A stretch of 45,570 nucleotides of DNA from Halomicronema sp. CCY15110 (GTDB lineage Bacteria > Cyanobacteriota > Cyanobacteriia > Phormidesmidales > Phormidesmidaceae): assembly GCF_016888165.1 (NCBI RefSeq), contig NZ_JACSWC010000428.1, forward strand, positions 1 through 45,570, written 5' to 3'. Below the pieces are notes generated by a model. The model saw only the letters and a list, made by a program, of their open reading frames with translations. It did no database searches and was not told the origin of the DNA. Positions 1 to 45,570 of this stretch are shown here, one piece after another; position 1 is the first letter of the stretch; every line of letters starts with the position of its first letter. The translations under genes were made by a program, and so were the position numbers.

Positions 1-2
1 AA

Positions 3-239
3 AGAAACCTCATGTCTCAACCGCTCGATTGCTTGCCAAAGCTAAAGCTGAGAAGAAAGCACCTTGAAAGGGCTGGGACAGAAACCAAACCCGCTAAGGG
101 GGCGAGGCCGGAAACTGCGGGTGCGGCCAACAACGGTGATAGCAGCGTCAGCAACGTGGACAAGAATGGACAATCGCCCAATCAGGCGACTGACGCCTCA
201 TCGTCAGAGTCAGAAACGACTTCAGATCTTAGCAACTGA
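3..239 (+). CDS. C-terminal part of an unidentified protein, truncated by the window edge
   Basis: The frame is open from base 3 to a TGA at 237-239, so the start would lie outside the window. An internal ATG at 12 could also serve. The last ~55 residues are rich in Ala, Ser, Thr, Asn, Gln and acidic residues, as in a disordered C-terminal tail. Another frame is open from base 2 to a stop at 65-67 and gives a Lys/Ala-rich helix-like end, so the true protein may end there, or a frameshift may join the two. No family is recognised. Its 3' end overlaps the 3' end of the convergent pgeF gene by 11 bases. Confidence 0.35.
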   Translation, partial: RNLMSQPLDCLPKLKLRRKHLERAGTETKPAKGARPETAGAANNGDSSVSNVDKNGQSPNQATDASSSESETTSDLSN

Positions 240-1020
240 CAATGCCAGACCACTGCACCTTTTTTTCGCGGGTGCGGCGGTAAGAGAAGAACCGCTCAGG
301 TTCTTGAAAGGTGCAGTGGGGTGCGATCTCGACGTGTTCATCGGGAATGCCCAGACCGGAAATTTGCAATGCATTGATCCGTCGCACATCGAGCCGTACG
401 CGTCCAGACTGCGGATCGGGCAGCACGGGGGGCTCGGCCAATGCTTGTAAATGAGCGACGAGATCGTGGTCATCTAGCGCGGCGATCGCCGCATCCATGG
501 CCGTCAGCGATCGCCCCACTTCTGCCGCTACATGGGTCGTGACTTGGTACACCGTCCCCGCGATCGCCGGCCCCATCGCCACCCTTAAATGCGCTAACTC
601 ACTGCCCTGGGCCTGCATTTTCGCGATCGTAGTCGGCACAATGTTGAGCGCCGTGCCGCGCCAACCGGCATGAATCGCCGCCACCTGACCCGTCTGCGTA
701 TCGGCAATCAAAACTGGAGTACAGTCGGCGGTACAGACCCAAACCGCTTGTTGGGGGGCCACACTCATCACGGCATCCGCTGGCGGCAACTGATCGGTCG
801 CGGCATGATCAGCGGGGAGGTCTTGAGGCGTCACCACGTGATTGCCGTGCACCTGTTTAGCCCGATAGGCCGGACCATCACCCCCCAATCGCTGACGCAA
901 GGTGTTTGGCAGGCTGGGCCAAGACTGACGGGTAAAAAAACCGTGGGGCCAGCGACTCAGCAGTGATGTGGTCAAGTAGGCGTGTTCAGTGTCTTCAGAC
1001 CAATGCCAAGAATGATTCAT
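229..1020 (-). CDS. pgeF: Laccase-domain protein, YfiH/PgeF family (purine nucleoside phosphorylase / peptidoglycan editing factor)
   Basis: A 263-residue protein of the multicopper-oxidase-like YfiH family, of normal length. The family's zinc/catalytic residues are visible: His in QVHGNHVV, Cys in TADCTPVL, and His in AIHAGWRGTA. Family members have been shown to cleave adenosine/inosine by phosphorolysis and, in E. coli, to edit misplaced amino acids in peptidoglycan precursors; which role applies here is not visible. It is cytoplasmic with no signal peptide. The ATG at 1020 follows a 5' region of several hundred bases with no minus-strand gene immediately upstream, so it is probably transcribed alone. 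The gene converges on the truncated ORF at the window start. Confidence 0.88.
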   Translation of the reverse strand: MNHSWHWSEDTEHAYLTTSLLSRWPHGFFTRQSWPSLPNTLRQRLGGDGPAYRAKQVHGNHVVTPQDLPADHAATDQLPPADAVMSVAPQQAVWVCTADCTPVLIADTQTGQVAAIHAGWRGTALNIVPTTIAKMQAQGSELAHLRVAMGPAIAGTVYQVTTHVAAEVGRSLTAMDAAIAALDDHDLVAHLQALAEPPVLPDPQSGRVRLDVRRINALQISGLGIPDEHVEIAPHCTFQEPERFFSYRRTREKKVQWSGIVSC

Positions 1021-1535
1021 AAACCCCTAGAAAGCCAAATCTCACCAGTGTGGCAGCAGTTTCGGTGGGTGCTTGACCCGCCATAATCGCTCCTGACCAA
1101 AATCATCGGCGGTCGATGGTGGCGATCGCTAAGGTGGGTGATCAGCCGCCCACAATAGCTGCCCCGAGCGAACCAATAGCGTTATCGATTTTGCATCATA
1201 ACGTGTCATTTACCTCTCTGCTTGCACCGATTGCGAGGGCTGCTTCCAGACGAAAATCAGGTCTGGAGAGCATGACGCCGATGGGCAGTGGGTCTAGTAG
1301 TTAAATCCAGCAAATCCAGCAGAAAGACAATGGGGACACTGCCGAAACTAGACAGCGTCCCCATCAATTTTTCTTATAGGCTAGAGTCTTTATTCTGCGT
1401 GACTCCATGTCATTGATTTTATATTCGCCGATGCTGAACAAGTGGCGAATGGTTTGTAATTTTGTTTTTATATTTTGCCTGTGCAAAGGTTTGTGAAGAT
1501 AAATCGCTCACTGTAAAGGCACTTAAGATTCCTGA
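1021..1535. other. 515-base intergenic region with a hairpin and the pgeF upstream region
   Basis: No convincing gene is seen. It must contain the pgeF promoter (minus strand) and the 3' end of yqeG. A strong hairpin lies at 1330-1364 (listed separately). The motif CATCATAACGTG at 1194-1205 recurs upstream of the GNAT gene at 5934-5945; on the minus strand it contains TATGAT, one base from a consensus -10. A 62-codon plus-strand ORF at 1116-1304 ends just before the hairpin but has unconvincing composition. Confidence 0.5.
1330..1375 (+). terminator. Rho-independent terminator-like hairpin with plus-strand T tract
   Basis: The arms ATGGGGACACTG (1330-1341) and CAGCGTCCCCAT (1353-1364) pair over 12 positions with one mismatch and an 11-base loop. 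On the plus strand the hairpin is followed by a T-rich run (1368-1375). The nearest annotated gene is yqeG on the minus strand, which ends at 1536, so it could act as a bidirectional yqeG terminator. Its orientation, however, fits a plus-strand transcript better. Confidence 0.6.
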
Positions 1536-2057
1536 TCAAGGCTCAGAATGCAAAGACACTCCCAGAATTTGCGAGAGCCAAACTTCCGTCGATCGCACCA
1601 GATATTTGCCGGGTTGGCTCATTGGGGTCACCATCGGTTCAACCAGGATGGTAAACATGCCTAGGCGGTTGCCCGCTAAAACGTCAGTAAATAGGCGATC
1701 GCCGACCATCGCAATTTGCTCAATGGGGAGCTGCATGGCCTCGGCGGCGCGTCTCAGCTTACGGCGTGAGGGTTTGCCCGCGCCCGTGATGTAGGGCGCT
1801 GATAGACTTTCGGCAATGCGCCGGATTCGCGGTTCATTGAGGTTATTGCTCACTAACCAAATGGGCACCTGAGCCTGAAGCGTGGCAAACCAGGTTTGTA
1901 CTTCAGCCGTGGTTTCAGATTCGCGGATGGGCACCAGGGTTTCGTCCACGTCAAGTACGAGCCCCTTTAAGCGATGCCGCTCCACCAAATCCAGGCTAAT
2001 GCCCAGAACAGGCTGACCCAATACAAGATCAGGCTGCAACTTATGACTGCACATCAA
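1536..2057 (-). CDS. yqeG: YqeG family HAD IIIA-type phosphatase
   Basis: A 173-residue HAD-superfamily protein. Motif I is DVDETL, with the nucleophile Asp and the general acid Asp two residues later. Motif II is the Ser of LVSNN, the Lys of GAGKPSR supplies motif III, and motif IV is GDRLFTDVLAGN. Length and motif order fit YqeG, a family related to mitochondrial PGP/GEP4-type phosphatidylglycerophosphate phosphatases. In cyanobacteria and plants a role in phosphatidylglycerol synthesis has been proposed; the exact substrate here is inferred. It lies 86 bases downstream of mltG on the same strand, the last gene of a minus-strand cluster (ruvX, DUF3727, mltG, yqeG). Confidence 0.85.
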   Translation of the reverse strand: MMCSHKLQPDLVLGQPVLGISLDLVERHRLKGLVLDVDETLVPIRESETTAEVQTWFATLQAQVPIWLVSNNLNEPRIRRIAESLSAPYITGAGKPSRRKLRRAAEAMQLPIEQIAMVGDRLFTDVLAGNRLGMFTILVEPMVTPMSQPGKYLVRSTEVWLSQILGVSLHSEP

Positions 2058-2143
2058 ACTAGGGCTCCCATCCTAAGCGAAAACGAAAACGTTGTAGTCG
2101 AAAGGTCGTGTCCCCAGCATATCGACCCACCGCCTGGCTGAAT

Positions 2144-3220
2144 CTACGGATTGATGCCGTCGATCGCATCGCGAATGCGGGCCTGAGCCGCTTCGTGTTC
2201 CGCCAAAGTCCGACTAAACACATGGGTGCCGTCATAACGCGCGACAAAATACAAATACTCCGTCGGGGGCGGAGCGAGGCTGGCTTCCAAGCTCGGTAAC
2301 CCAGGATTGGCGATCGGGGTCGGCGGCAACCCGACGTTGATATAGGTGTTGTAAGGCGAAGGCGTGTTGACTTGAGCCAGGGTTAGCGGTTGCTCAGGCG
2401 TTTGCGTCACTCCCAAACCATATTCTACTGTTGGATCAGCCCCTAGCGGCATGTCTTCCGCGAGACGCCGATTAAAGACCGCCGCAATTTCTGATCGCTC
2501 TTCCGGAATGACGGCTTCGCGCTCGACAATGCTGGCCAGGGTGACCCACTCCAGCAACGAAAACTCAGAGTTACCTTGTTGATAAACCGGCAACGCGATC
2601 GCCTCAAACCGCTGCAACATTAAATCACGCATTCCTTCAGCCGTGACGGCTTCAGCGGGCAGCAAATAAGTGTCTGGATAGAGGAAACCTTCTAGGTGAG
2701 GCAGTTCCTGGGGCAGCCAGGGAAAGCGATCGCGGGGCACCTCCTGCGTGGCGGTTAGAAAGGCTTGAGCAGAGAATGCGCCGCGCTCTTCAAAGGCCGC
2801 CGCCATTTGCTCGCGAGTCCATCCTTCGGGAATAGTGAAGGCGGTTTGCAGCACCTCACCGGAGCGAATTTGGCGGGCGATTTCTGGCAGCGATTGGGCC
2901 GGTGATAGGGCGTAAGTCCCCGCTTGGTAGGTGACATCTTGCTGCAAATCTTGCCAGCGGCTCCACATGTCCCATGCGACGTGGGAGCGAATCAGGCCAG
3001 CCGCCTCTAAATCGCGGCCAATTTGTTGACCAGAGGTGCCTTGACTAATCTGAATTTGCACGGGATCAGTAGCGGCAGCACTGGCTTCGTCAGTGTCCTC
3101 GACTGGATCGATGGGAGCGGTGGCCCAGCTCCACCAAGCCCAGCCCTGCCACCCCGCCAAGCCTAAGGCAACGGGGAGCAGTAAAAAGAAAAATAGAAGC
3201 TTGGGAAGACGAGAAGCCAT
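2144..3220 (-). CDS. mltG: Endolytic murein transglycosylase MltG
   Basis: Starting at the ATG at 3220 the product is 358 residues; an upstream in-frame ATG at 3256 would add 12 non-membrane residues before the Lys-rich start of the signal anchor, so 3220 is preferred. A hydrophobic anchor (about residues 6-30) is followed by a periplasmic YceG domain with a LysM-like region (IPEGWTREQMAAAF). The catalytic Glu lies in LASIVEREAVIPEE, and DPTVEYGL and NTPSPYNTY are typical family signatures. The enzyme cuts nascent glycan strands and sets their length. It is flanked by DUF3727 upstream and yqeG downstream on the same strand. Confidence 0.92.
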   Translation of the reverse strand: MASRLPKLLFFFLLLPVALGLAGWQGWAWWSWATAPIDPVEDTDEASAAATDPVQIQISQGTSGQQIGRDLEAAGLIRSHVAWDMWSRWQDLQQDVTYQAGTYALSPAQSLPEIARQIRSGEVLQTAFTIPEGWTREQMAAAFEERGAFSAQAFLTATQEVPRDRFPWLPQELPHLEGFLYPDTYLLPAEAVTAEGMRDLMLQRFEAIALPVYQQGNSEFSLLEWVTLASIVEREAVIPEERSEIAAVFNRRLAEDMPLGADPTVEYGLGVTQTPEQPLTLAQVNTPSPYNTYINVGLPPTPIANPGLPSLEASLAPPPTEYLYFVARYDGTHVFSRTLAEHEAAQARIRDAIDGINP

Positions 3221-3464
3221 TGCTTTTGCCGTTAGCGGATGAATGCTGCATGCCAACGTCGGCTATTTTAGCCCGTTATCGCGGCTAATCAAGGCAACTC
3301 CGTTGATGGGAGGCTGAGACGAAGGGGGAAAGAGCGATCGCGGGCAAGTCCAACAGAATGCCTGCCCGTCGCTGGTCGGACCCGGAGTGCCCCCTCGCGA
3401 CGCAGGCGGTCAGTGGCCGCTCACCGTGAGTAGAGCGATCGTTGAGGTCCGGCACCGCCAGAAT

Positions 3465-4040
3465 CTACTCCAACACATCAAAAATGCTGGACTCAATTTC
3501 CGGTCGCAGCCGTTCAAATTCCTCGGGCGGAATCATGCGGGCATCCCCTTGCGCCGCGATCTCGGCAAAGATTAAGAGGGGATCTAGCGGCGTGCAGATG
3601 GTGTATTCCATATCTTCATGGAAAAACGTTGCCAGGGTCTGAAATTCTTCGGTGTCAGTTTCACCATCTTCGTCAATGTCCCCAATATCTAGCGTGAAAC
3701 AATCTTCCTCTTGGGGGCTGGGGAGCTCGCCCGAGACACTCAGGGTTACAGCACTCCGCTGCAACACCAGATCGTGTTCCGCTAAGACGGCTCGGGCCGT
3801 AGGCAACAGGACTTCAATGTCGCTTTCTTCGATATCGACCAGCGTGTCCGTATCATCGTCGTCTTCATCTGGCTCCCAGGCAAAAATTTCGATCGGTGTA
3901 TCTAGCGGCAACAACAGCGCATACTGCCGCTGACCAATGTCAAAGGTCTGCTCGATTTGGCACATCAGGACCCGACCTGCCTCGTCTCTAACGGCAATGG
4001 TGGGACGGTCTTGAACGAAATCTGAATCCGAAAAAGTCAT
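3465..4040 (-). CDS. DUF3727 (DUF1292-like) domain protein
   Basis: A 191-residue acidic protein. The N-terminal half (about residues 15-90) resembles DUF1292, with the pattern DEAGRVLMCQIEQTF. The C-terminal half carries the DUF3727 part ending in PPEEFERLRPEIES. The start chosen is the ATG at 4040, which overlaps the ruvX stop as ATGA; the longer frame to 4118 would run inside ruvX. Translational coupling with ruvX is likely. The family is widespread in cyanobacteria and plastids and its function is not established. There is no signal peptide or membrane segment. Confidence 0.82.
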   Translation of the reverse strand: MTFSDSDFVQDRPTIAVRDEAGRVLMCQIEQTFDIGQRQYALLLPLDTPIEIFAWEPDEDDDDTDTLVDIEESDIEVLLPTARAVLAEHDLVLQRSAVTLSVSGELPSPQEEDCFTLDIGDIDEDGETDTEEFQTLATFFHEDMEYTICTPLDPLLIFAEIAAQGDARMIPPEEFERLRPEIESSIFDVLE

Positions 4041-4525
4041 TCCGGGTCTCCTGCGGCGGGCTGCGTAGGTGAGGGCGTGGGCGGGACTGTAGGCGGGCGA
4101 TCGCGCTGATCGAGCCATTGCTGCAAGATAATCGCGGCCGCTTTTTGGTCGATCAGTCCTTTGTTACGACGAGACAGGGTCACCCCTTCGGCTTGCAACA
4201 TTTGCTCTGCCTGAAAAGAGGTCAACCGCTCATCTACATACTCTACGGGTATTTGTAAAATTGACGATAGCTTTTCGGCAAAAGTTTGCACCCAGGCTGC
4301 TTGCTTGCCCAACTCCCCATTCATGGTGTACGGCAGCCCCACCACCAGCACATTCACTTGTCGTGCTTCGATCACGGTCTTGAGATCATCCACCACCGCG
4401 CGCCAGGAACGATTCTGCACGGTTGGCAATTCGGTCACCAACATCCCCAAGCGATCGCACCCCGCCACCCCAATCCGGCGGCGACCAATATCTAAAGCCA
4501 GGGCGGAGACGTAGGATTGAGGCAT
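4037..4525 (-). CDS. ruvX: Putative Holliday junction resolvase RuvX / YqgF
   Basis: From the ATG at 4525 the protein is 162 residues, normal for YqgF. It has the RNase H-like signature ALALDIGRRRIGVA with the first catalytic Asp near the N terminus, VVGLPYTMNG in the middle, VEYVDERLTSFQAE with the Asp-Glu pair, and KGLIDQKAAAIILQQWL at the end, carrying the last acidic residue. The family acts in 16S rRNA 5' maturation and/or junction resolution. The reading frame continues to 4591, but that extension has no family similarity. The stop overlaps the DUF3727 start by four bases. Confidence 0.9.
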   Translation of the reverse strand: MPQSYVSALALDIGRRRIGVAGCDRLGMLVTELPTVQNRSWRAVVDDLKTVIEARQVNVLVVGLPYTMNGELGKQAAWVQTFAEKLSSILQIPVEYVDERLTSFQAEQMLQAEGVTLSRRNKGLIDQKAAAIILQQWLDQRDRPPTVPPTPSPTQPAAGDPE

Positions 4526-4625
4526 GGCAAGCTCGCAATGACGGCAGTCAGCAAAAATTGTAGGCCACGTTGCGGGAGCCTTGAAAACCAACCCATCATG
4601 CCTAATCTCGCTGGGTCGTTACTGA

Positions 4626-5882
4626 CTATCCTGACTGCCCGGATAGGTTGTCTGAATTTGAGTGGGGATGAGCCCGTCCCAGGTCGCCACTTTCGGGCCG
4701 CTGGGGAGCAGAAGGATTGGGCGATCGCGGTGAGTCGTCTTGGTCATACTGCCAAGAGATGCGTCCGGGAATCGGCTTGCCCGCCGGTTGTAAGCCCGCT
4801 AAGACCTCCGGCAGTTGCAGACCTTCCAACGCCGCCGGTTTTGCTTCCCGCACCTTGTGCCACACCGAGCGCGACAACATCAATGTGCGATCCACCGGGC
4901 TCGCCTGTATTTTCAGCAAAAACTCTTCTCGTTCGGGCTGATAATCCCGAGACGTGACCCGTAACGGCATCGCCGGATAGCTTTGCAGCAATCCCGCCAT
5001 GTGACTCAGTAACTCGGGATACAGCCACGTATAAGCGGGATGTACCGTCAGTTCTGCCGAGTGATAGCGGTGTTTGCCCCGGCAGGCCACCAGGTCAAAG
5101 CGACCGATAGCGGCCTTACGCTGCGGCTCAAACACATAAGCCTGAATGCGGTTTTCGCGATGCATCCACTGTCGCGCGGTGTTCGCCATTGACTTGGCGG
5201 GCTCCACCTTGAAATCTTGGATTTGTTGGTCAAAGACTTGACGCACCAGAGGCGGCATCGCTGCGGTATCGAGCTGATATAGCAACTGTGCGTCGGCATT
5301 GCTGACCGCCATCAGGTTGGGCAAATCGGGTTCTTGCTTTGCTTGCTCAACCAACACGTCGGGACTAATTTCCCAATAGGTGACTTGAGCCAACGGTTGA
5401 AAACCATTTTGTCGATACAAAGCCAACGCGGCTTTTTGCTCAATATCCACTTCTGCCAGCCACATGCGGGCTTCCCAAACCGTCTCAAAACAGTGGCGCA
5501 GGAGTTTTGACCCCACACTATCCAGGGGACTTTCAGTACTCGGCGGCACCACATCGGGATGAATCGCCAACCGATTGACCTGCCAAGTGCTGCGGGTGCG
5601 GTTGAAGGGGGACACCTCGATCATGCCGCAGAGGGTGTCGTCGAGGGAGGCCACAAAGCCTGACCACCGAGGCTGGTTCGGCAGCGCTAGGGTGGTCACT
5701 CGTTGCCACCAAGCGGCGAGAGGATGCTGCACTAAACTTTGGGTATTGGCGGCACCCCAGAGCCCTGAGTCCGGCTCAGGAATGACAGTTGCGGCCCCAC
5801 TCCAATGATCCAAGGCATCAATGTCGCGCGGATACAGGGGACGCAGTTGTAGTTCCGAAGTTTGCAGATCGGGAGTAGACAT
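4626..5882 (-). CDS. GNAT family N-acetyltransferase, two-domain cyanobacterial type
   Basis: A 418-residue protein. The N-terminal half (about 1-175) follows the GNAT pattern, with beta strand WQVNRLAIHP, then SKLLRHCFETVW and the ALYRQNGFQPLAQVTYWE signature of the acetyl-CoA fold. The second half (about 190-350) looks like a degenerate or second GNAT-like domain. The last ~50 residues are a low-complexity Pro/Ser/Asp-rich tail. The substrate is unknown. It is 100 bases upstream of ruvX on the same strand, an arrangement I associate with cyanobacteria. A CACGTTATGATG element (5934-5945, minus strand) lies about 50 bases upstream and could include the -10 box. Confidence 0.75.
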   Translation of the reverse strand: MSTPDLQTSELQLRPLYPRDIDALDHWSGAATVIPEPDSGLWGAANTQSLVQHPLAAWWQRVTTLALPNQPRWSGFVASLDDTLCGMIEVSPFNRTRSTWQVNRLAIHPDVVPPSTESPLDSVGSKLLRHCFETVWEARMWLAEVDIEQKAALALYRQNGFQPLAQVTYWEISPDVLVEQAKQEPDLPNLMAVSNADAQLLYQLDTAAMPPLVRQVFDQQIQDFKVEPAKSMANTARQWMHRENRIQAYVFEPQRKAAIGRFDLVACRGKHRYHSAELTVHPAYTWLYPELLSHMAGLLQSYPAMPLRVTSRDYQPEREEFLLKIQASPVDRTLMLSRSVWHKVREAKPAALEGLQLPEVLAGLQPAGKPIPGRISWQYDQDDSPRSPNPSAPQRPESGDLGRAHPHSNSDNLSGQSG

Positions 5883-5933
5883 TGCCAGCCACGAAAAACA
5901 TCACCAATAGCCAAGTTGGCCTTTTGTTGACTT

Positions 5934-5945
5934 CATCATAACGTG
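5934..5945 (-). promoter_or_regulatory. Possible -10 promoter element upstream of the GNAT gene
   Basis: On the minus strand this reads CACGTTATGATG and contains TATGAT, one base from the sigma-70 consensus, about 50 bases before the start codon at 5882. The same 12 bases occur at 1194-1205 upstream of pgeF. No good -35 hexamer is seen at 17 bases, so the call is tentative. Confidence 0.25.
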
Positions 5946-6085
5946 CTCATCCCCAGAGCTGGCTCGCCCAGGCAGGGCAGCGATGCGAGATGCCGCGACG
6001 GCCAAGGGGGTTGGCGGCTCAGGACTGAAGGTAGCCTTGAGCCTTGAGTGCGATGTCGGGTGTCGTCAAGACTTTAAGGCATACG

Positions 6086-7249
6086 CTATTTGGGCCGTAT
6101 CAAGACTAAGGGGGTTTGCTCGTCGGCATTGCCAGCCGGATTGTCAATCAGGGCTTGGGTGACCACCGCGCGATTCACTCGGGGGCTAGCGGCGACAATT
6201 TTGACGGCTTTCAGGTCGTTGACGTCGACGATCGCCGCGCCCAGGCCAGTGGATTTCTCGATTTCATCGACAATGAGTTGGGGAGCCTCGGGGCCGAGCA
6301 CAATGAATTGGTCATAGGGCGGTAGGGTGCCCGTAACGTCGTCAATGAGTCGCGCTTGCTCGCCCGCCAGCTGATAAAAGCCGCCCCCTTGTCGCAGTAG
6401 CGCTTTTTTCGCTGTACCGCCGACAAAGGCCCCAAAGACGCGCCAGGGGCCGACTAAGTCCACTAATGTTTGTAAACCGCAGGCGGTGGCCAGACTGGAG
6501 GTGGGCAAAAAGTAATAGCACAAGCGCCGCGCCAGCCAGCTGGGCTGCACGGTGGAAGGATGACGCCAACGCCCCTGCATAATGGCGACGGGGGTTTCGC
6601 CCAGAGTGATAATGTCGCCCGGTTGGGCGTGGGGGCTGGCGTATCGTTTGACGACTTCGGTGGGGGTATCGAGGTGGGTCAACAAGTGGGTGGGCACGGG
6701 CATGACTTGCGCTTGGGGCGTGTCCCGCCAGGGTGGAGCCAGGGCGGGATCAGGAAACTGGAGCGGCACAATGACATGCCCAGTTTTGGGAACGCGGCCC
6801 CCTGGCCCATAGGTGAGGTAGTGGACCCGCACCCAGAGGGCTTTGAGCGATCGCACCTCTGGCCCGGTGATATCCACCTGCACCTTGAACTGGGTGCGCT
6901 TTTGCAGCTTGACAATGTAGGCAAACCAGTAGCCATCGGGACGGGCATCGGCATCGGGATGTTGGGAGGTAATGGTGATCTTGACTTGCAGATCGTCCAC
7001 CTCCCCTTTGCCCAGCAGCGTGGTCTCGGCGGTAAGCTCTGGCACCATGATCTCGGAGGCCGGGGTGCGATTAATCAGTTCGGGAACGCCGACGATTTGG
7101 TAATGGTCCGCCTCATATTTTTCGATATTCCACTGGCCAGCGGCAAAGGCGAGACGATTGCCTGCGCGTTGTCGATATTGCCATTCCAAACTGAGCCAAC
7201 CGACTAGCCCCAATAGCGCGATCGCTCCCACCAACCACACGAAGATCAT
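6086..7249 (-). CDS. CofE-like protein (annotated in cyanobacteria as F420-0:gamma-glutamyl ligase homologue)
   Basis: A 387-residue protein. It begins with a single N-terminal membrane segment (about residues 2-22), followed by a beta-rich domain (about 30-200) with no family I can name. From about residue 205 it has a CofE-like region: QPGDIITLGETPVAIMQGR is the counterpart of the metal/GTP-site segment of F420-gamma-glutamyl ligases, and DEIEKSTGLGAAIVDVNDLK follows. Cyanobacteria are not generally known to make F420, so the substrate is probably different. Neighbouring genes do not suggest a pathway. The call rests on motif memory and is moderate. Confidence 0.6.
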   Translation of the reverse strand: MIFVWLVGAIALLGLVGWLSLEWQYRQRAGNRLAFAAGQWNIEKYEADHYQIVGVPELINRTPASEIMVPELTAETTLLGKGEVDDLQVKITITSQHPDADARPDGYWFAYIVKLQKRTQFKVQVDITGPEVRSLKALWVRVHYLTYGPGGRVPKTGHVIVPLQFPDPALAPPWRDTPQAQVMPVPTHLLTHLDTPTEVVKRYASPHAQPGDIITLGETPVAIMQGRWRHPSTVQPSWLARRLCYYFLPTSSLATACGLQTLVDLVGPWRVFGAFVGGTAKKALLRQGGGFYQLAGEQARLIDDVTGTLPPYDQFIVLGPEAPQLIVDEIEKSTGLGAAIVDVNDLKAVKIVAASPRVNRAVVTQALIDNPAGNADEQTPLVLIRPK

Positions 7250-7877
7250 CGTTGCTCACCATTTCCTCGAAAATTTCGTCGCCTGTTACCGAATCGGCCA
7301 TGGCGCTTTCTCAAGGGTCAGTCTATAGAAGTTTGGGGGCATTCTTAACGAAATTTGCGAAGAATCGCGGTTTATCACAGGGCTAGCGAGACGTTGTGAC
7401 CCGGTAGGGTAGCTGCCAGGGAGACGCCATTGTCCACCGCAAATTTTGATGATCACGGGGACATCATCTTGGTCAATGGCCGCTGCGACGAGACCAGCAA
7501 CCGGCCCGGCCAGTCATCTTCAGGATGCAGTCTGTAGGGGTCAAATAGTGGTTAAACCTCTCGTCAACGGGGCGGCAGGCCCTGGCCGGTGGAGCCAGCG
7601 TGAGGGCAACCACGCTCAGCCCCAAAAGTCACGGGCACCAGAGACGTACCCCCAAGGATTTCCCCTGACCGACCATCAAACAGCAAAGTTCATCACTCCG
7701 CGCTATCCTTTAGCCTCGTACGGTAGAGAAGTCAAAGTTGCAACATCAGTGCCGCCAAGGTTTCAGAAAACTTTACAAAACCAGGTAAGTGGGGCACGAT
7801 CTCGATAAGAAATGTTGCAGATTTCTGGCTTCGGCGGATGAAAGCGACTGACCACGCAGTTAGAGGTTGATTCGAAC
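7250..7877. other. 628-base intergenic region between divergent genes
   Basis: It separates the minus-strand CofE-like gene from plus-strand cruF, so it should hold both promoters. A 120-codon plus-strand ORF at 7446-7808 has a composition unlike its neighbours (Pro, Gln, Arg, Ser without pattern) and no recognisable domain; I do not call it a gene. No tRNA, riboswitch or strong terminator was recognised. The stretch just before cruF contains AGAGG about 12 bases upstream of its ATG. Confidence 0.4.
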
Positions 7878-8801
7878 ATGACTCGGTTGATGCGCATTGA
7901 AAAGTGGTGCTTGTGGGGACATGTGCTGTCCATGGCATTTGGTCTGGCGGGGTTGCTGTGGGTCATGCCCCATCCCGAAATTTTGGATTATTTGCCCGCC
8001 GGTTCGACCCTGTACCGTTGGAGCATGGCCGGGGGTGGTGTGGTTTATATTCTGCTGGGTACCGTGGCCGTGGCCCTGTACCTGCGCCGCGCCTTTGGGT
8101 GGCAAGCCTGGCTGTCATTTATGATTCCAGCGCTGGTCATTTCTCTCTCTAGCGAGCTGTCCGGCACGAGTACGGGCTTTCCCTTTGGCGACTACAGCTA
8201 TTTGAATGGTCTGGGCTACAAAATTTCCGGACTGGTGCCGTTCACGATTCCCTTGTCTTGGTTCTATGTAGGGGTGTCGGCATATTTGCTGGCTCGGGGT
8301 GGTTTGCTCGGTGAGCGCGGCACTTGGGTGCGTCAACTGGCGGCGATCGCGACCGGGGCGTTGCTGCTGATGTCTTGGGATTTTGTACTGGATCCGGCGA
8401 TGAGTCAGACGGCGATGCCTTTTTGGTACTGGCATCAGCCAGGAGCTTTCTTTGGGATGCCCTACGAAAACTTTGCCGGTTGGTTTGTCACGGGTGCCAT
8501 CTTTATGTCCGTGGCGGCCCTGTTTTGGCATCGTAATGAGCGGCTGCAAGGGCTGAATCGTGAGCAACTGACGGTGCCGTTGGTGATGTATCTGGCTAAC
8601 TTTAGCTTTGCCATGTTCATGAGTGTCGGTGGCGGCATTTATATCCCCATTTTCTTGGGAATTGCGGTCGGGGCAGCACCGGCGATCGCCTGCTGGTGGT
8701 TTGCGCCTCAGTCGGCTACCCCCGACGCCGATAGTGCAGCTCAACTGTCACAGATGCCCGTGATGGAGATGGTTTCCACTCCGGCTGGCGTCTCTAAATA
8801 A
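7878..8801 (+). CDS. cruF: Gamma-carotene 1'-hydroxylase CruF
   Basis: A 307-residue polytopic membrane protein with about seven to eight hydrophobic helices, of the DUF422/CruF family. Recognisable segments are SSELSGTSTGFPFGDYSY, TIPLSWFYVGVSAYLLARGG and SWDFVLDPAMSQTAMPFW, whose acidic and Asn/Tyr residues inside membrane segments are typical of CarotenoidC/CruF hydratases. CruF adds water across the 1',2' double bond of the psi end of monocyclic carotenes, the first step towards myxol glycosides (myxoxanthophyll). It sits 33 bases upstream of cruG, the enzyme that glycosylates its product, and the two are very likely cotranscribed. Start is the ATG at 7878. Confidence 0.9.
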   Translation: MTRLMRIEKWCLWGHVLSMAFGLAGLLWVMPHPEILDYLPAGSTLYRWSMAGGGVVYILLGTVAVALYLRRAFGWQAWLSFMIPALVISLSSELSGTSTGFPFGDYSYLNGLGYKISGLVPFTIPLSWFYVGVSAYLLARGGLLGERGTWVRQLAAIATGALLLMSWDFVLDPAMSQTAMPFWYWHQPGAFFGMPYENFAGWFVTGAIFMSVAALFWHRNERLQGLNREQLTVPLVMYLANFSFAMFMSVGGGIYIPIFLGIAVGAAPAIACWWFAPQSATPDADSAAQLSQMPVMEMVSTPAGVSK

Positions 8802-8834
8802 ATTGATTTTCCATCGCCAATTGAACTAACCTGC

Positions 8835-10055
8835 ATGTTTTCTTCTGTTTCTCTGGGGGTGCTCAGCAGTGCGATCGCGCTGGGCTTGTTCGCTCTACAG
8901 TTGCCAGCGGTCATGGTGCTGTTCGCTCGATTGCTGAAGGGGCCAACCCGTCGCCCACCCCTGCAACCCCGAGCCATGACGCCGGATCAGGCGGGGCAAG
9001 TCAGTGTCGTTGTGCCGACTTTGAACGAAGCCCTCCGGGTTGCCCCCTGTTTGACGGGGCTCTCCCAGCAAACGGCGGAAGTGCGAGAGGTGCTGGTGGT
9101 AGACAGTCGTTCGACCGATGGCACCCGTGAAATTGTTCAGAAAGCGCAGGAAACGGATGCTCGCATTCGCCTGTTGACCGATGATCCATTGCCACCCGGT
9201 TGGGTGGGGCGACCATGGGCTCTCCACTATGGGTATCTACAGAGCGCGGCAGAGAGTACGTGGATTTTGGGGCTAGATGCTGATACTCAACCGCAGCCTG
9301 GACTCGTGGCGGCGCTAATTGCCGCCGCCACGGCTGAACAATATGACCTCGTGTCACTCTCGCCGCGTTTTATCTTGAAGGGGCTCGGAGAGATTTGGCT
9401 GCAGCCAGCATTGCTAATGACCCTGGTGTATCGATTTGGGCCGACCGGCGCATCGGAAAGTGGTGCGGAACGGGTGATGGCTAATGGGCAATGCTTTCTC
9501 TGTCGTCGTCAGCTTTTGCAGCAGTTGGACGGCTATACCAGTGCTCGCCTCTCGTTTTGTGATGACGTGACGCTGGCTCGTGAAGCGGCCAAGGCGGGAG
9601 CCAAGGTGGGGTTTTGGGATGGCGCTCAGTTGCTCAAGGTTCGCATGTACGAGGGGTTGGCGGAAACCTGGAAAGAATGGGGGCGATCGCTCGATCTGAA
9701 AGATGCTTCTTCGCGGGGACAGATCTGGGGCGATTTGTGGTTTCTGACCTGCGTGCAAGCTTTGCCCTGGTTGAGTTTGCCGCTGCTGTTGTGGGGTATT
9801 GGCAGTGGGCCGCCGACTTTACCCATGCAGCTCAGCCTGGGCCTCAATGCGAGCCTAATCGCCGCCCGTGTGGCCCTACAGTTTGCGATCTTGCCCTCGT
9901 ATGATTTAAGCCAGTCCCCCAACCGCTGGATTTTTTGGTTGTCGCCGCTAGCAGATCCCTGGGCGGTGCTGCGAATTTGGTTGTCTTCTCTGCGCACCCC
10001 TAAATCCTGGCGTGGTCGTCAGTATGATTTAGCCGTCACTGCCCCCTCCCGTTAA
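8835..10055 (+). CDS. cruG: Carotenoid 2-O-glycosyltransferase CruG (GT2 family)
   Basis: A 406-residue GT2 glycosyltransferase. An N-terminal hydrophobic segment (about 5-30) precedes the GT-A domain: VSVVVPTLNEALRV, then VLVVDSRSTDGTREI, the DXD motif in GLDADTQPQPG, and LDGYTSARLSFCDDVTLAREA with the acceptor-side Asp. Hydrophobic segments close the protein (about 300-340). CruG transfers the sugar to the 2'-hydroxyl of myxol-type carotenoids in cyanobacteria. Adjacency to cruF makes this assignment stronger than for an isolated GT2. Confidence 0.87.
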   Translation: MFSSVSLGVLSSAIALGLFALQLPAVMVLFARLLKGPTRRPPLQPRAMTPDQAGQVSVVVPTLNEALRVAPCLTGLSQQTAEVREVLVVDSRSTDGTREIVQKAQETDARIRLLTDDPLPPGWVGRPWALHYGYLQSAAESTWILGLDADTQPQPGLVAALIAAATAEQYDLVSLSPRFILKGLGEIWLQPALLMTLVYRFGPTGASESGAERVMANGQCFLCRRQLLQQLDGYTSARLSFCDDVTLAREAAKAGAKVGFWDGAQLLKVRMYEGLAETWKEWGRSLDLKDASSRGQIWGDLWFLTCVQALPWLSLPLLLWGIGSGPPTLPMQLSLGLNASLIAARVALQFAILPSYDLSQSPNRWIFWLSPLADPWAVLRIWLSSLRTPKSWRGRQYDLAVTAPSR

Positions 10056-10330
10056 ATAGTCTGCGGGGCTTACTCACATTTCTATCACTGCCAACGTCTG
10101 ACAGAGGCGATGATTGTTCGAGGGATCTGGCGATCGCTTGGGTGAACTTTCGGCTGACCAGCTGTGGGTCGGTTCCAGTCAGAGTGAGCGATCGTAAAAC
10201 TCCACACAATCTCGTGTTGGGGCGAATGAAGCTGCAATTGACTGGCCGCGTCGAAGTTACTGCGGCGCGAGTTCTTTGGCTTCACATTACTGGATCAGGG
10301 ATCCGCGGCTTTACTGTATCCAGTCAACTC

Positions 10331-10364
10331 ATACCGATTCCCTATAAAGCTGCACAGAATAGAG
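10331..10364 (+). repeat. Left terminal inverted repeat of the IS630 element
   Basis: The 34 bases starting ATACCGATTCCC match the inverse of 11424-11457 at 23 of 34 positions, including ATACC, ATTC and CAGAATA blocks. TA at 10332-10333 is the likely duplicated target dinucleotide of the IS630/Tc1-mariner class. Confidence 0.75.
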
Positions 10365-10896
10365 CCTCAAGGATAAAGTCATAGCCGGTCAAGGAGGCGA
10401 TTGCCTCGGCATTCAGACTCTCAATCCTGTCCCAAAGCTGCTTCCGCAACTGGTCTAAGGTCTCGAAGCATTTCCCTTTGAGCGGGGACTTCAGATGCTG
10501 CCAGAAGCGCTCAGTTGGATTGAGTTCGGGACTATAGGGCGGCTGGAATATAGGAATCAGGTTCTCCGGCCAGATCAGCGCTTGGGCTCGATGCGCTTGG
10601 GCTTGATCCATCTGCATCACCGCTAACTCATCGCCTAAGGCCGTTGAGACCGCATCAATGAAACTCTGAAAGTGCATCCCGTTCAAGTGAGGATACTCCT
10701 GGCACAAGTGCCAACCTGAGAGCGGTTCCACTACCCCATAGACCCAGAAATTCTCACGGACGTACTGTTCCATCGCAATGGGCTTGACCCCACGCGAGGT
10801 AATCACACGCCCTCGCTGGCTCATCAGCCCAATCCGCATCTCGTCTTGGCACAAATATCGCACTGGCTTACCCGTGCCGAAACAGTCCCCAAACAC
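10342..10896 (-). CDS. IS630-family transposase, C-terminal DDE part (ORF B)
   Basis: The frame gives 184 residues from a GTG at 10896, but it is more likely translated as an extension of ORF A after a -1 frameshift: the frame is open through ATA GGT CCA directly after the A9 run. DDE residues are visible: Asp in YLCQDEMRIGL, Asp in AVMQMDQAQAHRA, and Glu in PPYSPELNPTERFWQHLK, with 31 residues between the second Asp and the Glu. It provides the catalytic core for cut-and-paste transposition at TA sites. The protein ends at 10342, only a few bases from the left inverted repeat. Confidence 0.85.
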   Translation of the reverse strand: MFGDCFGTGKPVRYLCQDEMRIGLMSQRGRVITSRGVKPIAMEQYVRENFWVYGVVEPLSGWHLCQEYPHLNGMHFQSFIDAVSTALGDELAVMQMDQAQAHRAQALIWPENLIPIFQPPYSPELNPTERFWQHLKSPLKGKCFETLDQLRKQLWDRIESLNAEAIASLTGYDFILEALFCAAL

Positions 10897-10910
10897 CTTC
10901 AGGGCTGGAC

Positions 10911-11399
10911 CTATTTTTTTTTATAGGTCTCAACGGCCTCAGGGTCTTGTTTGATGTTTTGTGGGCGAGGGGCTTTGAGCTTCGCCCCTAAGCGATAGCG
11001 CACCGTTTTATGAACCGTTTTGTAAGGTATCGGCTCCCCGCTCTGGGCTTCGAGCCACTGCTGCACTTCGCCATAGTTAGCAAAACCTTCGGGTGAATCT
11101 AGGCGAGCCTTGAGTTGCTCCAGCAGGTCACCATCGATGCGCCGAGGCTTGCCAGGGGCCTTGCGTTCTTCGAGCAAGCCCGCTAGCCCCTCGTCTCGAT
11201 ATAACTTGAGCCAGCGTGTAATCGTTGAGGGCGACCGCCCTAGGCGATGGCTGAATTCTTTGTGCTCAGTCACTTGCCCACTCTTGTACCACCACAACAG
11301 CCGCAACCGCTCGGCTTGTGCGGCTGTTGTGGCATGACGCAGGCTTTTGAGCAAATACTCTACACTTTCACGAACCTCTAACTTAAGCGGTCGAGCCAT
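10911..11399 (-). CDS. IS630-family transposase, N-terminal HTH part (ORF A)
   Basis: A 162-residue protein with two helix-turn-helix regions: about residues 35-85 (HRLGRSPSTITRWLKLYRD) and about 100-145 (winged-helix-like, ending near YKTVHKTVRYRLGAKLK). These bind the terminal repeats. The frame ends in Tyr-Lys-Lys-Lys-stop on nine adenines (minus strand), so this may be a stand-alone regulator or the first part of a frameshifted full-length transposase. The ATG is at 11399. Confidence 0.85.
   Translation of the reverse strand: MARPLKLEVRESVEYLLKSLRHATTAAQAERLRLLWWYKSGQVTEHKEFSHRLGRSPSTITRWLKLYRDEGLAGLLEERKAPGKPRRIDGDLLEQLKARLDSPEGFANYGEVQQWLEAQSGEPIPYKTVHKTVRYRLGAKLKAPRPQNIKQDPEAVETYKKK
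10914..10922 (-). promoter_or_regulatory. A9 slippery run, probable programmed -1 ribosomal frameshift site
   Basis: On the minus strand TAT is followed by AAA AAA AAA TAG. A -1 slip on this homopolymer reads ATA GGT CCA GCC CTG and runs directly into ORF B in frame, fusing the DNA-binding and DDE parts. Transcriptional slippage on A9 would have the same outcome. Confidence 0.7.
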
Positions 11400-11423
11400 C
11401 CTTCAATATTGAAATCACTACTC

Positions 11424-11457
11424 CTATATTCTGCCATTCCTCATGGAGAATTGGTAT
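11424..11457 (-). repeat. Right terminal inverted repeat of the IS630 element
   Basis: Read on the minus strand it starts ATACCAATTCTCC and aligns with the left end at 10331-10364 (23 of 34 positions). TA at 11455-11456 is the presumed target duplication. Confidence 0.75.
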
Positions 11458-11820
11458 CAGGTGCGATTTCGCCCAGTCTTCTAGCAGTGGGAGTTTTCAA
11501 TGGAATCCCGCAATTGTGGGTCTTGTGAGTTGGCTGGAAATTTGCTGTTTGGGAGAATCGCCAGTCCATGCGGTTGCCTGCAATTGCGATCGCGGTTTCC
11601 CGAGTCAGCAAAGCATTAGCACCGTGAGTTCATGCTTTGCTTATGTCCATTAAGTTTTCTATGAACTTTTCTAGGGAATCCTGCACTTGCCTCAGCAGAT
11701 CGGTTGAGATGGGAAGAATAGAATTAACGCAACTTGGCATCATGCCTGGCTTACGTTTGCTCAGTTCAGTCGCTGGCCCGCGCCGGGTCTCAGGTCTGTT
11801 ACCTTTTTTATTCGCTGCCT
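11458..11820. other. 363-base region upstream of the glycosyltransferase; hairpin only
   Basis: No gene is supported. A perfect 10-base stem AGCAAAGCAT (11607-11616) / ATGCTTTGCT (11632-11641) with a 15-base loop lies about 180 bases before the glycosyltransferase start. The glycosyltransferase frame extends upstream to 11734, but those residues lack family similarity. Confidence 0.4.
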
Positions 11821-12732
11821 ATGTTTTCAATTTACATTTTGACCTACAACGAAGAGCTGGATATTGCGGCTTGCATTGAGTCAGCCATGCTGTCTGACGA
11901 CATTATTGTGGTGGACTCTTGTAGTCGCGATCGCACCGTCGAAATTGCGGCGCAGTATCCCGTGCGGGTCATTGAGCATCCCTTTGAGAGCCACGGCAAG
12001 CAGCGCACTTGGATGCTGGAAAACATTCCCGCGAAGTACGACTGGGCTTACATTTTGGAAGCTGACGAGCGCATGACGCCCGAACTATTTCAGGAATGCT
12101 GCCAGATGGTGCAACAGTCCGAGTCTGTTGGCTATTACGTTGCCGAGCGCGTCATGTTCATGGATCGGTGGATTAAGCACAGCACTCAGTTTCCGCGCTA
12201 TCAGTTGCGCCTGCTGGAACTCGGCAAAGTCTGGTTCACCGACTATGGTCACACCGAGCGGGAAGTGTGCGAAGGTTCGACGGGCTTCTTACAAGCAACC
12301 TATCCCCATTACACGTGCGGCAAAGGCATGAGCCGCTGGATTGAAAAGCACAATCGCTACTCCACCGACGAAGCCCAGGAGACTCTCCGGCAGTTGCAAT
12401 CCGGTCAGGTGCGCTGGCGAGATTTATGGTTTGGTAAGACCGAAGTCGAGCGCCGTCATGCCCTCAAAGACTTGTCGCTGCGGCTGCCCTTGCGCCCGCT
12501 TATTCGTTGGTTTTACATGTATTTCATCCTGGGGGGGTGGCGTGATGGTGAGGCGGGCTTTGCCTGGTGTACTCTCCAGGGGTTTTATGAATATCTCATT
12601 GTGCTCAAGGTCAAGGAACTCAAGCGCCAACAGCAGACACCCATGACCCCGACGCCTCACTCCTCGACAGTCCCAAAGCCGATGCCCCCAAAGCCGATTC
12701 AGCAGACGGCTGATCAGACGTTCGCGCGTTAA
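11821..12732 (+). CDS. GT2 family glycosyltransferase, WaaE/KdtX-like
   Basis: From the ATG at 11821 the protein is 303 residues. It opens directly with the GT-A core MFSIYILTYNEE, followed by SDDIIVVDSCSRDRT and WAYILEADERMTPEL, the acidic metal-site motif typical of WaaE-like beta-glucosyltransferases. A hydrophobic, aromatic segment near residues 220-265 (RWFYMYFILGGWRDGEAGF) resembles the membrane-associated end of this group. The tail is Pro/Thr-rich. The acceptor is unknown; cell-surface polysaccharide or lipid glycosylation is likely. A longer start at 11734 is possible but unsupported. Confidence 0.8.
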   Translation: MFSIYILTYNEELDIAACIESAMLSDDIIVVDSCSRDRTVEIAAQYPVRVIEHPFESHGKQRTWMLENIPAKYDWAYILEADERMTPELFQECCQMVQQSESVGYYVAERVMFMDRWIKHSTQFPRYQLRLLELGKVWFTDYGHTEREVCEGSTGFLQATYPHYTCGKGMSRWIEKHNRYSTDEAQETLRQLQSGQVRWRDLWFGKTEVERRHALKDLSLRLPLRPLIRWFYMYFILGGWRDGEAGFAWCTLQGFYEYLIVLKVKELKRQQQTPMTPTPHSSTVPKPMPPKPIQQTADQTFAR

Positions 12733-12802
12733 CGCAAAGTCTCGACAACGCTATTGAACGTTACACTCAAGGGCGGCCTGCATTGAGGCGATTAGGTCAA
12801 GC

Positions 12803-14212
12803 ATGGCAGTCGAATATGATTTGGTGATTGTCGGTGGCACCCCAGAGGGCATTGCCGCTGCGGCAGCAGCCAGCCGCTACGGTGCCAGGGTTGCTTTGGT
12901 CTTGCAGGATTTGGAGGGTGAGCGATCGCGCCTCATACAGCAGGGACTGTGGTCACTCACGGCGACGCATCCCCTAGCGACTCCACCCCCTGAGAGTATG
13001 GCGACGCCCTGGCAGTGGGCCAAACAAAGAGCCGCCTTAATTGCTGATACCCTCACCCGCGATACCCTGCCGCAGCTGATGGTGCAGGGGGTCGATGTCA
13101 TTGCTGAGATCGGCAAGATTGTGAGCGATCGCCCGTTGACCATCGCCACTGCGACCCGCCGACTCACCACCCGCAAGCTGTTAATTGCGACGGGCCAGTC
13201 AGCGATCGCCCCGCCGCTGCCAGGATTAGAGACGGTGCCTTGTGACACTCCGGCAACGTTTTATCAACGCGAACATCTGCCGCCTAGTGTGGTGATTTTG
13301 GGGGGCAGTCCAACCGGACTCGGGTTGGCTCAGTGGTTGGCCCGCTGGCCTGTCAAAGTGACTTTGATCACGGCCAATACGCAGTTATTCACCGCTGAGG
13401 ATCCAGCGGTTGCCGACTGGTTGACGGCTCAACTGCGCGCCGATGGCATCGCTGTGCAGCTGGGAGCCCAGGGGGTAGCGGTATCGCAACTGACCGATCA
13501 TCCACCCGAGTCAGCGATCGCTGTGCAGTTAGAGACAACGACCATCACAGCCGCTGCGTTGGTCGTTGCGCCGCGCCCCGTACCTGACCTTGAAGCTTTG
13601 GGATTGGAACACTGTCTGCCCCGCGATCTCCCGCTGAAGGTGAATGCTTACATGCAAACCGAGCACCCGCGTATTTATGCCTGTGGGGCCGCCATGGGTG
13701 GGTATGAGTTGCCCGCGATCGCCCGCGAAGAAGCCGAATGCGCCGTCCACAATGCCCTCTTGTGGCCGCGCCGCCGCGTCAATTATCAGACGATTCCTTA
13801 TGCATTGCCGACCCAGCCGCCCATGGCGCGGGTGGGTTTCACCGAGTCGCAAGCGGTACAACGGTTTGGCCCGTCCGCTGTGCTGGTCGCCCGCCAGTCG
13901 CTGTATGACAATTCCACGGCCCAATGGCAAGAATCCACCAGTGGTTTTTGTAAGCTCATCGCCCACCGCGACGGACGCTTGCTCGGGTGTCATGGCGTCG
14001 GGCCAGAAGCCTCGGAATGGGTGCAAACAGTGGCTGTATTGATGGCGGAAAAAACGCCCTGGTGGCGCTTAGCCAACTTTCCCACCCTGCCCGATAGCCT
14101 GATGGAAATTTTGCGACAGGCGGCCCAGCAGTGGGAAAGCGATCGCTGGCAACCCGGTCAATGGCGGCGCGACTGTGCCGAAAACTGGTGCAACTGGCGA
14201 CGCAACGCATAA
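12803..14212 (+). CDS. FAD-dependent pyridine nucleotide oxidoreductase lacking the redox-active disulfide
   Basis: A 469-residue protein with the architecture of the glutathione/mercuric reductase family. The FAD site is at residues 7-16 (LVIVGGTPEG), the second dinucleotide site near 168-178 (ILGGSPTGLGLA), the second FAD contact is RIYACGAAMGG, and a C-terminal dimerisation-like domain spans about 330-460. The CxxxxC disulfide normally following the first FAD motif is absent; the corresponding segment is GLWSLTAT. Both dinucleotide motifs have Thr or Ser in place of the middle Gly. The usual catalytic His-Pro of the C-terminal interface is replaced by FPTLPDS. It is often annotated as mercuric reductase-like, but such chemistry cannot be inferred. 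Confidence 0.75.
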   Translation: MAVEYDLVIVGGTPEGIAAAAAASRYGARVALVLQDLEGERSRLIQQGLWSLTATHPLATPPPESMATPWQWAKQRAALIADTLTRDTLPQLMVQGVDVIAEIGKIVSDRPLTIATATRRLTTRKLLIATGQSAIAPPLPGLETVPCDTPATFYQREHLPPSVVILGGSPTGLGLAQWLARWPVKVTLITANTQLFTAEDPAVADWLTAQLRADGIAVQLGAQGVAVSQLTDHPPESAIAVQLETTTITAAALVVAPRPVPDLEALGLEHCLPRDLPLKVNAYMQTEHPRIYACGAAMGGYELPAIAREEAECAVHNALLWPRRRVNYQTIPYALPTQPPMARVGFTESQAVQRFGPSAVLVARQSLYDNSTAQWQESTSGFCKLIAHRDGRLLGCHGVGPEASEWVQTVAVLMAEKTPWWRLANFPTLPDSLMEILRQAAQQWESDRWQPGQWRRDCAENWCNWRRNA

Positions 14213-14246
14213 ACACGCAATAGCCGGATTGCCAGGATTGCGGTAA

Positions 14247-14750
14247 CTATGGCGTCACCCCAGTCAACTCTTCGAACCACTCAAAGTTAAATTCACACTC
14301 ACTTTCTATCGCCGTCGAAAGTGCCATGTCACGCTCGTTATCTGTACTGAAAGAAAAATTACCCGTGCGAGCCTGTTCGTAAGCAACTTCATCGGTCATG
14401 ATCGCGATCGTTGCGGGCGTGTATTGGCAATAAGACATCGTGGTCTGAGTCTCGGGAGCCGTCGCCAAAAACACTTTCGTTTCCACCACACAGGTTTCAT
14501 CCGCCCAGCCAAGAATTTGAGAAGCCGCCATGACCCCTTCTAACAACGGCAAGGGCAAGGGTGGACTTTGCCTGCTGGCGACGCACTCTTGCAGGTCGTC
14601 CAGATATTGCACGGCAGGCATATCGGCATCACTTTTAGCGACTTGTTTGTCCATAATTTGTGCTGGGGCCGCGCTGGGCATGAACCCGAGTCCGAGCACA
14701 GGCAGCAGTGTCGCGATCGCACTGCCAGCTTTCAATCTTGCCAAAGCCAT
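14247..14750 (-). CDS. Secreted protein of unknown function
   Basis: From the ATG at 14750 the product is 167 residues with a clear signal peptide (basic start, hydrophobic stretch, SAAPAQ-type cleavage near residue 30). The mature part has five cysteines, one each in LQECVAS, DETCVVET, MSYCQY and near SECEF, suggesting disulfides in the periplasm. The frame is open to 14885, but that extension lacks a plausible start context. I do not recognise a family. It lies alone between convergent and codirectional genes. Confidence 0.6.
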   Translation of the reverse strand: MALARLKAGSAIATLLPVLGLGFMPSAAPAQIMDKQVAKSDADMPAVQYLDDLQECVASRQSPPLPLPLLEGVMAASQILGWADETCVVETKVFLATAPETQTTMSYCQYTPATIAIMTDEVAYEQARTGNFSFSTDNERDMALSTAIESECEFNFEWFEELTGVTP

Positions 14751-15046
14751 GCAAATACTCCAAATAATGTAGATTTGACCAAAATAATTGTTTGGTGCCC
14801 TGCGCAGACAACAACTCTGAGACAGAGCCACTTTCCCACAGCGTTTGAAAGACGACTTTTTGAAAATAGCAACCGCAGCAAACACACCCTTTGAACTTTA
14901 TAGCCAACGTCTTGATGGATTTCGGAGAGACTTGTGATCGGCAGCCCATGCCAGTCGCTTTGCGGCCAACAGTTATGCGGCTAAATAGGCGGTAATCATG
15001 CGGCAATCAGCGATCTCGACTGTTTTCTCAGTTACTCACACTTTAT

Positions 15047-15964
15047 TTATGCCGGTTCTGCTAGCGATGGCTTCAAATCCCGAAGCAATCGTTCAAATAC
15101 CTGCTGATAATCGTCATAGTCTTTCCAGTGGCAGAAGTTGCCGATGTTGCGAGATCGCTTGATCAACCCTGCCCACCCGTCGCTAGAGTTCATGACCGTG
15201 TCATCTAGCCGGATTGGGAAGAGCACGGTTTTATGGCTCTGGCGTTCTTTTTCTAGGGCTGATTCGACTTCACTTTCCACCCACTGACTGTTGACCGAGT
15301 GTTTGGAAAGAATCAGCAATAGCTTGTCATGCTTACGGATAGCCTGGTCAATATCGACACGGATTTTGGCCCCGATGGGCAAGTCTTCTGGGGCATACCA
15401 GCAGCGCACGCCCTTGTCTTGCAAGTCGGCGTGGAGTCGTTTGGCAAATTCCTCATCTTGATGGGAGTAGCTAATGAAACAGGAATAGAACTGAAGCGGC
15501 TGATTGAACAGAGAGGGAATGTAGTCGATGAAGGTATCGGGTAAGCCAATGCCTCGCAGGAATGATTCAGGCAGTTGGCCCGAACGTGACAACGTCCTGT
15601 AGTCAATAATACTTGGCCCATGATGTTGACACTCTGCTAATCCTTTGACCTCGCTGAGATCGATGTTGCTGAAGACCGTTTCGACGAGGTTGGCATCGTG
15701 GAGGTTGGAACGGCTGAGGTCGGCATCACGGAAGTCGGCACCACCGAGTTTGGCACCCCTGAGGTCAGTACTGCGGAGATTGGCAGCGAAGAGGTCGGCA
15801 AAGCTTAGGTCAGCACCGCTAAGGTCAGCACTGCGGAGGTTGGCATCGTAAAGGATGGCATTGCGGAGGTCTATTCTTTGTCTTGGGTTATCCTCTCTCC
15901 AACGATTCCACCATCTTACTCCTTGCTTTAGCAAAGCCAATTGTTCTTGATTCGCCATTGCCAT
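15047..15964 (-). CDS. Pentapeptide-repeat protein with C-terminal TIR domain
   Basis: A 305-residue protein. Residues about 31-105 form at least 14 pentapeptide repeats of the A(D/N)LXX type, which fold as a right-handed beta helix. A linker (about 106-158) contains HGPSIIDYRTLSRSG, often seen before such TIR domains. Residues about 159-300 form a TIR domain: FISYSHQDEEFA, GVRCWYAPEDLPIG (the BB-loop region) and LLLILSKHSVNSQWVESEV. Glu232 in WVESEV aligns with the catalytic Glu of NAD-cleaving TIR domains such as SARM1. A role in NAD-based signalling or abortive defence is inference. The ATG at 15958 is an alternative start. No GCGATCGC occurs in or near this gene. Confidence 0.88.
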   Translation of the reverse strand: MAMANQEQLALLKQGVRWWNRWREDNPRQRIDLRNAILYDANLRSADLSGADLSFADLFAANLRSTDLRGAKLGGADFRDADLSRSNLHDANLVETVFSNIDLSEVKGLAECQHHGPSIIDYRTLSRSGQLPESFLRGIGLPDTFIDYIPSLFNQPLQFYSCFISYSHQDEEFAKRLHADLQDKGVRCWYAPEDLPIGAKIRVDIDQAIRKHDKLLLILSKHSVNSQWVESEVESALEKERQSHKTVLFPIRLDDTVMNSSDGWAGLIKRSRNIGNFCHWKDYDDYQQVFERLLRDLKPSLAEPA

Positions 15965-16054
15965 TTACCGCCACCATCGCCACAAATTTAGCAGCGGTAA
16001 AGCAATAGACGCCAAGGGCATTTCAAAATAGGTTGCTAATTTCCATGGAGACAT

Positions 16055-17548
16055 CTAAAAGAAGTTGGCGGCCCGATCGCGGATCTCGTCCAGATCTGCG
16101 GGCTGCATCTTGTCGAGATTGGCCAGGATGAAATTCATGCGCCCTTGGGATTTCAGCTTGTCGCGGTGGCGATCGAGAAAGTCCCAGTAGAAGAAGTTGA
16201 AGGGGCAGGCATCGTCGCCCGTTTTCGCTTTGTGGTTGTAGCGGCAGCCCTTGCAGTAATCGCTCATGCGGTTTACGTAGTTGGCTGAGGCGGAATAGGG
16301 TTTTGAGGCGAGCACGCCACCATCGGCAAAGAGACCCATGCCGAGCACATTTGTCTGCATCACCCAGTCGTAGGCATCGATAAACGCGGCGTGAAACCAG
16401 TTTTCGACTTCCTGAGGGTTGAGTCCGGCGATGAGGGCAAAGTTGGCGAGGATCATCAGCCGCTGAATGTGGTGTCCGTAGCCCGTGCGCTGCACTTGGT
16501 CGATGACCTGATGCAGACAATTCATGTCGGTGTCGCCCGTCCAGAAAAAGTCGGGCAAGGGGCGATCGTGGTCAAAGAAATTGCGATCGCAGTAGTCTTC
16601 ATCCACGTACCAATAGAGACCGCGCATGTATTCGCGCCAGCCCATCACCTGCCGAATGAAGCCTTCCACACTGTTCAGCGGCAAATCCTGTTCGTGATAC
16701 GCCCGCTCGACAGCCTCAATCACTTCTAACGGTTGGAGCAGACCCAGGTTGAGATAAGGCGACAGCAGCGCGTGCCACATCGTATCTTCGCCCGTCACCA
16801 TGGCGTCTTGATACGGGCCGAAGGTATTGAGGCGCGTGGCGATGAAATGGTCGAGCACTTGCAGCGCCTGGTCGCGGGTCACGGCCCAGGGAAACGGCTT
16901 AACCTCACCAAAGGTGGGAAAGTCGGCATTTTGCACCGCTGAGATCGCGGCTTGGGTGATCTCGTCCGGCTCGAAGGTCAGCGGTTCGGGAGTGTCAAGC
17001 TGGCCCTTCGGCGGTTTGCGATTTTCTTTATCAAAATTCCACTGACCGCCAACGGGTTCGCCGCCCGCCATCAGCACATTCAGTTCTTTGCGCCCGGCCC
17101 GATAAAAGCTTTCCATCAGCAGGCTTTTGCGATCGCTGGCCCACGCCTTGAAGCCGTCCACACTCCAGAGAAAATGATTGTTGGGGATGATTTCGAGATC
17201 ACAGGGCAGGTCGAGAGTTTGCAAAAAGGTGAGGAAAGGGCGATCGCTGGGCTCCATCACCTGCAAAGTCGTAATGTCTTGATCCTCAATCCACTGGCGT
17301 AGCGGAGTTTCAAAATCTTTGGCAAGTTCATAACTCACCGTCCATCCCGCTGCTTGCAGTTCTGCGGCAAAGTGACGCATGGCTGACCAAACGAGCACGA
17401 GTTTTTGGGCGTGGTAGCGGCGCTGTTGCACATGCTGGCGGGACTCGATCATGAGCACTGGGGTCTCGGCTTGGTGCTCGTTCCGCTGGGCTAAGGCGGC
17501 CTGTCCCGCGTAGAGTTGATCGCCCAGTACCCAAACGCCCGTCGTCAT
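16055..17548 (-). CDS. FeS-type bacterial cryptochrome/photolyase (PhrB-like, (6-4) photolyase family)
   Basis: A 497-residue flavoprotein of the deoxyribodipyrimidine photolyase-related family. It opens with TTGVWVLGDQLY, and the antenna domain occupies about 1-170. The catalytic alpha-helical FAD domain follows, with VMGWREYMRGLYW and GYGHHIQRLMILANFAL. Four cysteines, C344, C432, C435 and C448, have spacings (88, 3, 13) identical to the 4Fe-4S ligands known from Agrobacterium PhrB. The enzyme repairs UV-induced (6-4) photoproducts using blue light. It is not a class I CPD photolyase. The gene diverges from the DUF928 gene. Confidence 0.9.
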   Translation of the reverse strand: MTTGVWVLGDQLYAGQAALAQRNEHQAETPVLMIESRQHVQQRRYHAQKLVLVWSAMRHFAAELQAAGWTVSYELAKDFETPLRQWIEDQDITTLQVMEPSDRPFLTFLQTLDLPCDLEIIPNNHFLWSVDGFKAWASDRKSLLMESFYRAGRKELNVLMAGGEPVGGQWNFDKENRKPPKGQLDTPEPLTFEPDEITQAAISAVQNADFPTFGEVKPFPWAVTRDQALQVLDHFIATRLNTFGPYQDAMVTGEDTMWHALLSPYLNLGLLQPLEVIEAVERAYHEQDLPLNSVEGFIRQVMGWREYMRGLYWYVDEDYCDRNFFDHDRPLPDFFWTGDTDMNCLHQVIDQVQRTGYGHHIQRLMILANFALIAGLNPQEVENWFHAAFIDAYDWVMQTNVLGMGLFADGGVLASKPYSASANYVNRMSDYCKGCRYNHKAKTGDDACPFNFFYWDFLDRHRDKLKSQGRMNFILANLDKMQPADLDEIRDRAANFF

Positions 17549-17829
17549 GGTGCCGCCTCATGGTGAATGCTTTAAGTATTTTGACGACTTTTGGCGATCG
17601 CTGCCGACGTCTCCTTCGTCTTCTCACGAGGGGTTGGGGACATCGGCGGGTTCGCCATGGTGCTGTAGCAGCCTGGAGGAATCACACGATCGCCTGCACT
17701 CTCCAGCAATCACTCAATCTCAACTCAAGTGTGATCTTTTACGGATTCTTGATCGGCAAACTTGAAGTAGCCAGTATTGTGCAGATATCAGGGGCGCTCT
17801 TTTGTTTTCAGTCGTTACTTGTCAGACTT

Positions 17830-18546
17830 ATGAAACTTTTTGACGTGCTCTGCCCATCCATGGTCAAACTATTGCCTTGGGCACTAGTGCTAGCGAGCGG
17901 TACTGTTGCCTTAGCCGAGCCCTATGTGCCACCGGCGGGTTTGGGAGCGCCAGGGCGGCGCGAAAGTGCGGGCACTCGCGGCTGTGCGTTTGGGAACCCA
18001 GCCAATCTCATCGCGCTGATGCCGACTGAGAATATTGGCCTCACTGCCGAGCCTTATCCTCAGTTTTACTGGTATATGCCACTCAACCAAGCAGAATTTG
18101 TGGAATTGACGTTAGCTCAGGTTGATGCAAACGGTGTGGAGTCGCCTTTTTACACCACACGATTGGACGTCTCCAGTGATGCTGGCATTGTTAGTTTTGA
18201 GGTGCCAGAAAGCGCTGATTTGCCAGTGCTGGAGGCCGGCGATCGCTACCGTTGGCAAGTCGCGGCTTTTTGTAACCCTGCCAATGAAGTTGGCGATTTA
18301 CAAATTGAAGGCTGGGTGGAATATCAGCCCCCCAGCCAAGGTCTGAGTAGTGTGCTCGCCTTAGTTTCTGAGTCCGACCAGGTAAGCCTATATACGCAAA
18401 ATGGCTATTGGTTTGACGCGGTGGATCAGTTGGCGACGCTGCAAACGATGAACCCGAGCGATCGCCGCCTACCAGACCGCTGGGCTGAGCTGCTGAGTTC
18501 CGTTGAGCTCGATGAAATCGTCAACCAACCGCTGACGATGCCTTAG
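17830..18546 (+). CDS. DUF928 domain protein, secreted
   Basis: From the ATG at 17830 the product is 238 residues with a signal peptide (hydrophobic stretch LLPWALVLASGTVALAEP); an ATG at 17860 would give a shorter leader. The mature part has the DUF928 opening PPAGLGAPGRRESAGTRG, then LIALMPTENIGLTAEPYPQFYWYMP, a beta-sandwich-like middle, and YRWQVAAFCNPAN. DUF928 proteins are common in cyanobacteria, frequently near CHAT-domain or adhesin genes; the function is unknown. The open frame reaches back to 17560, but this part is not protein-like. Confidence 0.85.
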   Translation: MKLFDVLCPSMVKLLPWALVLASGTVALAEPYVPPAGLGAPGRRESAGTRGCAFGNPANLIALMPTENIGLTAEPYPQFYWYMPLNQAEFVELTLAQVDANGVESPFYTTRLDVSSDAGIVSFEVPESADLPVLEAGDRYRWQVAAFCNPANEVGDLQIEGWVEYQPPSQGLSSVLALVSESDQVSLYTQNGYWFDAVDQLATLQTMNPSDRRLPDRWAELLSSVELDEIVNQPLTMP

Positions 18547-18564
18547 TTTCTGGCAAGTTTGGCG

Positions 18565-18608
18565 GGCGGCGGTGCCTATCCCAGAGCTGGCAGCCGCCTC
18601 GCTACTTT
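18565..18608 (+). terminator. Possible terminator after the DUF928 gene
   Basis: GGCGGC (18565-18570) with following TGCC can pair with GGCAGCCGCC (18589-18598), and a short T run follows (18605-18608). The stem has an internal mismatch and the T tract is weak. Confidence 0.4.
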
Positions 18609-18770
18609 TGCACAGTGATACCGACACCTAAGAAACGTGAAGATTTCGACCATTGTTGCGATCTCTGATAGCAGGCATAGTATGCCTGGATTAGGCAGCG
18701 GCAACTTAAGCGTTTCCTCTGCGGTGCGATCGCTGCTACTGCTTTGCTTTCGTCTGCGAGGGAAGCCCCC

Positions 18771-19925
18771 ATGTTTGATCATCAAGCCAGTCTGACAGAA
18801 CAGCTCAAAAAGCTCTTAATGCGGGTCAGCCGCCTCGAAGCCGCCCTTGACGTCGATGATCTGGAAGAAGTTGTCCCTGAGACAGCGATCGCCAAGCAGT
18901 TTTGCAGCTTGCCCCAAATTCCCAACCGCGAACTCCCCGATGACCTTTCGCCCCATCGGGCGCGGCTCATTCGCTACATCGACAAAAAGTGGATGAATGG
19001 CACCAAGCTCCGCTACTACTTTTTCACGAGCGGTGCCTATGGTGGAGCGATCGAGCAAATCGAAGTCGTCAGAGAAGCGTTTCGCCTTTGGGAGAACGTA
19101 GGCATTGGCCTGACTTTTGAAGAAATCACCAATATCAGTGAAGCAGAAATTCGGATTGGGTTTGAGCGGGGGGTCGGTTCATGGTCCTACGTGGGGCGCG
19201 ATGTTCTGGACATTCCCGGTCAGGCAGAACGCACGATGAACTTCGGCTGGGACTTAACCCGCGATCCGCGCGGTGTAGATACTCCAGTCCACGAAATCGG
19301 CCATACGCTGGGCTTTCCCCATGAGCACCAAAATCCGTTCGCGGGGATTGAGTGGGATGAGGCCGCCGTATATGAATACTTTGGCGGTCCCCCTAACAAC
19401 TGGGCTCGTGAAACGACTTTCTACAATATTCTGCGGAAGTTATCCCAGGGCGAGGTGGGTGGTTCCGAATGGGATCCCGACTCCGTCATGCATTATTCGT
19501 TTCCCAGTGGTTTGATTCTGGAGCCCGAAAAATACCAGCAGGGCATCAGGCCAGCCGGAGGCCTATCGCCTCAAGATATCGAGCAGACCAAACTGTTTTA
19601 CCCCCCGCTCGAAGCCACTTATCCAGAGTTGCAGGTTTTCCGGTCGGCAATGCTGTCGTTGGCCCCCGCCGAACAAAAGAATTTCACCATCCGACCTGAC
19701 GCCACCCGAAGCTATACCATTCAGACCTTTGGCGCTGCCGATACTGTCATGGTGCTCTTTGAAGACCAAAACGGCGATTTGAAATATGTCACTGGCGATG
19801 ACGACAGCGGTACCGATACCAACGCCCGGCTGCGGGTCAGACTGTACAAAGATCGGCAATACGTACTGCGCATTCGTCTCTACTTCAACTATTCTGCCGG
19901 GCAAACCGCCGTGATGATGTGGTGA
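18771..19925 (+). CDS. Astacin-like (M12A) zinc metalloprotease without signal peptide
   Basis: From the ATG at 18771 the protein has 384 residues. A short coiled-coil-like N terminus (about 8-27) precedes a metzincin catalytic domain (about 60-280). The zinc site is HEIGHTLGFPHE with H174, E175, H178 and H184, and the Met-turn is SVMHY at 238-242. The C-terminal ~90 residues form a beta-rich, PPC-like domain (YTIQTFGAADTVMVLFEDQ). No signal peptide or lipobox is visible, unusual for an astacin relative, so it may act in the cytosol, leave by another route, or require the N terminus as a pro-segment. Substrates are unknown. Confidence 0.85.
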   Translation: MFDHQASLTEQLKKLLMRVSRLEAALDVDDLEEVVPETAIAKQFCSLPQIPNRELPDDLSPHRARLIRYIDKKWMNGTKLRYYFFTSGAYGGAIEQIEVVREAFRLWENVGIGLTFEEITNISEAEIRIGFERGVGSWSYVGRDVLDIPGQAERTMNFGWDLTRDPRGVDTPVHEIGHTLGFPHEHQNPFAGIEWDEAAVYEYFGGPPNNWARETTFYNILRKLSQGEVGGSEWDPDSVMHYSFPSGLILEPEKYQQGIRPAGGLSPQDIEQTKLFYPPLEATYPELQVFRSAMLSLAPAEQKNFTIRPDATRSYTIQTFGAADTVMVLFEDQNGDLKYVTGDDDSGTDTNARLRVRLYKDRQYVLRIRLYFNYSAGQTAVMMW

Positions 19926-19973
19926 GATGGCCGCCGGGGGCAGGCTCACCGCCGGGTGGGTGGGGGTGATGCT

Positions 19974-20393
19974 CTATCCTTGAAACGCATTTTCGATATA
20001 TTCCACCAGGGTCAAGGGTGCTTCGCCTGGCGGTGAGTGGTGTAAGCCCGTGGCCAGTTTGCCTTGGCTCACCAGCGCCACATCAAACCGACAGGGCAGG
20101 TCACTGTAGGCGACATATTCGGTCAAAAAAGTTTGCGCACTACGCCAGAGTTTTTGCTGCTTTTGGGGCGTAATGGCGAGTCTGCCGCCTTGATCCAGGC
20201 CTGGGCGGCGGCGGGTTTTGACTTCGACAAACACAACTCCGACATTGGAGTCAACATGTCGGGCCACAAGATCAAGTTCGCCCCAGCGACAGTGCCACTG
20301 CTGGGCGACGATTTCCCACCCCTGTTGGCGCAGCCAGGCCGCGACTAGGGCTTCGCCGCGATCGCCTAGTTGTCGTTTTGCCGTTGTTGGCAT
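19974..20393 (-). CDS. yraN: YraN family protein (UPF0102), nuclease-like fold
   Basis: A 139-residue protein of normal family length. It has the start LGDRGEALVAAWLRQQGW, then GELDLVARHVD and VVFVEVKTRR, giving the Asp and ExK residues of the PD-(D/E)XK-like (restriction-endonuclease-like) fold. The biochemical role remains unsettled. It is downstream of and codirectional with hpt. Confidence 0.9.
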   Translation of the reverse strand: MPTTAKRQLGDRGEALVAAWLRQQGWEIVAQQWHCRWGELDLVARHVDSNVGVVFVEVKTRRRPGLDQGGRLAITPQKQQKLWRSAQTFLTEYVAYSDLPCRFDVALVSQGKLATGLHHSPPGEAPLTLVEYIENAFQG

Positions 20394-20467
20394 CTCTCAT
20401 GTTCCTACGCTAAGACCGATCGCGGTGCGGGCGATAGAACTTCATCGTCGGCCTTGGTCCCATGCCA

Positions 20468-21463
20468 TTAGCCCAACAGGCACGCGATCGGATACAACAC
20501 ATACTCTAAGAAAAAGAGCTGCCAAATGAATTGGTAAAAGTTGGTAAACGTCAGCGGCAGATCGGCGCTCGCGGCTTGATTGGGCATAGCGACCCGATAG
20601 CTACGCCACCAAAACCAGCCCAGCAACGTACTATGAGTCAACCAAATAAAGAGCCAGTTAATGCCGGGAATCAACGGGACGGCAGCCATCATGCCGACAT
20701 AGCAAAGTGTCAACACCAGTCGCGCCACTTGATAAACCCGCGCTTGCCCAAGCTGCACCGTAAAGGTGGTGATATTGAAGCGGCGATCGCCCTCAATATC
20801 GGGGATATCCTTGAAAATGGCGATCACGATGCTGAACACCAGCACGAAGGCTGTCAAGGCCCACATGCGAGCGGGAATCGCCAAAGGCAGCCTGAGTTGA
20901 TGGCTGTAGTGCAGGAATAAGCCCAGATTCACAATGCCCCCGCGCACGGTCAAAATGCAGACCGATGCCCAAAAGGGAAACCGCTTTAAGCGGACAGGCG
21001 GCACTGAGTAGGCTGTGCCAATCATTAAACTCAGTAAAATCGTCGCCAGTAGATACCAGTTGCCTAAGGCCGCTAACAAAATGCTTAGACTGGCGGCAAA
21101 GACGATGATGCTCCAAGCATTGCCGCTCGAAAATTCACCCGAAGCGATCGGCAGCGCCGGTTTGTTGATGCGATCGATCTCGACATCCTCAATCTGATTA
21201 AGCCCAACGATATACACATTGCCCGCTAAACAAGCCAGTAGCGGCAACACCAGCGAAAACGGATTCAAGGCGGGGGTGACACCGCTGTCTTGCACCACCG
21301 TCCAGCTAATGACAAATACCCCGATCACGCTAAGGCTCGTGCCAATGATGGTGTGGGGCCGAGAAAATTTCCAAAAGGCAGCCAACCAGGGCAGCGGCGT
21401 CCGAAACAGACTAAGCTGCTGGACTGGTGCTGGTGTTGCCTGGGGAGAAACGCTTTGACCCAT
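20468..21463 (-). CDS. hpt: Homogentisate phytyltransferase (tocopherol synthesis)
   Basis: A 331-residue UbiA-family prenyltransferase with about eight to nine membrane helices. Prenyl-diphosphate/Mg sites are GLNQIEDVEIDRINKP (NxxxDxxxD-type) and FKDIPDIEGDRRFNI. FWKFSRPHTIIGTSLSV is the typical N-terminal HPT segment. The enzyme condenses homogentisate with phytyl diphosphate to make 2-methyl-6-phytylbenzoquinol, the committed step to tocopherol, in the membrane. Alternatives in the same family (chlorophyll synthase, solanesyl transferase) have different first motifs. The ATG is at 21463. Confidence 0.9.
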   Translation of the reverse strand: MGQSVSPQATPAPVQQLSLFRTPLPWLAAFWKFSRPHTIIGTSLSVIGVFVISWTVVQDSGVTPALNPFSLVLPLLACLAGNVYIVGLNQIEDVEIDRINKPALPIASGEFSSGNAWSIIVFAASLSILLAALGNWYLLATILLSLMIGTAYSVPPVRLKRFPFWASVCILTVRGGIVNLGLFLHYSHQLRLPLAIPARMWALTAFVLVFSIVIAIFKDIPDIEGDRRFNITTFTVQLGQARVYQVARLVLTLCYVGMMAAVPLIPGINWLFIWLTHSTLLGWFWWRSYRVAMPNQAASADLPLTFTNFYQFIWQLFFLEYVLYPIACLLG

Positions 21464-21551
21464 CGCTATGATGCGCTCGTATGAGGTTTCCTGTTTAGAC
21501 TATCGGGTGTGAGGCTCGTCGTGACAAGACTGGGACAAGATATCGGAAAAG

Positions 21552-21860
21552 TTATACCGATGAATCGTCAGGCAGATATTGAATCAGCACGTATGGCTGC
21601 ACAATCAAAGTCTGAAATTGGCGACTGCGATCGCGCTCCCAATCGGCCATTTGCTCGACGGTAGGCTTGGTAATCAGCGCTTCGCTAATCCAGCGCTGCA
21701 CGGAAGTCACGTTATCCGTGGCGACGGCGGCCCCCACCTCGGCCAAGTCTAGGCCCGGATTCACCAAGACGATACTGTCGCGGGCCGCATGAGGTAGCAG
21801 GTTATACCAAGCGGCAGGGCCAATCATTGACTTCAGTTCTTGTTTCAGATCTTGCGTCAT
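21552..21860 (-). CDS. DUF2288 domain protein
   Basis: A small 102-residue protein whose whole length matches the DUF2288 pattern: LGP/IGPAAWYNLLPHA, then VNPGLDLAEVGAAVATDN, VQRWI and the end LIVQPYVLIQYLP. Function unknown; found in cyanobacteria and some proteobacteria. No membrane segment or signal peptide. Confidence 0.85.
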   Translation of the reverse strand: MTQDLKQELKSMIGPAAWYNLLPHAARDSIVLVNPGLDLAEVGAAVATDNVTSVQRWISEALITKPTVEQMADWERDRSRQFQTLIVQPYVLIQYLPDDSSV

Positions 21861-22051
21861 TACCGAGAATATGAATCAGGGAGCCATTGTAACGTGTTGT
21901 GTTGGCACTTTCAGCGTTGCGAGTCCCGTCGCCCCTGCCAGCAAAATTGCGACGGTATACAAGAACCGTAAGATTCACGACAGATCTTTTTTCCAAAAAC
22001 ATTAACAATTGAATATATCCATTAACGCGTTTTGGATAGGGGGGTTGCGGC

Positions 22052-22768
22052 ATGACATTCTCTATCGTGGCCTGGGATCCTTTCACTGGGATGACGGGCG
22101 TGGCTGTGGCTACCAAGCATTTGGCTGTGGGGGCATTGGTGCCCCATGCGAAGGCGGCAGTGGGGGCGATCGCGACTCAAGCCCAAACGAATCCGCTACT
22201 CGGCATCTGGGGCCTGCGCCTGCTCGAAAGTCGCAAGGCGGCTCAAGCTGATTCAGTCAATATTCCCGTGGCGGACGTGCTTGACGTGTTGCTACAAAAC
22301 GACGAAGAGCGTGATTATCGGCAGCTTCACTTAGTCGATCATCAGGGCCATACCACCGCTTGGACGGGGCAGCACTGCACCGACTGGGCTGGGCATTTTA
22401 CGTTTCCGAATTTTTCTGTCGCAGGCAACATGCTGGTGGGTGAGCAGGTGCTGCACGCCATGGCTGAAACCTTCCGCAATAATCCTTCTCTGAGCTTTTC
22501 GGAACGGTTGTTGTGTGCGCTGGAAGCCGGGGATTTGGCGGGCGGCGATAAGCGCGGCAAGCAATCCGCAGCGCTGTATGTGGTGCAGGATGACTTCTAT
22601 CCCTATTTGGATCTCCGGGTCGATAATAATCCTGAGCCCATTGTGGAACTGCGTACTCTGTTCGTCGAAGCGCACAAGGACTATTACCAATCTTTCCGCC
22701 AAACCATGCCGTCTCATAAGCAGCGGCCCTTCAAAATCGAGCCGATCTGGACTCGCAAAGTGGTGTAG
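22052..22768 (+). CDS. DUF1028 family protein, Ntn-hydrolase-like
   Basis: A 238-residue protein with the DUF1028 opening MTFSIVAWDPFTGMTGVAVA, then ATQAQTNPLLGIWGL, NFSVAGNMLVGEQVLHAMA and GGDKRGKQSAALYVV. The family has an Ntn-hydrolase-like fold; its substrates are unknown, though some members carry a peptidoglycan-binding domain. A strong purine-rich Shine-Dalgarno (AGGGGGG, 22037-22043) precedes the ATG at 22052. Confidence 0.88.
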   Translation: MTFSIVAWDPFTGMTGVAVATKHLAVGALVPHAKAAVGAIATQAQTNPLLGIWGLRLLESRKAAQADSVNIPVADVLDVLLQNDEERDYRQLHLVDHQGHTTAWTGQHCTDWAGHFTFPNFSVAGNMLVGEQVLHAMAETFRNNPSLSFSERLLCALEAGDLAGGDKRGKQSAALYVVQDDFYPYLDLRVDNNPEPIVELRTLFVEAHKDYYQSFRQTMPSHKQRPFKIEPIWTRKVV

Positions 22769-22876
22769 CTAGCGCCGGACTGCGATCGCGCCTCGTTCTG
22801 CCATCCAGTGGGTAAAGCGTTGTGCTAAAGATGTTTCGGCCAGCCGCTGAGGTGTTAAAACTGGCCGTAGCTGGTT

Positions 22877-23881
22877 GTGGATAAGGGTGTGGAAAAGCAG
22901 CAGTTTCGGATTGGCACGTTTAACCTCAATAATTTAGTGCTGCCTGAGGTGGAGTACTACCACGGCGAGTGTTACTCAAGCGCTGACTATCACCAGAAGG
23001 TGGCCTGGACGGCACGCCAGCTAGACCGTATGCAGGTCGATCTGGTGGGGTTTCAAGAAATCTTTCAGGAGCAGGCGTTAGCGGAAGTGCTGGCAGCTAC
23101 CGATAGCGCCAAGCAGCATCAGCTGGTGATGGCGGCAGGCATTGGTAACGGGCCTGGGGTGGCGCTGGCGACGAGGTTTCCCGTTTTGGGGCAGCGAGTT
23201 TACATCGATTTTCCGCCGGAGAGTTGGCTGAGTGTGGATGCGGAAAAAGCTCGCATTCCGCTCACTTCGTTTTCGCATCCGGTGTTGGCGGTGGATGTGG
23301 AGTTGCCGAATGGCACGCACTGCACGGTGTTTGTGGTGCATTTGAAATCGAAGCGACCGATGATGTTCCGTAATGTCGATCGCACTGACCCGGTAGAAAT
23401 CGCGAAGGGGCAAGCGCGATCGCTGATCCGCCGGGCAGCCGAAGCCACGGCTCTGCGCTACATCTTGATGGAAAAGTTACGCGATCGCCGCTATCCCGTC
23501 ATTGTGATGGGGGATGTGAACGATAACCACACATCAGTGACGACTCAGCTCGTAACGGGGCAGCCGCCATGGGAATGCTGGCCGTTTCGAAAAAAGGTGC
23601 CCGTTTGGGACACGCTGCTGTATCAGGTCAAAGATATTCAGGCCCGGCTGGGCTACGGCGACCACTACTACACCCACATTCACAACGGTCACTACGACAG
23701 CTTGGATCACATCATGGTGAGCGAAGAATTTGCCCCGCGCAACCGCAACCACATTGGTCAGGTGATTTACGTCTCGGTTTACAATGACCACTTGTTTGAC
23801 CAAACCTTGCTGGATGACCAGATCGAGCCGTGGAAGTCGGATCACGGTCAGGTGGTGGCGACGATCGCGTTAGATGATTAG
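22877..23881 (+). CDS. Endonuclease/exonuclease/phosphatase (EEP) family protein
   Basis: A 334-residue protein with the EEP catalytic set: RIGTFNLNNL (metal-site Asn), VGFQEIF (Glu), VVHLKSKRP (His), VMGDVNDNHTS (Asp-Asn pair), YDSLDHIMVS (Asp-His) and SDHGQVVA (terminal Asp-His). The start is a GTG at 22877; a second GTG at 22889 is possible. Substrate could be nucleic acid, phospholipid or an inositol-type phosphoester; the motifs do not discriminate. No signal peptide. Confidence 0.87.
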   Translation: MDKGVEKQQFRIGTFNLNNLVLPEVEYYHGECYSSADYHQKVAWTARQLDRMQVDLVGFQEIFQEQALAEVLAATDSAKQHQLVMAAGIGNGPGVALATRFPVLGQRVYIDFPPESWLSVDAEKARIPLTSFSHPVLAVDVELPNGTHCTVFVVHLKSKRPMMFRNVDRTDPVEIAKGQARSLIRRAAEATALRYILMEKLRDRRYPVIVMGDVNDNHTSVTTQLVTGQPPWECWPFRKKVPVWDTLLYQVKDIQARLGYGDHYYTHIHNGHYDSLDHIMVSEEFAPRNRNHIGQVIYVSVYNDHLFDQTLLDDQIEPWKSDHGQVVATIALDD

Positions 23882-23954
23882 TGCTAGCGCTGCCGTGCTA
23901 TCCGGCGATGCGGATTAGTGCGGCCCGGCAAATGCCCTTGTTTTGCGAACTGTC

Positions 23955-24461
23955 ATGACCGATCACTCTGCCCAGTTGCGTCCGACCACGCCCGCCAATT
24001 TAGAGTTTGTGCTGTCAGCGGAGGCCACTGCCCATGCATCAGGGTTTGTACAACTGTGGACGCGCGATCGCCATTTGCAAACCTTGGATGATCCCAACGC
24101 AGGCCACTGGATCATCGAAGACACAACGACTCATAAACGGGTGGGGTACGTGATTTTGTTAGGGCTGCAAGACCCCCACCAGTGCCTGCTGCTCAAGCGC
24201 ATCGTGATTACGCAAACGGGTAAAGGCTATGGTCGCTCGGTTCTCATGCAGGTGCTTGATAAAGCCTTTAACGAATTTGCGGCCCATCGCATTTGGCTCG
24301 ATGTGATGGAAGATAATCACCGCGCGCGATCGCTGTATCGCAGTTTGGGCTTTGTGGAAGAGGGCTGCCTGCGGGAGAGCGTGAAAATGGGTGAGCAGTT
24401 TAAGTCGCAGTGGCTGATGTCGATGTTGCGATCGGAGTTTGTGGCGCGATCGTCGCCCTGA
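23955..24461 (+). CDS. GNAT family N-acetyltransferase
   Basis: From the ATG at 23955 the protein is 168 residues, the standard single GNAT domain. Beta 4 is LLLKRIVITQ, the acetyl-CoA pyrophosphate loop follows as TGKGYGRSVLMQVL, then HRIWLDVMEDNHRARSLYRSLGFVEEG. The pattern resembles RimJ/SpeG-type acetyltransferases. Acceptor unknown. It converges on acnA, with an inverted repeat between the two genes. Confidence 0.87.
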   Translation: MTDHSAQLRPTTPANLEFVLSAEATAHASGFVQLWTRDRHLQTLDDPNAGHWIIEDTTTHKRVGYVILLGLQDPHQCLLLKRIVITQTGKGYGRSVLMQVLDKAFNEFAAHRIWLDVMEDNHRARSLYRSLGFVEEGCLRESVKMGEQFKSQWLMSMLRSEFVARSSP

Positions 24462-24477
24462 CTCACCGCTAGAGATC

Positions 24478-24544
24478 AAAACCCCGGTTTCTAGGCAGGA
24501 ACCGGCACATATGCCAGTGTCCAGAATTCAGAAACCGGGGTTTT
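24478..24544. repeat. Perfect 15-base inverted repeat between convergent genes (bidirectional terminator or REP-like)
   Basis: AAAACCCCGGTTTCT at 24478-24492 is the exact inverse of AGAAACCGGGGTTTT at 24530-24544, with a 37-base spacer. Each arm ends in a run of A or T, so transcripts from either direction end in T's after the stem. It lies precisely between the stops of the GNAT gene (24461) and acnA (24553). Confidence 0.75.
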
Positions 24545-24552
24545 CTACAGAT

Positions 24553-27258
<2,706 letters not shown>

Positions 27259-27360
27259 CTCATTGAAAAAACCTGTAGGCATCATTATGCCAAGCTAAAC
27301 GATTCTACAGCTTGCGTTGAGACTGGCTGGTAGGAAATGTTGCAGTCCAGAGCCCCATCA

Positions 27361-27420
27361 GGGGACGGTTCCCTTGATCATGTCCCAGCGCTTGGATGCA
27401 GCCGACAGGGAACCGTCTCC
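27361..27420. repeat. Imperfect 14-base inverted repeat downstream of the kinase fragment
   Basis: GGGGACGGTTCCCT (27361-27374) and AGGGAACCGTCTCC (27407-27420) are inverse copies with one mismatch and a 32-base spacer. It sits 36 bases beyond the stop of the truncated kinase and may be a terminator or the scar of a small mobile repeat. Confidence 0.55.
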
Positions 27421-27456
27421 TCTGCACCGACGAAAAATGGCTGGGAGCAGTTGGGA

Positions 27457-27684
27457 TTAGCGTTGAGCAGGCGTTTGGTCGTCTAACACCCGCGCCTCGC
27501 GCTCAAACAGTTCCAGCTTTTTCCAATCACTTGGCCCCTTGAGGGACAATTCCTTCAGCGCCACTTGTCGCCCGGTAAAGGCATCTTCGGCGCGATAGGT
27601 GATGCCGCTGCCGCCGCGCCCCAACACGTCCATGATTTTGTAGCGGGATTGAACTAAGGTGCCGATGGGCTGGATGTCGTGCAT
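27457..27684 (-). pseudogene. Serine/threonine protein kinase fragment, N-lobe only
   Basis: From the ATG at 27684 the product is 75 residues (112 from an upstream ATG at 27795). It carries the Gly-rich loop at 22-27 (GRGGSG), the ATP-contacting Lys44 in VALKE and the start of helix C (FEREARVL, 60-67). The typical continuation with HxD, DFG and the activation loop is missing: the frame ends after eight unrelated residues, and I find no catalytic-loop motif in the following 150 bases. It is therefore probably the remnant of a cyanobacterial Pkn2-type kinase. It diverges from the gene at 27883. Confidence 0.75.
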
Positions 27685-27882
27685 GGTTCTCGGTGGGGAA
27701 CGATAGCTGCGATCTACCGACAGTGTGCCCGACCTAGTTTGAGGGCGATCGCTGGCCAGATGACCGTACGCCTGAGCGGGGGCAGCGATCGTCAAGATGC
27801 GATAAGAAAACTGAAGTGATGATCAGACCCTACGTTAACTTGGAGGGCAACCGACCGAGTTGTCACAAGCGCCAGATTCAGC

Positions 27883-29793
27883 ATGGACCCTTCGTCTCCT
27901 GCCTCGTCTCCGTCCTCCTCTGCCCAGGTTCCCGCCACGAAGTCACCCCGGTCACCTGAAGCTGAGCTGAGCTGGCTGATCGAGCAGACCTTAACACGCA
28001 TTCACCATAAGCAAACCACGCTGCAAGCGATCGAGCAGACGCCGCGCCGCCTGCGGCAGCAACTGGCCCAGCTCCACCGGGGCATTCGACAGGCGGAGAG
28101 CTTGCTCGCTAGTGATGACATCGCCCTAGAGGCAGCTAGTCAGGCCGAGTATCAAACCGACCTCAAAGCCATCACCCATTTTGTCGACCAGATTGCCACA
28201 GACCCCAGTGATGCTAGCGATGTCGCGGCCTCACTGAATCGATTGAACGTGCGCAACGGGTTTGAATTGCTCAGGTGGTGGCTAGACGAAATTCAAATTG
28301 AACGGCGGGCGATCGCGCCGCTACCCGGTTTAGGAGAGGAACCGTCAGCGATCGATCAAGCACTGGAACGGTTGGGGCGATCGCTCCAGCCGCCGCCGCT
28401 ACTTGTCAGCGTCCCGCTTGATACCCCCCTCAATGCCGCGATCGCCAAGCGCCTCAACCGTCTAGCTGGCTTGCTGCATCGTATTGACGGCCTGAGCCAG
28501 TGCCGTGCAGTGCGCCCCAACTGGCTGCAACCAGATTTGTGGTTCAACAAAGCTGGCTCCATTGCGCCCCAGTTGCGCCCGCTGGTGTATCAGATTGACC
28601 GCGCGGTTGATCGCCTCGACTACCAGACCGCAGCGGCCCCCGATTTGTTAGAAGAGACTGAAGTATTTGTTGAGCGTCAACTGCACCGCTACGAATACTG
28701 CTTCGGCTTCGGCTGGCTGGCGAGCCGCTTGAGCGATATCAACCGCTTTCGCTCGCCCCAAGCCCGCGTGATGCTGGGCATGGCGACGACGTTATCGCTG
28801 GCCATCGTCACGATTGCGACGGTTTCAGGAGTGTTTACGACGGTGAGCCGCCAGCTCGAATCACCCGTGCCCAAAAGCCTTCAGCTCCAGCAAAAGCGCA
28901 ACACCGACCTGCAAACCCTTCAGGAAGAAGTGCAGCTGTTGCGGAACCAGGAAACCGAGCGACAGGCCATACAAAATAGCATCGCGGCTCAAGCGCTTCA
29001 GAACCGGGTGGCCGAACCGGAGGAATCGACCAGCCCAGCATCGACAGCGGCCCCCGAGTCCGACGCCACCAATCCTGAAAGTGCGGCGACGACTCCTGCA
29101 GAGGCTGCTGCCGAAGACCAGGCAGCGGGAACCCCTTCAACCGACGAGCCGACGGCAGCGGCGGCAACAAACGCGCCCCCTGGCACCGATGCGACGACGG
29201 CCCTGCCCCAAAAAGAGCGCGAGCTAACCTCACAGATTCAAGCCCAGCGAGATAAGGTCGATACCCTGCTGCTGGAGATCAATGCGCTCACTGAGCAGAT
29301 TAACGCCGCCCGCACATCTGAAGCGAACGATCGCAACCTCAATCAAGATCCCGATCCCGATACGACGTTGAAACTCATCGCCAATTGGTTGAATAATCAG
29401 CAGATTCAAAATCACCTCAGTCGGTTGGCGCTGGCCGCGTTTGCGGGGGCGCTCGGCAGCATGATGAGCATCGTTATTCGGCTGGATAAGCTGGACGAAG
29501 ACAACCTCAAAAATCCCTATGCGTTGGGCTGCTTGAAACCGTTGATTGGTGCCGTGTTTGGCGTGGTGGTGTTTGCCCTATTGAGTACCAAAGTGGTGGA
29601 TGTGCTGCCGGCGGGCTTCGACCTGTACGAGGAAACTACTAGCAGTTCAACGACCCTACAGCGGCGCGATCCGCTCGGGGTCATTGACTCGCAAGAAGTC
29701 TATAAAATCTTTGTGGCGGCGTTTATCGCGGGCTTTAGTGAACGGCTCGCGAGTGACACGCTGAAACCTTGGGCCGATCGCAAGGGCGAGTGA
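27883..29793 (+). CDS. Large coiled-coil membrane protein of unknown function
   Basis: A 636-residue protein I cannot assign. The first ~290 residues are helical and hydrophilic, rich in Leu, Arg and Gln. A membrane segment follows near 295-318 (VMLGMATTLSLAIVTIATV), then a coiled coil (about 325-375), an Ala/Thr/Glu/Pro-rich disordered stretch (about 375-440) and a second coiled coil (about 440-480). The C-terminal ~130 residues have two or three hydrophobic segments and end with FVAAFIAGFSERLASDTL, a pattern I have seen in unnamed bacterial membrane domains. It could be a structural or sensory membrane protein. It diverges from the kinase fragment with about 200 bases between. Confidence 0.7.
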   Translation: MDPSSPASSPSSSAQVPATKSPRSPEAELSWLIEQTLTRIHHKQTTLQAIEQTPRRLRQQLAQLHRGIRQAESLLASDDIALEAASQAEYQTDLKAITHFVDQIATDPSDASDVAASLNRLNVRNGFELLRWWLDEIQIERRAIAPLPGLGEEPSAIDQALERLGRSLQPPPLLVSVPLDTPLNAAIAKRLNRLAGLLHRIDGLSQCRAVRPNWLQPDLWFNKAGSIAPQLRPLVYQIDRAVDRLDYQTAAAPDLLEETEVFVERQLHRYEYCFGFGWLASRLSDINRFRSPQARVMLGMATTLSLAIVTIATVSGVFTTVSRQLESPVPKSLQLQQKRNTDLQTLQEEVQLLRNQETERQAIQNSIAAQALQNRVAEPEESTSPASTAAPESDATNPESAATTPAEAAAEDQAAGTPSTDEPTAAAATNAPPGTDATTALPQKERELTSQIQAQRDKVDTLLLEINALTEQINAARTSEANDRNLNQDPDPDTTLKLIANWLNNQQIQNHLSRLALAAFAGALGSMMSIVIRLDKLDEDNLKNPYALGCLKPLIGAVFGVVVFALLSTKVVDVLPAGFDLYEETTSSSTTLQRRDPLGVIDSQEVYKIFVAAFIAGFSERLASDTLKPWADRKGE

Positions 29794-29868
29794 GGCGATC
29801 GCTCTCGATGGCAACCACAGATTTAGTCCCCTTCACGCTTCTGTCTCCTTGGCACAGCGCATTGATGA

Positions 29869-29889
29869 CGGACGGCTCCAAACCGTCCG
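29869..29889. terminator. Hairpin between convergent genes, possible terminator
   Basis: CGGACGG (29869-29875) and CCGTCCG (29883-29889) form a perfect 7-base stem with a 7-base loop between the stops of the coiled-coil protein gene (29793) and the DUF3493 gene (29899). No T tract is present on either side. Confidence 0.4.
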
Positions 29890-29898
29890 GAGCCGGAC

Positions 29899-30171
29899 TC
29901 ACTTCTTAGCCGACTTGCGGCTTTCCAGCCGAAACAGAAAGACCATGAGGGCGACGACGCCAACTTGCAGGGCCAGATTAGGCAGGGCTGTCCCGACATC
30001 CCGCCCTGCGAGCACTTGCGTGAAAAAGATGAACGCCCCGATCGCTCCGGAGGCGGCAAAGGTGCCATAGATAAATTTGCGCAGCCCTTTGTAGGGGGCT
30101 TTGGCTTCGGCCATGAGGCGTTGGTACTTTTCCGGACTCATGCCGGGGGGGATGCGATCGCGATCGGCCAT
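29899..30171 (-). CDS. DUF3493 protein, LPA1/REP27-like small membrane protein
   Basis: A 90-residue protein with the family opening SPEKYQRLMAEAKAPYKGLR and two membrane segments (about 37-55 and 66-81) separated by AGRDVGTALPN. DUF3493 is shared by cyanobacteria and plant LOW PSII ACCUMULATION 1 / REP27, which assist photosystem II D1 synthesis or repair. The small cyanobacterial form lacks the TPR part of the plant proteins, so an assembly role here is inference. A G-rich tandem repeat lies immediately upstream. Confidence 0.85.
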   Translation of the reverse strand: MADRDRIPPGMSPEKYQRLMAEAKAPYKGLRKFIYGTFAASGAIGAFIFFTQVLAGRDVGTALPNLALQVGVVALMVFLFRLESRKSAKK

Positions 30172-30177
30172 GGGGGT

Positions 30178-30284
30178 GGGGGGGTGAGTGGGTGGCAGGG
30201 TGAGTGGGTGGCAGGGAACGTGGGTGAGGTCGGTGGAGTGGGTGGCAGGGTGAGTGGGTGGCAGGGTGAGTGGAGTCGGTGAGC
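30178..30284. repeat. 16-base tandem repeat, GTGAGTGGGTGGCAGG
   Basis: Units start at 30184, 30200, about 30236 (slightly degenerate), 30250 and 30266 (partial), separated by a divergent stretch (30216-30235). The period of 16 is not a multiple of three and no gene spans it. G-rich on the plus strand. It lies in the 5' region of the DUF3493 gene. Confidence 0.8.
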
Positions 30285-30366
30285 GTAATCGGTGGGGGCG
30301 GTGCCTTCGTGATCCCGTGCTCGGACGGTTCTCCGGATTTCACAGCCTGCCCGCTACTGTTTCACC

Positions 30367-30903
30367 TTACTGAATTTCGGCCTTTTGTACCGAGCCATCC
30401 TGGGGGCCGAGCAGGAGTTTGAGGGGGCGATCGCGTTCGGTGGCCTGCACGGCGCGGCGGTAAACGGCAGCGTTGGTGGGCAGGGTGACGGTCTGACCCT
30501 GTTGGTCAAAGGTCATCGTAAAGTCGATGGATTTGTCGATGAGTGGTTCCGCATACTTTTCGCCATCTTGGAGCCGGGCTTCCAACTCATCCACCGAGGG
30601 TTTGGGGGGAATCGCGGGCCACCAGATGCCATCGGAGTCTCGCTCCCCGGTGGGATCGACCGTCGGTTCACCGTTCATATTGATCAGCGAGTTGGTCTCA
30701 AATTCTTCCAGGCGGCGATCGCGGGGGCGATCTTGGTTCACGTTCGCCGGGGAGTATTCGGCCCGCCAGGTGTAGGTGGTGACGGCCATCGCTTCAAAGT
30801 CGGTGGTCACCGTTTCACTACAGCTAGCGAGGGCGATCGCCAGACCCAGTCCGGTGGCGAGGCCGAGCAGTTTTTTCGGAGCAGTTTGGAATCCTGAAAT
30901 CAT
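30367..30903 (-). CDS. Putative lipoprotein of unknown function
   Basis: From the ATG at 30903 the protein is 178 residues, with a lipoprotein signal: basic start (TAPKK), hydrophobic stretch LLGLATGLGLAIA and lipobox LASC. The mature domain is hydrophilic and has no motif I recognise; it contains repeated Pro/Asp/Arg segments (RPRDRRLEEFE). It begins 22 bases after the stop of the MFS transporter, so the two are likely cotranscribed. Confidence 0.7.
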   Translation of the reverse strand: MISGFQTAPKKLLGLATGLGLAIALASCSETVTTDFEAMAVTTYTWRAEYSPANVNQDRPRDRRLEEFETNSLINMNGEPTVDPTGERDSDGIWWPAIPPKPSVDELEARLQDGEKYAEPLIDKSIDFTMTFDQQGQTVTLPTNAAVYRRAVQATERDRPLKLLLGPQDGSVQKAEIQ

Positions 30904-30925
30904 GGGGCAATACACACAGCGGAGT

Positions 30926-32182
30926 TTACAGAGAACGGTGGGGTTGGCTCGCCAGGCGGCGATTGAGCAGGGACAGGACTGCTAATAATGGCATAACGCT
31001 CACCGCTGCGACCAGCCAAAAGTGGGTAGCGACGGCGGCAGTTTGGTCCAAGGCCCAGCCCCCGAGGGGGGGACCGATCATGTAGCCGATCGCCCAACAC
31101 ATGGAGTTCACGGATAGATAGACGCCCCGCAGCGCCTCAGGTGCCAGCATCACGACAAACGCGGCGGCGATCGGCGTATAAGCGGTCAGCGCTAGGGCCA
31201 TCACCGCCAGGGCCAACCCGATGCCCAGACTCGCCGGGCGCACCAGGCCGCTGCCCGTGGCCCACACCAGGGTAAACCCCAATCCCCAGCCGCAAGCCGA
31301 TACCATCAGCGCTTGGGGGTAGGGTAGGGGCTTGAGCCGGCGGGCAATGGGGAGCTGCACCAGTGCCGCCAACACCACGTGTCCCGTGAATAAAACGCTG
31401 ATGGCGGCTTCGGGCAGGCCCGCCCCCGTCGGCGTGGGAACAAACTTGTTGACGTACACCGGCAGCGTGCTCTGGATTTGCGCGATGTAGCTGGTAAACA
31501 GCACGTTGACGGCGAGGTAAATGAGCAGCAGCGTATCCCGCAGAGCGACATTCCAGCCTTCCAGAAAGGTGCGATCGCTTTCCTGATCGGGGCGGGTTTC
31601 GGCGATCGCCACATAAATTAGCCCAAAGAACGCCAAAAACGACACCCCATCCACCGCAAACAGGAGACGATACTGCTGCGTGGTCGAAATCAGCACGCCC
31701 CCTAAAATGACGCCGACCCCCAAGCCAATGCTGTCGGCCAGTCGCACAATGGCATAGGATTCGCTGCGATCGGCGGCCGGAGTAATGTCGGCCACCACTG
31801 CTTCCGTCGAGGGCCAATACAAGCCGACGCCAAAGCCCATCAGCACATTGCCCAGCACAAAGACGGGAAAATTATTGGACACCAAAAAGACGACATCCGC
31901 GAGGGCGGAAATCAGCGCCGACAACAGCAGCGTTTTGCGCCGCCCCCAAAAGGCAGAATCGGTCATCGAGCCGCCCAAAAAGCGGCCCACTAATCCCGAT
32001 AAGGCTTCGCTGCCCACCCCCAGCCCGACTTGGGTCGCCGACAGACCCACCTCGTTCACGAAAAAAATCGGCGCGTAAAATAAAACAAACCCAATGCCGA
32101 TTTGCGACAGCAGGCGACCGGCCGCTAACAGCCAAACTCGGCGATCTAGATGTGGCAACCAGCGACGTAAGCGATTTTGCAC
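30926..32182 (-). CDS. MFS transporter
   Basis: A 418-residue protein with about 12 hydrophobic helices. The MFS loop 2-3 signature is visible as FLGGSMTDSAFWGRRKT, and a motif-C-like stretch is DSIGLGVGVILGGVL. PLARs of the second half follow, with GGWALDQTAAVATHFW near the end. The substrate cannot be told; the sequence resembles drug/sugar efflux types. The start is a GTG at 32182. It shares its divergent promoter region with the DUF2157 operon. Confidence 0.87.
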   Translation of the reverse strand: MQNRLRRWLPHLDRRVWLLAAGRLLSQIGIGFVLFYAPIFFVNEVGLSATQVGLGVGSEALSGLVGRFLGGSMTDSAFWGRRKTLLLSALISALADVVFLVSNNFPVFVLGNVLMGFGVGLYWPSTEAVVADITPAADRSESYAIVRLADSIGLGVGVILGGVLISTTQQYRLLFAVDGVSFLAFFGLIYVAIAETRPDQESDRTFLEGWNVALRDTLLLIYLAVNVLFTSYIAQIQSTLPVYVNKFVPTPTGAGLPEAAISVLFTGHVVLAALVQLPIARRLKPLPYPQALMVSACGWGLGFTLVWATGSGLVRPASLGIGLALAVMALALTAYTPIAAAFVVMLAPEALRGVYLSVNSMCWAIGYMIGPPLGGWALDQTAAVATHFWLVAAVSVMPLLAVLSLLNRRLASQPHRSL

Positions 32183-32277
32183 GGGGACAGCATCCTGAAG
32201 GGTTATGAGGCAAACTTTTGTCAGTGTACTGAGGTGCTGGCTTGCAGTTCTGAAATGGGGCTGGCAAGCTGATAGCC

Positions 32278-33777
32278 GTGAGCGTGGGGAGAGAAGGTGC
32301 CGTGGCGTCAGATGAGTTTCGGCGTGAGCTCCAGCGGGAGGCTCGCGAGTGGCAAACGAGCGAGTTGATTTCGGCTGAGCAATATCAGCGCCTCGCTGAG
32401 CAATACGAATTTGCCACGATTGAAACGGCGGCCCGCGATCGCTTCATCATGATTTTGTTGGGGCTGGGCAGCATTTTGATCGGCATTGGGGCGATCACCT
32501 TTGTGGCGGCCAATTGGCAAGCGCTGTCGCAAACGGTCAAGGCGGGGCTGTTGTTCATCGCCATGCTGGTGTGTGACCTCAGTGGCTTTGGCTTGATGAA
32601 TCGGGTGGGGCCGAGCGATCGCTGGCGGCGACTCGGCCAAGCCCTGCTGCTGTTGGGGGCATTACTGCTCGGAGCCAACCTGGCGCTGATGGGGCAAATT
32701 GTCCACACCAGCAGTACCCGCTATGAACTCTGTGCCACGTGGGCGATCGGGGTGCTAGCCATGGCCTACGGCTTACGGTTGCCGTTTCTCGGCATGTTGG
32801 CGCTGTTGATTCTCGGAATTGGGTATTGGAGCGCCCTGTGGGATATGGTGTGGCTGCAAAATTCGCTGCTGGGGGTGTGGACGCTGCAAATGATGCCCCT
32901 ACTGGCGGCGGTGCTCTTCATTCCCCTGGCCTATCGTTGCCAGTCGCCCCTGCTCTTTGCCCTGAGCGCGATCGCCGTTAATTCGTCGTTGATGATTTTA
33001 ATTTTGGATGTCGGGCGATCACTGCCGTATTGGCTGGATGCCCTGGTGCTGATCTTGCCGTTTGCCCTGCTGTGGGCCTATGACGATACCCTGTGGCCCT
33101 GGTTGGCTCGACAGCGCCGGCGACTCCCCTGGCCCTTGACGAACTCCCGGCCTGATGCCACCCCAGCCTTCGCCACCCCAGCCCGCGTAGACGATACCGA
33201 GCCACCCTTTCAGCCCGTCGCGCGGGGGCTAATGCTGTTGAGCTTGAGCCTCATCTACTGGGTGCTCTCCTTTCGCGATGCCTGGTTGACCTCCGCGAGC
33301 CGGACGCTGCTGGAGTCTCCCTTGCGATGGCACAATTCTGGCCTGGTGATGCTGACCCTTGGCCTGCTCGCAGGGTGGACCGTGGGCGCGTGGGTTTACC
33401 TGGGCTGGCGGCAACGCCGACCCTGGCGACTGGATGCGCTCAGCAATATCATCCTCGGCTTTTTGGGGATTACGGCGGGGCTGTTTTGGCTGACCTTTGC
33501 GACCGGGCCACTGCCGATTTTCGCCACCACGGTCATGAATATTCTGTTAGCAGTCCTATCCCTGGGCATGATGCGAGAGGGCCTGGGATCAGGCACCCGC
33601 GCCCCGTTTTGGTGGGGCTTGGTGATGCTCACCCTCCAGATTTTGAGCCGCGTCTTAGAATACGAAACAGGTTTATTGGTGAAATCGCTCGTGTTTGTGG
33701 TCTGTGGCATCGGCTTCATTGTGGTGGGTCTGTGGTTTGAGCATTACGTCCGCACGTTGCGGGTGGATACGCCATGA
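32278..33777 (+). CDS. DUF2157 membrane protein
   Basis: A 499-residue protein. A short cytoplasmic helical N terminus (LQREAREWQTSELISAEQY, which is the DUF2157 signature) is followed by about 12 hydrophobic helices, beginning with the LGLGSILIGIGAITFVAANW segment typical of the family. Function unknown. The frame starts with GTG at 32278; a second GTG at 32302 has GGAGAGAAGG upstream and is the better-supported start. The stop overlaps the next gene's ATG by four bases (ATGA), indicating translational coupling with the GDYXXLXY protein. Confidence 0.85.
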   Translation: MSVGREGAVASDEFRRELQREAREWQTSELISAEQYQRLAEQYEFATIETAARDRFIMILLGLGSILIGIGAITFVAANWQALSQTVKAGLLFIAMLVCDLSGFGLMNRVGPSDRWRRLGQALLLLGALLLGANLALMGQIVHTSSTRYELCATWAIGVLAMAYGLRLPFLGMLALLILGIGYWSALWDMVWLQNSLLGVWTLQMMPLLAAVLFIPLAYRCQSPLLFALSAIAVNSSLMILILDVGRSLPYWLDALVLILPFALLWAYDDTLWPWLARQRRRLPWPLTNSRPDATPAFATPARVDDTEPPFQPVARGLMLLSLSLIYWVLSFRDAWLTSASRTLLESPLRWHNSGLVMLTLGLLAGWTVGAWVYLGWRQRRPWRLDALSNIILGFLGITAGLFWLTFATGPLPIFATTVMNILLAVLSLGMMREGLGSGTRAPFWWGLVMLTLQILSRVLEYETGLLVKSLVFVVCGIGFIVVGLWFEHYVRTLRVDTP

Positions 33778-34418
33778 CGCCAGCTCCGCCGAAATCCCTG
33801 GAGCAACGGCCAGGGCTGTGGGCGATCGCCCTGCCGCTCTTGCTGCAAACCCTGCTGATTGTGGCGGTGCCCTGGCAGGCCGCGACCACGGCTCTGATCG
33901 GCACTACCGTTATCCTGCGCACCGTCCCCGTTGACCCCTACGATCCCTTTCGCGGCTACTACACCACCTTGCAGTACGACATCTCCCAGCGGGGAGTGCT
34001 CAGCACCCTCGACGGTTGGGAAACCATTCAGCCCAACTTAGAGCCCTCGGGGACGCCGCAATTGCTGCTGCCGGGGCAATCTTTTTACGTGGTGCTGGCG
34101 GATCAAACCCAGGTGGAAAATCCCAGCGCCACCATCGTGGGGGAACCCTGGACGCCCATTCGCGTAACCCGCGATCGCCCCCGCGATCTCCCGCCGCATC
34201 AGATCGCCCTGCAAGGCACCTATCGCCGCGATCGCATCGTCTATGGCCTCGAACGCTACTACCTCCCGGAAGCCGAACGGCTCGATCTGGAGAACCGCAT
34301 TCGTGACGCCCAAGCGGGGGAAGAACAACCACGATTCTTTGTCGAAGTGCGCATTGGCCCCGGGGGCAACGCCGTGCCGATCGCCCTCTGGCTCCAGGGC
34401 GATCGCATCGAATTCTAA
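33774..34418 (+). CDS. GDYXXLXY domain protein
   Basis: A 214-residue protein with one N-terminal membrane segment (about 17-42) and an extracytoplasmic domain that carries the family signature DPFRGYYTTLQYDIS (GYYTTLQY here in place of GDYxxLxY). FFVEVRIGPGGNAVPIALWL is a conserved C-terminal pattern. These proteins normally follow DUF2157/DUF4401 membrane proteins, as here. The function is unknown; the pairing suggests a membrane complex. Confidence 0.87.
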   Translation: MTPAPPKSLEQRPGLWAIALPLLLQTLLIVAVPWQAATTALIGTTVILRTVPVDPYDPFRGYYTTLQYDISQRGVLSTLDGWETIQPNLEPSGTPQLLLPGQSFYVVLADQTQVENPSATIVGEPWTPIRVTRDRPRDLPPHQIALQGTYRRDRIVYGLERYYLPEAERLDLENRIRDAQAGEEQPRFFVEVRIGPGGNAVPIALWLQGDRIEF

Positions 34419-34551
34419 AGCGCCCTACCAAGCCGACGAACAGGCTTCCCCAGCGTCGGGCACACTAACGGTAAGCAACCCGCTACCCCGCCACCCAAGC
34501 CCTCCGGGCAGGCTTCGCCAACACACCCAGCTACCCTCACACTCCCTCACC

Positions 34552-36852
34552 ATGACCCCAACGCCCACTTCCCCACGGCAAACCTGGCAACAACGTTGGC
34601 GCGATCGCTCCCCAACTTCAGAGACTGTCGAAGACTCGATCCTGTTGCGCAGCTTGGTGCAGGTGCTCGTCAGTGTCGGCATGGCGTCCGTCTCAGTGGC
34701 CGCAGCGGGCGTGACCGATGTGTCCTATCTGAATTTGCTGGCGATTCCCCTGAGTGCTCTGGGAGGCTATTGGAGCTGGAAAGCTCGCCATCGCCGCAAC
34801 ATCACCGTCAAGTTCTTGATTGCGTTTGGCATGTTGATGGCGCTGGGCATTTTTCTGGCGGGACTGGTGGGCCGCGAAAGCGATACCCGCATCCAGCTCG
34901 CGGAGTTGCTGATTCATTTACAGGTGCTGCACAGCTTCGACATGCCCCGACGTAAAGATCTGGGCTACTCCATTGTGATTGGGTTGATTTTGCTCGGGGT
35001 GGCGGCCACGGTGAGTCAGTCGTTGACCTTTGCGCCGCTGCTGATTGTCTTTTTGGCCGTCATCCTGCCGGTGTTGATTCTGGACTATCAGTCGCGGTTA
35101 CAGCTGCTGGCGCTGCCGACGGGGACGAACCTGGGAGCCACCCTCAAGCCGAAGCGATTGCTGTGGCTGTTGCTGCTGACCCTGGGCTTAGGACTCGCGA
35201 TCTTTGCGGCCATGCCCCGGCTGCCGGGGTACCAGATTCGCAATTTTCCCCTCAGCGGCACGATCGATTTTCAGGGGGAGTTTGGCGGCGATCAGATTTT
35301 TAATCCCGGCTATTCTTCGGGCAGTCAACTGGCTCCCGGGGTAGAAGGGCTGGACGATGGCAATGGTGACAGTACCCAGATTCAGGGCAATAGCCCCGCT
35401 GAAGGCCCCGGAGAGTTTGATGACACGAGCTATTACGGCTTTAACCAGCAGATGAATCAAAACCTCCGGGGGACGCTGGAACCGCAGGTGGTAATGCGGG
35501 TGCGATCGCAGTCACCCGGATTCTGGCGGGTACTCGCCTTTGATGAATACACCGGGCAAGGCTGGGACATGTCGCTGCCCAACGAGATTGAACTCTTCAA
35601 GCGTTCCAGTGTGTCTTTTCGCACCCGATTGCCCGCTGCTGCGAACCAAATCGTGCGCTACAACACCGAGGGCCGCGAGCGCGAAGTCGTGCAAACTTAC
35701 ACGGTGGTGAATAACCTACCAAACTTGATTCCGGCGCTGTATCAGGCGGATGATCTGTACTTTCCCACCCGCGAGGTGGCGATCGATGCCGATGGCTCGT
35801 TGCGATCGCCGATCCCGCTGTCGCCGGGCATTACCTACACCGTGGTGTCCGATGTGCCCTATCGCGATCGCACCCAGTTGCGGGCCGCCTCGCGCAATTA
35901 TGAGGACGCAATGCGGCAGCGATATCTGCAAGTGCCCGCCGCGGTTCGCGATCGCATACGGCAGCAAACCGAGGCGCTGTTGGCCCAGTCGCCCACCCCC
36001 TTGAGCGATCCCTATGAGCAGACGCTATATCTCGCCCAAAGCCTGAAGCAAAACTACACCATTCAAACTGAGCTGCCGTTTTTCACCGAGGAAGAAGACT
36101 TGGTGGAAGCCTTTTTATTCACCTACGAAGGCGGCTATCCCGACCACTTTTCCACCGTGCTGACCGTGATGTTGCGCAGCATCGGCATTCCCGCCCGACT
36201 GGTCACCGGGTTTGGCCCCGGCAACTTCAATCCCTTCACGGGCTACTACGTGGTCAGCAATACCGACGCCTACGCCCTGACGGAAGTCTTTTTTCCGGGC
36301 TATGGCTGGTTCGGCTTTGACCCCATTCCGGGTCACGAGTTGCTGCCCCCCTCGATCAAAGACAGTCAAACCTTTTCGGTGCTGCGACAGTTCTGGAACT
36401 GGGTGGCGGGTTGGCTCCCCTCTCCCGTGACGGGCTGGCTGACGGGGGTAGTGACCTGGCTATTCACGCTCTTTTCGCGGCTGGTACGCTTTTTTAGCGA
36501 AGGACTGGTGGGCTTTTTAGCCGCCCTGCTGGCACTGACGGGACTCCTTTTCTTGAGTTGGCTACTGTGGAAGGGATGGCAAGGCTGGTGGCAACATCGC
36601 CGCCTGCGGCGACTGTCGCCCGTGGAGCGCCTCTATCAGCAAATGCTGGCGTGGTTAGCCGTCCAGGGGCATCCCAAACGCCCGACCCAAACCCCGCTGG
36701 AATATGCCCACGCCCTCACGCAAACGCCTCAGTTCACGCAGGGTGAGCAGGTGATGGCGATCGTCCAAGCCTATCTGCGCTGGCGCTACGGCAATCTGCC
36801 TGTCGATCCTCAAGCCCTGCAACAACAGCTACAAGCCCTGAAAAAATCTTGA
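34552..36852 (+). CDS. TgpA-like transglutaminase-fold membrane protein lacking catalytic Cys and His
   Basis: From the ATG at 34552 the protein is 766 residues. Six or so N-terminal membrane helices (about 30-225) precede a large extracytoplasmic region with a transglutaminase-like core (about 500-600). A further membrane helix lies near 645-675, followed by a C-terminal DUF4129-like cytoplasmic segment (SPVERLYQQMLAWLAVQG...). In the core, the position of the nucleophile is Pro530 (GGYPDHFS rather than a GxCxxFA-type motif), and the catalytic His is Tyr574 (AYALTE rather than HAWVE). Asp590 is kept. It is probably a non-catalytic structural or binding homologue. It lies 133 bases after the GDYXXLXY gene. 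Confidence 0.85.
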   Translation: MTPTPTSPRQTWQQRWRDRSPTSETVEDSILLRSLVQVLVSVGMASVSVAAAGVTDVSYLNLLAIPLSALGGYWSWKARHRRNITVKFLIAFGMLMALGIFLAGLVGRESDTRIQLAELLIHLQVLHSFDMPRRKDLGYSIVIGLILLGVAATVSQSLTFAPLLIVFLAVILPVLILDYQSRLQLLALPTGTNLGATLKPKRLLWLLLLTLGLGLAIFAAMPRLPGYQIRNFPLSGTIDFQGEFGGDQIFNPGYSSGSQLAPGVEGLDDGNGDSTQIQGNSPAEGPGEFDDTSYYGFNQQMNQNLRGTLEPQVVMRVRSQSPGFWRVLAFDEYTGQGWDMSLPNEIELFKRSSVSFRTRLPAAANQIVRYNTEGREREVVQTYTVVNNLPNLIPALYQADDLYFPTREVAIDADGSLRSPIPLSPGITYTVVSDVPYRDRTQLRAASRNYEDAMRQRYLQVPAAVRDRIRQQTEALLAQSPTPLSDPYEQTLYLAQSLKQNYTIQTELPFFTEEEDLVEAFLFTYEGGYPDHFSTVLTVMLRSIGIPARLVTGFGPGNFNPFTGYYVVSNTDAYALTEVFFPGYGWFGFDPIPGHELLPPSIKDSQTFSVLRQFWNWVAGWLPSPVTGWLTGVVTWLFTLFSRLVRFFSEGLVGFLAALLALTGLLFLSWLLWKGWQGWWQHRRLRRLSPVERLYQQMLAWLAVQGHPKRPTQTPLEYAHALTQTPQFTQGEQVMAIVQAYLRWRYGNLPVDPQALQQQLQALKKS

Positions 36853-36899
36853 CCGCGGTCACCGCTCTAGCGCTTTTGGTCTGGAGGCGGAGGCGCAGA

Positions 36900-37856
36900 T
36901 TATGACTCGGGCTTTTGAGCCAGGATGGCGCGATGGCGTGGATCGGTTTCGTGGGTGGTGACGCGCTCATAACCGATTTCCGCGATCGCCGCTTCGATGT
37001 CAAAGGTGTAGTAGTCGTCGCTCCAGGGTTCGGTGCTTTTCATCAGGGTGAAAATGACCGGCGGTAGACTTTGGATCACCGGCGATTTTGGGTTGTTGTC
37101 GGCGATCGCCAACGTCCCCCCCGGTCGCAGCAGTCGCAGCGCCTCTTGGAAAATGTCGCGGGCTGCCGTGCGGGGCAGTTCATGGGTGACGAACTGCATG
37201 GAAATGAGGTCAAAGGACGCCGCTGGCAGGCCCGTTGCTTCAGCCGCCGCATGCAGCCATTGCGTAATCTCGTGCTGGGCATCCCGGGCTTGGGCGATCG
37301 TCAGCATGTGAGGAGAGAGATCCAGGCCGGTGGTGTGGACGGCGGGCGATCGCTGCTGCAGCCAGTGATGTAGGGTCATCGTCGAGATGCCCACCGAGCA
37401 GCCAATATCCAGCGCGTTTTCCACTGGTTGGGTGAGATAGGGCTCTAATACTTCGTGAAAGCTGCTACGCAATCGATCTTGAGCCGCTTGAGGCGCCAGA
37501 GAGTCATTCGGCCAGACCCGCAGCGCCATCGAGTAGGTGGCGGATTCCGCTTCAAATGCGGCCTGCCAGCAGAGGTTGCCCGCGTCATAGGCGTGAAACG
37601 GCACCTGATAATAGTCGGGGTAGGTGACCTGGGGATTTTGCACCTGATCAATCTGAGCCGCGACATTCGCGGCTGCGTAGTCGGCGCAGGTTTGCCGCCA
37701 GGGAATCCCGTTTTGCTCAGCGGTTTTAATCAGTACCTGCCGGGCCTGTCGCTTCATCAGCGCGTAGAGGGGCTTGGTTTGAATCAGCCGATTCACCACT
37801 TGGGAAAGAAAGTCATCACCAGCCCAAGCGGGTTTTTGGGGACTCGTTGCCGTCAT
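36900..37856 (-). CDS. Class I SAM-dependent methyltransferase
   Basis: A 318-residue protein. An N-terminal helical part (1-140) precedes the Rossmann methyltransferase domain: motif I ALDIGCSVGISTM, then TTGLDLSPHMLTIA, FDLISMQFVTHELP and LRLLRPGGTLAIAD. Substrate unknown; such proteins are common in cyanobacteria. A 12-base perfect hairpin abuts and includes the first bases of its start codon (37855-37888). It lies downstream of the COP23 gene on the same strand. Confidence 0.85.
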   Translation of the reverse strand: MTATSPQKPAWAGDDFLSQVVNRLIQTKPLYALMKRQARQVLIKTAEQNGIPWRQTCADYAAANVAAQIDQVQNPQVTYPDYYQVPFHAYDAGNLCWQAAFEAESATYSMALRVWPNDSLAPQAAQDRLRSSFHEVLEPYLTQPVENALDIGCSVGISTMTLHHWLQQRSPAVHTTGLDLSPHMLTIAQARDAQHEITQWLHAAAEATGLPAASFDLISMQFVTHELPRTAARDIFQEALRLLRPGGTLAIADNNPKSPVIQSLPPVIFTLMKSTEPWSDDYYTFDIEAAIAEIGYERVTTHETDPRHRAILAQKPES

Positions 37857-37888
37857 GAGGGGCGATCGCTCAACACATCGCCCCTCAT
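37855..37888 (-). promoter_or_regulatory. Hairpin overlapping the methyltransferase start codon
   Basis: On the minus strand ATGAGGGGCGAT pairs perfectly with ATCGCCCCTCAT across a 10-base loop. The final AT of the second arm is the first two bases of the methyltransferase ATG (37854-37856). The only Shine-Dalgarno-like purine run lies in the first arm, so it would be sequestered. Confidence 0.55.
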
Positions 37889-37925
37889 GCTACGCGATTT
37901 TACGGGGCAGATTCACCGACTCGCG

Positions 37926-38642
37926 TCAAAAATTATCCGGATTCAAGGGGCGGCCGCCACTGCGCTGATTGAGTTGCGTACCCGTGCCCCCATCGGCGCT
38001 ATCTAAAAACGGCTGGAGATTAATGCCGCTAGAACCGGAAATTGCCGCAGAACCCCCGGTCGGGAAACCCAGCACATTGCCAATTTCATCCAGCAGGCTA
38101 TCCCCTTCGGTAAACGTGGTGACGCCTTCCGTGGCCTGCCCCTGATCGGCCAGCACCAAGTTGTCGAAAACGCGATCGCGGGTCGCCACCGGATCTTGCC
38201 CCTCCGGCACGGTGAATACGATGCGGCAGCTGGCGTCAGTTTCGGTGGTGACACAAACGGTGTTGTAGCCATTTTCGCGACCCGTTTGTAGCTCTAGCAA
38301 GCCATCGGGGCGATACAGTTCCAGGCGGCGGGCGATTTCGGCACAGCGCCGTTCGGCGGGCCAGGCGGCCCCCATATCTTCGGGGGTAGCCCAGGCATAG
38401 AGATTGCCGGGCTGACTTACCGGCGTGTACATGACCGTGGGTCGACCCGCTTGGGTTTCACAACTAAAGCGCACCTCCTCATCGGGCAGCGCCACTTCAT
38501 CGTCGGTCGTTTCGGCCTCAGCCTCGGGAGCCGATTCATCGGTCGTATCGGTTACCTGGGCGCTCACCGGGAGTGAGGCACTGGCAGCGAGCAGCCCCAC
38601 AGTTAATCCGGTAGAAACCCAGCGGGTCCATTGTGCAGTCAT
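37926..38642 (-). CDS. COP23 domain protein, secreted
   Basis: From the ATG at 38642 the protein has 238 residues; a purine-rich ribosome site (AAGGAG, ~6 bases upstream) supports this start over the ATG at 38693. A signal peptide (VSTGLTVGLLAASASLPVSAQ) is followed by an acidic linker (about 30-55) and a COP23 domain: FSCETQAGRPTVMYTP, AERRCAEIARRLELY, LQTGRENGYNTVCVT and CRIVFTVPEGQDP. COP23, a circadian-oscillating membrane protein, was described in Cyanothece. The three cysteine positions fit two disulfides. The C-terminal ~50 residues are Gly/Ser-rich. Confidence 0.85.
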   Translation of the reverse strand: MTAQWTRWVSTGLTVGLLAASASLPVSAQVTDTTDESAPEAEAETTDDEVALPDEEVRFSCETQAGRPTVMYTPVSQPGNLYAWATPEDMGAAWPAERRCAEIARRLELYRPDGLLELQTGRENGYNTVCVTTETDASCRIVFTVPEGQDPVATRDRVFDNLVLADQGQATEGVTTFTEGDSLLDEIGNVLGFPTGGSAAISGSSGINLQPFLDSADGGTGTQLNQRSGGRPLNPDNF

Positions 38643-38726
38643 GGTTTGGTTGCTCCTTCGTGCGATCGCTAGCGACAATATGCCCAAATTCATGGACGCG
38701 ATCGGGGGCGGGCAGGTTCCCCAGGG

Positions 38727-39821
38727 CTATTGACCGTCAGCCACGGTGAGCGATAACTCGGCGGTGGGCAGCGGCGCAGTGGTCGAAGGGGGCAGCGGTT
38801 CATCGGTGGGGGACACGGCGGGCGGGGTGGGCAGAGCGTCTAGCCCATCCCAGATGGTTTGTAATAAATCTTCGAGGTTTTGTCGCGTCACGGCGGAGAT
38901 GGCCCACACCTGGGTGCCAGTGGCTTCGGCCATGAGATCGACCAGCACCGCTGCATCTTCTGGGGACATGGCGTCAATTTTGTTCAACGCCAGAACTTGG
39001 GGGCGATCGCTCAAGCCATGGCCGTAGGCGGTGAGTTCTTGCTGAATGGTGCGATAGTCCGCCAGGGGATCTGGGGTCGTGGCATCGACCAAATGCAGCA
39101 GCAGCCGGGTGCGCTCAATATGCCGTAAAAATTCATGCCCGAGGCCGAGGCCGTCATGGGCTCCCGCAATCAGACCGGGAATGTCGGCAAAGACGGTGCC
39201 GTCGCCCGTGGGTTTACGCACTACCCCTAAGTTGGGTACCAGGGTGGTGAAGGGATAATCAGCGACCTTGGGGCGGGCGGCGGAGAGCGCTGAAATCAGC
39301 GTTGATTTACCGGCGTTGGGGAGCCCAATGATGCCGACTTCCGCCAGTAACTTCAGCTCCAGGCGAATGCGCCGACATTCCCCCTCTAATCCCGGCAGGG
39401 CATACTCCGGAGCCCGATTACGGTTGCTGAGAAAGTGCTTGTTGCCCAGGCCGCCTTTGCCGCCAGCGGCCACACACAGGATTTGCTTCGGGGTGACCAA
39501 GTCGCCAATGAGTTCATCGGTCTCGGCATTGTACACGGTCGTACCGCAGGGCACTTCGATGTAGCGATCCGCGCCATTCGCCCCGGTGCGATTGCTGGGG
39601 CCACCCCGCCCGCCGGGCTTGGCCTTAAATTCATGGGCAAAGCGAAAATCAAGCAGCGTTTGCAAATTGGACTCGGCGATCAAGTAGACGGATCCTCCAT
39701 GTCCCCCGTTGCCCCCCGAAGGCCCCCCGGCGGGCACGTATTTTTCGCGCCGAAAGGAAACCAGACCGTCGCCGCCCTGACCACCGATGACCGTTACTTC
39801 AGCTAAATCAACAAACTTCAC
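38727..39821 (-). CDS. obgE: GTPase ObgE/CgtA
   Basis: A 364-residue protein. The glycine-rich Obg fold (1-158) begins [19 protein letters not shown]. The G domain follows: G1 [12 protein letters not shown]2 [13 protein letters not shown]3 DIPGLI, G4 ALNKIDAM and G5 ISAV. The last ~45 residues are a Pro/Thr-rich tail with no OCT domain, as is usual outside Firmicutes. ObgE is an essential 50S ribosome-assembly and stress-related GTPase. AGAAGGGGA precedes the ATG at 39821. Confidence 0.93.
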
Positions 39822-40141
39822 GATCGCGTCCCCTTCTCAAAACTTGAATAGCGATTGGCGGGCTCGTCCCAGCCGATCATTAGAAACTTGATGGCGTACC
39901 CACGGGGATCCTGGTGTCGATGCAACGAGCGGTGGGGCAGCACTCTCGGCTCACCGCAGCGATCGCGTGACTCACGCCACTCCCCAACAGGGAACGCCCC
40001 CGACGGCCCAGTCCATTCTCTATCCTAGGGTGACCGACTCGAAATGACACCTGTTCAACCCGCAGCAGGGCGGGTCATGGACCGCCCAAAGCTGGGAACG
40101 ATCAATCAATCAGCCGTCAATTAAGATTTTCTGGCCACCGT
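39822..40141. other. 320-base intergenic region upstream of obgE
   Basis: It separates the stop of the Crp/Fnr gene from the obgE start. One short palindrome, GGGCGG (40068-40073) / CCGCCC (40082-40087) with an 8-base loop, could end the crp transcript but lacks a T run. No gene, tRNA or riboswitch was recognised. A HIP1 site is absent at the obgE side except in GCGATCGCG (39959-39967). Confidence 0.4.
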
Positions 40142-40855
40142 TTACGCTTCTTTGTCCAGGGGCAGATCACCATGACCGGGCAAACAGATCAGGCCGTCGC
40201 CATGGGTCGCGAGCACCCCCTGCTGCCGCAGTTTGCCCATCAGTCGGGTCACGGTGACGCGGGTGGAGCCGATCGCACTGCCAATTTGGGCATGGGTGAG
40301 GGGAAATGGCAGATAGTAACCTTCCGGAGACGTTTCGCCAAACTCTTCGATCAGCAGGGTCAAAAAGCCAATCAGCCGATCAATGGTGCGCCGTTGACCG
40401 AGGGTGCTCAGCCAGAGAAGTTTGCGCTGATGCTGATGCCGAAACGCTTCTAGGACCTCCCGCCGAAAATGCGGCCAGTTGTCTAAATCGTGCCAGTACA
40501 GCCAGATGACGGCGGTCTGATCCACATGGGCAAAACTTTGGAGCGAAAATGGCGATTGGGCAATAATTTCGAAGGGTTGACCGGGGCCGACAAACCCGAG
40601 AAACGCCTCTTCGTCTTGTGCCATCAAGGGCGTTGAGGGGGCTTCCTCATCATCAGCGGCCACATTGACGCCGAGCTGGGCACTGCCCGTGAGCCGGACG
40701 GCCCCCCGCTGCACCAGGTATAACAAGCCGGGCCGCGACGGAATGCGCTCATCTTTGACGAAAGTACGGCACCGATAATGCTCTTGAGCCCAGTCAGAAA
40801 TTCGCTGCCAGGTCAGAAACGGACGGGCCTGATTCGCCGATGATGTTGGGTACAT
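40142..40855 (-). CDS. Crp/Fnr family regulator with NtcA-like recognition helix
   Basis: A 237-residue protein. The N-terminal half is a cyclic-nucleotide-binding-like jelly roll with an acidic insert (about 65-85: AADDEEAPSTP) and no clear cAMP phosphate-binding cassette. The C-terminal winged helix (about 186-210) contains AIGSTRVTVTRLMGKLR, almost the NtcA recognition helix. It may thus bind GTA-N8-TAC-like sites, by inference. The ligand, if any, is unknown. It is not NtcA itself, whose N-terminal half is different. It lies divergent from the gene at 41062. Confidence 0.85.
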   Translation of the reverse strand: MYPTSSANQARPFLTWQRISDWAQEHYRCRTFVKDERIPSRPGLLYLVQRGAVRLTGSAQLGVNVAADDEEAPSTPLMAQDEEAFLGFVGPGQPFEIIAQSPFSLQSFAHVDQTAVIWLYWHDLDNWPHFRREVLEAFRHQHQRKLLWLSTLGQRRTIDRLIGFLTLLIEEFGETSPEGYYLPFPLTHAQIGSAIGSTRVTVTRLMGKLRQQGVLATHGDGLICLPGHGDLPLDKEA

Positions 40856-41061
40856 ATACGCTCTAGGGGGTCAAGAATAAACAAAACTGCGCTGACTCGC
40901 GTCGACTTACAGATGCAGGATAGGCTACATCTCTCGAATCGTCGAAAGGCCGCCTCAAAATCTCAAGGATAGAGGGAATTAAACAGGGAATTTACTGAAA
41001 AATCTAGACTTAATTTACTTCATATTAAAGCAAAGCCTCCGTATTATCGCTAGTCAATGGA

Positions 41062-42003
41062 GTGTTACACAATGCTGCCGATGCAGAACTGCCTACTCAG
41101 GCCCACCGTCGATCGCCCGCCGACCAACCTGCCGGCAGCGGCGCAGTCATGATCCGGCCTCGCGAAGGATGGTCGCCGCCTCCAGCGGTCGGGGCTTGGC
41201 TGCTGACCGTGTCGCCTAGAGCCCGGTTGCAAACCATCCTGGCGCTTAGCTGGTCGGATCAGGACGATCGCTGGCCGCCACCGTCCATTCCCCTCAGTGG
41301 TTTGCAGATCAGGGCGACGGGGGCGTATCGGTATCGCTCGGCGATCGCTCACCCTCTGGCGGCGGCCCAGGCCCAACCGGTCTTCCCAGTGGCGCAGGCG
41401 ATCGCTCAGCAATTTACCGCCCAGGGCCGCACGATTCCGGACAGTATCGCGACGGGGCTGGTGGCGCAGGCGCTGCCCACTGGCAGCCTGGAGCTCACCC
41501 TCTCGCCGGTGGGGATAGCGACCTGGTGGCGGCAGTGTAGTCAGGGGGCTTGGCCGGCTGCAACGCTAGCGATGGCGATCACGGATCACCGCCGCTCCAG
41601 CCAGGGGCCTTGGCCGCTCGGCGATCGCCTGCAAGTATCGTTGCCGACGCTATTGCAGTGGGCTGACCGTCGCTGCCGCCGGTGGTCGGTGGACGCGCCC
41701 CCAACGGCGACACCGACGCCAGTCGTCCCGACGCCCCGGCTCGATCCGCTGACTGCGGCCCTCCAGCCCGTGCTCATGCGGGGCTGGGATGACTTGGCGA
41801 CCCAGGCACAGGAGCCCAAACGGTGGCAACAGTCAGCCTATGAGTTAGCCCAGGCGATTTATCAGCTCGAAGCCCAGCGATCGCGCTGGCAGCCTCACAT
41901 CGCTTCATACCCGGATGCTGCGATTACCCTAACGATTACCCAAGCCTTTTTGGCGATGCTGCTGCGGGTGCTCACTGGAGAACCGCCTGTATCTGACCTG
42001 TAG
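41062..42003 (+). CDS. DALR-like anticodon-binding-domain protein (ArgRS accessory domains without catalytic core)
   Basis: Up to 313 residues; the ATG at 41152 (283 residues) is an alternative. Around residues 85-165, AYRYRSAIAHPLA, AIAQQFTA and GSLELTLSPVGIATWW resemble the N-terminal additional domain of arginyl-tRNA synthetase. The C-terminal ~90 residues (LQPVLMRGWDDLA to LAMLLRVLTGE) resemble a DALR anticodon-binding helical bundle. There is no HIGH/KMSKS core. I recall cyanobacterial proteins annotated as DALR-domain proteins with this layout; this is a motif-level guess. It lies just upstream of dnaG on the same strand. Confidence 0.55.
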   Translation: MLHNAADAELPTQAHRRSPADQPAGSGAVMIRPREGWSPPPAVGAWLLTVSPRARLQTILALSWSDQDDRWPPPSIPLSGLQIRATGAYRYRSAIAHPLAAAQAQPVFPVAQAIAQQFTAQGRTIPDSIATGLVAQALPTGSLELTLSPVGIATWWRQCSQGAWPAATLAMAITDHRRSSQGPWPLGDRLQVSLPTLLQWADRRCRRWSVDAPPTATPTPVVPTPRLDPLTAALQPVLMRGWDDLATQAQEPKRWQQSAYELAQAIYQLEAQRSRWQPHIASYPDAAITLTITQAFLAMLLRVLTGEPPVSDL

Positions 42004-42100
42004 CCGCCGGGGCGAGCAGTTTGATGCGGTGCTCAGCCCTAACGCTGGGGGTTCGCTATGATGGTGGGCACTTGTCCTGGTGGTTTGGCCCCGCACCTCC

Positions 42101-44017
42101 ATGTCTACCCCCCGTCTCCATCCTGATACCATCGCCGCCGTGCGCGATCGCGCCGACATTGTTGATATTGTGTCGGAGCAGGTCGTGCTCAAAAAGCAGG
42201 GCAAAGACTACGTGGGGCTGTGTCCCTTTCACGATGACAAGTCCCCTAGTTTTAGCGTCAGCCCGACGAAGCAGTTTTACTATTGTTTTTCCTGCGGGGC
42301 CGGGGGCAATGCCTACAAGTTTTTGATGGAACTGGGACAGCGATCGTTCACCGATGTGGTGCTCGACCTGGCTAAGCGGTATCAGGTACCCGTCAAAACC
42401 CTGGAACCGGAGAAGCGCCAAGAACTCCAGCGGCAACTGACCCTGCGGGAACAGCTGTACGAAATTTTGGCCGTCACCACCAGCTTTTATGAACATGCCC
42501 TGCGGCGACCGGATGGGGCGGCAGCCCTGACCTATTTGACCGACCAGCGGGGGCTGACCAACGAAACGATTCAGCAGTTTCAGCTGGGCTATGCGCCGGG
42601 GGGCTGGCAAACGCTGTATGCCTACCTGGTGGAGCAAAAGCAGTTTCCCGTCGCCCTGGTGGAACAGGCCGGGTTGATTGTGCCCCGCACGTCGGGCAGC
42701 GGCTACTACGATCGGTTTCGCGATCGCCTGATGATCCCGATTCACGATACACGGGGGCGGATCATTGGGTTTGGGGGCCGGGGTCTCACCGATGACGCTA
42801 AGCCCAAATACCTCAATTCCCCCGACACAGAGCTGTTTGACAAGGGCCAAACCCTTTACGGATTGGACAAGGCGCGGCCAGCGATCGCCAAACACGATCG
42901 CGCCGTCATCGTGGAAGGGTATTTTGACGTGATTGCCCTGCACGCGGCGGGGAGTCCGACGGCGGTGGCGGCTTTGGGCACGGCGGTGAATGCGAATCAG
43001 GTGCGGCAACTGCTGCGCTACACCGAGTCCAAGCAGGTGATCCTGAACTTTGACGCCGATGCGGCGGGGGTGAAGGCGGCGCAACGGGCGATCGGCGAAG
43101 TGGAGGCCATGGCCTATCGTGGCGAGGTGCAGCTGCGGGTGCTGAATATTCCCGAGGGGAAAGACCCCGACGAATATTTGCAGCATCACCCCATTGAGGC
43201 TTACCAAGCCCTGCTGGATCAGGCTCCCCTCTGGATTGACTGGCAGATTCAGCAAATTGTGCTCGGGCGCGATTTGGGCCAGGCCGACCAGTTTCAGCAG
43301 TCATCGCAGGCGATTGTGGAACTGCTGAGTGAAATCGCCAACGCCGATACTCGCACCCATTACGTGCGCCAATGTGCCGAACTCTTTAGCAATGGCGACG
43401 GGCGGCTGGTGCCGCTGCTGGCCGAAAACCTGGTGGTGCAGGTGCGGCGGCAGCGGCGATCGCCCCAGGACGGCTCTGACCGACCGCGCCTCTCCTTTAC
43501 CCAAACCAGCACCCTCGAACAAGCCGAGGCGGCCTTGTTGCGCGTCTTTATCCACAGTGCCGAGCATCGCCCTGACGTGTTGACGATGTTGGATAGCCGG
43601 GATCTCCAGTTCAGTTTTTCCCATCATCGCGCCTTGTGGCAGACCCTGCGATCGCAGGCAGCGGCTCCCCCCGACGAACTGGTGGGGTGGTTGCGCGATC
43701 GCACCGCCGAATCTGCCGCCTTGGCCCAAACCCAGCACCTGTTTTATCTCGACGAAAAGACCCACCGGGATGTGCTGCGCGCGCCCCTGGTGATTCGGGC
43801 AGCGGCGGCCTGCATTGAGCAAACCCTGTGTGAAAAGCGCTACCGTCACTTTTTGCAGCTGTGGACTGAGAGCGACCACACCCAAGCGGCGGACCAACTG
43901 GCCTATTACCAAAATCAGATCTACGCCGAAAAGCGCCGCATCGCCGAACTCGAAAAAGAGCGGCAGACCACCTTTGAAGATCTGGCGCGACTGCCTTGGG
44001 TGGGGGTGGATGGCTAG
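42101..44017 (+). CDS. dnaG: DNA primase DnaG
   Basis: From the ATG at 42101 the protein is 638 residues. A CHC2 zinc finger is at C41, H44, C62 and C65 (CPFHDDKSPSFSV...YYCFSC). The catalytic N-terminal domain and TOPRIM fold follow: GFGGRGL, VIVEGYFDVIAL and FDADAAGVKAA with the metal-binding acidic residues. The C-terminal part (about 450-630) is the helicase-interacting region. It synthesises RNA primers for replication. A GTG at 42080 in the same frame would add seven residues. Confidence 0.94.
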   Translation: MSTPRLHPDTIAAVRDRADIVDIVSEQVVLKKQGKDYVGLCPFHDDKSPSFSVSPTKQFYYCFSCGAGGNAYKFLMELGQRSFTDVVLDLAKRYQVPVKTLEPEKRQELQRQLTLREQLYEILAVTTSFYEHALRRPDGAAALTYLTDQRGLTNETIQQFQLGYAPGGWQTLYAYLVEQKQFPVALVEQAGLIVPRTSGSGYYDRFRDRLMIPIHDTRGRIIGFGGRGLTDDAKPKYLNSPDTELFDKGQTLYGLDKARPAIAKHDRAVIVEGYFDVIALHAAGSPTAVAALGTAVNANQVRQLLRYTESKQVILNFDADAAGVKAAQRAIGEVEAMAYRGEVQLRVLNIPEGKDPDEYLQHHPIEAYQALLDQAPLWIDWQIQQIVLGRDLGQADQFQQSSQAIVELLSEIANADTRTHYVRQCAELFSNGDGRLVPLLAENLVVQVRRQRRSPQDGSDRPRLSFTQTSTLEQAEAALLRVFIHSAEHRPDVLTMLDSRDLQFSFSHHRALWQTLRSQAAAPPDELVGWLRDRTAESAALAQTQHLFYLDEKTHRDVLRAPLVIRAAAACIEQTLCEKRYRHFLQLWTESDHTQAADQLAYYQNQIYAEKRRIAELEKERQTTFEDLARLPWVGVDG

Positions 44018-44072
44018 CCCGCATCTGGCTCAAAACGCTGTAGGGTAAGGGGATTAATCGGGAGGCCAGCAG

Positions 44073-44690
44073 ATGATCAGTCGTCACATCGGGTTCAGCG
44101 GGGCATGGATAATCGGCAGCTTAATCGCCGGGGCGACGGGGGCGATCGCCGACATGACGGCTCCTGCGGCCATCGAGATCGCTGCTGAACCGCTGCTGAC
44201 TGCCGCGGTGGATGCCACACCAGCGGCGGTCACGTTTGAGCCTTGGGAGGTGCCCGATCTGTTTGTCATTGACGTCCCTACCGGATGGATTACCGCCGCC
44301 GCTGCTGACGAAGCCCGGGCCGTCATTGCCAGCTACGATGCGGCCACCCAAGCCCCCCAACCCACCGATGTCGCCACCGCAATTGTGCTCGTGCCCGAGC
44401 CACCAGAAACCTACGTACCCCAACAACTAGACGCTTTAATCGAAGCGGCATTAGCCGGAGAATTCGCGATTGATCGCTATGGCATTACCAGCGTGGGCGG
44501 CAACGACGCCTTTCGGCTCTGGATGGAGCAAATGCCCGGTGAGTTTTCCCGCCAGGTCATCACGTTCGTCGGCGATGGGCGGGGCCGCACGGCCACCATC
44601 GTGTCGTCTTACGATGACGATTCTGCCGCGACCCGAGAGCTGCTGGTGCAAATGCACGGTTCGTTCGATTTCATTTCCCCGGAAGAATAA
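44073..44690 (+). CDS. Secreted protein of unknown function, possibly Mog1/PsbP-like fold
   Basis: A 205-residue protein with a signal peptide (about 1-26) and an Ala-rich linker. The remainder has the pattern LFVIDVPTGW, an acidic YDAATQ stretch and VITFVGDGRGRTATIVSSYD, which loosely resembles PsbP/Mog1 alpha-beta sandwiches in cyanobacterial lipoproteins; this is weak. A good ribosome site (GGGAGG, 44060-44065) lies seven bases before the ATG at 44073. It follows dnaG. Confidence 0.6.
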   Translation: MISRHIGFSGAWIIGSLIAGATGAIADMTAPAAIEIAAEPLLTAAVDATPAAVTFEPWEVPDLFVIDVPTGWITAAAADEARAVIASYDAATQAPQPTDVATAIVLVPEPPETYVPQQLDALIEAALAGEFAIDRYGITSVGGNDAFRLWMEQMPGEFSRQVITFVGDGRGRTATIVSSYDDDSAATRELLVQMHGSFDFISPEE

Positions 44691-44709
44691 GCTTGCTAGA
44701 GTGAAGGGC

Positions 44710-44736
44710 ATGGCGAATATCCACCGCAGCCCATGA
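44710..44736 (+). CDS. Possible 8-codon leader ORF coupled to the amidotransferase gene
   Basis: ATG at 44710 opens an ORF of eight codons (MANIHRSP) whose TGA overlaps the ATG at 44733 as ATGA. GAAGGG lies just before it. The arrangement could feed ribosomes into the downstream start, which has no ribosome site of its own. It may equally be chance. Confidence 0.3.
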   Translation: MANIHRSP

Positions 44737-45458
44737 CCTCCACCCGGCAAATTTTAGTGATCGTGCATCAAGCGACTTCGAGCCCTGGCTTAGTGGGCGA
44801 CAAGCTGCGATCGCGCGGCTACCACCTGGATCAGCGCTGTCCGGCCTTGGGCGATGCCCTGCCTCCGACCCTGGCGCAGTATGCGGGGGCGATCGTGTTT
44901 GGCGGACCGATGAGCGCCAATGACGACGACACCCTGCCGTTTATCCGCACGGAGCTGGACTGGATTGCGATGGCGCTGGCCTCGGGCAAACCCTATTTGG
45001 GTATTTGCTTGGGGGCGCAGCTGTTAGCCCGCGTCCTTGGTGCTCAGGTGACTCCCCATCCAGCAGCACAGCGAGAAATTGGCTACTGTGACCTCAGTCC
45101 TCTGAGGACTGGCCGCCCTTACTTTACGCAGCCGATGGCGGTGTACCAATGGCACAGCGAAGGATTTGAACTGCCCAGTGGGGCCGTGCAGTTAGCCACG
45201 GGGCCGACGTTTCCGCACCAGGCATTCCGCTACGGTGACGCGGCCTTTGGCCTCCAGTTTCATCCTGAGATGACCACGTCGCTGATTGATGACTGGACCA
45301 CGCGCGGGGCGGATCAACTCCAATTGCCTGGTGCCCAGCCCCGCGATCGCCATTTCGCGGCCCATCACCACCATGGTTCCCAAGTCGATCAGTGGCTCGA
45401 TGGGTTCTTGGCACGGTGGTTAGCCAGTGCGGCGTGGTCGCAATCAAGGTCGGCTTAG
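44733..45458 (+). CDS. Class I glutamine amidotransferase-like protein (GuaA-type GATase1)
   Basis: A 241-residue stand-alone GATase1 domain. The nucleophile elbow is YLGICLGAQLL with the catalytic Cys; the His-Glu pair is in LQFHPEMT. The start MTSTRQILVIVHQATSSPG and AGAIVFGGPMSAND are typical of the free-standing GMP-synthase-like amidotransferases. The glutaminase partner or substrate is not evident. The C-terminal His-rich AAHHHHGSQ is unusual but within variation. Confidence 0.87.
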   Translation: MTSTRQILVIVHQATSSPGLVGDKLRSRGYHLDQRCPALGDALPPTLAQYAGAIVFGGPMSANDDDTLPFIRTELDWIAMALASGKPYLGICLGAQLLARVLGAQVTPHPAAQREIGYCDLSPLRTGRPYFTQPMAVYQWHSEGFELPSGAVQLATGPTFPHQAFRYGDAAFGLQFHPEMTTSLIDDWTTRGADQLQLPGAQPRDRHFAAHHHHGSQVDQWLDGFLARWLASAAWSQSRSA

Positions 45459-45536
45459 ATTGCCGCCTGGATGTCATGACCAGCCAGCGCTAGGGGACTT
45501 GCGCGCAAAAAAGATCCCCATGAACCGAGTTTCGAC

Positions 45537-45570
45537 TCCGCTCAACTCTCGATACTGGTAGGTTGAGCGA
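45537..45570. repeat. Truncated interspersed inverted repeat at the window end
   Basis: CGCTCAAC (45539-45546) is inverted as GTTGAGCG (45562-45569), within a TTCGACTCCGCTCAAC-type sequence that is frequent as an intergenic repeat in cyanobacteria. The right side is cut by the window end. Confidence 0.45.

What the first reader, a model, noticed from the sequence alone, without database searches (positions are those of the whole stretch)
15047..15964. Pentapeptide-repeat/TIR protein with retained catalytic-type glutamate in a HIP1-free stretch
The TIR domain keeps Glu232 in WVESEV, at the position of the catalytic Glu of NAD-hydrolysing TIRs, plus the FISYS and GVRCWYAPED motifs. A beta-helix of pentapeptides as the sensor half is unusual compared with better-known TIR defence proteins. 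From about 14.72 to 16.58 kb I find no GCGATCGC, while neighbouring genes contain it, which may indicate recent acquisition. A defence or NAD-signalling role is inference.
Basis: partly seen in the sequence, partly recalled or inferred. Interest (0 to 1): 0.6.

Follow-up and report, generated by a model that had tools for sequence, protein, structure and literature searches.

The report
Pentapeptide-repeat TIR protein, probable NAD-cleaving defence gene
This cyanobacterial gene encodes a probable NAD-destroying TIR enzyme joined to a beta-helix of five-residue repeats; it belongs to a family spread over many bacterial phyla, sometimes carried by phages, whose repeat part varies rapidly while the enzyme part stays fixed, as expected if the repeats recognise invaders.

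Summary
The gene at 15047-15964 (- strand) is real: 305 residues, helical N-cap, pentapeptide beta-helix, conserved cap with FLRGxG, TIR domain. E232, second Glu of WVESEV, aligns with the WxxxE Glu of the NAD hydrolase AbTIR and is kept in 89 of 90 aligned rows; E230 in only 57. The HIP1 gap is real but ordinary (89% of random placements give one as long). "Recent acquisition" fails: a sister species has the gene at the same site, with dS equal to the neighbouring gene's. The family is no local oddity: one pattern found 139 coding stretches in species genomes; the 79 loci read span 15 named phyla. It is rare in cyanobacteria (2 of 386 genomes, one the window's own), sometimes tandem, without a recurrent partner gene, and occurs on virus contigs (5 of 7 with virion or integrase genes). 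The enzyme half is strongly constrained, while the beta-helix differs by 165 residues between two syntenic orthologues; three repeat-only controls from the same two genomes aligned with 0-3 gaps. Best reading: a one-protein, phage-triggered NAD hydrolase with a variable beta-helix sensor. Neither activity nor defence was tested here.

The parts
15047..15964 (-). Pentapeptide-repeat/TIR protein, 305 aa
   Evidence: ORF; Pfam Pentapeptide and TIR_2; AlphaFold2 model mean pLDDT 86.3, pTM 0.64
15878..15958 (-). N-terminal helical cap, residues 3-29 (MANxEQLALLKQGVxxWNxWR)
   Evidence: helices 6-13 and 16-25 in the model; conserved across the family; shared with other cyanobacterial pentapeptide proteins
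15650..15877 (-). Pentapeptide beta-helix, residues 30-105
   Evidence: Pfam PF00805; regular short strands from residue 32 on, block pLDDT 98-99 for residues 31-100; matches Alr5209 6omx, Z 14.8
15494..15649 (-). C-terminal cap / coupling segment, residues 106-157, with FLRGxG (135-140); no Pfam match
   Evidence: helices 122-128, 133-138, 143-153; F135 and G140 in 91 of 91 rows, R137 in 88 of 91; coupled to TIR in 48 of 50 ORFs
15050..15493 (-). TIR domain, residues 158-305
   Evidence: PF13676 3.4e-25; VIA-align Z 16.4 to SPARTA TIR-APAZ, 14.6 to AbTir, 13.6 to SARM1
15269..15271 (-). Codon of E232, the predicted catalytic glutamate
   Evidence: E in 89 of 90 aligned rows; aligned to the WTNYE glutamate of AbTIR
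15281..15283 (-). Codon of W228 (W of the WxxxE motif)
   Evidence: W in 88 of 90 aligned rows
16055..17548 (-). Upstream neighbour: photolyase-related protein (DPRP, PF04244), used for synteny and as the dS yardstick

Best explanation
A single-protein TIR NAD(+)-consuming effector with its own built-in trigger domain. The C-terminal TIR domain, with an intact WxxxE site (W228, E232), is held inactive or monomeric by the capped pentapeptide beta-helix. A phage- or invader-derived molecule binds or distorts the beta-helix; the conserved C-terminal cap (FLRGxG) passes this to the TIR domain, TIR domains associate, and NAD(+) is cleaved, so that the infected cell stops growing or dies before the phage matures. 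Shown: architecture, catalytic-site conservation, strong constraint on cap plus TIR, rapid change of the beta-helix, presence on phage and mobile-element contigs, no recurrent partner gene in the loci read. Inferred: NAD cleavage, triggering by phage, the cap as coupling element, death or arrest as the outcome.
For: Catalytic Glu: 89 of 90 rows, aligned with AbTIR; TIR fold matches NADase TIRs. Cap plus TIR dN/dS 0.054 between G000 and G001; N-terminal cap 0.476; amino-acid differences 12 of 34 against 18 of 200, Fisher p = 0.0002; against the N-cap of a control protein p = 0.04. Beta-helix region 78 against 243 aa at the same locus. Family-wide, pairs with at least 70% TIR identity differ on average by 44 aa in repeat length, as much as pairs at 40-50% (45 aa). 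Three repeat-only proteins of the same two genomes aligned with 0, 0 and 3 gap columns, dN/dS 0.03-0.06. A second family member lies within 2.5 kb in 12 of 79 loci. Of 7 IMG/VR contigs with a near-full-length member, 5 carry hallmark genes: L042 major head and tape measure, L043 two integrases, L044 major head and terminase, L045 tape measure, L244 integrase. L244 also carries SIR2-like, HNH and RecD-like genes. No recurrent partner gene in 79 loci.
Against: No assay; a TIR with this Glu can be inactive or purely scaffolding. At the window's own locus the neighbours are housekeeping-like (photolyase-related, FAD oxidoreductase, glycosyltransferases, DUF928), not a defence island, and the gene has stayed there since before the G000/G001 split. 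Neighbour survey: as far as the capped lists show, defence models other than TIR are hardly commoner near the gene than far from it. The dN/dS contrast rests on one orthologue pair and 34 codons, and 0.476 is below 1. One other N-cap/pentapeptide protein (L003, no TIR) also varies strongly among relatives, so rapid change is not unique to the TIR family. Repeat-length pairs are not independent. No match to cap plus TIR in the 50,697 named phage records.
Confidence: 0.5

Rival explanations
1. The TIR makes a signal molecule (a cyclic or glycocyclic ADP-ribose) that activates an effector encoded elsewhere, as ThsB does for ThsA, rather than depleting NAD itself.
For: ThsB models match the TIR part (PADLOC ThsB E 2e-10; Pfam ThsB_TIR 5e-7).
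Against: No recurrent partner in 79 loci. STALD (ThsA-type) domain not found in the own genome, but its control rang nowhere, so that test is inconclusive. The ThsB models align to the TIR part only (residues 148-256).
Confidence: 0.2
2. A cellular stress or death effector: the beta-helix responds to an internal cue and the TIR lowers NAD in damaged cells; phages carry it only as lysogenic cargo.
For: Stable position beside a photolyase-related gene in two species, same strand with 90 bp between them in the window; strong purifying selection on cap plus TIR.
Against: The gap to the photolyase gene is 587 bp in G001; patchy distribution (full-length in 3 of 6 genomes of the genus, and in 2 of 386 of the phylum sample, the own genome counted in both); fast change of the beta-helix, tandem copies, phage carriage.
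Confidence: 0.17
3. A DNA-mimic, gyrase-binding pentapeptide protein of the MfpA/Qnr type with a TIR attached, sensing topoisomerase or DNA state.
For: Same beta-helix fold (MfpA 6zt4 Z 14.0).
Against: Qnr and MfpA models score far under their cut-offs (20 bits against 240, 34 against 360). The window's beta-helix is only mildly acidic (11 acidic, 7 basic in 71 residues; mean net 4.4 per 100 in 76 family members). Repeat number varies too much for a length-matched DNA mimic (inference).
Confidence: 0.06
4. The TIR is a non-enzymatic scaffold and the protein an adaptor.
For: Many TIR domains act only in assembly (start of the abstract of PMC7075850).
Against: Near-invariance of W228 and E232 beside a freely varying E230.
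Confidence: 0.07

Closest known systems
AbTIR / BtTIR bacterial NAD hydrolases (7uwg, 8g83, 7uxr)
   Same: Best sequence matches in the PDB for the TIR part (8e-10, 2e-9, 3e-8), same WxxxE glutamate, same fold (AbTir 7uxu Z 14.6)
   Different: Match limited to the TIR domain; no pentapeptide beta-helix or FLRGxG cap in the alignments
SPARTA TIR-APAZ (short prokaryotic Argonaute system)
   Same: Closest solved structures for the TIR domain (Z up to 16.4)
   Different: In SPARTA the TIR is N-terminal (chain residues 1-139) and partnered with a short Argonaute; here it is C-terminal, with no Piwi match in the genome
Thoeris ThsB
   Same: TIR part matches ThsB models
   Different: No ThsA-like gene beside it; beta-helix sensor fused in one chain
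Alr5209, NP275 and other cyanobacterial pentapeptide proteins
   Same: N-terminal cap and beta-helix fold (6omx Z 14.8, 2j8i Z 14.0)
   Different: These chains (106-149 residues) are aligned only to the N-terminal half; no effector domain
CapRel and other one-protein sensors triggered by phage proteins (passages of PMC11312562)
   Same: Proposed logic: toxic domain held by a sensor domain in one chain; found in prophages
   Different: Unrelated domains (recalled); a comparison of logic only, not tested
Plant TIR-NLR receptors (recalled, apart from a passing mention in passages of PMC13142454)
   Same: Conserved TIR enzyme joined to a variable repeat solenoid
   Different: No NB-ARC ATPase, no leucine-rich repeats; analogy only

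Membership tests
TIR domain superfamily (PF13676 / PF01582) | Match above the curated cut-off | tested here: met
   TIR_2 89.3 bits against 28; TIR 42.5 against 21.3
NAD-cleaving TIR enzymes | Catalytic Glu (WxxxE) in the helix after the third strand | tested here: met
   Aligned with AbTIR WTNYE; 89 of 90 rows; helix 227-243 after strand 215-219
NAD-cleaving TIR enzymes | NAD(+) cleavage lost on mutating the Glu | not testable with these tools
   needs an assay
Pentapeptide repeat proteins (PF00805) | Run of pentapeptide repeats forming a quadrilateral beta-helix | tested here: met
   PF00805 70.3 bits against 20.2; short strands every five residues from 32 on; 10 repeats with A-x-L/F starting at residues 36-91
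Thoeris | ThsA partner gene next to the TIR gene | tested here: not met
   Neighbours scanned: photolyase-related, DUF928, FAD oxidoreductase, two glycosyltransferases, a transposase-like ORF and one ORF without a Pfam match; genome-wide STALD search inconclusive because its control was silent
SPARTA | APAZ domain and Argonaute partner | tested here: not met
   Only pentapeptide and TIR families match the chain in Pfam; 0 Piwi matches in the own genome, positive control rang in 1 of 14
CBASS TIR-SAVED / retron TIR | SAVED or reverse-transcriptase domain in the same chain | tested here: not met
   PADLOC and NCBIfam matches to these models cover residues 157-255 only
Qnr / MfpA gyrase-protecting proteins | NCBIfam cut-off score | tested here: not met
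   Qnr 20 bits against 240; MfpA 34 against 360
PADLOC candidate PDC-S66 | Full-length match to the model | tested here: not met
   Only 93 of 282 profile positions matched, in the TIR

The most novel reading that the evidence does not exclude
A widely distributed, undescribed class of one-protein bacterial immune receptors in which a pentapeptide beta-helix is a rapidly diversifying recognition surface, coupled through a dedicated FLRGxG cap to an NADase TIR domain; hosts keep tandem arrays of receptors with different beta-helices, and temperate phages carry them to exclude rival phages.
Probability: 0.33. Interest if true: 0.8.

Novelty: new variant of a known kind. Interest (0 to 1): 0.57.

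Why it matters
The function of most pentapeptide-repeat proteins is unknown (abstract and passages of PMC8145042). If the beta-helix is the recognition part of an NADase receptor, it gives a function to one large class of these proteins, a directly testable trigger-and-effector pair in one gene, and a bacterial parallel to TIR receptors with repeat solenoids. The fixed cap plus TIR and the length-variable beta-helix predict that swapping the beta-helix changes which phage triggers the protein.

Tried and rejected
Recent acquisition from HIP1 absence: rejected. First Glu (E230) as the catalytic residue: rejected, it varies (57 of 90 rows). Operon partner: all-against-all clustering of 1092 neighbouring ORFs (80 aa or more) from 79 loci gave no recurrent partner; the top cluster (16 loci) is pentapeptide proteins, family members among them, and the next (14 loci; representative a response-regulator-like protein) is scattered up to 8.5 kb away. 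Promoter and terminator scan of 14800-16300: no more sites than in shuffles.

Defence-island enrichment: PADLOC and Pfam on 110 of 367 near ORFs (within 2.5 kb) and 110 of 335 far ORFs (5.5 kb or more), 100 to 1500 aa. The tools list only 25 families per scan (25 of 54 and 25 of 143 for PADLOC, 25 of 89 and 25 of 125 for Pfam). TIR_2 in 6 near and not among those listed for far; ThsB 2 (one model), NACHT 2, integrase 2 near; restriction-type matches in single ORFs in both sets. Weak, and partly the tandem copies. My own TIR profile over all neighbours: 15 of 410 near, 1 of 308 middle, 2 of 374 far, most of them family members.

FLRGxG cap as a free-standing module with other effectors: not found in what I searched; 48 of 50 cap ORFs have the TIR, the other two are a gene cut by a locus edge and a shortened frame; some loci overlap, so a few genes are counted twice. 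Five of 5 virus-contig relatives found with the cap pattern are the known TIR genes. A degenerate cap before a different C-terminus was seen once (L014). Misassembly of repeats as the cause of the length difference: unlikely, the longest exact repeat in the N-terminal half is 14 bp (window) and 21 bp (G001), best self-identity over 60 bp 77% and 83%. Phage records (INPHARED): no match to the cap plus TIR. Plasmids: 24 records match, 1 of them (Skermanella) over at least 80% of the query; the others cover mainly the TIR part at 26-40% identity. L047 and L246 on virus contigs are partial matches and were not counted.

Rows dropped: in the repeat-length statistics truncated or edge-cut ORFs were left out (76 proteins used; 88 segments, 76 with a recognisable N-cap). 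One search has 91 rows, the window included; L049 and L051 repeat the G003 and G019 rows. Residues 157-165 are conserved by construction in the genome loci, because the scan pattern lies there. Virus contigs: only selected ORFs were scanned with PHROGs, 29 in all apart from the window protein.

Full report
WHAT IS THERE. ORF 15047-15964 (- strand) encodes 305 residues. Pfam gives pentapeptide repeats and TIR_2, both well above the cut-offs. An AlphaFold2 model from an alignment of 56 sequences (the window's and 55 relatives) has mean pLDDT 86.3 and pTM 0.64. It shows two N-terminal helices (6-13, 16-25), a pentapeptide beta-helix, a C-terminal cap of three helices (122-128, 133-138, 143-153), a floppy joint (156-161, pLDDT under 50) and a TIR domain (162-297). 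The region 191-210, where the BB loop should be, is poorly predicted. The placing of the two halves relative to each other is therefore not known.

CATALYTIC SITE. The TIR's best sequence matches in the PDB are the NAD hydrolase AbTIR and relatives; the alignment pairs W228 and E232 with W and E of WTNYE. If the residue numbers are in register with it, that Glu is AbTIR residue 208, the catalytic residue as I recall it. By fold the TIR is closest to SPARTA TIR-APAZ (Z 16.4, 2.3 A over 129), AbTir (14.6) and SARM1 (13.6). In 91 aligned rows (the window included, two rows duplicates) E232 is E in 89 of the 90 with a residue there, and W228 is W in 88 of 90; E230 is E in only 57 of 90. The one non-E row (L119) is a short frame (250 aa). 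A member on a virus contig found later (L244) keeps the Glu but not the Trp, read by eye.

HIP1 AND ORIGIN. The stretch without GCGATCGC is real, but with 94 sites in the window a gap of that size is expected (89% of random draws). In the sister species G001 the gene stands at the same place: the photolyase-related gene on one side, and the FAD oxidoreductase and two glycosyltransferases on the other, in the same order. dS over cap plus TIR is 0.775, against 0.776 for the photolyase gene, so the gene was there before the two species parted. The G001 copy holds one HIP1 site. Six other relatives whose photolyase surroundings I read (G003, G004, G005, G012, G015, G021) lack it there, though their flanks are otherwise rearranged; G002's contig is too short to tell.

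THE FAMILY. In cyanobacteria it is rare: 2 of 386 genomes of the phylum sample at E <= 1e-15, the own genome and G001; the cap alone gives the same two. Among relatives, full-length copies occur in G001 (two), G003, G019 and a diverged one in G047; an Oculatella genome also has one (L050). A scan of 84,980 species genomes with one pattern gave 172 stretches, of which 139 encode a relative; the best 80 (79 loci) were read. These 79 come from 15 named phyla, Acidobacteriota and Chlorobiota foremost. On a quick tree the cyanobacterial rows form one starred group of 7 and the phylum labels together need 26 changes, where 14 is the least possible and shuffles give 45; 14 of 88 rows carried no label there. 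This fits mixed descent and transfer without proving either. The design is constant: N-cap, repeats, cap, TIR. The cap is almost as fixed as the active site (F135 and G140 in 91 of 91), has no Pfam match, and is coupled to the TIR (48 of 50 ORFs). The N-cap and repeats, by contrast, also occur in many other proteins with other C-termini. Of 19 genomes picked because they hold the family, one has 7 cap matches, and 12 of 79 loci have a second member within 2.5 kb. No partner gene recurs.

FAST HALF, SLOW HALF. Between the syntenic G000 and G001 proteins, cap plus TIR is 91% identical (dN/dS 0.054). The N-cap is 65% identical (dN/dS 0.476, 34 codons), and the repeat region is 78 against 243 residues. 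Three repeat-only proteins of the same pair of genomes aligned with 0, 0 and 3 gap columns, dN/dS 0.03-0.06 overall and 0.077 and 0.094 in the two N-caps measured. One of these matches over 837-840 bp, so keeps its length to within a codon, in all five other genomes of the genus searched. Across the family, repeat-length differences are as large between close pairs (TIR identity at least 70%: mean 44 aa, 125 pairs) as between distant ones (40-50%: 45 aa, 637 pairs). Against a special role of the TIR: another N-cap/repeat protein with a different C-terminus (L003) also varies strongly (41-57% identical matches in open frames of 351-756 aa). The pairs are not independent, and the codon comparison is one locus.

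PHAGE CARRIAGE. IMG/VR holds 7 contigs in which I found a near-full-length member. Hallmark genes sit on 5: L042 major head and tape measure, L043 two integrases, L044 major head and terminase, L045 tape measure, L244 an integrase. L041 has a primase-type gene and L046 only one weak head-tail adaptor match among five ORFs scanned. L244 also carries a SIR2-like, an HNH and a RecD-like gene. INPHARED phage records gave no match.

MECHANISM. Best supported: a one-protein NAD-consuming effector whose capped beta-helix restrains the TIR until an invader-derived trigger changes it. The capsid trigger of staphylococcal Thoeris and the prophage-borne sensor-toxin CapRel show that such triggers exist (passages of PMC11312562). 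Catalytic competence is well supported by sequence. A phage-conflict role is supported by circumstance. The trigger, the coupling through the cap and the outcome are inferred.

LITERATURE. Searches pairing pentapeptide repeats with TIR domain, TIR plus anti-phage, TIR plus NAD, abortive infection, defense systems, and Thoeris found no paper that describes this fusion, judged from the listings and from passages of all six papers. In the passages shown of PMC7159879 (12 of 25 places), PMC8195603 and PMC10853773 pentapeptide repeats and TIR domains appear as separate options in conflict proteins. PMC4606965, PMC9679502 and PMC6963756 only list proteins of either kind (passages). A review of pentapeptide proteins does not contain the word TIR (term search of its main text), and a TIR survey does not contain the word pentapeptide (term search of its main text; its supplements were not seen). 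The library holds open-licence papers only.

Counts that include the own genome are now marked, the G002 contig is set apart, the capped lists are named, and one search was added for the repeat self-identity and the phylum count.

Noticed in passing
window 10342-11399: A two-ORF transposase-like gene (HTH part 10911-11399 by Pfam; second part 10342-10896 judged by eye) lies between the two glycosyltransferase genes; the same interval in G001 is only about 455 bp without a transposase-like ORF, so the element probably inserted after the split.
   Followed up: partly
L014 (G054:C28) ORF 1204-2670: N-cap, pentapeptide repeats and a degenerate version of the FLRGxG cap, followed not by TIR but by a C-terminus with hydrophobic, membrane-like stretches and no Pfam match: a possible effector swap on the same sensor.
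   Followed up: partly
L013, L022, L026, L028, L030, L036 C-termini (looser in L003, L016, L029): N-cap/pentapeptide proteins whose C-terminal region carries a GGFAETVQG...GGxINNYG-like segment, resembling amyloid-signalling motifs as I recall them; only L003 was scanned, and its C-terminus has no Pfam match.
   Followed up: no
L160 (G001:C1) 7753-8983: Two small ORFs in a row on the other strand beside the second G001 copy of the family: one a TIR by Pfam (7753-8574), the other TIR-like by eye.
   Followed up: no
L244 (IMG/VR 3300031949_001704): A contig with an integrase, a SIR2-like gene, an HNH gene, a RecD-like helicase and a family member: looks like a defence cargo.
   Followed up: partly
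L048 (Skermanella rosea plasmid pSR-5) 4853-8609: The N-cap/repeat part and the cap/TIR part are separate ORFs with two IS256 transposase genes between them, apparently a family gene broken by insertion.
   Followed up: no
G006:C5:7678368-7678565 and G019:C36:70925-71185: Short leftovers of the family (cap only; TIR piece with a stop) in two relatives, suggesting gene decay and turnover.
   Followed up: partly
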